A stretch of 64,000 nt of DNA from Siphlonurus alternatus. Lineage: Eukaryota > Arthropoda > Insecta > Ephemeroptera > Siphlonuridae. The notes below the pieces were generated by a model that was given only the letters and a program-made list of their open reading frames with translations, searched no databases and had not been told where the DNA came from. The DNA is taken from assembly GCA_949825025.1 (NCBI GenBank), contig OX463781.1, positions 43,889,469 to 43,953,468 of the forward strand. Direction: 5' to 3'. This document shows positions 1-64,000 of the stretch, piece after piece. Within the stretch, counting starts at the first letter, position 1; every line of letters begins with the position of its first letter. Both the position numbers and the translations under genes were made by a program.

Positions 1-54
1 TTTTAGTTTGAATAATAAAATTACACTGAAAAATATTACTCACAGGGCTCGGTT

Positions 55-590
55 CCGCGAACGTTTTTCGCGGATCCGGGATCCGGAATCCAGATCCGCG
101 AACGTTTTTCGCGGAACCAGGATCCCGGATCCAAGCTCTCGGATCTTTTACGCGGAACCGGGATCCGGGATCCAGATCCGCGAACGTTTTTCGTGGAACC
201 TGGATCCCGGATCAATGTGCCAGGGAGTCTATCGCGGAACCAGGATCCCGGATCCGAGCTCTCGGATCTTTTACGCGGAACCGGGATCCGGGATGCAGAT
301 CCGCGAACGTTTTTCGTGGAACCTGGATCCCGGATCAATGTGCCAGGGAGTCTATCGCGGAACCAGGATCCCGGATCCGAGCTCTCGGATCTTTTACGCG
401 GAACCGGGATCCGGGATGCAGATCCGCGAACGTTTTTCGTGGAACCTGGATCCCGGATCAATGTGCCAGGGAGTCTATCGCGGAACCAGGATCCCGGATC
501 CGAGCTCTCGGATCTTTTACGCGGAACCGGGATCCGGGATCCAGATCCGCGAACGGTTTTCGCGGAACCTAGATCCGGGATCCATTAAAG
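55..590. repeat. 123-bp higher-order tandem repeat built of three ~41-bp units
   Basis: The junction CAGATCCGCGAACG (last copy CAGATCCGCGAACGG) begins at 173, 296, 419 and 542, an exact 123-bp period. Each 123-bp unit splits into 40-, 41- and 42-bp submonomers sharing GCGGAACC, GGATCC and CGGATC cores. A more diverged unit precedes the first exact copy. Because 123 is divisible by three, all frames stay open and give spurious repetitive ORFs on both strands; none is a credible protein. Confidence 0.9.
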
Positions 591-599
591 ACAACAAAA

Positions 600-1118
600 T
601 TCGCTCCTCTACTGAAAGTAGAAAAATTACAACGACCTAAACTTGATATAGAACCGCGATGGTCAACGACCTATGATATGTTCCATTCATGTTTGAAGTT
701 TAAACAATTTTGTAAGGAAAGAGAGCAAGAACATCCGGAATTAAAGTTAACTGAAAGTGAATGGACGTCGATCAGTATGTGAAATTGTCACAGCACTGCA
801 CCCAGCTAAGATAGCAACAGATAGACTACAAGCTGAACAACTTAGTATGGGTGACACTTACCGCATATGGTATACCTGTGAACTAGCTACAAGTAAAATA
901 GATCATCCCCTAGCGCAAGAGCTACACCAACAAATGAAAAATCGGGCACCAGCCATATTTAACAATAAGGTCATTTGTGCTGGTTTATATTTAGACCCGA
1001 GGTTTCAGTGCGTCCTTACGCCCGAGCAATCAACACTTGCCACCAATCATTTGTGTCGACTGTCAAGCCGGTTGCGGAACCTAAGGAGTAGTACAGAGGG
1101 TGACAGCGACGGAAGTAC
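600..1118 (+). pseudogene. hAT transposase C-terminal fragment, frameshifted
   Basis: Two overlapping reading frames give a continuous hAT transposase segment. The first frame (about 603-764) reads PKLDIEPRWSTTYDM, matching the family's TRWNSTYDML block, then EHPELKLTESEW. The second frame (about 763-1118) continues CEIVTALHPAKIATDRLQ, then RIWYTCELA, ending with the conserved AGLYLDPRF block and an acidic STEGDSDGS linker. The frames differ by one base, so a single-base frameshift lies near 763-780. The N-terminal zinc finger, catalytic residues and C-terminal dimerisation domain are missing; both boundaries run straight into the GGATCC arrays. Confidence 0.85.
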
Positions 1119-1120
1119 TT

Positions 1121-1345
1121 GCAGATCCTCGAACGTTTTTCGCGGAACCTGGATCCGGGATCCATGGAGCGGGAAGTTTATCGCGGAACCAGGATCCGGG
1201 ATCCAGATCCTCGTACATTTTTCGCGGAACCTGGATCCGGGATCCAGATCCTTGAACGTTTTTCGCGGAACCTGGATCCTGGATCCAGATCCTCGATTGT
1301 TTTCCGCGGATCTTTCGCGGATCTGGATCCGTGAACGTTCTCGGA
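1121..1345. repeat. Right subterminal array of ~41-bp GGATCC repeats
   Basis: About five diverged units with the core CGAACGTTTTTCGCGGAACC followed by GGATCCGGGATCC, the same submonomer as the left array but not in 123-bp trimers. It lies between the transposase fragment and the right terminal inverted repeat. Confidence 0.85.
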
Positions 1346-1356
1346 ACCGAGCCCTG

Positions 1357-2473
1357 CAGTCATTACAAATAACGAACGCTTTTAATAAGTAACATATAAT
1401 ATAAACTAAATACTTCCATACACTCTTTAAAATTTTAACTTTAAAGTTATTTATAACAACTTTAAAATCTTTTATTCATTAATTACAATTGTAAAACATA
1501 ACAAAAGAAAATGAAAAAATGAAAAATATGATGCTGCATAAATTTAAATAATTTCTTTTTCTTTTTAATATCATGAAACTTTGAAAGATTTTTTTTTATG
1601 AATTAGCCGTTTTTCATTTTTTATTTACAAATAATAAAACATCCCACATAAATATAAACAAACAAAAAATGCTGCGGGGAATAAAAATAATAAATATTGT
1701 TTTATAAATTAAAAGGTAGTGTATTTATACATTAATACTGGCATGCTTATATACAATGTCAACGGTAGTTGTATTATGTTATTTCAGTGTATAAATAATT
1801 ATTATTATATATAACAATGTTGTCATAAGTTATTATAAATATTGAGTCACCAGAAAAAAATCAAACAAAATCAGCATTAAAATTTTGATACACAAATAGA
1901 AATGAAAAAAAAAAAAAAAAATACAATATTTTGTTAAACAATGAAAAAAAAAAAAAAAAGCATATTTAATTGATACGATAACCTTTACATCACCTATTTT
2001 TGAATATAACGGAAGATTTTCAGTTTCAAAACCGGATATCTTCACTTTACTGCGTGAAATATTGTTATCACAATATGTGATTTAAATTTTATGTAATGCA
2101 GTATTTGATTTACACTAAAACAACAATTCTAGCATGTTTTTTTCTAAATATGTTAAACTCTTTACAACTTAGAAATCCAGATATTTTAATTAAGGACTGA
2201 TCTATCTATATATAATACAGAATGTTAGTACTAACATGTCACAACAAAATCAAGTATATTGTTAATTGAATTATAGTAAATTGAATACTAAATCTGGTTA
2301 AATGGTAATAAAAATGTTGAAGCTAAAATCTATGATTAGACTAAATAATTTGTAAATAATCTCTATACTCATTATTTGTATTTGGGATTAAAAATAAGCT
2401 ATTAAAACCATTAATTTTCTATACGGTGTTATGGTGTTGCTCTATCTCTAATATCGTGAAAAAATTGAAGTAT
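1357..2473. other. AT-rich intergenic/intronic DNA
   Basis: Low-complexity A+T sequence with A-runs near 1904-1921 and 1944-1960. I see no gene, structured RNA or element end. Confidence 0.6.
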
Positions 2474-2547
2474 ATTTTTTTAGATTCCCGGACAACTCGG
2501 AGCGGGGGCAACTGGGAGCCGGACGGCTCGGAGCCAAACGTGTTTGC

Positions 2548-2712
2548 TAGGACAACTCGGAGCGCGGACAACTTGGAGCGCGGACAACTCGGAGCGCGGA
2601 CAACTCGGAGCGCGGACAATTCGGAGCACGGACAGCTCGGAGCCATGGCAGGACAACTCGGAACGCGGACAACTCGGAGCGCGGACAACTCGGAGCGCGG
2701 ACAACTCGGAGC
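2548..2712. repeat. 16-bp minisatellite, left arm
   Basis: About ten tandem copies of GCGGACAACTCGGAGC with minor variants (ACTTGG, ATTCGG, GGACAG) and one interruption CCATGGCAGGACAACTC near 2643-2660. CpG-rich in an AT-rich setting. Open frames across it are artefacts. Confidence 0.9.
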
Positions 2713-2755
2713 AACGTATAATATACATATTCGGATCAATTTCAGCTATTTTCAT

Positions 2756-2795
2756 CGGTATCCGGAGAACTCCCGCTCCGAGTTGTCCGGGAATC
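2756..2795. mobile_element. 39/40-bp micro-insertion made only of the fold-back family's two ends
   Basis: The left arm has 48 bp that the otherwise homologous right arm lacks. The extra segment is a GGTATCCGGAGAACTC end joined head to head to a CGAGTTGTCCGGGAATC end, flanked by the direct repeat ATTTTCATC (2748-2756 and 2796-2804). The right arm has a single ATTTTCATC at the equivalent place (an empty site). With a 9-bp duplication the insert is 39 bp, and its two ends are exactly the left and right ends of the 1,074-bp element that contains it. Confidence 0.85.
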
Positions 2796-3335
2796 ATTTT
2801 CATCATAATGTCATTATCAATATTTCTCTGCATTTTTATATGCACATAAAATATTATATAGCAACCATTTATAATTATATTTTTCTACTTAATTTATCCA
2901 CTTAATTATCCACCTCATTCATCGTTTTAAAGTTCCTTGTGTATCTAATATTTGAAATTAAATAATACAAAACATTCATTGAAGACTAAGGGCTTTAATT
3001 ATTTCTCATAATAATATTGAATACAATAACTTTATACAAAAAAAATATTTCAGTTCATTAGCCCAATATTAACAATAATACAAAATTACAGTTAATTAAG
3101 TTAGTTAATGAAGAAATCATCAATGATTCAGAAGTCATGTAATAAAAACATAAAAAATCACAAAGTTTATAAACAATGGTCATCATGATGAAGGTGTTGC
3201 AGTATGTGCTGCTTTAACGTAATAATGTACATTTAATCATTAGTCAGTCAGTGTGCATATAAGAATGCAGAGAAATATTGATAATGACATTATGATGAAA
3301 ATAGCTGAAATTGATCCGAATATGTATATTATACG

Positions 3336-3492
3336 TTGCTCCGAGTTGTCCGCGCTCCGAGTTGTCCGCGCTCCGAGTTGTCCTACCATGGCTCCGAGTT
3401 GTCCGTGCTCCGAGTTGTCCGCGCTCCGAGTTGTCCTGCCATGGCTCCAGGATGTCCGCGCTCCGAGTTGTTCGCGCTCCGAGTTGTCCTAG
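3336..3492. repeat. 16-bp minisatellite, right arm (inverted)
   Basis: The reverse complement of the left-arm array: tandem GCTCCGAGTTGTCCGC units with two CCATGG-containing variants (near 3388 and 3440), so copy number and order differ slightly from the left arm. Confidence 0.9.
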
Positions 3493-3586
3493 CAAACACG
3501 TTTGGCTCCGAGCCGTCCGGCTCCCAGTTGCCCCCGCTCCGAGTTCTCCGGATACCATTTTTTTAGTATTTTGAAATAAAAATATT

Positions 3587-3755
3587 GGGGGACATTCACA
3601 AAGCACTTTAACAACCACTTTAGCCTCAATTTTTAACCCTGGTGCTAAACATGGTGCTAAACCATAGGCTAAACATGGTTAACCCCTGGTCTAGCGCCAG
3701 GGATAAAAAATCGAGGCTAAAGTGGGTGTTAAAATATGCTTTGTGAATGTCTTCT
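3587..3755. mobile_element. Harbinger-like MITE, ATT target duplication
   Basis: Inverted ends GGGGGACATTCACAAAGC and GCTTTGTGAATGTC, with ATT on both sides (3584-3586, 3756-3758). The body is nearly palindromic and built of CTAAACATGGTTAA-like segments. A related copy lies at 40511. A 3-bp duplication and G-rich ends suggest PIF/Harbinger. Confidence 0.75.
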
Positions 3756-3758
3756 ATT

Positions 3759-5500
3759 ATGTATTTAAATATAAAAATTATAACAATTTAAATGATGTTT
3801 TCCCCATTATTATGTTATACTCAATGATGATACGAACACGGATAAATCAGTAGGAGCGATCAAATTATTGCTGCTGCTGCAGTCAAATTAACTATAAGCC
3901 AATATTTACTCTGCCATTAAAGCCGCTGCAGTCATCACTTCGGTTATCACACAAACTGAAACTAATAAACTGCGCATCAAAGTGAGAACACAATTTATTA
4001 GTTATGTATAAAAGTTAATTACTGACATCACATATTCTAAAGTTAACAAAATTTATAATATTCACTCACAAAAATCATCTCATTGCATTTTTTCACCACA
4101 CAATATTTTAAGTTTAATTGGTTAATTTTTTTTATAAGATGATGTGAAAATTTGAAATGAACTACGTCCATACGGAAGAATTAAAAGATTTAAAAAGAAG
4201 GTTTGGAAGATAAAAAGTATTGTGTAACTGGATTTTTTTCAATTAAAATATACAATATATAATTTTTTGATGATCAGTCTATCGGTATTTTTCAATAGTA
4301 AATTATTATTATTATTATTAATATATTATGTAATGCAATTGAATATTAGAAAATTTCTTTTTCAAGAATTTCCACCAATTATATATATCCTCCGCATATT
4401 TGTAAATCGATATCAGCATCAAATTTTACCCGTGTATAATTATATGATTAATATTTTGTTGTTCAGATTGCATAATGCAAAGTAAAATATTCAAATTATA
4501 ATAATTACCTTTAAATTCTGTAAATAAATAATAATACGTCATGTATTTACTATATTTTTTATTTAAAAGTTTAAAAAAAAAGTAATGCATGAAATATTTA
4601 ATAGAGTTTAAAGTGCTCTACTTGTAACAGGTATATATTTTATATAGTAATACTGCTGTATATGAATATAAGCACCACAGGTATATGTAATGTATATTTA
4701 CTATACCTTTGTATATACCATCATTACTCGGTCATTATAACGAAAAACACGTCATAGTTATTGCTGCACGTTAAAAACAGGGCACTCAAAAAGTTTTCAG
4801 ACACCAAGATATGAGTTTTCATGGTTGTGGGGAGAGAGAGAGAGCTATTAGTTTGCCGTTTTACTTCACGTTTTTAGCTAGCTTCAGTGAAGAGCATTCA
4901 AGAGACCATGCGTGGCATGAGAGCATATCATGAGAGCTTCACTCAAAGTATTGAACGATCAACTAGAACTTAAAGCTTACTTTACTATGCCATACTATGG
5001 CATTTAAATAAAAATTTGTGTATCAACTGTTATATATCTTTTAAATTTTATATGTAAATTATTATACGCAAGCTTTCAAAAATATTTTTTAGAATAATTA
5101 ATGAGCGATCAATATTTTTCTTTAACTGTTATTTATATGACGTGCAATTAATTTGTAGTAATTTTATATGATGAAATTTTAAATTGCATTATTATTTAAA
5201 TTATAAGACATTAATATTTTGTATTACAAATAATTGTCCTGTAATAGTTTTTTTAAATGTCATAAATTTTAAATGTTTTTAATGTCATAATGTGAATACT
5301 GGTAGTTGCATAATAAACGTGATAATTATATTTTGGTTTATATTTGATTTAGAAAGACAATGAATAAGGTAATTATGTAATTAGTAATTACATATAGCAA
5401 ATAATGTAATAATATACCAATGAAATCATTTTTAAAAAAAAATTCAAGAAGTGCATTTCCATGCGCAAAATTAGCATAACTGAGATTGTATTTTAGTTAA
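3759..5500. other. AT-rich DNA without identifiable features
   Basis: Long A/T stretches, a short GA run near 4830 and no convincing coding frame or element ends. Confidence 0.55.
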
Positions 5501-5504
5501 GACA

Positions 5505-5776
5505 GTTAATTTTAACCGGTTGATTAATCGTCTCGGTTAAATTGCCACGATTAACAGACTTTCTACGAAGCAGTTACTCGTGTTCACGTTTTTTTTAACC
5601 GTTTGACCGTGAACCGAGTAAAATTGCTCTTTAACCGAGTTTAAATTTTAACCGTGTCTTACCGTGGTGAAATTTTGACTGCTTTGAACTGTGATAAAGT
5701 TTTAACCATTTCCGGAACCGGTCACAAAAATGATGGTCACCGGTTAAACATTTTTGTCGGTTATTTACAGCCCTAA
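5505..5776. repeat. AACCG-rich degenerate repeat ending in CAGCCCTAA
   Basis: Repeated AACCG/CGGTT words (for example TTTTAACCGGTTGATTAA, TTTAACCGAGTTTAAA, GTCACCGGTTAAAC) terminate at TTATTTACAGCCCTAA. Read from the right, TTAGGGCTGTAAATAACCG resembles the start of known arthropod non-autonomous DNA elements. No matching left end, so probably a decayed fragment. Confidence 0.4.
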
Positions 5777-6692
5777 TTTTAATAAATAGTCCCTCTCGAT
5801 CGTTCGGAATTATGAGCTATATCTGCCTACCAAAAATCCATGTGTAATACTGAGCTATTGCTTTACCGTTAATTTTATAATTGCATATATACCTGATATA
5901 TAGCAGATAGCTCATTATTCCGGACAAGGGATTTAATGTTGTTAGCTTTCATCTACATAAAACGTATTTATAATTATCTTTCTAAAATCATTTCTTGTGT
6001 TAATTATGATCATTTCTATATCTATTATTTATTCTATAAAAGTGCAGTGTACAATTTACTATTCCTAACAAATACATATTATATATAAGCAAAATACATA
6101 AAAATTGCTATTTTGTTTTCTGTTTTTGATTCTAATCAATCATTATTTCATTGATTATCATTGACAATGTAACCATAAAAAAATTATGCACATGATATGA
6201 TAAATTTTTCAGTTTTAATTTAAAATATACACTATAAAAAAGCAACGTGGTGCATTGCTTCATAATATTAATTATAACAGATTAATATACTCCAAACTTT
6301 TTATTCTGACGATGTAGAAAAAAAAATCCAAGTAAAAACACATATATTTAAATAATCGTTAGTTAATTGAAAGTATCATTGAATTTCGTTTCATTCACAT
6401 GCAAGACAGGCAGTCTTCACTTTGCTTCACAAAACACGTAAAAACGCTTTAAGAGGGATACGCGATCAAGCTACACAAGCGATACCATTCTGATCGGGTG
6501 ACAACCTCTAATTGATATAAAATAAAATCTTTTATTCCATTTACAATTCAATTTGAAACCTCAGTGTTGAAAAAAAAAGGTTAGTTTGATTAAAAAACAT
6601 GTTAATTATTCTATATTAATTGAATAATTATTGAGTTATATGTAAAATTAAACACGAAATAAATATTTGTTATACTTAAAATAGTTTAAAAC
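5777..6692. other. AT-rich DNA without identifiable features
   Basis: No coding frame; one region of higher complexity near 6400-6500 (GCAAGACAGGCAGTCTTCAC) is not recognised. Confidence 0.5.
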
Positions 6693-7055
6693 AATGGAGT
6701 ATCGTCCTCATTTTTTTACTGCAGAAATGGATAGAGCGTGCAAAGTTATGCTATCCTTATTTTTTTCAGATTTTTTACAGCCCGGAAACTATTTTTAAAA
6801 AATTATTGAAAGTTCTTTTTGTGACGTTATGAGCCACCGCACCTTAAGAAAAAGGTGGGACTTGTCGCCGCGTGACGTCACAAAAAGGACTTTCAATAAT
6901 TTTTTAAAAATACTTCCCGGGCTATAAAAAATCGAAAAAAAATCAGGGTAGCATAACTTTGCACACTCCAAGGTGTATAGAGGTTTATAAACCTCTATAC
7001 ACCTTGGCATGCTCTCCATTTCTGCAATAAAAAAGTTTGAGGTCGATACTCCATT
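6693..7055. mobile_element. GACGTC-bearing MITE, copy 1
   Basis: Ends AATGGAGTATCGTCCTCA and GAGGTCGATACTCCATT are inverted repeats, and the inversion continues through GCAAAGTTATGCTA, TTTCAGATTTTTTA and TTATTGAAAGT. The centre has CGCGTGACGTCACAAAAAGG. The right arm is interrupted by a 40-bp perfect palindrome (6968-7007). Same family as the copies at 20424, 29452, 30057, 45565, 54575, 58080 and 62722. Confidence 0.85.
6968..7007. repeat. 40-bp perfect palindrome inside MITE copy 1
   Basis: CCAAGGTGTATAGAGGTTTA followed by its exact complement. Other family members read GCACCCTCTATCC continuously here, so this is an insertion or template-switch product. Confidence 0.9.
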
Positions 7056-7153
7056 GTTTAAAGAAGAAACAATAAAAGTTTTGTAATTGTTAAAACATTG
7101 ATTCAACAAATTGGTGAAGTTCCAAACTTTAACGCATGACTTTCGATTTGCTC

Positions 7154-7369
<216 letters not shown>

Positions 7370-10098
7370 AATGTCGCATCACCCAACCCAGAAACTGCGC
7401 TCCTGCGCTTGCCGATAGTCAGTTGTCCTGGGGAGGTTAGGGAAGAGAGAAAAGACAGATGGCAATTCGGACATGGTTCTCCCTGCCCGCAGGCTTTTCC
7501 CCAGAAAAGAAAGGAGGGGTGGGATCAGACGGCAGCATGTTCAGGGCAGTAACAGGACATTGGGCACAGGCCAGTAACGCCAATCACTCCCTTCACTATG
7601 TCCTTTATGCGTTTTACTAAACATTTTACTAATCAATAATAAACTCCCTCTACCTATTTTATAGAAATTGGAAAATAAATTTTAGATTTCTAAGTGAAAT
7701 AATTTAAATTCTAAATATATTATATTGAAAATTTTACATGGGTAGATATGTTAGAATTTTAGCACCTAAAAGCATGTATAGACGAGTATTTCAACGCAGC
7801 TGGGGTGCTCACATATTGCTGCTTAGTTTGTGATCTCATAATGCTGTGCCATGTACAAGGATTATGAATTTTAATTAACGTGTCTCTACTAATAGAATAG
7901 ACACTATATAAAATTTATTTTAATTTTCACTCTATTTTAATTATATTTGCATAGTATATAAAAGACTATAATACAATGCTAAAATTATGTAGTAGTAGTA
8001 GTATACAAACGTTAAACAAGGTAAAATTAAAATTATAATATTCTTAGCTTAAATTTAATATGTTTATTATGAAAACGTCTTTCAAAACGAAATTAATATT
8101 TAAACACAATTAGTTCATGTTGTATTTTATATAAACTAAACTTTAAACATTAGTTTTCATTCTTGCTGTAAAATTAGAGAAGAAATTTTTGACATATTTC
8201 AGCATGGCTGTTATAACATCAAATGTTTGCAATTTAGTTTATAAGTTTTCAGTTTTGATATAAATTAAAAAAAAATGTAAAAATGATGAGATTTGCTAAA
8301 TTTTAGAATATTTGTTTAGAAATTTAAGAAGAAAATAATCACTGTGTTGATGTCATAGAAAATTTTCTAGAATATTTATTTTCATATATTTAAAATTTTA
8401 TTAATTTCAATCGATCTATAAAATTAATCCATGTAAACAGAGTGAACTCCTAAATTCTGCAAAGTATAATTTATTTTCGCCTTTGTTTACTATTATATTT
8501 GATTACCATTATGTATTATATGATTAATGAAAAATAATACATGTCTTTTTGTTTAAATTAAAAGTTAGTATGACCTAACTATAAATATTAAATTTCAAAA
8601 TTGAAATAATTATTTATATCTTTGTTCATTTTTCCATTATTTTTAATTATTTTTATGTATTATTTAATTAAAGGAATATTTACATGTAATTATGTTTAAA
8701 ATTAAAATTTAGTATTACATAATTATAAATGTTACATTTCTAAATTATAATAATAATGAAGATATTTTGTTTATATTACAGGTAACTTTATTCATCAAGA
8801 TCCTGAAAAAATTTATGTAAAATCGTGTAGCGGCCGATAGGGTGTTCTATAACCCTGGCTGGTACAATATTATGTAACTATTATCTGAGTAACTTTTGAA
8901 TTATATATAGACATATTTCTTTTACTACTAACATATAATTATGTTACTAGCATGAGTAAATGAGTAAGACAGCACTATCGCAGATTGATTTTCTGAATTT
9001 AAGATTCAAGGCAGAAAATATACAGATTTAAAAATTTGGGAGCAGTAAGAATATCATCCCTTCCTCGTAATATGACCACGGCTCTTTACACTGCCCACAA
9101 ACAGAACAAAGATAATGTTCGTAATGTTCCGAGGTGTAATTTCTATTAGGCCCGCTAGGCTAAGTTGAGGATAAGTTGTCTCTGAATTTCGTATTTTTAC
9201 ATCTTTCTGATGATGAAATTTAGTCGCTCGTTCACAATTTTAGATGGAAAAAGACTGGAGTACGTGAAAATTAAATTAAAAGTGATTTTAGGTAAAAAAA
9301 AAAAAAAGCTTTAAAATTACCACTTTTCTATCGTTTTCAGGACGTAATTTTCCAACTAGGGAGTATAGTACATATTCTTTTGCACGTGACTGTACGTAAT
9401 TGGTCGCTGGAGTTAACTTTCACATTAAAGAATTAATAATATAAATTTGTGTTAATAATGCAAATGCATTATACTTTAATAAGAGCAGCACTGTTGTTAC
9501 CTGCTTCATAATTAATTAACCTGCAATGCCGTATACTAATGAATATTTTTATAGCAAGAGAGGATAAATAATTATTATTGATCTCATCCACGCATATTAG
9601 CCTAAATGAAAAAGCTATTGTTTTCATTTAAATACTAATTTATCAAACAATAGCGTGTTAAATTATTTATAAACTAGGAAAAACGCTCATTAAATAAATT
9701 TTAATGTAATTGAAATATTTATTAACTTTTTTATATTTTACTTGTGAATTCCACCACGGTATATTTATATTATAAAAAAAATATATATAATGTTGTGGTT
9801 TTATAATAATTATAATAATAAAAATTTCTTTTACATTCTTGTTTAATACTGTATGTTTTTATGTTAAAATTTCTTGTTAAATGTTAAATTTCTTTATTTT
9901 TTATTTATTTATTTATTATTATTTTTTTTTTTTTTGCATTATTATGTAAAAAAGTTTTTTAGAAATAGGGAGAGAAAATTAGATTTTTGTACCATAAAAT
10001 TCTTGGTAATATGAAAAGTTTATATTATTTTAATTTAAAATATTATTTATTGCTATAATATAGTATAAACTTTTATTTTGAATATAATTAAAGTATAA
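7370..10098. other. Unannotated sequence: a GC-richer patch then AT-rich DNA
   Basis: 7370-7620 is of ordinary complexity and higher G+C (GCTCCTGCGCTTGCCG, GGCTTTTCCCCAGAAAAG) but has no supported exon. From 7620 the DNA is strongly AT-rich with no element ends that I can pair. Confidence 0.45.
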
Positions 10099-10547
10099 TA
10101 ATAATAATAATGGGTATCCAGCCACGGGATGAGCGTAGGCCCTTCTCTGGCTCGCGGTATACGTGTTCCCCCGCGCTCAGGAAGGACATGCAGGTTGGGG
10201 GTTGCCTTGCGAGTGTGACCTCTGGCCCGTAGCCTGTGGTTCTTGAACCACAGGGCGGCCAGGGCATTGGTTTGGGAAGCCCAAGATGCATCCCCACCTC
10301 TAAGTGCACTGGTTAAAGGCATCCAGCACCCAAGAGTGCTAGCGGAAATGTGTCCCACCGCGCCTAGGAGAGGACCTGCCCCAAAGGCTGTTTGCGGGTG
10401 TACCCGGGAAGCCCTCATTGCCCGCAGCTGAGTAGGAGACGCTGGATCGTAACATCACCAACAGGATCAGCGGGCGCCTTCACCTTGGCCCAATTGGGCC
10501 CGGTGCTGGCGCTTAAACACCCCAACTAGGTTGGGAGTTTAAAACCC
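10099..10547 (-). mobile_element. GC-rich retroelement 3' end with (ATT)n tail
   Basis: An abruptly GC-rich block of about 430 bp in AT-rich surroundings. Read on the minus strand it starts near GGGTTTTAAACTCCC and ends GGCTGGATACCC followed by five or six ATT units (10099-10117). The minus-strand frame ends in a run of Ile or Tyr encoded by that tail. A GC-rich body with a trinucleotide tail suggests the 3' end of a non-LTR retroelement; the clade is not identified and a SINE is possible. Confidence 0.45.
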
Positions 10548-10700
10548 AAATAATAATAATAATAGTTGTTTATTGAGAATTGGTACAGGAAAAAATAAAC
10601 AGTACACAAAGCCCAATGGGTGACGTGAAAAAGGATATCCCACTCACAAAAGTGTCCAGTCACCCAAACAAGATAGATATCAGATATTTCAAAATGAAAA
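10548..10700 (-). mobile_element. Second retroelement 3' end with AATAAA and (ATT)n tail
   Basis: On the minus strand a segment containing CCCATTGGGCTTTGTGTAC runs to CTCAATAAACAAC and then an (ATT)5 tail (10548-10562), which abuts the GC-rich block. A poly(A)-signal-like AATAAA just before a trinucleotide tail is typical of some LINE 3' ends. Only a short 5'-truncated piece remains. Confidence 0.45.
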
Positions 10701-11229
10701 CAACTACTTCGTCAAAATAAATATAACAACAATTATCACAACATATGTTACATATATATTATAAATTACAACATATCCAAGTAAGGTCTCTTGGTGGATT
10801 CAGAGAGTGAATATAGTACGATTATTATATAAAGCCATCCAATATTTCAATATTTTTGTTATTAACTTTATTTTCTTTCCTTTTGCGAACAAAAAAATTG
10901 TGCAGCAATATTTCTAATAACAATTACAATTTAAGTTTTCTTTGATTTGTTTGATAAAGAGTTACGAATGTACTGTGATCATTAACCCTAGCATTATCAA
11001 GTTTTTTTTTTTTACCGACGTACGAATTATCAAGTGTTATCAATAGTGTTTGGAAGGAGGGGGGGGGGAGGCAAATAAAATAAACTATTTGAAAGTGTTT
11101 TCCTAAGATTTGTGGATCGTTTCGATCTCCATGCTAACGTGGTTGATTTTTAATCAATTTCTACTCAATCACTTAATTCATGTATAGCTTGCCCACTAAA
11201 TCCACTAATATCATCTCGCATTGTGGTTT
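10701..11229. other. AT-rich DNA with a G-run
   Basis: Contains GGAGGGGGGGGGAGG near 11056. Nothing else recognised. Confidence 0.5.
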
Positions 11230-11633
11230 GGCAATGGGAAGCTGTGACCTTGACGTCATGCAACCTTTGTCCTACCAGTTACTTACAAGAAAAGATTAGT
11301 CGCAAGTAAGATCCTATACGGAGCAATTTTTCGATCGAGAATTATTAATTCTTTACACAAGTTCTGTTTCCGAATTTAAAAATCACGTATTGTCACTAAC
11401 TTTTTACATTTGCCACTTTGCCACTGTTAATTAAAATATTTTTTGCAAACCAAGCTCAGTTTAAGTATAGAGACTCTAACAAAATTTGCGGTGTACTTGT
11501 GTTCTAATTTTGGAGCGGGAAATCTGCGCAGAAACGTTGCGCAATGGTGTCAAAATCCGCTGATCGTCAACATACGAATATCCTCCAGCTAGAAAATGGT
11601 GACCAAATTGGCAAGTCAAAGCTTCCCATTGCC
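11230..11633. mobile_element. Inverted-repeat element, ends GGCAATGGGAAGCT
   Basis: GGCAATGGGAAGCT at 11230-11243 is perfectly inverted as AGCTTCCCATTGCC at 11620-11633. The left part (GCTGTGACCTTGACGTCAT ... GAGCAATTTTTCGAT) recurs inverted at 25382-25491, showing a dispersed family. Target duplication not resolved. Confidence 0.7.
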
Positions 11634-12569
11634 TAATCTTAAGAATTTATCATAGGAGACTAAGGATTCCTGCCTATGTGTAACATACTCCATTTGGAAA
11701 CTGAGCACTTATAACAACAATGATACAAAATAATTAGCATACTGATACCTAATCGTAATTTGTAATGGTCGGCGCTATTTATTTTAATATGCTGTAACCG
11801 CATTTTCTATATTTTCAGCATATTATGTACATTTTTTTTACTGACAAATATAAAATAAACTAAATAGAATTCAGCTGGGTCTGCTTTAAAAAAAATTATT
11901 GCTGAGGAAGATAATATTTTTGGCAAAATATCAATTATTGTTGTACGTATTATATTGTTATTTTGTGAAAATCATATCATGTCCTTTTAATAAATAAAAA
12001 TTCCCTTCAACGAACCTTAAACCTTAAAGTAGAGTGATCATTATCGAGTGTGCAGAAATATTGAACTTTTTACAATAAAAAACGTTTTTTGAGACCTCCC
12101 TCTACATCGCATACAATTTTTTCAGCACCTCACCGGCATAACTTTCGAGATAATTCAAATTTAAAATCCCATCTGATGGATGTTAAAAAAGTGCAAAATG
12201 AAGCCATTTTTGACGAAATCGTATTTTGCTTGAAAAAGAAGCATACATGTTGTTCTCAAAAACTTCTATTTAGTAACTAGGGTTTCTAAGGAATGATTTT
12301 ATGTATTAAAAAAAAAAAAATACCTCACTGGCCATTTCGAATTTTAAACAGGACTGACAAATGTGAGATTCGTCAGTTTTAAGTTTTTGAACTATATATT
12401 CCAGCCGACAATGTATCATGTTAAATTGAATCGATTGAATTTATAGCACTAATTTTAGTATTACAATAAAAATTGTTTTAAGATTGAACTTGCAAATTAT
12501 ATAGATCGTGTTAATATGGAAAACGAACGTATTTGACATGAATAAATCTACTGATCAAAAAAATCCAGA
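11634..12569. other. AT-rich DNA without identifiable features
   Basis: No supported coding or element structure. Confidence 0.5.
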
Positions 12570-12648
12570 GGTTCGAAACCCGTGAGAGGCAAACTTTTTT
12601 TTTTTTTTTTTCTCTTGTCCCATTGCTGGGAATTTGCCTCTCATAATT
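12570..12648. repeat. Hairpin with tRNA B-box-like word and T-run
   Basis: GAGGTTCGAAACCC (a pol III B-box-like word) is followed by GAGAGGCAAA, a T16 run, and the inverted TTTGCCTCTC. It might be a decayed SINE or MITE end. There is no tRNA cloverleaf. Confidence 0.3.
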
Positions 12649-13287
12649 AATAAATTATTTTCATAAAGTTTCGAGCTCTTTTTCACGCCTAGTAACGATT
12701 TTAAAGTTTTGATCACTCCTCTTTAAATGAAATTGTGATTTTTTTTCACTTGAATTTCAATCAAATACCACAATGCAATAAAAATACCAAATTATTCAAA
12801 ACTAAGAAATTGAATTTTTTGAAATTACATCATTCAGAACTCACAAAGTTACCCACAGTAACATTATAATTTATACAAAACTTTAATGAGAAAAAAACTA
12901 TTTATATTCAATCAATGTAATTGAAAATTTTAAATTACATGAAAAATGCAAATCATTATTTTTTTTCTTCACTTTAATTTCAGATGTCCCCTTCTCCTTT
13001 TTTTTCTAATTTTGTTATAAAAATTGATAGAAATGGAAAACTGTGATAGGATAAAATCAGAAATTTAAATTCAGTAAGGGAGGTGGTGTTGCGACGAGGA
13101 ACCGAGTCTTTACAATGTGTGCAACTCCTTGAATATGAATGCCAATGAAGCAAGGAGCGAGATAGTCATATTTTCAAAACTTGCTCACCAGGAAATGTCC
13201 TTCTTCTTTTTTTTAATACATTTTTATACATAAAGAGAAAGGGTGGGTATTGGTGACAAGATGTCATATAATCTTGAATGTGTTCAT

Positions 13288-13289
<2 letters not shown>
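12649..13289. other. AT-rich DNA without identifiable features
   Basis: Only a short pocket of normal complexity near 13080-13200 (GTGTTGCGACGAGGAACCG); no gene recognised. Confidence 0.5.

Positions 13290-13320
<31 letters not shown>
13290..13320. repeat. A31 homopolymer
   Basis: Uninterrupted A-run. It has no recognisable retroelement body on its 5' side. Confidence 0.9.
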
Positions 13321-13323
<3 letters not shown>

Positions 13324-13444
13324 GATACCATAACATCAAAAATATTGAATTAAATTGAGCAGTTGCTGTAATTGTGTCAATCACAATTAGTAACGTATTC
13401 AAACCAGTGTGTGTGAATTTTTCTTTTAATGGTACCCAATTGTT

Positions 13445-13713
13445 CACTGTAAATCTACACCTTCTTAAAATAAGACGAAAAAGTGTCCCCTTAATTAAGA
13501 AGGTCTTATTTTAAGAGATTTTTGTCTTGAAACAAGTAAATACATTCTTAAAATAAGAACCTATGTTCAAAGTACATATCTGAAATTAAGAGCATAAGTT
13601 CTTATTTTAAGAATGTATTTACTTGTTTCAAGACAAAAATCTCTTAAAACAAGACCTTCTTAATTAAGGGGACACTTTTTCGTCTTATTTTAAGAAGGTG
13701 TAGATTTACAGTG
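13445..13713. mobile_element. 269-bp near-perfect palindromic MITE (CACTGTAAATC ends)
   Basis: CACTGTAAATCTACACC at the left end is inverted at the right end (GGTGTAGATTTACAGTG), and pairing continues almost without a break to the centre near 13578. The arms are built of CTTAAAATAAGA words. A CACTG end would suit the CMC group, but the flanks (GTT and TTG) do not give a clean 3-bp duplication. Confidence 0.8.
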
Positions 13714-17255
<3,542 letters not shown>

Positions 17256-18366
17256 ACTTGCAGGGGACTTAATGTTAGAACTCACCATCAATAGGTGGTA
17301 TACAAATTTTGAAGCGAATCTGTCTTATCAGTTTTGTGAAAAAAACTAAGGTAGAAGTTTAATATTGGCCTTATGGACGAAAACCGGAAATGGAGCTGTT
17401 GTAAGAAAACTGCAAGACTGAATTTTCTCAAACCATAAGCGATTTAGTTTTAGAACATTCTCGATTTTTTAAAATATATTTCATTCAATTCGTTTGCAGG
17501 GAAATATTCTTTGACTTCAGCAGTAACTGAGATTAATCGTTAAGGGAATCAACAACATGCATTGCAACTACAACTGAATTAAAATACTATATTGCAAGTC
17601 TTCAGATAATATAACTTGGATTGTTATAACACCTGACCTGGTAAAGTTTACCAATCCACTAGATTGCAACAACGTCAATGCATTAATCCAACGTTCCTTT
17701 ATACACGTGCGAATTTCGTGTGTCAATTTTTTAGGATTGCGAAATTTCAAAAATAACATTGCATATATAATAAACGCATTCACAATTACGCGGCATTGCA
17801 AGTTTTGGTCCTGAAATACTTGAATGTGATTGGCTAAGCCTTTTAACATTGATCAAATCGGTGGTATAACCTGGTATAGAGAAAAGTTGCACTACGTTCA
17901 AGCTACATAATGTTGGTACATTTCTGGAGCGGCTATTGTACAGAGTTGCATAGTCATATAGAGTGAAACAGAGCGATAGATTCGACAGTGCATACACACT
18001 GTTATACTAAATTTGACTGGTACTATACATTCATAGATTCTGTTGATGTACATTCATCGCCTTGGAAAATTTCCCATTTGCAGTCTTGTTAACGATTGAC
18101 CTCAGTTACAAACCGGAAACGGGAAATTTCTGTCGAACGGAATCGAATGAAATAAATTTTAAAAAATCAAGGATGCTCTAAAATTTAATCGCTTATGGTT
18201 TGAGCAAATTCAACAGGGTGGTTTTCTCACAACAGCTCCATTTCTGGTTTCCGTCCATAAGGCCAGTGTTAAACTTCTACCTCAGTTTTCTCAAAACTGG
18301 TCGAACAGATCCACTTCAAAAAAATTAAGCAACCTTATTGTGGCTAGCTTAAAGACTCCTGCAAGT
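17256..18366. mobile_element. Fold-back element with ~290-bp diverged inverted arms
   Basis: Left arm 17256 to about 17545 and right arm about 18085 to 18366 are inverted copies, recognisable at ACTTGCAGG ends, GGTAGAAGTTTAA, GGCCTTATGGACG, TGGAGCTGTTGT and CAAACCATAAGCGATT. The arms differ at many positions, so the element is old. The loop holds a separate MITE (17689-17889). No transposase is seen and the target duplication is unresolved. Confidence 0.75.
17689..17889. mobile_element. hAT-like MITE (CAACGTTCCTTTATACA end), nested
   Basis: Starts CAACGTTCCTTTATACAC, ends GGTATAGAGAAAAGTTG. The interior (GAAATTTCAAAAATA, ACTTGAATGTGATTGGCTAA) matches the copy at 55742-55959. It lies in the loop of the fold-back element. 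Confidence 0.7.
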
Positions 18367-19380
18367 CTCATTAGAATTAAGGGGGCCTCCAAATCAACTG
18401 AGGTAAATTCTTTTAATCACTATGCCTACTGTTATTCTTACGGGGTATGGTGATTAACAAGGCTGCAAAGAGAAAATTTTCCAAGGCGATGACTGTACAT
18501 CAATGAGTAAATACATGGAATTCCTTTATATTAATTTATTTAGCTTAAAACGTTAAGATATAAAAAAACATTCCCATGGATGTTACGATTGTTGCTAAAA
18601 ATATTTTTATACTTAACGTTTTGTGATAGGAAGCGAGCCTTCATAACGCCGAATGTCATCTCAAGTTTGAAGTTTCCTCTCTCTCTTTTTCCACGGAAAT
18701 ATTGCACCAGAAACAACTCTCGCTATTATCAGCAAACTTCCTTTTCGCTATGAACCACCACCCACCACCCGGTCTAAAACGCTTGTTGACTTTTCCTTCT
18801 CTGCTCCTCACGTATAGTGATGGTGCTGGTGTATCCTATCCAAACTTTATAAAGTAGGAAGAAGGACATAACGATATAGGCCTCTTGAGTCCCTCTCTCT
18901 AAAACTCTTCTAGCTTTCATATTTGTTTTTATTCTTCATTTTTTTGTACGAACTATAACGGACATAACGGTCATCTCAGTCAGAAATGTGATATCCTAGC
19001 TATAACACTTTTTTTTTAATTGTTTTTTATTTTACCATATTTTGCTTTAATGTTATATCGTATATTACTACCTACCTTAAAACTTAAAAAAAAAAAAAAT
19101 GCTTTTTTTTTCTCCTGATTGAACTATATACTGGTTAAAATTCTCCTATATATATTATGTTCAATTGTTCAATATAATGTTTCACTTACATATATAATAA
19201 TATTTTATAAACAGATTTAAATGAAAATATAATATTTGCAGAATCTTATTAATTTTCTTTCAGGATAGTAGATTTTGAAAACAGTGCTGATAATGCACCA
19301 TTCCTAGTTATGTATGGATTTTTGGTTTTTATAGATGTATTAGGGATTAAGCTGGTTTTGCAAACAAAATATTATCTCTC
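18367..19380. other. Mixed-complexity DNA without identifiable features
   Basis: 18650-18920 is pyrimidine-rich with normal complexity (CACCACCCACCACCCGGTC); the remainder is AT-rich. No exon supported. Confidence 0.45.
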
Positions 19381-19600
19381 TCACACTATATAATAGATCA
19401 CATTATTTTGCAGCGTACGATTTAAAAGCTAAGAACCTATATGCGATCAGGTGTTATATTATAGCCGTGCACACAGCTTCGTATATCGTATGCCTTCTTA
19501 TGATAATTTTTTTAAGAACCGGTTTCAAGTAAGAAATTATACGATGACATTCGTACGATCACATACGTCCGAGACTGTGTGCGACTCGCCTTATAGTAAT
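19381..19600. mobile_element. Diverged MITE of the TAAGGG-TGTGTGCGA family
   Basis: Contains GCAGCGTACGATTTAAAAGC, AAGAACCTATATGCGATCAG and, near the right end, ACTGTGTGCGACTCGCC; inverted half-sites pair weakly. The same words occur in order in the elements at 52500 and 57280. Confidence 0.5.
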
Positions 19601-20423
19601 TTTAGTGTAAGGTTAACAAAATTATAGAACTTATTACAAACACTTGTAAGTATACAAAATTATATCATGAAATAAGCTATTAGTGCAGTAAGTACCTTCA
19701 AATTTGACTATCTATTTTTTAACCCTAAAAATTATTAATATCCATCAAAATAATTAATATATAAATATTAGTATACTCAAATTTTGTCAACGACAGATTT
19801 TTTTTTTATATTTTAGTTAATATAATTTGAACTGTTATAATTAAAGTTAATTACATTTGGGCTCTAAACTTGGTTCTTATTATATAAACTGTGTAACGTT
19901 AAAAAAATATAAATTATTTATCATTATTTACGTGAGATTTTTTTTTAATTAACACAACGACTTTTTTTCCATTGTCTCAGAACTTCTTTCAACAGCAGCA
20001 GTACTCGTAAGATTAAAAACTTTAAAGAAAAATTGTCTTTGCAAAGCTTTTAGTGCTATAAAAAATTCTTTAGATAGGAAAGTGTCTGGATTATTTCTTG
20101 CAAGTACAAAAAATAGTTCACTTCGACTTTAGTGTGTATTTACACGTTGTAGCTGTTTATCCAATGAAATCCTTATGAGAGCAACTTCAATGTATTTTCC
20201 CATGACGGCTTGCAAAATCTTGTTTTATTCATAGACTTCTCGGCAAAAAGATGGTTTCTCACTTTACTGAATTCTTTTGTGTAAAAATAAAATATTCAAA
20301 TATTAAAAACTTACCGCTTATTTTCTTATTTACGTAAAGAAAAATATAAAAACTGTAACTGAATTAGGTATGATATCTTCTAACCCAACTTTTTATCAAC
20401 GATATGTTTAATGTTGTTTTATT
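19601..20423. other. AT-rich intron DNA upstream of the Dpr exon
   Basis: No element ends or coding frame seen. Confidence 0.5.
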
Positions 20424-20751
20424 TAATGGATAACTAACATGAAAAATAAATTATTGTAGCAATAGACAGTAAAAATTTGTGATATTCTGATTTCTTAACA
20501 TTTTTTTAAAGACCGAAAACTACTTTAAAAAAATTTGAAATTAAAAAAAGAGGCATCAAAAGGCGTCACTTCTAATAAAAGGATATAGACGTATAGGGAC
20601 TAAAAGGGGTATGGGTTCAAATCCAAATTTTGACCAACTCTTTAGCAGTACTTCCTATATATAGTCTCTAAAATATCTGAAAAATCAGAATAGCATAATT
20701 TGATACCCTCTATTAATTTTTGCAATAAAAAAATCATTTAAATCGTCCATT
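20424..20751. mobile_element. MITE copy 2 (AATGGAC subtype, diverged), beside the Dpr exon
   Basis: Left end AATGGATAACTAACATGAAA, right end ATCGTCCATT, with CAGAATAGCATAATTTGATACC in the right arm. Same plan as 58080-58411. It ends 139 bp before the Dpr exon, in the intron that supplies the acceptor. Confidence 0.7.
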
Positions 20752-20884
20752 ATTCATTTAAGCAATTTTTATATAAAAAACATCGACTTTAATTCACTGT
20801 ATTTTAGGTTTTTTCGGTTCGTCCCTGAGGTATCCCATTATACAGAGATTTGATAACCCTGTACTGACCCACGGTGTTGCCATG

Positions 20885-20890
20885 TTTCAG
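20885..20890 (+). promoter_or_regulatory. 3' splice acceptor of the Dpr exon
   Basis: TTTCAG directly precedes the first conserved codon (Val of VSWVR). The upstream pyrimidine tract is weak (TGTTGCCATG). The position before VSW matches the phase-0 intron position I recall for Dpr Ig1. Confidence 0.85.
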
Positions 20891-21101
20891 GTGTCCTGGG
20901 TCCGTCACCGCGACATCCACCTACTCACGGTGGGCCGCTACACGTACACAAGTGACCAAAGGTTCCGCGCGATCCATCACCCTCACAGCGAGGACTGGAC
21001 GCTGCAAGTAAAGTACCCACAACACAGAGACTCTGGAATCTACGAGTGTCAGATCAGCACCACGCCACACATGAGTCACTTCATTCACCTCAACGTAGTC
21101 G
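20891..21101 (+). CDS. dpr: Dpr-family Ig1 domain exon (internal exon, partial gene)
   Basis: An internal exon of 211 nt, open in one frame, encoding 70 residues plus one base. It is preceded by a TTTCAG acceptor at 20885-20890 and followed by a GTGAGT donor at 21102, giving phase 0 in and phase 1 out. The product is the C-terminal two thirds of an I-set/V-set immunoglobulin domain: the C-strand Trp (SWVR, residue 3), an HLLTVG stretch, YTSDQRF (residues 19-25), EDWTLQ (34-39), and the F-strand DSGIYEC with the disulphide Cys at residue 53, ending in LNVV. These motifs are diagnostic of Dpr Ig1, the membrane-anchored neuronal surface domain that pairs with DIP partners during synaptic matching. 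By memory it is closest to the Dpr6/8/10 group; the paralog is not resolved. The signal peptide, the first Ig cysteine, Ig2 and the membrane anchor must lie on exons outside the window or unrecognised here. The ATG at 20882 lies in the intron and is not a start. Confidence 0.93.
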
Positions 21102-21107
21102 GTGAGT
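21102..21107 (+). promoter_or_regulatory. 5' splice donor of the Dpr exon
   Basis: GTGAGT, a strong donor, follows the codons for LNVV and leaves one base of the next codon (phase 1), as expected where Ig1 joins the linker to Ig2. Confidence 0.88.
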
Positions 21108-21207
21108 AAAATAATATATTGGTAAAAAATCAGCTGAAGAATAACACGTAAAGAGAGTAAATAACTTTTTCGTGCAAAAGGTATTCATATTGAACATATT
21201 TTATTAC

Positions 21208-21245
21208 ACTTTTCGGACTTTTACCTTTTTAAAAGTCCGAAAAGT
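21208..21245. repeat. 15-bp perfect stem-loop downstream of the Dpr donor
   Basis: ACTTTTCGGACTTTT, an 8-nt loop, then AAAAGTCCGAAAAGT. It lies about 107 bp after the exon end. No function is evident. Confidence 0.8.
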
Positions 21246-21324
21246 ATAAAAATAATAAAATAAAATATATATTTAATACGTAATAAGAGTATTTCAGTTG
21301 TTTTGGTGATCGAAGTTTCAAGTA

Positions 21325-21508
21325 AAGGTGGATCCAGATGGCAACAAAGGCGGTGTGACGCAATTTTGACGGAAATGCTATGAAATCTTATGAGGTGGCG
21401 ACTATCGCGGTTAATTAATTTTTTAAATATGGCCGCCAATGGATGTTACAGCAAATGCGCATTATTCGCTTCGCGTCACTTGATAAAAAGCACCATGTAA
21501 ATCCGCCT
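21325..21508. mobile_element. MITE (AAGGCGGAT ends), first of an adjacent pair
   Basis: Left end AAGGTGGATCCAGATGGC, right end CACCATGTAAATCCGCCTA. It shares TATGGCCGCCAATGGATGTT and CGCATTATTCGCTTC with its neighbour. Confidence 0.75.
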
Positions 21509-21513
21509 AGCCT

Positions 21514-21735
21514 AAGGCGGATTCAGATGGCGACAAAGGCGATGCGACGCAATTTTGTCACACAAGCTGTGAAATCCTATACCGAAGCGAATTCACCATT
21601 GCCACGGTGAATATCGCGTTAAATTACGATGCTCTTTTTTTCAATTGCGCCAAATATGGCCGCCAATGGATGTTACAGCAAGTTCGCATTATTCGCTTCA
21701 CGTCACTTGATAAAATCGCCATGTAAATCCGCCTT
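21514..21735. mobile_element. MITE (AAGGCGGAT ends), second of an adjacent pair
   Basis: Ends AAGGCGGATTCAGATGGCGA and TCGCCATGTAAATCCGCCTT are inverted repeats. Five bases separate it from the first copy, in the same orientation, suggesting insertion next to a relative or a tandem duplication. Confidence 0.8.
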
Positions 21736-23450
21736 AATTTTCCTTTTCTCTCCAGCATCGCACAATTATCACGATCTTTATCAATGCAGTGAATATAGGA
21801 CGCTCACTTCATATAATAATTATTTTCAGTTATTTTGTTGCATTTATATTTCAACATAAATTGATTTTTTATTGCTTAAAATAATAATAACAATAAACTT
21901 GAACATCATTATAATGATAAATCTTTCAGAATTTCATAACTTTGAAAATAAATGTATACATCAAAATTACTATTAAATTAGAGTAATGCATAGCAATCGT
22001 AATCAGGTCACGCTAGTTAAAGAAGTTTGTTATGATTGCACACTTACCTCACAATGACTATGAACTCTTAGAATGAATCCTTTTTAGATATAATTATACA
22101 AATGAAGCTTTCTAGCTTTTCTCAAGTACTTTAGCAACTAGATCCATCTCTTACTTAGCACTTAACGTATGGTAAATCCAATTTCTAATTCGTATTGAGT
22201 TCCTCTTTATTACGTTCTACTGGAGGGAATTGCTTTGGCTTTTACTGTCTTGGATTTAGAGAAATGTCATACGGGACTTTTAACTACGTTTTCCCTCCCT
22301 TCAAATCGAACTGCTCGATTGTATGATCTGGCAGGCATGGAAATACTTATTAAAATCCCTACCTTTTCTCCTTATTTTTGACATGATCACTGTGAGAGTT
22401 TTGAAGAAGAAAACGGGAGACAAGATTTGAAACTTTGTGGGCGCCGTTTAACGTGCAAACTTCTTTTTTTTTTATATATATATTCTTACCTAGGTAAGTT
22501 TATTTTCATTGGAAAAGCTCATGAACTGGCATTTTATTATTACATTCGTAACATTTCAAAGGTTTTGTAAAAGACAGTGTGCTATTTTTTTTTATGTATC
22601 TACCTACACTTTGAAAAGTCGTACGCAAGTTCTGCTAAGGATATGTTTTTTTTTTATATATATATTTATCGTAATTCTTTCATGCAAAGCTTACATACTT
22701 CTTATAGACATCTCAAACATTTCTGGCAAAAGATACTTTTGATTCTATAAAAAAAAAACTATGAACCACACAAACTCAGACATACAAAATATTGAAACAA
22801 AAGTGTAATCTTTTGTAACTGCAAAAACATTTAAATAAATAATATTTTAATTAAAAACAAAAGACAAACTTAATATATTTTAATTTATTTTACTTTCTAA
22901 TAGTGGTTAAATTTCACTGTAAATTAATTTCAATTGGGTTTAATAATATTATTGAGATGTGATCTACACTGTAAAGTCTTTGACTGAATATTTTTTTTTT
23001 ATTTTATAAATTAGTGCTATTAAATATTTAAACATTATGAACAAAATGTTGAGCTATTTTTTAACATTTTTTTTTCTAAATTTAAATTAAATAATTATTT
23101 ATTAAAAACTGTTATCAGAACATGATATTCATTATTTTTTAGCTCAATTGTAAAACTTCGATACTTTGAATATTCATTAAAAATAGATCACACAAAATAA
23201 AATGTTTGTTTAAAATTATTACAACTATATAATACATTTTCAATAAAATATACCCAACAATTTTTTTTTACATTATTCTTGTTTATATTCCATACAGTAA
23301 TGATTTTCCTTCAGTTATCTCTATTTTGATCTATTTTATGTAGATACTCTTTAAACGATGGTATGTAAATAATATTTTATAGAATGAAAGTTCCTAGCCA
23401 TTTTCTGAAGGTATTTTACTATAATATCTTTTAATGAGCTTCTCCCTGCC
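21736..23450. other. AT-rich intron DNA
   Basis: No exon with Dpr Ig2 motifs, no paired element ends. 22140-22460 is of mixed complexity. Confidence 0.45.
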
Positions 23451-23452
23451 AG

Positions 23453-23512
23453 GAGAGCCGGCTTGAGGCAGGACAAGCAGGTTTAATTTCCGCCGTAAAA
23501 CGTTCACGTCAG
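23453..23512 (+). other. Possible 60-bp exon-like segment before a C-run (weak)
   Basis: Bounded by CTTCTCCCTGCCAG (acceptor-like) and CAG followed by GTAAGA (strong donor-like). One frame is open for 20 codons, but in the phase required to follow the Dpr exon it reads a stop, so it does not fit as the next coding exon. A C15 run begins at 23520. Confidence 0.15.
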
Positions 23513-23519
23513 GTAAGAA

Positions 23520-23534
23520 CCCCCCCCCCCCCCC
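23520..23534. repeat. C15 homopolymer
   Basis: Unusual in this AT-rich window. It directly follows the donor-like GTAAGAA. Confidence 0.9.
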
Positions 23535-24809
23535 TTCCTTTCCCTCCATCCATCTCTGAGTCTTATAGCAGCGAGAAACCATGAAATATTACATCACACA
23601 AGGATATGAAAATGAATTGATTTGTAGTTTTTATTTTACTTGTTTCTTATATTTGCGAATACATATCATATTTTTTTAATTATTAATGTATGATATACTT
23701 CTCTTTTTATTTTAAATATTTTAAAAGCAAACTAATGAATTTTAATAATCTCTTTTGAATATACATTAATGTTAATTTTATGTTGGAAATATATAATTTA
23801 AAAGTTAAGTTTTCAGTATTCTAAATATATAATGTACAAAGAGATAGAAAATTTGAATAATTTAAACATAAATAATCAAAGTCATAATTTGAAGTTAAGA
23901 TTAAGAGTTATATATTTTTACTTGAATCTAAAATAGCATGTGTTAAGAAGGATTTAACATGGTTATAAGAAAAGTAACATATTAACCTATAGGATATAAA
24001 AATACTGAAAGTTGAAACCTTGTAATTGGATCATTACAAAAAAACGATTTATAGATTGAAGAAAAAAGAGATAGACGGATTTACACGTTCTCTATCGGCA
24101 TGGATTTTATTACGCGCAAGACCGATTTGATTCGCGTCACTATCTTCTTCCTTTTCTTTTCTGAACCACAAAAGATTGTCCACTCTAAAGAGGACATAAA
24201 TCTCATTCTTAAACCGTCGGCAATAAAGTTAGTGGCGTAACAATGTCGGGATTTGTTCAAGTTTCAGACATCCCCTGACATCCGGACTACGATCTTCTTC
24301 TTTTTTTTTTCTTTTTTTTTTAGTCCTCCCCCTCTGTCTTCTTCTTATGTATTTTAAAAAAAGAACTCTAAATAAAATTTTGTTACATATCAAGTAGATA
24401 TACACGTTTTTTTTTAAGAAGAATGAATTAAATGTTAAAAAAAAATAACATGCAACCTCAGCATTTTTATTCAATGTCTTTATTGTTAACAAATAAGATT
24501 TAAAGAAATAAATTCCATTCAAAATGACATTAACTTTTGTAATATATAAATTGAAATTCTTTTGAAAAATCTATTTTTTATTAGAGTAAAAAACATATGA
24601 AGGATATATAAGTCCCTTGAAGCTATGCAACTTTTTATGCATCTTAATATTATGGAATTCATAAGATTTTTTTTTTTCTTTTTTAATTTCTTTGTTTCCA
24701 TGTGCATCTCCAGACAAAAGAAAACAATTATGAAAATGTCTGTTTTGATTGTTTCAAAGGGCATTCAACTTTTGATACCACTGGCAAATTCAAATGTTAT
24801 GGGCTTATT
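23535..24809. other. AT-rich intron DNA
   Basis: T-runs near 24300; no supported feature. Confidence 0.5.
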
Positions 24810-24936
24810 ACACGATACAATTTTAGTTACAATTTTTCCTTGCAAGAAAATTTCCTCTGCATACAAACAAATGGAGATTAATAAGTTTTCTTGTAAGGAA
24901 AAATTGTATACAATAAATAGAAAAATTGTATCGTGT
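24810..24936. mobile_element. 127-bp MITE (ACACGATACAATTTT ends)
   Basis: ACACGATACAATTTT is inverted at the right end (AAAATTGTATCGTGT), with further pairing of CAATTTTTCCTTGCAAGAAAA and its complement around a short loop. Open frames across it are incidental. Confidence 0.8.
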
Positions 24937-26232
<1,296 letters not shown>

Positions 26233-27086
26233 AATCGAACTATATGTTATATACTAGTACCAAAGGCGCCATGTAGTCTATACACTTCTTCTGTCTTCTT
26301 CAAAACTTACCTTCACAATAACAATGAAGATAAGAAATAATGTTAAAACATTTTTTATTTTTATAAAACATAAATCTGCTAAAAACAGAACTGTACAAGA
26401 TAAAATAAAATGGAGTATTATATTGACTGAGAGTTTATTATGGGCAAAAAGTTTATTTTTAACTCAAGCTGTTGCCATTATTGTCCCCTTTTTGTTGTCA
26501 ACTAAAACAAATAATTCACATCAAGTGTTAAAATTTGTTATTTTTTTATGTAAGAGAACTCGCGTTAACACGTCAATGAAGAAACAATAATGTCATATAT
26601 TTTTTAGCACATTTAAACAATAAAAGAATTTATATAAATTGGTAAGAAGAAAAGTGACTTTTTGTACCCAAGGATATAGACAAAGAATTAAGGGAACGTC
26701 GAGCAAAAATAGAACGCATAGCTCGCACTTAATGATATTGGGATTGGGTAAGGGAAAGAGAAAAAAAAATATAAATAATGATTTTTTTTTGTTTTCTCGG
26801 AATTACACTTAAAAATTAGTTCTATTTGTATTATTTGATTATTTAGTAATTCAAAAACAACAGCTTTTAGAGTAACAGGTTTCTATCTATAAAGTTCTTC
26901 GTTATAGTCGAATACTCAATTTTGTTTATTTCATTATAATATAGTTGCTCTAGCTATTAAACTTTTATTGTTTAATAATATTGGGAAGAAACACTAAGTT
27001 ACATTATGTGCTTTTAAGAAAACCACTATTATTTTATATCATCTATTATTTAAGCTCCCTCAAATTAAGATACAAAACAAAATTTC
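26233..27086. other. AT-rich DNA without identifiable features
   Basis: No supported feature. Confidence 0.5.
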
Positions 27087-27094
27087 ATTATTAT

Positions 27095-27546
27095 TAGAGC
27101 GCGGAAAAAAGTCACATTTTTTTCGAAAAATAGGCGCCTAAAAAGTCAACTTACTTTTGGAAAATAGTCTACAAAAGAGTCACTTTTTTTAAAACATAGT
27201 CTATCAATAAAGTTATTTTTTTTTGGAAAATGCAGCAAAAAGGCGTTTTATAAGTGCTATTTAAAAGCGTATTTAAAAGTTTTAATTATTTATTTCTTTA
27301 CTTCCTTCCTTCCTTTTTTTTTTTTTTACAATATGAAGAAAAGAGCTGAAATGCACTAAAATATGTCAAAAAGTCACAAAAAGTCACCTTTTGCCAAAAT
27401 AGTCTCAAAATCCAAAAAACGTCTAAATAGTCTTTTTTTATATAGGCTCATTTTAATCCACTTCCGGAGATCGGTGGACATCCTAAATGACAACAAAATA
27501 GTCCTCATGTGCAAAAATAGGCAAAATTAATTTTTTCCGCGCTCTA
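27095..27546. mobile_element. hAT-like MITE (TAGAGCGCGG ends), perfect 8-bp duplication
   Basis: Ends TAGAGCGCGGAAAAAAGTCA and TTTTTTCCGCGCTCTA are inverted repeats; ATTATTAT is present on both sides (27087-27094, 27547-27554). The interior has AGTCAC/GTGACT words, GGCGCCTA and CCACTTCCGGAGATCGG. A second copy lies at 46448-47344 in the opposite orientation. No coding capacity. Confidence 0.9.
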
Positions 27547-27554
27547 ATTATTAT

Positions 27555-28609
27555 AATACACGTATACGTACTTCAATCAACTAGCATATAGCACACGAAA
27601 TAAATATATATACAAGTTGTATAAATGATTAAAAGTTATATTCAATGAATAATATATATTGATGTTTCTTGTTAATTATTCTTCTTTATAATTATAACTT
27701 TATACTTTTTTTAGCAATTATAAATTTGATTCTTCAAAAGCATTTTTCAGATTATATTAGAAAGTATATAAAATATTTAAATTACTCTATTCAATTTCTT
27801 GTTTTTAATTAAAAATCCCTAGACATTATATAATTAGTATTGAGACACACTAGTATGATGAAATTTCTTCAGTTTAATAAAAATCAATGGGTTTGATGTT
27901 CGCATGCAGACTTATGTTACATTGCTATAAAACTCTGAGAGACCCTATATATATACTATTATATGTAGACAGCCATGGTATCCATTTTCTTCACTTATTG
28001 GCCGTCGTACCATATTTCAAACACCCTCACATTTTCAACTTCTTGCAAGCCTAATATATTGGTCGTAATCAAATAATATGCCCTTTTGACATATTTATTA
28101 GCGTATTTTTTGCATGCAAATATGATATAGGAGTTATTCAAATAAAAATAATAAAAGTTAATGTTCTTTATAAATCATATTAAATTACATAAAATAATAT
28201 TATAAAATTTATTTGTATTGGCATTAAATGACCTTCTATAATATACATTATATATAAAATAAATTATGTATAATAATATATATAAAATTGTATGTAATAA
28301 ATTCTTTATATAATATTATTTCTCCAAATAAAAATTTTCATTTTGAGTAGTAAAAAAATTCTCTACTTTAAAAATAAAATTATAATAAAAAAATCTCATC
28401 TGTCATAACGGAAACAATAAAGCTTGATACGTGCTAAATTGTAGGAAAGAGTTCTGGAGTGGAAACAAGAAGAAAAAAACAAGCCGCAAAGGCAATCCTC
28501 ATTTGAGCTGTCTGTATATGGAAGGATGGAGGAAGGAAGGATGTATGTCACATTGCTATAGGGGCACTACACTACTCGCAATGATAAGGAGGAATAAGCG
28601 TGTACTTAG

Positions 28610-28611
<2 letters not shown>
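27555..28611. other. AT-rich DNA without identifiable features
   Basis: Nothing paired or coding. The patch before the CT tract (28440-28600) is of normal complexity. Confidence 0.5.

Positions 28612-28691
<80 letters not shown>
28612..28691. repeat. (CT)n microsatellite
   Basis: 80 bp of CT. Confidence 0.97.
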
Positions 28692-28692
<1 letters not shown>

Positions 28693-29451
28693 ACGTCTCC
28701 ATGCAGTATTCCCAAGAGCAATCACTTGAAATTGTTACACTCCCTATCCTTCTTCCTCTTAAAAAGTAAAGAAAAACAACATAAAGTCAACATCATAATA
28801 TTTGTTATTTCATCACATTGCTTTTAAAAAACTAACAAGTCCATATTTATATATTATTTATCCGAGTTTATTTGTATTTTTTTTAATTAACATTACTTTG
28901 TTATAAAATCTTGGTAATTGAATATAAAAATTTAAGGATTAATCTTTGTTTATCACAAAGATAAAGTAAATTGAAATATGTAAATAATTTTATAATTTAT
29001 CATTTCAAAAAAATGCGTATTAAAATGCTATTATATATTTTTTTGATGCAATAATTTATTAATTTAAAGAAAATCTAATCATAATTTTGTTTTGTATGCT
29101 CGGGAGTAATTCAGATTACGTTAGATCAGTGTTCTCAAGGAGGAACTATATAGTTTCTTTGCAAATTGGATACTGATGATGGAGAAAACTGCAAAAATTA
29201 TGAAAACCAATATGAAATATGACAAACACTGTGGATCATTTCAAGGCATGGGTTCTCTATCAATACAATAAAACACGTCAGAATTTTTATTTTTTAAAAT
29301 TTACTTTGAAATATAATGACTGAAAGTTCATACATATAGTTTTAACAAATTCATTTGTTGCTAAGTGCTTCACTTCATAATACTCCTTTACTATATTTCT
29401 AGCACACAAAGAAAATACAAAAACTCATGCAGCTTGTACTTTTAACTCAGA
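28692..29451. other. AT-rich DNA without identifiable features
   Basis: No supported feature. Confidence 0.5.
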
Positions 29452-29773
29452 AATGGAGTATCGTCTTCAATTTTTTGTATTGCAAAAATGAATAGAGGGT
29501 GCAAAGTTATGCTACATTGATTTTTTTCAGATTTTTTAGAGCCCTTGAACTATTTTTAAAAAATTATTGAAAGTTCTTTTTGTGACGTCTCGAGACGCCG
29601 CTCCTTAGGAAAAAGATAGGACTTGCCGCCGCGTGACGTCACAAAAAGGACTTTCAATAATTTTTTTAAAAATACTTCCCTGGCTCTAAAAAATCTGAAA
29701 AAAATCAGGGTAGCAAAACGTTTCACGTTCTATCTATTTCTGCAATAAAAAAAATTGAGGTCAATACTCCATT
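29452..29773. mobile_element. GACGTC-bearing MITE, copy 3
   Basis: Ends AATGGAGTATCGTCTTCA and GAGGTCAATACTCCATT. Centre TGTGACGTCTCGAGACGCC and GCGTGACGTCACAAAAAGG. 322 bp, no coding. Confidence 0.88.
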
Positions 29774-29790
29774 GTGAAGTTTTAGAGACA

Positions 29791-29911
29791 ATCACTACGT
29801 TTACATGACGTTGTTTAATATGGATTCGTTGACGACGCCTCATAAGAATAACATTATCCGTCGTCAACGAATGCGTATTTAATACCTTCATGATGTATGA
29901 ACGTAAGTGAT
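29791..29911. mobile_element. 121-bp palindromic MITE (ATCACT ends)
   Basis: Outer ends ATCACTACGTTTACATGA and its diverged complement near ACGTAAGTGAT; a strong inner stem ATTCGTTGACGACG with CGTCGTCAACGAAT. It lies 17 bp after MITE copy 3. Confidence 0.65.
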
Positions 29912-30056
29912 TGATAATATTCTGAGAATACGCGTTAAGTGTTGTTATTATTGAAATTTTACTCTAAAACTAAATAAGTAAGCAACATGAAAAGGTTTTA
30001 ATGTACACATTTAAAAGAAACGTAAAATGTAAACAATTATTTCAATATAATTTCTC

Positions 30057-30374
30057 AATGGAGTATTGTCCTCAATTTTTTTTATTGCAGAAATGGATAG
30101 AGGGTGCAAAGTTATGCTACCCTGATTTTTTTCAGATTTTTTGAGACCTGGAACTATTTTTAAAAAATCATTGAAAGTCCTTTTTGTGACGTCACGCGGC
30201 GGCAAGTCCTATCTTTTCTTAAGGAGCGGCGTCTCGTGACGTCACGAAAAGAACTTTCAATAATTTTTTAAAAATAGTTCTCGGACTCTAAAAAATTTGA
30301 AAAAAATCAGGGTAGCATAACTTTGCACCCTCTATCCATTTTGCAATAAAAAAAAATGAGGACAATACTCTATT
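30057..30374. mobile_element. GACGTC-bearing MITE, copy 4
   Basis: Ends AATGGAGTATTGTCCTCA and GAGGACAATACTCTATT; two TGACGTCA sites (30187, 30237) flank the AGGAGCGGCGTC centre. Only about 280 bp from copy 3. Confidence 0.9.
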
Positions 30375-30815
30375 GTCCATTGAAAAAACATTTATTTTAA
30401 AATTTCACAATCTTTCATTGAATGACATCTTATTCCATTTAGCAGAAGTGCTTTCTAAAAATAAACCCTCATTATATTCCAAAATCTTAATATTTATAAC
30501 TTAACTAAATAATAAAATTTTAAAAGACAAAGCTATTTCTGTGGTTCTTGTTAATTTAAGTGCTACTAGACAAAAATAAATAAAAACAAACTTTATTATT
30601 TTTAGTCCCATTGTCTGGAAACGAAGTAAGGGGATATTATTTAAGTTTATGGACACAACGAGTGTCTCTCATTTAGGCTCTTGACTTTTAGATGAGCCAG
30701 ACTCTGTCTCAATTTGCAGTCTCTAAAAAGCATTCAAGTGTCACTTTAAATTAGTTTTATATCAAATAAGTTTTGATAATAAATAATTTTATATTTGGCA
30801 AAACTATTTTAGCTT
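30375..30815. other. AT-rich DNA without identifiable features
   Basis: No supported feature. Confidence 0.45.
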
Positions 30816-31612
30816 TTGATATATACTTTTGAAAAAGTTCATCAATAACAGGAGAAATAATCTAATTGAGCATATATATGAAAAATTTTACACACTTTAT
30901 GAACAAAGTGGTGCCTTATTTTATTCATACAAGTCAAAAATTAAGCATAATATCATAATTAAAAAGCATAATTACAATACGAGAAATATTTCTAATGTAA
31001 TAATCCCAATTTTGTGCAGACGGCTGGACATGTATAAACATGGCTCATTTCTGAAATGTTTGAGTCTTTACAATAAACTACCTAGTGACATAAAATGTAC
31101 ATAAACTCAAGATTATTTCTTCTAGTGTTAGGGATTTGTTATTGAATAAATATTTTTATAGCGTCAACACTCTCAGAAATAGGTGTTTCACAAAGTGTTT
31201 CAGAAACGCCTAAAGTGTTTCAAAAAATGCCCCCTTAGTTAAGACACATCTCGTGTTTCAGAATAAGTTTAAAAACACTTAACGTGTTTCAGAAACACAT
31301 TAAGTGTTTCAAATGTCACTTTTTGAAACACGACATGTGTCTTAACTGAGGGGGCAATTTTGAAACACTTTAAACGTTTCTGAAACACTTTGTGAAACAC
31401 CTATTTCTGAGAGTTAAGATTTATATTATAGACTATGATTTTACTTCTGCATGTTAACAGTCCCATTATATTGTTTTGTAATCAACATCGCTCGGCTAAC
31501 CAATTGCCAATAACGTGTCCTATTAACCTCAACAAAAGTTTACTGTATATTTTTTAATTATATATAGAAGTCAATAAAAGAATTTTGAATTTTGATTTTT
31601 TTTTTTTAATAG
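30816..31612 (+). pseudogene. Non-LTR retrotransposon 3' end, interrupted by a MITE
   Basis: The frame from about 30829 to 31104 reads HNYNTRN, then SLYNKLPSDIK, the signature of the C-terminal region of Jockey-type reverse transcriptases. After a frameshift the last block RDLLLNKYFYSVNT continues at about 31129-31170, where a palindromic MITE (31169-31414) is inserted. A 3' UTR follows to GTCAATAAAAGAATTTTGAA and a T-run near 31610. The endonuclease and RT core are absent (5' truncated). Confidence 0.75.
31169..31414. mobile_element. 246-bp palindromic MITE (ACTCTCAGAAATAGGTG ends) inside a LINE
   Basis: ACTCTCAGAAATAGGTGTTT is inverted at the right end; the arms consist of repeated GTGTTTCA/TGAAACAC words and pair nearly to the centre. 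Word-repeat architecture resembles the palindrome at 13445 (both have a CCCCCTTAGTTAAGAC or CCCCTTAATTAAGA step) although the ends differ. Confidence 0.8.
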
Positions 31613-31852
31613 TAATTGATTCAAAAAATAAAATCCATTGTGACGTCATTTTGTTGATTTGTGACAAATACTTTTTTTTCTTCTGGTTACGGTTGACTGC
31701 TTGGGGCTTTCTCACTTACACTTATCCGAGGCAGTGCAGCCGTAACTCCTAGCGAGTGATGCTGCGAGGGGGAAGGGGGGAACATTTTGATAAGCTCACG
31801 CTGCTAACACCGCCACTCCCTCGGCGATAGCTTGCTCCACTAGATTCCACTG

Positions 31853-31856
<4 letters not shown>
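31613..31856. other. Mixed-complexity flank of a CT tract
   Basis: Includes TGACGTCA at 31641 and a GC-rich pocket (CCGAGGCAGTGCAGCCG). No gene recognised. Confidence 0.4.
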
Positions 31857-31907
<51 letters not shown>

Positions 31908-31919
31908 CCTCTCTCTCTC
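31857..31919. repeat. Imperfect (CT)n microsatellite
   Basis: About 60 bp with TTT and CCC interruptions. Confidence 0.95.
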
Positions 31920-32624
31920 ATTCCTTCTTTTCTGTTGCCAAAATACCCTTTGGCGTTGATCCTTTCGAATTGACCTTACAACTTCCTCCAGTTCACTTGT
32001 GTGCCTTAATTTAGAACTTTTTTTTCTTCTTTTCAACCAACTTTACTATATAAAGTTTTCTTCACTTTTTTTTCTATCTCTCCCTTTTTTTTCCCCTTTG
32101 CCATCATTTCACGCATGAAATATTATCTTATGCTGGTCACTGAGTTGCGATTTTATATTATACAGTTCAATCAATGTTAAATTCTTTAGATAAATAATTG
32201 ATGACGTACAATGGTTCCTATGAACATATTATATTAATAAATTTGTGTAAATTTTGAAAAAATATAATATTGCAAAAGAAAGTTATTCAAGTTATATCTT
32301 CAGTTTAAGATCGGTAACTTTAAGTTCATTTGACCATACTTTTCTTGGGATTTATCTTTGTGGTACTGAAGAGTCAGATTTAGATGAACATAATGATTGG
32401 GCTACCATAATGTGCACATACTAACAACGTCTAGTTAAGGGTATTGATAAGTTTTAATCTTGGTAATGGAATATTTGCTAACATATTTCTACATACAATA
32501 CTTCACTATTTTATGATTCATACAAGATTAGACTTACTTGGTGCTCGTGTTATAAAAAAAAAATTATTTTATTCATATATACAATATTTTGGTGCATAAA
32601 GAAATTTGTGGCAAATATTCTGCA
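31920..32624. other. AT-rich DNA without identifiable features
   Basis: Pyrimidine-rich to 32100, then AT-rich. Confidence 0.45.
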
Positions 32625-32720
32625 GGGTCTTCAAATAACATAAATTTTATAAACAATCCTAGCTAAGACAGATTTAGGACAACAAGTAAGACTGCGCTAA
32701 TTTGTGTCATTTGAAGACCC
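32625..32720. mobile_element. 96-bp MITE (GGGTCTTCAAAT ends)
   Basis: GGGTCTTCAAATAACATAAA and TTTGTGTCATTTGAAGACCC are inverted ends with three mismatches. No duplication resolved. Confidence 0.65.
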
Positions 32721-33193
32721 CCATGGTTTTAGTATCAATATTGTGCTACATTTTATTAAGAAAAATGAAACATTTAAATAATTTGTTCCTTTATAATTTC
32801 CATCATTGGCACATTTATTTACATTTATTTGTACTATTGAAATTTTTATTTTGTTGCTCTTCATAATATATAAGACTACCAGTATGGAAGTGGAAACAGA
32901 ATTTAAAATTTTTCAAATAAATAAATTTAATATTATTTTATTGACAAAAATTTGAAACGTTGTTTTTATAAACAAAAATTTATATTCTGTGGTAAAAACT
33001 TCTTTGACTTTAAAATGAATGACAAAATTTATGTTTTTTCCATTTCAAAAGTAAATACTTTTAGTCTGTTTACTATATTTGTTGTACTTTTGCTTTATAA
33101 TTCTATATCTGAGATGTTTTATTTTTAAAAGGTTTCGTTTCAAACTTTTTTCACCACTTTACCTACATGCAATGCAATACAATATTATATATA

Positions 33194-33196
<3 letters not shown>
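32721..33196. other. AT-rich DNA without identifiable features
   Basis: No supported feature. Confidence 0.5.

Positions 33197-33288
<92 letters not shown>
33197..33288. repeat. (TA)n microsatellite
   Basis: 92 bp of alternating TA. Confidence 0.97.
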
Positions 33289-33292
<4 letters not shown>

Positions 33293-34640
33293 AATTATGT
33301 ATTTGTATAAAAATTTGAAACAGATAACATTGCTTTGCTTTAAAAACCGTCTCACTTCCACTGTTGATTGAAATTGACTGCAGCAAGTAAAAAATAAAAA
33401 ATAAATATGTAATCAATATTACTAGCCATAAAGACATTAAAGACGTAAAATAGTCAATAATAACTACTCAATATACAGAATTTTCTATAGTAAATCCTTA
33501 ACTGTTTAGTTTTTTTTTTGTGTTTGATTAATTAAATTTCCATATGCATAAATTAATTAAAAAATATATATGTTTAAATATGTGACTTCAAATTAATACT
33601 TTTAAACGATTAAAGTTAAAAATAATAATTTGACGTGTTTAAACGATGATTATTTTAAAAAAAAAGTACTTTTTACTTGTAAACAAGCCACGTTTCCCTT
33701 CTTTTGGTTACTTTCATAGAATTTGACGTTGCATGGTTTTGAAAGCTCTAACTTGTAAGATGATTGATGAAGCTTTTCCTTCACAATCATCTTTTTTTTT
33801 TACCTCCAAAAAGAAATAAAAAAAAAATCCAGAGTTCTGTCTGCCATGATATTGCATTTGCTTCAATAGCAAAGCCATAATTATTGATTAGTTGGTTCAT
33901 TTTTATATCTATAATCATCAATTTTTATTTTATTGTAATTTTATAATAAAAAATATATATATATATTATATAAATTTATATATTATGAAAGCATGCAATG
34001 TGTGGAAATTATAATTAAAAACAGGAGCGATGAAGCAGAATTTTTCATGGTATATTAAAGTTGATGAATTGCGGCTGTTGTATTTTAACTCGTTACCACT
34101 GTTCTATTTTTTTAATAGCAAAAGATTTTTTTTTATTATTATTATGATAATAATTATCATGATAGTGTGGCCACGCTATTTCTCAGTGTTTTAATATTTT
34201 GTTTTTACTATACAAAAATGACAGTCAAAGAGAGAGAGAGAGAGAGATCACGTGATCAGGATGACGTCACCCCAATCAACGAACAAGAGGTTAAGCTTGA
34301 ATAATAATCCAAGACACCATTATTCTAATTTAATGAGGTATTCTCTACAAAAATCAATTCTTATAATGATCTTTAAAAATATATTTAATCCATTTTATAT
34401 ATAAGACGTTGTAAAAATTTATTTTTATTATTTTACGATAAATTTTTGTTGTAATTTGATTGAAATTTTGATTGTTTAAATATTATTTATAAATTTCTAA
34501 TATTTGAAAATATAGGTTAAATTTTTATCACTCGTTATACCAACTTAAAACGAATTAGACTATATTATATATACTATATATATTTTTTTAAAGTGTATAT
34601 AATACACCCTTTTTTTTTTAGCAAATGCAATGTATTTTTG
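33289..34640. other. AT-rich DNA without identifiable features
   Basis: A short GA run and TGACGTCA occur at 34230-34270. Confidence 0.5.
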
Positions 34641-35110
34641 ACATGATGTAAATTCAAATTCAAATATTCATATTCAAATTCGTTAAATTCCACAAATACA
34701 AATACAAACATTGATAATGCAAGCACTTTGAATATGAAGGTTTGACACGTCAAAAATTTGTATATTAGAACTTAAACTGTAAATAAGAACTAACACTATT
34801 AAAAAAATCATTAAATAACAGTTTCACAGAATTTTTAAAATCTCTGTAATTTGTAATTTCTTTTAAACAAAGTGGTAACTTATTATACAATCTTATACAC
34901 ATTGCGACGGGTCCTTTATTACAAAGTTCTAGCTTGCAAATTGATGGAGATATTATTAAATTTTTATTTCTGGTCTGGTAATTGTAATTTTTTGGTACAC
35001 ATTAAAATATTCATCATATTGTTTTCTAGCAAAACATACACATTCCAAAATAAATTGACAAGGTAGTGGTAATATTCCTTCCTCTGAGAATTTAGTAGAA
35101 CATGAATAAT
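34641..35110 (-). pseudogene. Non-LTR retrotransposon 3' end (minus strand), decayed
   Basis: Minus-strand frames read EGILPLPCQFILECVCFARK (near 35085-35020) and, after stops and frame changes, IRLYNKLPLCLKEITNYRDF (near 34900-34840) and NSVKLLFNDFFNSV, in the order found at the C-terminus of Jockey-like reverse transcriptases. The 3' end is a tail of TTTGAATATGAATA repeats (34646-34684). Multiple stops mean it is dead. Confidence 0.7.
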
Positions 35111-36270
<1,160 letters not shown>

Positions 36271-36295
36271 GAACATATATAAATTGGACGATTAT

Positions 36296-36405
36296 TACAA
36301 ATGAATATATCATGTATTTTGTTTACATGCTTTTGGAAGATGAATAAAATTTTGAATTTTTTGAATTTTTTTTTTTGAATTTTTTGAAATTTTTTGTAGA
36401 AACAT
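36296..36405 (+). mobile_element. LINE 3' end fragment (TTGAATTTT tail)
   Basis: GAAGATGAATAAAATTTTGA followed by repeated TTGAATTTTT matches the 3' end of the minus-strand LINE at 51640 (same GAAGATGAATAAAATTTTGA). Only about 110 bp survives. Confidence 0.65.
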
Positions 36406-38275
36406 CGTCTTTTATAAAATTTTCAAAATAATAATATCAATTTTATGTACTCTGCCCATAATTTTGCTTCTTCAAAATTATGCTATACTGTATTTATGCT
36501 AGACATAGTAGATCAGTTGTTTGGCTTTGTAGCAAAATGGAATTCTACTAAAAGACAATCATTCGATGTTAACAGGAAGTTGGCTTGGAAATCTTTCAAT
36601 TTCAATTCTTCCTCAGGCAAAACACATACGACCAATCCTATGGCTGCTTGCCTTACCTCCCACGATTGCAAAGTAGCTCAGTATTATTATCTAAACTATA
36701 ATTCGAGTGAAGTTAGAAAGCCCTGCAACTGTTGGTGTATATGAACTTTCCACAACTTTGTAACGTACTGCAGAGCTCATTAAATTATAATTATTTGTTT
36801 TTACCTTATTTATATTAAAAAGAATACAGGTTAGTATATATGTAATTTGCGTATTCTATATAAATTAATTAATCGTATTAATCAGAATGAAAACAAAAAT
36901 TAATAATTATAAAGGCAAAGTATCCAGGTTAACGTCACTATTGCATGTTACAGTTGTTTCTTTGTCCTAAAATAATTAAACGCTATACACTAATGAAAAC
37001 CAGGTTTCTAACTACTATATCTATGATTATTGTCACTGAGTTAGCTTAATATAATTACGCTAACCGTATTTAATGAAAAACCTTGCTTTTTCGATCGCGA
37101 CTATTATAAAATGAGATCCCTACACTAATTCAGCTGAATTTTTACTGAAAGAACAATAAAATTTATTCAGAAATCTATTTTCTGTGAATTTTGGATAAAT
37201 AGTGAGTGGTAAAAAAAATATAAATAACATTGCATTTATAAAAAATGTTATAATCACTTGACTAAAGAAAAAACTATTATAGTTGATCACATAATAATTG
37301 CAATAATAAAATAATAGTATAACAGTAATAACATTATAAGACATAAATTTACAACTACTGTTTTATAATTTGTTTTATATTTTAAACATTTTTCCATATT
37401 CTAAATATTATTATTTTTTTTTTATATATATATTTTTTTTTTTTTTTTTTTTTACAAATACTGTTTGCTTATAAATATCGATATTACAAATTTTAAAAGC
37501 AAATTTCTTTATACAAATTTGAATATCATTTGTTGGTTTATGATGAAATACATTTGCATGAGAAACTATACTTGGTTGTATATAAAACTGAATAAGGTTT
37601 TCTTGCTTGTACCGATAAGACCAGAAAGCCTGCTCGTAAAACTTAAGCAGTATAGTCTGCTACTACCCACTATACTAATAAAAAAAATACATAGTAAAAT
37701 CTTATTATTATATAAGGTTCATTTTTATATTTACTGCAATGTAAAAATTAAAATATTTGCAGTAAAAATATTCTTTTGTGTGAACTTAATAATAAGCTGG
37801 AACGTGTTTCTACAAACAGAATATTGCATTTTTCTGGAAGTAGCCAGAATTTTGAATTTTCTGCGTTCTTTAAAGTCGAATTTAAAATACTGAGTTATTA
37901 AAAAAGAATAAAATCAAAAGAATAAATATGTATGGTACAAATTGTATTGTTATAAACATTTTGAGAAAAACTGTACATTTTAACAATTTCCGTTACAAAT
38001 TTTTCCAACTTATTTTTTATTTATTAATTTATTTATTTATTTATTTTTTTACTTCTTCTACATGCAATATTTTCATCATAAAGTAAAAATAATTTTCTTT
38101 CTCTAAGAGAAGTACCAGGAAGTAAAATGTTTCTGTCCTTTTTGTTCGTACGTTTTAAATTTTTCAGCGATTTTTTTGTAATAAAGAAAAATAATCGTAA
38201 CATGAATAAGGCCAGAAACCACTTATGGTACTTGCCGCATTCAACTTTTAGCGGGACTATAAGTTTAAGTTACAA
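36406..38275. other. AT-rich DNA; one 99-codon open frame of unknown value
   Basis: 36445-36744 (+) is open from an ATG with fairly balanced composition but no domain that I recognise. The longer open frame at 37465-37893 is Ile/Leu/Lys/Phe-rich and looks like AT noise. Confidence 0.35.
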
Positions 38276-38400
38276 TAGGCCTGTTTGTAAACCCTGCTCG
38301 GTGTACACTTTCTACACCCAATCGACCTTATATATCGCATGTACATAAAGTCGATTGGGTGCAGAATGTGTACACCGAGCAGGGTTTACGAACAGGCCTA
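38276..38400. mobile_element. 125-bp near-perfect palindrome (TAGGCCTG ends)
   Basis: TAGGCCTGTTTGTAAACCCT pairs with AGGGTTTACGAACAGGCCTA, and pairing continues through GCTCGGTGTACA and CACCCAATCGAC. If TA is the duplicated site the ends would be GGCCTG, as in mariner-type MITEs. Confidence 0.75.
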
Positions 38401-40510
38401 GTAGCTCGCGTATTCAACAGAATTTTGACGGATGGGAATACCAACCAAACTATAAACTAGAGGTTTACTAAAGGTGTGCATATGTTGCTATTAGGTTGTT
38501 ATCTCTGACCTATATCATTTACATGCTAATTTTTATAACTTGCCCAGTGTTTAAAATATTTTCTTGTTGTTTAAAATTCTTTACTGTTTATCATGATTAC
38601 TTTAATTAATTATAATATAAATTATATATTTATTTTATTTTGATAAATTAATAAAAAAAAAGTGTGTTGAAGATAATTAAATACTAACTTAAAATTTAGA
38701 CTCCATCCTAAATATTTAATATTAGATACTAGCATTTATACATACATGAATTGCCAACACATTTTCTCTAAAGTAAGTCTTACATAATAAACTGAAAAAA
38801 GCTGTTATTTTCTACTTCTTTTTTTTATACCCATGATGGTTCTATTCTATTTGAATTCTAATTATCTTATTAAATAAAGCACACACAAAAAGTGAGCGCA
38901 AAAGTTAACATTATAATGTGAAGTGAATATTTCTTATTTACATAATTATGTTGTTTTCATATGTATATTTTCAATGACTTGTAAATTCTCAAACTTCATA
39001 ACGTTTTCAATGTTGAGTTTAGCAAAAATATTTAAAAATTATAATAATGAGCTTTCATATCCCTTTTAAAATAATATTACGATACTTTTTTTTTAATCAT
39101 GAAACTGAAGTATGTATGTATCCCAGTGTATAAAAACCAAGTATTATACTGTATTTTGTAGAACCTTTCTAGATATTACCTGAGATATATTTTTTTTAAA
39201 CTTAATTTAAAAAATTTCATATACAAACTGTGACATAATCAATACTATAATGTAATTCCTGCTTATTTATTAAGTTAATGATAATTTGAAAAAACTAGTA
39301 TAAACGAATGCATCCATATGCAAACAACACTTTGTGAATATTTTTAATACAAATAAAATGTATAAAAAAAATTCATTTTTCAATATAAATCATATAAAGT
39401 GACATCCATGTACAGATATCTATGTACATAAAAAAAAAGTATCACAATTGTTTTTTTAAAAAAAATATATATATTATTATATACTTTGTTATAAAAGTTA
39501 TATAATAACATTATTTGAAAAATTTATAGATGTAGTCTATATAAAGCATGTTGTAGACATATATATTGAATAAAAAAAAAACTTTTATATTACATCAAGT
39601 GAAGTGAAGTGTTCGATTTCATTTCTATTCCTATCACGAAATTTTCTCAATATAGTTGAAAAAAAAAAAAATTCAGAAGGTGTTCTATACTTGTTAACTT
39701 TTATTTTTTTCTACTCTCCTTCACTTAAAAACTGTGAAAGTAGGTCTCTATAAAGTAATTTAGTAAACTGTAAGTCAATTCAATCGCAAGAAAGAAAATT
39801 ATTGATTTGTTGACAAGAATAGTTCAACAAATATAACGCAACACCTGGAAATAAAAATTTTCTTACCAAAAAAAAAAAAAAATGAAGAATGAATTTATAT
39901 AAGTTCCAGAGTTGTTAGGACTATACTAAATACTAATAAAAAAATATCTGCAAATCTCGGAAATCATAAATAAATAGGAACTTCTTCCGATATTTGTATA
40001 ACTTGTGTACTATATAGTTTCAACTTGCACTTAACAAATTTTTTGTTCCTGTGTTACAAAACAGAAAATATAATAAAAATATATATATAAAGTCAATTCA
40101 GCAATATTTTGATTAATTTTAATACTCAATAAAAAAAGTTTTTGATTTATGAAAACAAGAAAAGTGGAACAAAATTTCAAAACTGAAAAGTTATATAGAT
40201 AATTAAAACGATGGACTGTATGATTAATGGTAGAAATTTTATCGTTATAAACATTTTGAGAGGCTAAACAATTTATTAAAATTGAAAATGACATTAAAGT
40301 TAACAATAAATTTCCTTATCAAACAGGTTTATAATGAAAATCCTTCCTATCGTTATGAAATTTATGTTTTAAGTTTATAATATATTTTGTGATATAATAA
40401 GTTTAATGTATGATGTACGGCAAATTAGTGCTTCTTTTTTATTATTTTTTTTAAATGAATTTGTTAACAATTTTGAAATTTTGAAATGAACAAGAATTAT
40501 AGCAAGCATT
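38401..40510. other. AT-rich DNA without identifiable features
   Basis: No supported feature. Confidence 0.5.
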
Positions 40511-40696
40511 GGGGGGCATTCACAAAGCACTTTAACCCCCACTTTGTGAATTTTGGGGATTTTTATCCCTGGCATGCTAAACATTGTGCTAAACTAAGGG
40601 CTAACCATGTTAAGCTCCTAGTTTAGCAACATGTTTAGCACTAGGGATAAAAATTGAGTCTAAAGTGGGGGTTAAAGTGTTTTGTGAATGCCCCCC
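40511..40696. mobile_element. Harbinger-like MITE, ATT target duplication, second copy
   Basis: Ends GGGGGGCATTCACAAAGCAC and GTGAATGCCCCCC, ATT on both sides (40508-40510, 40697-40699). Body words TTTAGCA/TGCTAAA. Same family as 3587-3755. Confidence 0.82.
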
Positions 40697-40699
40697 ATT

Positions 40700-43165
40700 G
40701 TAATATCTTAAGTTTTTATTTCAAACTTATAATAAATTATAGTAAATATGTTGAATTAAAAATATTCAGCTGATATTTTAAAATATTAAGTGTTTACATT
40801 GGCACAACACAAATTTACTTTCATAACTTTAACTTTCCATATTGCAACTAAAGGAACCAAGAAACTTAAAATCTTGAATAACAACAAATCTTTAAACTTA
40901 AACCTATAGAGGGGATTGCGCTGACGTCACGCGAGGAGGGTCAGAATGCACGGACTAGCATATAAACAAAGTGTGCAATAATTTTTGACTTTAACTTAAT
41001 AAAATAAATCAAGTTTAAATACTTCAATAATACTTTAACAGTACACGATAGAACTCATAAAAAAAATCTCACTGCCAAAAAACTGTTAAAAGTATTTTTT
41101 ATAATTTTTTTTTCGTCATTTTGCCTATGCTCACTGTATAATCTGGCCTTCCTAAACTTTCTCTTTTCCCTCCCTCCTGCGCCCCTTTCGCAATGTGTTT
41201 GTATAGGGAAACCCCTCTCCCGCCTCACGTAAACATAAACAGAAATCAGTTCTATATAACTTCTGGGGTTAAGATTCAATCTCTGAAGCTCACTGTTAAA
41301 TTCAACACCAAAACTATTCTCAATGTATTACGTATACGTTAACCTGCCAGTGTTTCTGTGTCAAGAGGTGTGTCACAAATATTTTATCTGCACTCCTGTG
41401 TATAGCCTGAAATAAAATTAGCTACACTGCACCTCGCAGCTCCTCCATTTCCCAGAACTGTCACCCTGTCTTTATACGAGTGATTTATAGCCTAGGTTCA
41501 TTGGGGATCAGTACTAAATCTTCTGCATGCTCTCACCTCTTACCACCAAAAAGCTGGCTGCTCAATTTTACCATCCCTCTCTTTTTAAGGTAATTCGGCT
41601 ATCAACTTTAAAAGGTATTTTTTTTAGTGATTTGAATATGATGACACCTATTTTTTTTTCATAACAATTATATGTATCATAAATAATATGATTATAAAAA
41701 CTTAAAAATATGCAAGGCAAATAATTTAAAATTTTCAGTGTTTGAAAAAAACAACATAAATCAGAATACCGTCTTTGTGGTAATGTTTTACCTTTTAATT
41801 TAAATCATGTGACAATGAAAGAAGAAAAATCAAAAGTTGCATGCATGGTGTTTCTGCTCATTTATATGAAACAATTACAACACCGGCTTATTTTCTTTTT
41901 AAAAATAAGGAAAATGAATGCCAAGTTGTTTGAAAAAAAACGCGCATGTATATGGACCATGTTTCATTTTACCAGTTAAAAGTGTTAAAACATCAAGGCA
42001 AAATTTCAAACAATGCAATTTATTGATATTATATTAGTAAATTTATTAATAATAATTATACATACATCGTTATTTTTATTTTTATACCATAGAAACTAGA
42101 TCACATTAAGTTGAGTTAAAAACGAATAAACATTATCGCGATAATCAATTTTCAACCTAATTTTCACAACATTAAAATAAAAATAATCATGATTTAATAT
42201 TATGCATTGATGCATATGAATTCTGTAACAAAGCTTAATGTTTGCTCGTATTCCCATGTAGTGGTCACACTAGATCCCATTTGCAGCTTATGTTATTAGA
42301 GTAAATGCAACTGCATGCACTGGTGTAACATTGGTGAACATTAGCTTGTGAACCAACATACAGCATAATACTAAGTGCATTGTATTTGTTTGATTTATGC
42401 ATCATGTGAATCATGATGCGAATTCCACGTCTCTAATATAACTATATTGTAACAGGTGTGTTTTATACATCCCGTCATTAAACAGGTACGCATATAATTA
42501 CATAATATTATTATATATACATTACTAGTCGGTAAAGAGATTATGAAATCGTTGTAGTAGAATACTAAATACAGTTTATATATATAATCACTACAGTTAA
42601 CTGCATGTGTTCATTAATTTTTAAAGTTATGCAAGTCATAAGAAAAGAAGAAATTATTTAATTTTTTTATGCCATGTATGATCTAAAAAAAATTTGGGGT
42701 TATTCTGTTATGTACAGTACGTCCGTCACATTGTTTGAAATCTCCGTAGTCATTGGTAAACAGTTTGTAACGAAGAACCTGATTGGCTAAACATTCATGA
42801 TTATAACAATCAAGTTGAAAATTAAGGCTAGTGTGTAAATTATGCTATTTTATGATTTAGGACTTGGGAGTTTAAACAGAAATAATGACTAAATAAGGTT
42901 ATTGATATTAAATTTAATTATTAATAAATTCAAGCTTTTAAAAACAAAACTATAATAGCACGAGGATTAATTTAAAATGCATGTTTTTGTTAGAGTAAAT
43001 CAATGTTTTATTAGTATTTGTATGTAAAATATTCGATTCATAAATAATATGGTGGACCTTGCATCATACATTTTTGTTGCTGTTGCGTATATGGAAATAG
43101 TTAGTCCTGGTTCTGGGTGTTCCACCCTGATTAAAACCTTCACTGCCACAGCTTTGATTTATTAT

Positions 43166-43170
<5 letters not shown>
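40700..43170. other. AT-rich DNA with a mixed patch at 40910-41290
   Basis: The patch carries TGACGTCA (40922) and CTCCCTCCTGCGCCCC but no supported exon; the rest is AT-rich. Confidence 0.45.
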
Positions 43171-43256
<86 letters not shown>

Positions 43257-43266
43257 TCTCTCTCTC
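43171..43266. repeat. (CT)n microsatellite
   Basis: 96 bp of CT with one CCC interruption. Confidence 0.97.
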
Positions 43267-43717
43267 CACACTCCAAATATGTGAATATTTACGAGTTTTG
43301 TGTTCTGTGTATTATCCGCAATACAGTTCTAACTAACAGGCACATCATAGCAACAACTTGTGTATATTTTTTTTCCTTAAATAAATATTCGTAATCCGAG
43401 ATTTGACTGTAATTAAAAAACCTTTTTTAATTATTTACTTTAACTAATTTGGTACTGTCTTTTCTAAACATGAATTTAAATTTAAAAAAAATGGAAAAAA
43501 AAAATGTTTGAGGTTATAAATACTGATTATAAGATCTATAGTGTGATATTATATATAATTTTTATCATATGTTCTATTAAAACATTATAAAATTATCTCA
43601 TTGCACTTTATAATAAATTCGATAGTTCAATTTTCTTTTAGTTTGTTCAATTATGAATCTTTAACTGGATACTACAAATTCTCTCCAAATGTTTAAATTT
43701 GCTATTACAATGTTTTA

Positions 43718-43757
<40 letters not shown>

Positions 43758-44420
43758 AAAATTTCTTAAAAAAGGCAGAATCATATTGTTGTGATTTATA
43801 TAAGACATAATTTAAGTTATAGTATAATTTGGATGTAGTGTATTATTGTTTAGTTAACAGAATGAATTAAATATATTTTAACATAAAGCAATGCACAAGA
43901 GGTCCAAATACTACATTCTGATTGGTTCGTAACTATTTTTTTCCGTCACAGAAAATTTACGATTGTTTTTCCACGCTGGAGGATTTTTTGTGAAAAGCTC
44001 AAGGGAAAGTTTCTCATCGGAAAATTACCCTTTGATGTTTTTTTGTTTTTTTTTTAATACCAAATCGTATAATTATTATATTAAAATATATTTTTATTAT
44101 TTTATTATTGTTTTAAAATATTTTTGCACTTGAAGCTGAACTCTAATTATGTTAATTACGGTATTTTAATTACCAACAGCTTGACAATTTGTATGCAAAC
44201 AATGTAGATTAATGAGGTTAATGAGTCAAGATTATGGTAATGTGGTGACACTTGACCGCCATCAGAGAGAAATTTAATCCAGGAAAATTTGCAATACTCG
44301 TCGTTTCTTGCAGGGCTTCAAAATATTATGAATTTGAAACAATTAATAATAGCTTTGGAATAAAAACTTCTTAAATGACAATATAATAGCAGATTTACTG
44401 TTTTGAATAAGTTAGAGAAG
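43267..44420. other. AT-rich DNA with an A30 run
   Basis: The A-run is at 43725-43754. No retroelement body adjoins it. Confidence 0.5.
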
Positions 44421-45016
44421 GGACCAAATTCATTAACTTTTTTTATTATTGCATAATTTAAGTAGAGGACTCCAAGTTATGTGTTTTTTCAGATTTTTTA
44501 ACCCTCAAAATCGAGGAAAAATACTCTGTAACGTCATAGTCATGCAACGTCTCTCTTTATGTTTGCGTTTTAAATATTTGCTCGACTATGACGTCACAGC
44601 GTTTTGCAGCATGATTTTAAAGGCATACAGGCCTCAAATTACAAATTAGATAATCACCAAGTGGGTTTAGAGTAAACAATCAACATTCGCATCATTTTTT
44701 TCCACGCGTGATGCATCCGTGCTAAGTCGCAGTTCAAAGTAAGAAATTTAGTCCTTGATGACGTCACAACTCAATGCTAATCGGTGCTAGCTGTGAGTTG
44801 TGACGTCAGCAAGGACTTTCTTTGTAGCGCGACTTCGCACAGTCGCACCGCGCGCATGTAAAAATAATACGAATGTTTATTATAAACTCGAGCAACACTT
44901 AATGTCTGTCTAATTTGTAATTTGAGGCATGTATCCCTTTAAGCGTGTTAGAGAGTTTAAAAAATCTGAACAAAATTGATAACACATGACTCGAGGTCTT
45001 CTATATTTAAATGTCA
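44421..45016. mobile_element. GACGTC-bearing MITE, diverged copy interrupted by a TTAA element
   Basis: The left arm (AAGTTATGTGTTTTTTCAGA then TTTTTTAACCCTC) and right arm (GAGAGTTTAAAAAATCTGAA then CACATGACTCGAGG) are diverged inverted copies of the same plan as the AATGGAGTA family. They are separated by the 318-bp element at 44621. Outer ends are too decayed to fix exactly. Confidence 0.55.
44621..44938. mobile_element. piggyBac-like MITE with TTAA duplication, nested
   Basis: TTAA flanks both sides (44617-44620, 44939-44942). Ends AGGCATACAGGCCTCAAATT and AATTTGAGGCATGTATCCCT are inverted repeats, continuing through ACAAATTAGA. The centre has two TGACGTCA sites around GGTGCTAGC. Insertion at TTAA is characteristic of the piggyBac superfamily. 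Confidence 0.82.
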
Positions 45017-45564
45017 TGGAAATTGTAGACTGTGAATTTAGCAAGACTTTAATTTTTTAATATAAAAAAACATAAAATTTTACTGAATAAGTTTTTAGTA
45101 ATATTTACCTACTATAAAAGTAAAATTAATTTCAAATATAGAAAATTTTTGATCAAACATTATAACTTAAAATATTCTTAACTTTAAAGTAAACGTGAGA
45201 GTTAAAGTAACTCAAATTTTTCATTTAATTTGTATTTATTCAGCAATATTTTTTTTTTTTTTTTTACTGCACATTACATCAAAAATATTTAGTTTGAAAC
45301 TTTTTATTATTAAATCAAAATGTATATCAGCTCATATTTACAATTATTTGGGTTGAAAACTTACTTTGAAATGATGTTAAAAAAGTAAATTAAGTGTTAA
45401 TATTTATTTTATGAATATTTCATGATGAAACCAAAGAACTAATATCTAGTACATATTAATTCTTTGATGAAACGTAAATTATGCACATTTTAAAATTTTG
45501 CTGTTTCCTTAAGCAATTTTCCATCGTCGCGTCTCAGAAAAGACGTTCATGTTAATTGCAGTTC
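45017..45564. other. AT-rich DNA without identifiable features
   Basis: No supported feature. Confidence 0.5.
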
Positions 45565-45888
45565 AATGGAGTATTGACCTCAAAATTTTTTATTGCAGAA
45601 ATGGATAGAGCGTACAAAGTTATGCTACCCTGATTTTTTCCAGATTTTTTACAGACCAAGGAAGTATTTTTAAAAAATTATTGAAAGTCCTTTTTGTGAC
45701 GTCACGCGGTGGCAAGTCCTATCTTTTTTCTTAAGGAGCGGCGTCTCGTGACGTCACAAAAAGATATTTCAATAATTTTTTAAGAATAGTTCCCGGGCTT
45801 TAAAAAATCTGAAAAAAATCAGGGTAGCATAACTTTGCACCCTCTATCCATTTCTGCAATAAAAAAAAATTGAGGTCGATAATCCATT
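45565..45888. mobile_element. GACGTC-bearing MITE, copy 6
   Basis: Ends AATGGAGTATTGACCTCA and GAGGTCGATAATCCATT; TGACGTCA at 45697 and 45749 flanking GGAGCGGCGTC. 324 bp; close to the copy at 30057. Confidence 0.9.
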
Positions 45889-46439
45889 CAAACTTTTTAA
45901 AAGCACAAATCTACATTTATATATGTTACTTTTTTTGGGATGACAAGAAAATTTGTATGCTGTAATAAAATATTTTGATGTTTTAAATAACCTTGCGTTA
46001 CTGAGGCAGGAACACTTTGAATAATATATAACAAAACAATTTTCATTCGACTAGACCAAACTTGAAGTATTTTCTAAAATAGAATAACAAAATTTTATTT
46101 TAATTTTATTCAGAATTTCTTTTTTGTTTTAGTTTAAATAATATCTTTGTAAGATAAAATGAAAATATTTATCAATTTTATAAATTTTTCTTACATTACA
46201 TAATGTTCGAAGGTCAAGAGTTCTCACTATCTTTAAATGTTCCTAAGGTCTATAATATAATTATTTAACATACCAAAGAAGTCTGAGCATGCAAGCAGCT
46301 TTAAGAGTTTCTGTGAGCACTACCACGCAAGCCACTTGCAACTTGGCAGAGATCACGAGTCACTCATCCAGCATGCAATCTGTACAAAGTTATCCCGACT
46401 GTGAAATGACTTCACAAACATATTTTCTAGTAGAAAATG
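45889..46439. other. AT-rich DNA without identifiable features
   Basis: No supported feature. Confidence 0.45.
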
Positions 46440-46447
46440 GCAATTAT

Positions 46448-47344
46448 AAGAGCGCGGAAAAAAGTCATTTTGCCTTTTTGTGCACATGAGGACTATTTTG
46501 TTATCATTTAGGATGTCCACCGATCTCCGGAAGTGGATTAAAATGAGCCTATATAAAAAAGATTATTTAGACTTTTTTGGATTTTGAGACTATTTTGGCA
46601 AAAGATGACTTTTTAACATATTTTTAGTGCATTTCAGCTCTTTTCTTCATATTGTAAAAAAAAAAAAAGTAAAGAAACAAAGACTTCAGTCTGTGTAAGG
46701 GAAGTCTGGGTAAAGAAATATAAAAAAATTAATAAAACTTTTAAACACACTTTTAAATAGCACTTTTGAAACGCCTTTTTGCTGCATTTTCTAAAAAAAA
46801 AGTGACTTTTTTATAGACTATTTTTAAAAAAAGTGACTTTTTGTCAGTGATGTTAGTCCGCGCATATTCGCGGCGAATATGCGCGCATATTCGCATATTC
46901 GCGCATATTCGCGGGCAATCTGCGGCCGCATATGCGCGCATATTGAAAATTGACTTTCCCGCCACTAAAATAGCAATTTAAAACTGGTTAAAACTACAGT
47001 AAATGCTACAGGGAGTCTTTTCTTATTTTTCTTGGTATAATCCCTTGCTTAATTAGTGTTTGGATTAAATTAGAGTTAATTAATAATGGAATTAAAGCAA
47101 TCGGCCTTTCAGGCTGCCGAGGTGCTCACGTGATTTTAATTGCGCGCGGCCGCCATCTTGAAAGTATCTTTCGCGCATATGCGCGCATTTGCGCGCATAT
47201 TCGCGCATATTCGCATGCGCATATTCGCGGACCAATCTTCGCGCGAATTTCACATCACTGCTTTTTGTAGACTATTTTCCAAAAATAAATTGTCTTTTTA
47301 GGCGCCTATTTTTCGAAAAAAATGTGACTTTTTTCCGCGCTCTA
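46448..47344. mobile_element. hAT-like MITE (AGAGCGCGG ends), second copy, interrupted
   Basis: Inverse orientation to the 27095 copy. Left end AAGAGCGCGGAAAAAAGTCA (first base changed from T), right end CCGCGCTCTA. Flanking 8-mers GCAATTAT and TCAATTAT agree at 7 of 8 positions. The body matches (CCACCGATCTCCGGAAGTGG, GGCGCCTATTTTTCG) but is split by a second hAT-like MITE at 46845-47260. Confidence 0.87.
46845..47260. mobile_element. Nested hAT-like MITE rich in GCGCATATTCGC words
   Basis: Ends CAGTGATGTTAG and CACATCACTG, flanked by a perfect 8-bp duplication CTTTTTGT (46837-46844, 47261-47268). CAGTGATGT ends with 8-bp duplications are classical hAT features. Subterminal regions consist of repeated GCGCATATTCGC-type words on both sides. 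The middle (GCGCGCGGCCGCCATCTTG) is GC-rich. Confidence 0.9.
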
Positions 47345-47352
47345 TCAATTAT

Positions 47353-48820
47353 GTATTTTTTATAGGCTATAATCCCACGTAACGTCACTGAAACGTATAT
47401 TGCATACTTTACAATAGCCTGCCGCGCCATATAGTGTTGTGTTGCATCAGCAGCGTGTAGGGAAAAAAATGTAGACAAAAATTAATTGTAAAATTATAGA
47501 TGGCAATTATTACATTTGTATCGTTTCCATATCATCTGCTAGCTTATAAAGAATACAAAAGTTACTTATATAGTTATATTGGCAACAAAGTTAAATTTTC
47601 TAATTTTTCTTCAATGCTTTAGTGTGTACTTTTTAACAAGAGGAGGGAACGGAGGGGAGAATAACATGTGCTGGGCCTTATTCACCCAAAAATCTCGTGG
47701 CGCTGCCCTATATCATATCATGTAATGTATTTAAATATAAATAATGTTATAAGATTTTTAAAAAAGTAAAAAAACGAGAAAAAAATAAATAAACACTATT
47801 TCAATTTTTATACTTCGTTTTATGGTAGCCTACATTTTTAATAAGCAAAAGAAAAAAAAATATAAAATGCTTTAATTCATTTCATGAAGAAAATATAATG
47901 AGAAAATGTGTAGGTAAAGAATTTAATGTGTACATAAATAATGTACTTGAATGCAATGTATTATACAATCGTATTTTAATTTATTTTCAGAGTTAGTTAA
48001 CAAGCGTTTAGCTAAATTCGGTGTAGGTGTATGAATTTCAATTCTTCGCATGAATAAACTTTTTGAGATCCAATCTAAACAATTTATTCTCCAATTATTA
48101 TAAATTATATTTTAATAATATTTTAAAAATATTTTAATAATATTTTAAAAATGCATTATAATTTAAAACCAAAATTGTATACTAACTATTTTTTATAAAT
48201 ATTATTATTTTATTTTACATACTAAATAAAAAAATAACGAATTTCAGTGCTTCATGAAATTATATACAGTTTAAAATATGGTAATTTATAAAAATCTTTC
48301 ATTATTTTGCTTATATCTCAAGTACGACCACCGGTAAGTGTCAAAAAAATTAAATACTGTTAAAATGTATCCAATAATTGTGATCGTTATTGAAGCCAGA
48401 ACAAAAAGTCGCTAAAGTTCGATTTGACTGTGTCAATTAAATCGCCAGCTAATGAGTTACATGCGTGCCAAGTTGATTGTAAATGAGGCTTCAATTGAGC
48501 AATTTGACAGTCTTTTTTCTATAATTTGACATTCATTGATCAGATCGGTCTTGTTTTAAATGTATGTAATCACATTTTATTGCAAAATTAGAATCACATG
48601 CTATCACAACGAAAGTTAATAAATTACTTTGATGAGAGAAATCTTCACTTATATAATATTCTGATTAAAAATAATATAAAAAAACGTATATAAAGTAAAG
48701 ACTGCAGAACTGTTTCGGGGAATAAAGAGGGTAGCTGCCATATATTTTTAAAGCCATTAGATGTTAAAATTATTGCATTGGTCGTTATCAAAATCAGGTA
48801 GATCCACTTTGATATATTGT
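47353..48820. other. AT-rich DNA without identifiable features
   Basis: No supported feature. Confidence 0.5.
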
Positions 48821-49152
48821 AATGACAAGCTTCAACTCTGACGAAACGATTCTCCCAGCCAATGAAAATCTAGCGCGTGAACTGCGCGCGATGACATGTT
48901 CTCTCCAGCATCCTATCCTTTAACCCAGTGGTAACTGGTTTTCAATTTTTTCCGACGGTTCTTGTGAAGGGCGAGATTAATAATTCATATCAGCCACGGA
49001 AAAGACCATTTCACACGATATAAAAATATTCGAGATTTTATGCATAATAGAATTTGAATGAAAAAATAAATAAGATTTTTTTTCCCTAACAAACCTTACG
49101 GAGCGATATAAGAATGCGGCACTGCGGAGTTTGTAAGTTGAAGCTTGTCATT
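48821..49152. mobile_element. 332-bp element with 17-bp perfect inverted ends
   Basis: AATGACAAGCTTCAACT at the left end is exactly inverted at 49136-49152. ATTGT is present on both outer sides (5 bp). The interior is GC-richer (GCGCGTGAACTGCGCGCGATG) and not palindromic. Superfamily unknown. Confidence 0.7.
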
Positions 49153-49539
49153 ATTGTTAGTTCAGTAATTACTTGAATATGACCCTTCAAGTGAAATGAA
49201 TACCAGCACAATTGTTTTTGTGTTTTTTCGCATGCAGCTATAGTATGAACTTCGTACTTTACTAAAAATTCTTTTAAAATTGGAATATTATTTATTTTTT
49301 ATTGACTTTAAAAAATCAGGCAGAGATAGTATTTGAAATATCTAAAAGCATACATTTCTGAAAATAATAGTAGTGAAGTATCTTTACAGCATTATTATTA
49401 TTACCTTGTATATATTTTCAATATATATTTTTTTTTTATAAAGAATATTATCATGTTACAACTCTCTCATACTTTTTATTAATATCGAGTACCGTATCGA
49501 GTTATACGTAAATGATGACATGCACAACATGCATTACAC

Positions 49540-49965
49540 TGCAGTATGTAACCTGGTGACCTGTGCCATCAAGGCTGTTGTTGTGGTGTAAACAGTGAGG
49601 AGAGAGACATAGATAGACAGAGAGAGGGAGAGAGCAATTGAAGCAAAAAGAGAGCAAGTCAAAGCATTATGAGGGAAGGTATGGTATAAAAAAAAGAGAG
49701 GTAGAGAAGAGAGGAAAACAGAAGAGAGAGCAGAAAGCGTATAGCGAGGTGAACGTTGCGGATAAAAATGTATAGCGGTATAGAGAGCGGTCGGCGGCGC
49801 GCGCAATCGATCGACGCTGTGACCTCCAGCAAGCGCTGTGCTGCTGCCTGTTCTCCACTCCCCGCCTCCACGGGTACCACCTCCACCGCGCCACTACCAC
49901 CTCCTCCTCCCGCCCCCACTGCCTCCAATGCCGCAAATGTCGTGACGATCATCATTAGTCGAATT
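49540..49965. other. GC-rich, purine-then-pyrimidine island
   Basis: 49590-49740 is GA-rich with TATAAAAAAAAGAG at 49684; 49770-49940 is GC-rich (GAGCGGTCGGCGGCGCGCGC, CGCCACTACCACCTCCTCC). One plus-strand frame from 49756 is open and Ser/Ala/Pro-rich for about 60 codons. It could be an unrecognised first exon or promoter, or only a composition island; no domain supports coding. Confidence 0.3.
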
Positions 49966-50870
49966 TCTTTTTTCTGTTTCAATACTTTTTTTTTTCTTCC
50001 TTTTTGCATAGAAATTGCTTGTAATTTTTCTCTCCATTTATTTTATTTTTATTCATTATTTTTTTACTCAAATATTTCAAAAACTTACTGCCGAATATAA
50101 ATCATTAAAATATTTCTAACTTCTTTTTTTCTATCTGTCTATAAATATCATAATATTATTTTTTTTAAATAACGTTATTGTTTTGTTATGTCATTTAATA
50201 ATACGTGAAATAATTTTACCCTGTTGTAAAAACTACCACCTCTTCTTATCTCGATTGAAATCTAGACAATTTAAGAGATATTAATGCCTTTTAGAAACAG
50301 GAGGAATAAAATAAAATTATCGATATCATTCGTTATCCCTTTTCAAGCGAGATATTGTTAAATAGGATCTTGTCAATTAGCTATAATAGTATCAATGTTC
50401 AAATCCCAGTTGTAAAATTGGAATGGTTTTTAACTAATAAAATTTTATTGTAAAATATATTGTTTTTATAATACTCAGACAGTTAGATATAAGTAATTGG
50501 AAGCGTTTTAATATATTTTGACTAGAAAATTCTGTTATAGATGATACTTTGCAAGATATTATAAAAGTTTATGTTTAATTTGATTTGTTTATCGGAAACA
50601 ATGCAGAATTTTTTTATATATATAACGTACATCTCATAAGAATGTAAAATAAAACAATGAAACAAAATCATAAACACAGGATAATTATTATTATAATATA
50701 TATATTTTTTAAATTACAATAATGTATTACAAAATAATATCAAATTATGCAACGTTGTGTGTGTATGTATATTATAAATTAAATACAAACAAAAAGCATA
50801 CAATGCTAAACAAAAATGAACCCATGGCATGATGGCCCTTTTATTGCCTATAATTTTATTAACATGTGAA
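49966..50870. other. AT-rich DNA without identifiable features
   Basis: No supported feature. Confidence 0.5.
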
Positions 50871-51213
<343 letters not shown>

Positions 51214-51640
51214 AGTTCAAAATTTTTAACGTAAAATTATGAAGTTTTTACTTTTAAGTATAAAGAAATGTCAGATTTGTTGTCACTTCATTAACTGCCA
51301 TTTACGTCACCAAGTTTTAATGAATTGAAAATCATCATAAAAATTCCATGATGTCATAACATAATTGGTCTAAAATTACCTTATTGAGCGATTCTTAAAT
51401 AATAGGTTCATTTATTACACTAACTAAAAACAAACTTCATTAACCGAACTTAGACAGTTCTAAAAATATTATTATTATATTTTTAGATGAAAGCCAATTT
51501 AAAATATTTTAATCCCGATGCTTAACGTCACAATAAAAATAATTAGAGATTATGTCAAACCTGTTAAAGTAAACTGACTGAGAGATTTTGCACACTTTAA
51601 TTTAACTAAAAAATCAAATTTGACCATTAGTTCAATTAAT
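51214..51640. other. AT-rich DNA without identifiable features
   Basis: No supported feature. Confidence 0.45.
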
Positions 51641-52179
51641 CTAGTTATAATTCAAAATTCAAATTCAAAAATTCAAAATTTTATTCATCTTCAAACGACA
51701 TGTCAACAAAAATACATTACATATTCATTTAAAATAATCGTCCATTCTATATATATGTTCACAGCCAGTAGATGCAGTTTAATCTTCGTTTTAAAATGCA
51801 CAATATCACTTTCACTTTTTAAATGATTGGGAAGATTATTATACAATTTTTGGAAACAGTAATGCGGTCCATTTTCATAAGCCGATGTTCTATGTATGGC
51901 CGGGGAAAACAAATCTTAATAATATCTAGTATTATGGGAGTGATGTACATTATTATGGCCAAAATACTGTGGATATTTTTTTACAAAAATCAATGCATGA
52001 TAAAATTGATAAATATATAGCGCCGGTAGCGGCAAGATATTAAGATCAATAAACAAACTTTTACAACTTGTTTGTGGAGACACATTTGCTAATATTCTAA
52101 CTGATCTTTTTTGCATTTTGAAGACTAAGTAAGTATCAAATATTGAGCTGCATTGCCCCAAATTTCTATTCCTATTCAA
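51641..52179 (-). pseudogene. Non-LTR retrotransposon C-terminal fragment and 3' tail (minus strand)
   Basis: One minus-strand frame from 52179 to 51703 reads LVFKMQKRSVRILANV, then SLFIDLNILPLPALYIYQF, HNTRYY, a single in-frame TAA, then SAYENGPHYCFQKLYNNLP and FKTKIKLHLL. This is the standard order at the C-terminus of Jockey-type reverse transcriptases. The 3' end is GAAGATGAATAAAATTTTGA plus TTGAATTT repeats (51650-51690). It is 5' truncated, with few lesions, so relatively young. Confidence 0.85.
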
Positions 52180-52499
52180 AGCCTTAGCTTTATTAGCTCA
52201 AATTAAATATTAATGAACCTGTGTCATTATATAAATAAACAATTAAATATTTTTACAGATAATAATTATCAAAGTTTTTGTTCCGAGTGTTTATCAATTA
52301 CATCAATTTTTGAAAAAAATAATTAAATAAGCATTTAATAATTATATATAACATTATAGATCGAAACCAAAATATTTTTTAAACAAATTACCATTAATGA
52401 ACTTTCATTATACTGGGACTTTATTGTTACATATAAAGTCAATAAAATTATGATTTAGTAATATTTATCAATTATAAAAAATAGAAAATACTGTACATA
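52180..52499. other. AT-rich DNA without identifiable features
   Basis: No supported feature. Confidence 0.45.
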
Positions 52500-52664
52500 T
52501 AAGGGAGGTCACACACAGAATTGCATAATTTCGCAGCGTATGATAAAAATAATAAGAACCTATGCTATCAGTTGAGCGCGCGCACACAGCTAATCGCAAA
52601 GGTTCTTCTTATTTTTTTTATCATATCCTACGAAATCATGCGATTCTATGTGCGACCACCCTTA
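52500..52664. mobile_element. MITE with TAAGGG ends (TAAGGG-TGTGTGCGA family)
   Basis: TAAGGGAGGTCACACACAGA and its inverted CTATGTGCGACCACCCTTA; inner pairing of CGCAGCGTATGATAAAAAT. Related to 57280-57403 and 19381-19600. No duplication identified. Confidence 0.75.
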
Positions 52665-54574
<1,910 letters not shown>

Positions 54575-54767
54575 TTTTACGCGGCGTCTCTCCTTAAGAA
54601 AAGGATACGACTTGCCGCCGCGTGACGTAAAAAAAAGGTATTTCAATATTTTTTTTTAAAAAAATACAGGTCTGTAAAAATCTGAAATAATAATTAGGTT
54701 AGCTTAACTTTGCACCCTCTATTCATTTCTGCAATAAAAAAATTTGAGATTGGTATTATACTCCATT
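54575..54767. mobile_element. GACGTC-family MITE, right half only
   Basis: Begins at the family's centre (GCGGCGTCTCTCCTTAAG, then CTTGCCGCCGCGTGACG) and runs to TATTATACTCCATT. The left half is absent. Confidence 0.75.
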
Positions 54768-55733
54768 GTGGTTTATTATACAGTGTATATAATATTATGA
54801 AATATTGAATTATAAGATATGTAAAATAATTGTTCATAAGAAAATTTTATTATACAACATTTCATTATAATGACGTTAAGTTTAAAACTAAACACATGCT
54901 AAGATTATAATTAATGCTTGGCTAATTACTCTCTGAGGGAGCTGGGTACCAACAGTTATACCCACCCCCTTGGTTCAACATTCATCATGAGGCGCCGATC
55001 ACAGACTTAGATAGCTCCACGCCAGACTCCCTCAGGTCTCAAAGAACAGCTGACACAGCAGTAGATAACTCAAAGATTATATAAAAAAATATATAATTTA
55101 TTACTTTCAGATTTACAACAGAAGTAAAATTACGTCATTTCTTTTTTTTTTTTTTAGTTTTTAAACTTTAAGTTTGAATAAACTTTTTTAGTCTCATATC
55201 TAACACAGCCATCATAGTGAAAACTTATAATAAATTATTATCTTTTACTTGTTTTACTCAAAACAGAATTTCTAACGTCTGTAATCAATTCAAAGTTATA
55301 ATAATAATATTATAACATAAATGGCAATGGGACTACCTACCCTAGTTGAAAAATTGTGTCTTCAACTCATCCTTCGCACGTCTAAACCTAATCTTATAAT
55401 AATGCTTGTTTATTTACCTCAAAAACACATGTTATTTCTTAGTTCTCGCTCTAAGTGGGGATGAAATGAAAACAATATTTCTAAAATTGTATACTCAATA
55501 ATAAAATAGATGACATAATCTCATGTTTTTTTACTCTAAAATGGTGCAAAATAGGAGAGAATTTAGACGAGGAGAGAGTATAACGAATAAAAGATGAAAT
55601 TTATTTAAACTCGGGTAACTGATAATCTGTTATAATAAATAATTTAATAAAAAAAAAAAATAATAAACTCATATAAACATTAGAGGTCATAGATTCTAAT
55701 TCAAAGTTCCTGCCATTAAGTACATTAGATATA
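54768..55733. other. Mostly AT-rich DNA
   Basis: 54930-55070 is of normal complexity (GAGGGAGCTGGGTACC, GACTCCCTCAGGTC) and not recognised. Confidence 0.4.
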
Positions 55734-55741
55734 CAAGAAAC

Positions 55742-55959
55742 CAAGGTTTCTTTATACAGGTTAAGACACGCACGCATTTCGTGCGTCAATTTTGTTAAAT
55801 TTTCAGGCCCCATTGTACCGCGAAATTTCAAAAATAGCATTGCATGATGGGCGCATTCAAAGTTTCGCGGCACGATGTGGCCAAAAATACTTGAATGTGA
55901 TTGGCTAAGACCTTTAACATTGGTCCAATCGGTGGCTTAACCTGTATAAAGGAACGTTG
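55742..55959. mobile_element. hAT-like MITE (CAAGGTTTC/CAACGTTCC ends), perfect 8-bp duplication
   Basis: Inverted ends CAAGGTTTCTTTATACAGG and CCTGTATAAAGGAACGTTG; CAAGAAAC on both sides (55734-55741, 55960-55967). Same family as 17689-17889. Confidence 0.82.
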
Positions 55960-55967
55960 CAAGAAAC

Positions 55968-57134
55968 CATACAAATCTGCAGCAGGAAGCCCGAAAAATT
56001 AAAAAAAAAAAAAAAAAACAGCGGAACATCACACACTTTATTCCCGTTTTGGTTATAGACATTACCAAGCTGTCTATAATGGATACGTGGTAAAGGACGA
56101 CTGGGTGCTCTTCTTACATTTCTCAAAATTGCATCTGTCTATCTGACTGACTGCTGAAGCAAGTATTAAGGAATGGGTGAAGTTCAGGCTCTCCAGAGAT
56201 GTACCTTCATTCAAGGGGTACTTTGACCCTGAAATATTATTAAAAAGTTTATAAGCCCGGCCCCTGATTTGCATCCACGACCTTTCACATACGAGGTTGG
56301 CTCTTGTATGCTACATTGTTTGGTTAACTATATAACATTGATACATTTGAAAATAAATTAAAAAGGATAAAAAAATCCTTAATGTTGTCACGATTAAATG
56401 GAAAGCAAGTGTGAAGGATAAAACTGGATATTAGCCTGCATTGGTAACTAACGGTTCAATATTATTTTAAAGTAAATTTATATAATAAATTAAATTTAAT
56501 GTGGTAGTTGTGTATCGATTAAATATTTATAAATATTAAATAATTTAGTTTACTTTTGACTTTCGTTGATAATAAAAAAAATTACATTGTTTATTTAGTA
56601 TAATTATTATTATTATTATTTACACTTTAGTACATTATTATAAAATTACAGAGAACATAATTATTATTATTACAATTTTGTACTTTTTATTTGTCATGTC
56701 TTTGTATTTGAGAAATAACATGACGAAAAAGATAAAGAGTTAGTATATTTGTTTGAAACATTACATAGCTTTAATATTGACACAGACATTGATGTTGTGC
56801 TTGTTTTAAATAAGTTTACGCATGCGCAGTAAATTCTTTATTATATGGCAGTAATATTCCTTCTTATAACCTGTGAAATACAAATGTGATTAACACAGAC
56901 CGATCCATAGGGAAAATGGGAACTGATTCACAAAACAGTTAATTAGTTTTAAGAGAATGGAAAACAATAATTTTCACCCTTGGGCATTTTCAATATACAG
57001 TATATATTTATATTTATACGTTCTAAACTTAAAATCAATATAATAAAATTTAGTATGGTGATATTATATACGTCATGTTTTCTTTTAATTTAGACGGATC
57101 GCATACAGACCCGTATTTTTGCGATCATAGTTGA
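55968..57134. other. AT-rich DNA without identifiable features
   Basis: 56080-56300 has ordinary complexity without a recognised product. Confidence 0.4.
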
Positions 57135-57245
57135 GCCTAGTTTCAAAACCGGCAATATGCATTTTCAGTAAGGGTCAATTTCCTGGTAAAAAGATGGGAA
57201 TATGATCTTAGTTAAAAATGAATATTGCCGGTTTTGAAACTAGGC
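57135..57245. mobile_element. 111-bp MITE (GCCTAGTTTCAAAACC ends)
   Basis: GCCTAGTTTCAAAACCGGCA is exactly inverted at the right end; pairing continues to ATATGCATTTT with mismatches. Confidence 0.75.
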
Positions 57246-57279
57246 AACTCGCTTTCTCATTTAGAACATATTCTAAATT

Positions 57280-57403
57280 TCTTAATCATACGATTTTAAG
57301 GAATACTATATGAAGCTATGTGCGCGGCTACATCTGATCGCATAGGTTCTTAATTTTTAAATTATGCGCTGCGAAATCATGTGATCCTGTGTGAGACAGC
57401 CCT
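57280..57403. mobile_element. MITE, TAAGGG family, left end decayed
   Basis: Right end CCTGTGTGAGACAGCCCTTA and GCGCTGCGAAATCATGTGAT match the family. The left end is only weakly paired (CATACGATTTTAAGGAA). Confidence 0.6.
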
Positions 57404-57977
57404 TAATTTTTTTTTTTTTTTTTTTGGTTTTCTTTCAAGATACATTTTTACATTTTTTACCCAATTAGTGAGAAAGTTAGGCAACTTGCTTTGCATTATA
57501 ACAAAGCTGGTTGCAAATGTAGCAGGGGGAAAAATGGCGTCCTAGAAGCTGGGTTATTGAACTTTCCGGCCGTACTGTACGTATGTACATGTAAAAACAA
57601 AGAAATGGAAAGAAAGTATTAGCACCCAGTGTCACGTGACCGTTATCGTGACGTCATGATAGAGGAATCCCACAGAGCCCTCTGCTATATCGTCATTAAA
57701 TATGAAGCGTTTGAAAATCACTTCATGATGCCAGGCCGTAACTATATAGTTATTCATTTACCTTGATAGAATATATAATCTGTGAAACCAGTTAGTCAAT
57801 ATCAATACAATAATTAAAATTATGTGTTATTCTTTTCGGTCTCCAAAGAGAATTTATATGTATTGTATAGAAATATGGCAATATTTTGATATACTTCAAA
57901 TAAAATTCTATGCCAGCCATATTCACCGCGGAGAAATAGGTTTATGGAACAAAAATGCAGTGTTAACTGAACGATAG
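57404..57977. other. Mixed-complexity DNA without identifiable features
   Basis: T-run at 57409-57425 and TGACGTCA at 57649. No exon supported. Confidence 0.4.
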
Positions 57978-58506
57978 TAAAGTCAAAGTAATTTTATATT
58001 CACTTGGGAAGTAATCTGAAGTTTGTGACTATTCTGTTTGCAATTAAGCTTTGAATTTTTGCACAGGGTTTTGCAGTACAATGGACAACATACATGAAAA
58101 AATTTTATTGCAGAAATGAATAAGTGGTACAAAATTATGTTACTCTGAATTTTTTCAGATTTTTTTGAAACCCGGAACTATTTTTAAATAATTATTGAAA
58201 GTCCTGTGATTTCAGTTGGCACCCCTGCAGCCTTAATAAAAAGGATAGAGACTGGACGCCTATTGACGCCTCCAGGGGGCGTGGCCGCACTTTCAATAAT
58301 TATTTAAAAATAGTTCTGGGTTTCAAAAAAATGTAAAAGAATTCAGAGTGGCATAATTTGGTACCCTCTATTCATTTCTGCAATAAAAAAATTTCATGTA
58401 TGTTGTCCATTACTGAAATATGGTTATGTGAAATTGCAATACTGAATTATGAATAGAAAGGCCAGAAACCTTACACTTCGAATATCATGTAATTTAAATT
58501 CAGCTG
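57978..58506. mobile_element. CAGTCAA-type element interrupted by a MITE
   Basis: The two flanks of the 58080-58411 MITE are, read in reverse complement, the two halves of the element intact at 60818-61030: the left flank contains the complement of CTGCAAAACCCTGTGC and ACAGAATAGTCACAAAC, the right flank the complement of ATTGCAATTTCACA and TTTCTGGCC. Removing the MITE restores the order of the 60818 copy. Confidence 0.75.
58080..58411. mobile_element. MITE copy (AATGGAC subtype), nested
   Basis: Inverted ends AATGGACAACATACATGAAA and TTTCATGTATGTTGTCCATT, then GCAGAAATGAATAAGTGGTA and TACCCTCTATTCATTTCTGC. The centre (ACGCCTATTGACGCCTCC) replaces the GACGTC core of the main subtype. 332 bp, inside a CAGTCAA-type element. 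Confidence 0.87.
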
Positions 58507-58614
58507 TCAATAAAATAAATAAGTCATTAAAAATGCATTTATTCATGCTTCGTTGTAGCTATTTAAAATTGAGAATATAGATTAAATCGAAAGGAGTAAA
58601 TGTACAAAATGCTT

Positions 58615-59007
58615 AATAGACAATAATGGTTGCATTTTTTTAATTTCATAATTAGAAAATATACAATAAATTAAGCTTTTCTGAATTTTTCCAGATTTTT
58701 TGGAGTGCGGGAACTAATTTTAAAAAAATATTTAAAATGTCTGAATTTGGGTGGTACACCTGATGGGACAACCGTGACGTCATCGACAGCCAATCACAGC
58801 AGCCGTGACATCATCAACAGCCAATCACAGCACGACAAATGACGTCACGGTTGTCCCATCATGTGTACCACCCAAATTCAGACATTTTAAATATTTTTTT
58901 TAAAATTAGTTCCCGCACTCCAAAAAATCCGATAAAATTCAGAAAAGCATAATTTTAGGTATATTTTCTAAATATGAAATAAAAAAATGCAACCATTATT
59001 GTCTATT
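58615..59007. mobile_element. 393-bp related MITE (AATAGACAATAATGG ends) with two GACGTC sites
   Basis: AATAGACAATAATGGTTGCA is exactly inverted at the right end (TGCAACCATTATTGTCTATT). Arms include TTTCTGAATTTTTCCAGATT, like the other family members. The centre has TGACGTCA at 58775 and 58840 and a duplicated CAGCCAATCACAGCA motif. Confidence 0.85.
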
Positions 59008-59876
59008 GCACTTTGACCGAACAAACTTTTAATTCTTTTAAGTTGGAAAACATGTGACAAAGTGTCTCTCCTATGAGCATTCCTGTGTGCAATTTACTGG
59101 ATACTTTGACTTAATATATATAAATATATATATATATTATATTTATATATTTAATTTAAAAAATATAGCCTCATATTATCGTAGAAAAATATAAAACTCA
59201 AGCTCTGGGAGTGAACTTTAGAAATACGTTTCATCTTTGAATCTCAGGAGACTCGCCTTTGTTAAATAATCTTTCGTTCTCAACACACCCACGTGACCTC
59301 TCAGACTGAGTGACGTCATAAACCATATATTATATGCATATCGATCTACCTTTTCATAAATGATAAGATAAGGAAAAAAATGATAAAATGATCGGTTGTA
59401 TTTTTTTTTTGTTCACAATCATCTTCAGTTTTCAAAGAAAATATTTGTTATTAAGTTTTTAATAATATACTATAGTAAAAAAAATTGTTTTAAAAATATA
59501 TTTAAAAAATGTTCGTATTTTAGATCATTGAAATAGTTTTACTAATTTAAAAAATATTAAAGAGGAATTATAGTAAAGAGGATATAAATTAAAATAAGAA
59601 AAAATTAAAAAAGGGAAGAAAATAGATTTAGGAATATTAAATAAAATAATATATACATAACATATCAGCCCCCGTCTTTGACATTATTTGTAAATATTAT
59701 ATTTAAAGTTTACTTTTCAACCTAAGATGTCTCCAAAGAAACGTTCCCATTTATTTTCCTTCATTATATAGTTCTGGCTGAAAGCATTTTAGTTTAGTTC
59801 AACCTTCTTTGGTTTTTTAATCCCTTGTGCTTTCCTGCTGCTGTGCCTCGTACACGGTCCGAGTGTCATTTTTTCT

Positions 59877-59877
<1 letters not shown>
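59008..59877. other. AT-rich DNA without identifiable features
   Basis: TGACGTCA at 59311; otherwise nothing recognised. Confidence 0.45.

Positions 59878-59962
<85 letters not shown>
59878..59962. repeat. (CT)n microsatellite
   Basis: 85 bp of CT, slightly interrupted at the end. Confidence 0.96.
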
Positions 59963-60815
59963 TCCTTCCTGACACTCTCACTGTTGATTATAGCGGGCAA
60001 AGAAGGTTCAAAGTAGATCCAGGTATTGACAGCATTCACCTAAAAGATAAAGAAATAAATGAAAAGGAAACGAACATTCGTATTCCTATTCCTATTCCTT
60101 TTTTTTTTTTTTTCCATCGTGCTACTTTCTTTGACGTGTCTAAATTGATTAAACTCAATTTATCATTCTGATATCTTATTTTGTTTCTTCTTTTATTTTT
60201 GTAATGGACTTTTTGTGTAAAATATATACATATGGATGTATAAAAAGAAGTCTCATTTAATAATTGATGACTAAAAATAATTTGAAACTTTGGAGAAAAT
60301 TGATTATAATGTAGGAATAATATGAATGTGTAAGAATGGTAGCTAAGGATTAAATAAAGTTGCTGTACGTTTTTATGAAAGCTATCTGATAGACTCATTA
60401 TTTTGGAATTAAAAGAAGATATTTTTTTGTGATGACAAATTTAAAATATAGATTTTAAAAATTAATCAAAGAACACAGTGTAGACAAGAAAATAGAACAA
60501 ACTTTAAAATGTTATGTATGAAATTAGCATTAATATATATTATATACATGGAAGTATGCAAGGCTATTTTATTGTTTATATACTATACAATTATACATAT
60601 TTATTACATAATATTATATTAAATCCATTTTTCTATTTTTCTTCAGTAATTTCGTTACCTTAAAATTCAAATTGAAGAATATTTTTTATTGCCATAGTCT
60701 CCCGAAATCAAAAGCATTAAAGGATATAATTAGTAAAGCACTACGACGTTGAAAATTGCCTACCTGTGGTCACATCCCTCTAGGTGCAATCACGTGACTT
60801 CAATGTCGCCATATA
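59963..60815. other. AT-rich DNA without identifiable features
   Basis: No supported feature. Confidence 0.45.
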
Positions 60816-60817
60816 TA

Positions 60818-61030
60818 CAGTCAAATTTACATGATATTCCTACTGAAAATAGCTGGAAATGTACAGTTTCTGGCCTTCTTTTTCGAATTTCAGCATTGCA
60901 ATTTCACACTTATTTCAATAATTTTACTGCAAAACCCTGTGCAAAATTTCAATGCTTTATTACAAACAGAATAGTCACAAACTTCACACTTCCGGCTACT
61001 TCCGGAGAGAATATCATATTAACTTGACTG
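60818..61030. mobile_element. Mariner-like MITE (CAGTCAA ends, TA site)
   Basis: Ends CAGTCAAATTTACATGATAT and ATATCATATTAACTTGACTG are inverted repeats flanked by TA on both sides (60816-60817, 61031-61032). An open frame across it is incidental. The interior is mostly non-palindromic. A second, interrupted copy lies at 57978-58506. Confidence 0.75.
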
Positions 61031-61165
61031 TAGTCGTTACGTCGTGTGTCAAGTTTGCGACCAATCTTGCTCGGAAAACCGTGGGCGACCGTGGGACACA
61101 TGAGAAATCAGAGCGTCCACTTGCCAGCCAGGGCGACACCGGACTAACTTTGTCTTTTTCTACTT

Positions 61166-61168
<3 letters not shown>

Positions 61169-61258
<90 letters not shown>
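61169..61258. repeat. (CT)n microsatellite
   Basis: 90 bp of CT, 137 bp after the MITE at 60818. Confidence 0.97.
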
Positions 61259-61262
<4 letters not shown>

Positions 61263-62721
61263 CTGTTTCAAAGCTTGTTTTTGTTCTCACCATACTCTGA
61301 TTTGCAGAGATATTTTGTATTTTAAGACAAATCTCGACTTAGCTTGTTCTTTTCTTATTTATCTTGTAGAAAAGACTGTGATTGTCTTTTCTTACTTTTG
61401 TAATTTTTAAATTTAGTTCTTTCAAATTCTAAATTAAAATTTTAAGCTTGTTTTTTATATTATCACATTGAAATACATAGATAAAAGATAAAAGAATTTT
61501 CGTTGGGTAATTTATTTCTGGAGAAAATAATTGTGTAATATATATTGTCTTTTAAATTTTGTGTATTTTGAATATTATAAGGATTAAAAAGTTTTCTTTT
61601 CTTTAAAACCATTACTTTTTTTTGTAAATAAAATGTTGAATATTTTACATGAACTTAATCATGAACTTACAATGAACCCTCGTCAGAAAACCTTCTTTAA
61701 TTTTATGTACTTAATTGTTGTCTATAATTAATGTTTCTGCGGTATAATATAACGGCGTTATATATGGCTACTAATTTCTTCAGTTAATATACCTGCCTAC
61801 TACAAAGGCCCATGAACTTAATTTAGACAACAATATATAATCATTGATGTAAAATTTTGTATCAAACAAACTGAACTCTTCAAAATCGTATCAATCAACA
61901 GATTTTTTTTAAGTATTGTGATAAAATCCTTTTAATATTATTAAAAATAAAATCTAAAATATTTCATCACTATTACTTTTTATGATAACTGTATATCATT
62001 TTAATGCTTCATCTCTCTAGATAGTATTGAAAATTCTGTACACCAGATGTTACCAGCTATGTGTGCAATCCATTATATAAGTTCAGTATATAAGGAAAAG
62101 CATGTAATACCATTCAATTCGCGGCAAAACATTTTCCCAAGTTTAAATTAACGAATTTCATAAATACAATCGCATCTGCTTAAATATGCTACCAGTATAA
62201 TGTATTTGCACCGTATAGAGTTGATATTTGCATTGTTAGTAAGCCTACGATGTATCAAACTATACTAACTAGTAGTATTTAAATATTTAAATTTTATAAT
62301 ATAATATTTGATTTTGCATGAACCATACCTTATAAAATGTTATTTTAAATAAAAACCTGATTGAAGTTAAATTATGGTAATGAAATTTACCTGTTTATTC
62401 AGTAAGGTATTTAATCAAGAAATCTGCATTAATTTTGAAATTTTTGAAAAAAATGTAGATTAATTTATGCAAAGTACCTTGATAGTTAAAACCTACTTCA
62501 TCTACTCCAAAAATATAGTGTGTATAGAAAATACATGTTAAAAAAAAACAGTGTATGTAATTCATTGTTAAAGTGAACTTTCAATAATTGTTGTTATTAT
62601 ATTGAAGTGAAACGTCTTCAATTTAGAGAAAGCAATTTTTAGTTCAAACGATAATTTTTTGTTGCTGTTGTTTGTTTTTGTTTTTTAGAATAAAAAGCAA
62701 TAGTGTAAATTGAGTTAAAGT
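61259..62721. other. AT-rich DNA without identifiable features
   Basis: No supported feature. Confidence 0.5.
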
Positions 62722-63495
62722 AATGGAGTACCGACCTCAAATTTTTTTATTACAGAAATTGGATAGAGGGTGCAAAAATATGCTACTCTGAATTTTTTCA
62801 GATTTTTCTGAGACCGGGAAGTATTTTTAAAAAAATATTGAAATTATGACGTCACGGGCGTTAATGTCCTATCCTTTTCTTAAAGGTGAACTGAAGGGAT
62901 TGCTTTTTTTTTCCATTAGGGAACCTTATATTACCTATCCCATCCATCTGCACTAATTTTTTCATGGTAGATACTTATTGTGCTGCTGTAGGACAATTAG
63001 TGAAAAAGTGAAGTTGTGACGTATTAGCGACGGTTGGTTGACTTAAAACTCGCCGCCGTGAAAAAACACACGAGCGACCGCGGAAATTGCCGAGAGAGTG
63101 GCGTTCGCGAGCCGATCGCCGCTCCCTCGGCAGTTTCCGCGGTCGCTCGTGTGTTTTTTCACGGCGGCGAGTTTTAAGTCAACCAACCGTCGCTAATACG
63201 TCACAACTTCACTTTTTTACTAATTGTCCTATACAGCAGCACAATAAGTATCTGCCATGAAAAAATTAGTGCAGATGGATGGGATAGGTAATATAAGGTG
63301 CCCTAAAGGGAAAAAAAAGCAATCCCTTCAGTTCACCTTTAAGGAGAGGCGCGTCGTGACGTCATCAAAATAGACTTTCAATAATTTTTTAAAAATACTT
63401 CCCGGTCTCAGAAAAATCTAAAAAATTCAGAGTAGCATATTTTTGCACCCTCTATCCATTTCTGCAATAAAAAATTTTGAGGTCGGTACTCCATT
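62722..63495. mobile_element. GACGTC-bearing MITE interrupted by a palindromic TTAA element
   Basis: Ends AATGGAGTACCGACCTCA and GAGGTCGGTACTCCATT; TGACGTCA at 62847 and 63357. Its central CTTTTCTTAAGGAG site, intact in related copies, is split by a 455-bp insertion whose TTAA is present on both sides. Confidence 0.92.
62884..63338. mobile_element. 455-bp full-length palindromic piggyBac-like MITE, nested
   Basis: TTAA at 62880-62883 and 63339-63342. Ends AGGTGAACTGAAGGGATTGC and GCAATCCCTTCAGTTCACCT are exact inverses, and pairing continues over nearly the whole length to a loop of about 5 nt near 63110. The centre is GC-rich (TTCCGCGGTCGCTCGTGTG). No protein coding. Its low arm divergence and clean host junctions indicate a recent insertion. 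Confidence 0.92.
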
Positions 63496-63782
63496 TGAAC
63501 AAAGCAACTTTATTGAAACCTTATCGAAATTAATTTGTATTATGAGCGGAGCAAACACAGAACTTCAATTGATGCTAATGTACAGCTAGTACGTTTACTC
63601 GAGGGACGCAAAAAAATAACATGTGATTGCGAACAGATATTATTCATTTTCCAATATCCTACCGAACACTAGCGTGAAAATAAAAGATAACTAGTACTAC
63701 AATACTTTCAATAAATTGCACTAAAATTTCAACCCAGCGTCTAAACATGCTTGAAATAAACGTATTACTCGTAGAATTAAGC
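63496..63782. other. AT-rich DNA without identifiable features
   Basis: No supported feature. Confidence 0.45.
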
Positions 63783-64000
63783 CGGTATCCGGAAAACTCG
63801 GTGCAGGAAAACTCGGTGCAGGAAAACTCGGTGCAATTTCAACAAGCTAGGAAAACTCGGTGCACGGTAAACTCGGAGCACGGAAAACTGGGAGCACCGC
63901 TAGGAAAACTCGGAGCATCGCATATATTGCAAGATCCCTATACTAGTATATGGATTTTGGAATATGTATATTAGCATAAAAATAATAAAATAAAACAAAA
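63783..64000. mobile_element. Third copy of the fold-back family, cut by the window edge
   Basis: Begins CCGGTATCCGGAAAACTCGG, the same terminal motif as the 2483 element, followed by about six 15-16-bp GGAAAACTCGGTGCA-type units, a GCTAGGAAAACTCGG step as in the other copy, and then GCATCGCATATATTGC where that copy has GCAACGTATAATATAC. The unit sequence has diverged (AAAACTCGGTGC versus ACAACTCGGAGC), so it is a different subfamily. Its other end lies beyond the window. Confidence 0.75.

Follow-up and report, generated by a model that had tools for sequence, protein, structure and literature searches.

Foldback elements have been linked to inversions and to the formation of satellites, and their drivers are seldom known. 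In the Drosophila FB and NOF elements, arms made of tandem repeats flank a loop and the insertion shows a 9-bp duplication, and an element in the genome of Siphlonurus alternatus can be likened to them by plan. This element lies in the window, the whole stretch of 64,000 nucleotides analysed here (assembly GCA_949825025.1, contig OX463781.1, positions 43,889,469 to 43,953,468 of the forward strand), and the question raised by the locus is what kind of element it is and which transposase moves it. We consider it, with a probability of about 0.85, to be a non-autonomous foldback DNA transposon of Phantom type (Mutator superfamily), which would have descended by internal deletion and whose transposase would be supplied in trans.

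Layout of the element in the window

The whole element is 1,074 bp long (2483-3556, + strand, A end on the left and B end on the right) and is bounded by exact copies of ATTTTTTTA at 2474-2482 and 3557-3565, so that the perfect 9-bp target duplication reported in the preliminary description is confirmed. In the A end (2483-2492, + strand) GGA comes after the asymmetric 7-bp motif GATTCCC, and in the B end (3547-3556, – strand) it comes after GGTATCC, likewise an asymmetric motif of 7 bp. The left arm (2483-2846, + strand), delimited by the inverted pairs I1, I2, I4 and I5, measures 364 bp, of which 39 bp belong to a nested insert and 9 bp to one extra repeat; the right arm (3252-3556, – strand), delimited by the inverted-repeat comparison, measures 305 bp, and the main collinear stretches, I1, I2, I4 and I5, are 94-100% complementary. 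Both arms contain arrays of the 16-bp unit GGACAACTCGGAGCGC, found by TRF at 2550-2712 (+ strand, 9.9 copies) and at 3338-3489 (– strand, 8.9 copies, with a 53-bp higher-order period too), in agreement with the arms of about 300-360 bp with tandem units described earlier. The loop, estimated before at about 400 bp, is 405 bp long (2847-3251). The window element therefore has the long inverted tandem-repeat arms around an unrelated loop that characterize a foldback, and neither a Pfam-recognised gene nor a long frame with a recognised domain is present between 2483 and 3556. Overlooked in the preliminary description were the nested 39-bp remnant, the homologous loops, with deletions and other variants, that occur in other copies, and a second element starting at 63784.

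Several other features were observed in the window. An inverted-repeat element with minisatellite-like arms (41-bp period) and ending CAGGGCTCGG occupies 43-1356; inspection by eye shows no clear target duplication and suggests that the frame at 751-1389 is a remnant of a hAT transposase. Two similar palindromic elements with GGGG(A)CATTC(A/G)CAAAG-like ends, probably MITEs, lie at 3590-3760 of the window and at about 859-1003 of another locus, L048. A repeat family of about 300 bp is present in both orientations (6691-6968, 29452-30375, 45564-45888 and 58103-58419), and nearly perfect TC/GA dinucleotide arrays of about 170-215 bp each are found at 7157-7369, 14806-15007 and 26059-26231.

Copies, target duplications and ends across the genome

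With the left arm as query, at least 73 matches were obtained in the source genome (455.7 Mb, 102 contigs), and 40 of 337 first-look candidates were scored. The copy set comprises the window and 39 distinct other places (L009-L047), L001-L008 being repeats of L009-L015 and of the window and left uncounted. The copies were found by their likeness to the left arm; an exact A end and an exact B end, with 16-bp units starting inside both, were observed directly in 38 of the 40 places, which are the copies counted below, the other two (L043 and L045) being without a full pair of ends.

Perfect flush target duplications flank 34 of these 38 copies; they are exactly 9 bp long in all 34, none being longer, and all of them are different, i.e., the dispersed foldback copies show a target duplication of fixed length. 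This supports the foldback-type transposon with 9-bp target duplications proposed in the preliminary description, which had looked to copies without them for evidence against it. Such copies are only four (L014, L019, L038 and L042), and the longest flush direct repeats among them are of 5, 1, 0 and 0 bp. When left and right flanks were paired across copies, 0 of 1,406 pairings matched, and the chance of a 9-bp flush repeat is about 1e-5 per locus if base frequencies similar to those in the flanks are assumed; the 9-bp duplications are far above chance.

Further evidence came from stretches without the element. L014 contains a paralogous, element-free stretch to which the joined flanks of L032 align over 401 bp at 96%; within the 9 bp this stretch has a 2-bp gap and one mismatch, and it is a near-empty, imperfect empty site for L032. 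The joined flanks of L022 and L044 match element-free copies of repeats in poorer alignments (76-83%), and these two copies seem to be inserted within other repeats.

As for the copies without a duplication, the loss looks like the result of later rearrangement in L038 and L019, whereas we have no explanation for L014 and L042. In L038, a 19-bp repeat at 2498-2516, AAAACGGTATCCGGAGAAC, stands on both sides in place of the normal duplication and is made of 5 bp of flank and 14 bp of the B end of the opposite side. In L019, the foldback element shows a complex rearrangement: an inverted duplication with a 29-bp A-end remnant adjoins the copy (735-994), and the ATATAATCA in it is reverse-complementary to the TGATTATAT of the far end.

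At the level of the whole genome, the B-end pattern gave 393 matches (182+211) with up to two mismatches and the A-end pattern 218 (108+110) with up to one, a figure that includes A ends within nested remnants; both reversed-pattern controls gave 0. On contig C1, from the exact matches listed and by eye, each of the 11 A ends that do not belong to a remnant is paired with an inverted B end at a distance of 0.9-1.2 kb, and, among the matches listed, 8 of 19 B ends are without such an A partner, one of them being that of L083, in which the A end differs. B ends do not always mark an element: at least five apparent B/B pairs are present among the matches listed, and the two that were tested are carried in another palindromic repeat, since both show the same inverted flank and no direct repeat. 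A/B pairs without a listed nested remnant showed perfect duplications in five of five cases tested; one flank is common to four of the five, and therefore the five copies represent two insertion events. Remnant-free copies with common flanks, as if inside another amplified repeat, were noticed at C1:455155, 4109169 and 4716128 and at C2:1541020.

The B/B pairs and the common flank would fit a non-transposon origin, in which segmental duplication, or carriage inside other repeats, would have dispersed a palindromic minisatellite. This explanation can hardly be the right one in view of the abrupt ends, of the near-empty paralogous site and of the 34 different perfect duplications; for the fetched copies it is refuted by their distinct flush duplications. 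Homology past the ends, the other point that the preliminary description had left to be checked, is accordingly absent in the fetched copies, whereas some other termini do ride in larger repeats (four of the five remnant-free copies and both of the B/B pairs tested).

The nested remnant and the age of the family

The insert in the left arm is a 39-bp unit (2757-2795, – strand) in which 24 bp from an A end are fused with 15 bp from a B end, between two copies of ATTTTCATC (2748-2756 and 2796-2804); the unoccupied counterpart in the right arm is a single GATGAAAAT at 3294-3302. The left arm, i.e., the search query, is occupied by the remnant in 38 of 38 copies. In the right arm of the same copies the site is empty in 35, occupied in two (L020 and L026) and not found in one (L040). 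The two copies that have the remnant in both arms suggest arm-to-arm copying. Sixty-four nested remnants are listed genome-wide at up to three mismatches, and at C6:26435546-26440615 lies a copy of 5.07 kb that has both ends and carries the remnant, with ACAGCGGGC as its duplication. The remnant is a marker of one subfamily, because A/B pairs without a listed remnant also exist, and these have perfect duplications.

We read the nested unit as a full insertion that would have lost its interior. The presence of both ends and of a perfect 9-bp duplication, together with the site that stands empty in the opposite arm, would also fit a mobile micro-element that transposed at 39 bp rather than a deletion remnant. 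This is unlikely: nearly all of the 64 listed units that could be placed by eye on C1-C7 adjoin a B end of the same family, with C2:2965478 and C3:28807298 equivocal and with units on contigs past C1-C7 placed only at fetched loci. A freely mobile 39-bp element was set aside, no independent copy having been recognised. If the reading as a full insertion with its interior lost is true, collapse at the hairpin base of a foldback might leave a duplication-flanked scar, which would later spread with its host element.

Divergence was observed directly in the loops. In the 19 copies that retain at least 457 of 466 loop columns, a set outside which the window copy falls, loops differ from the consensus by 0-1.5%, and by no more than 0.9% in 18 of the 19. 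The window's own copy has 405 loop columns and is 8.4% from the consensus; in all the remaining 19 copies, window included, loops are deleted or altered and the divergence figure is affected by the alignment, reaching 40% in L040. In the A arm, the outer 68 bp lie on average 0.4% from the consensus, and the number of 16-bp units varies among copies and between arms. Because the fullest loops are so close to the consensus, the burst of the family looks recent, with signs of turnover of the arrays, and insertions may still be polymorphic.

Transposase relatives and known systems

Support for the Mutator-like hint contained in the preliminary description comes from transposase remnants, observed directly in close relatives with the same arms, and from an element of the same end plan that contains FLYWCH and MULE domains. 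The remnants were compared with 28 loci from a PF10551 search of the genome. L046 (2,133 bp, duplication AACTGACAA) holds transposase pieces that resemble a first and a last exon. L080 (C9), reached through loop DNA of L046, has the same B arm and then three 3' exons, with no A end within the 5 kb read; its exons find their matches among the PF10551 loci in the corresponding order, with exons 1 and 2 against L068 at 43-45% and exon 3 against L053, L055, L066, L067 and L074 at 40-43%. L083 (C1) is a complete element of 1,797 bp with minisatellite arms, ends GGTATCC+GGA and GGTTCCC+GGA and CAATGCAAG on both sides as a 9-bp duplication, and a 104-aa frame within it is 43.8% identical to the MULE locus L068 over 89 residues (E 1.5e-23, 28 loci).

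The last exon of L046 and the remnants of L080 and L083 are homologous to the PF10551 loci. The first-exon-like piece of L046 matched 0 of the 28; it has DNA relatives elsewhere at 81% and 74%, and near its relative on C4 there is no unit array except for one weak match. Pfam searches gave nothing over cut-off for three pieces of L046 and two of L080, and for the L083 fragment MULE was not called, the best relevant row being PF00872 (E 0.074, below cut-off); the last exon of L046 gave two candidates in a protein search, none at E<=1. Genome searches with the L080 exons, the L046 piece and the L083 fragment found no intact transposase of the exact family. In particular, the DNA search with the L080 exons returned four matches, namely L080, L083 (82%) and two stretches 63 bp long. 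Of the 12 matches of the L083 fragment, those above 44% are confined to L083 and L080, and the nearest gene that is more complete is no more than 44% identical, over 89 residues.

L068 lies in an element of 3,824 bp (C11:16416351-16420174) that has CATAATGAT as a 9-bp duplication, arrays of CAATTCG units in both arms and GGTGACA+GGA and GGTTCTA+GGA as its ends; two domains in it, FLYWCH (E 4.1e-6) and MULE (E 2.3e-9), exceed the Pfam cut-offs. The second window element, a related but diverged foldback, shows a left duplication AATTAAGCC at 63775-63783 and starts at 63784 with GGTATCC+GGA and GGAAAACTCGGTGC units (63784-64000, its right end lying outside the window); read through L048 (253-2798) it is 2,546 bp long, with AATTAAGCC on both sides, ends GGTATCC+GGA and GATTGTA+GGA, arms 100% identical over 138 bp and a longest frame of 96 aa. 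L048, L083 and the C11 element each have their own 7-bp motif, GGA and tandem-unit ends, and four distinguishable groups with a common plan (7 bp, GGA, minisatellite and 9-bp duplication) are present in one genome.

A transposase of Mutator type (Phantom) is the most likely driver of the family, judging from these remnants and from the 9-bp duplications in 34 of 38 copies, within the 8-10 bp of Phantom elements. We infer that such a protein, with a FLYWCH zinc finger and a MULE domain, would act in trans, recognising the asymmetric ends (7-bp motif, GGA and first 16-bp unit), and that excision would be followed by insertion with a 9-bp stagger, giving the 9-bp duplication. The 16-bp arrays would probably be extra putative transposase-binding sites, multiplied from the terminal one, whose number may shift by slippage or unequal exchange, while one arm may overwrite the other; the copies would derive by internal deletion from a transposase-bearing ancestor.

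A foldback of the Rehavkus branch, with a PHD-finger transposase, 9-bp duplication and a minisatellite by the 3' inverted repeat, would share several of these traits, since PMC6446971 gives Rehavkus a 9-bp duplication, inverted repeats of 26-400 bp and a minisatellite. It is nevertheless highly unlikely, because the remnants match PF10551 loci in order and because FLYWCH and MULE pass the cut-off in the C11 relative, whose end plan is the same. Even less probable is a foldback of Galileo type, moved by the transposase of a P element: the long, internally repeated inverted arms of Galileo, which expand and contract (PMC3573991; see also PMC3688188), resemble those found here, whereas Galileo has a THAP transposase of P-element type and 7-bp duplications, against exactly 9 bp in 34 of 38 copies here. 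A Galileo/P origin is thus disfavoured by the 9-bp duplications and by the MULE-like remnants. The repeats in Galileo arms have been shown to contain secondary transposase-binding sites, and for Foldback and Phantom the same is stated to be untested (PMC3688188).

With the Phantom-type reading, other described systems can be compared. Tetris of Drosophila virilis (PMC4079207) has a foldback plan, 8-10 bp duplications and no autonomous copy found, and the length of its duplications led its authors to assign it to Mutator; it has only three structurally complete copies. Phantom MULEs of group 20 (PMC6446971) show 8-10 bp duplications, inverted repeats of up to 613 bp and a minisatellite in aphid members. 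The duplication length is alike, and FLYWCH and MULE occur in the C11 relative; the table of that paper concerns transposase-bearing elements, whereas the window element is non-coding and has a minisatellite in both arms.

The unit GGACAACTCGGAGCGC does not occur among the literature matches listed, and two 16-bp units in a row were searched for in viral contigs with 0 matches. The 'new fold-back family' of the preliminary description may hold for the sequence; the architecture has already been described in Tm1 (PMC3169594) and in the aphid Phantom minisatellite (PMC6446971), so that novelty may be limited to sequence. The identification is well supported and ordinary in kind, and reveals no new mechanism; within one genome, the family ties minisatellite arms to a Phantom-type transposase, being apparently young, with many clean duplications and with relatives that carry transposase pieces.

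The plan of the family is that of Tm1 of the root-knot nematodes Meloidogyne. According to PMC3169594, its ends have asymmetric 7-bp motifs, GGA and a variable array of ~14-bp units, its duplications are of 8-10 bp, mostly 9 bp (45/53), its copies are mostly non-autonomous, and one coding element with a FLYWCH+MULE transposase was placed in the Phantom subclass of Mutator. The window family also has asymmetric 7-bp motifs, GGA, tandem units and 9-bp duplications. The sequences differ (CGGTTAA, CCTACCC and CGATTCAGTATCCGC in Tm1; GATTCCC, GGTATCC and GGACAACTCGGAGCGC here) and, unlike Tm1 as described there, the family studied here yielded no coding copy of its own and one subfamily carries a nested end-to-end remnant. 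Because the end plan recurs in four groups here and in nematode Tm1, the foldback arms may be arrays derived from the terminal binding site. Tentatively, the asymmetric 7-bp motif, GGA, minisatellite and 9-bp duplication could form a conserved recognition code of animal Phantoms, with arms copied from the terminal binding site and with the 39-bp remnant as a scar of foldback collapse.
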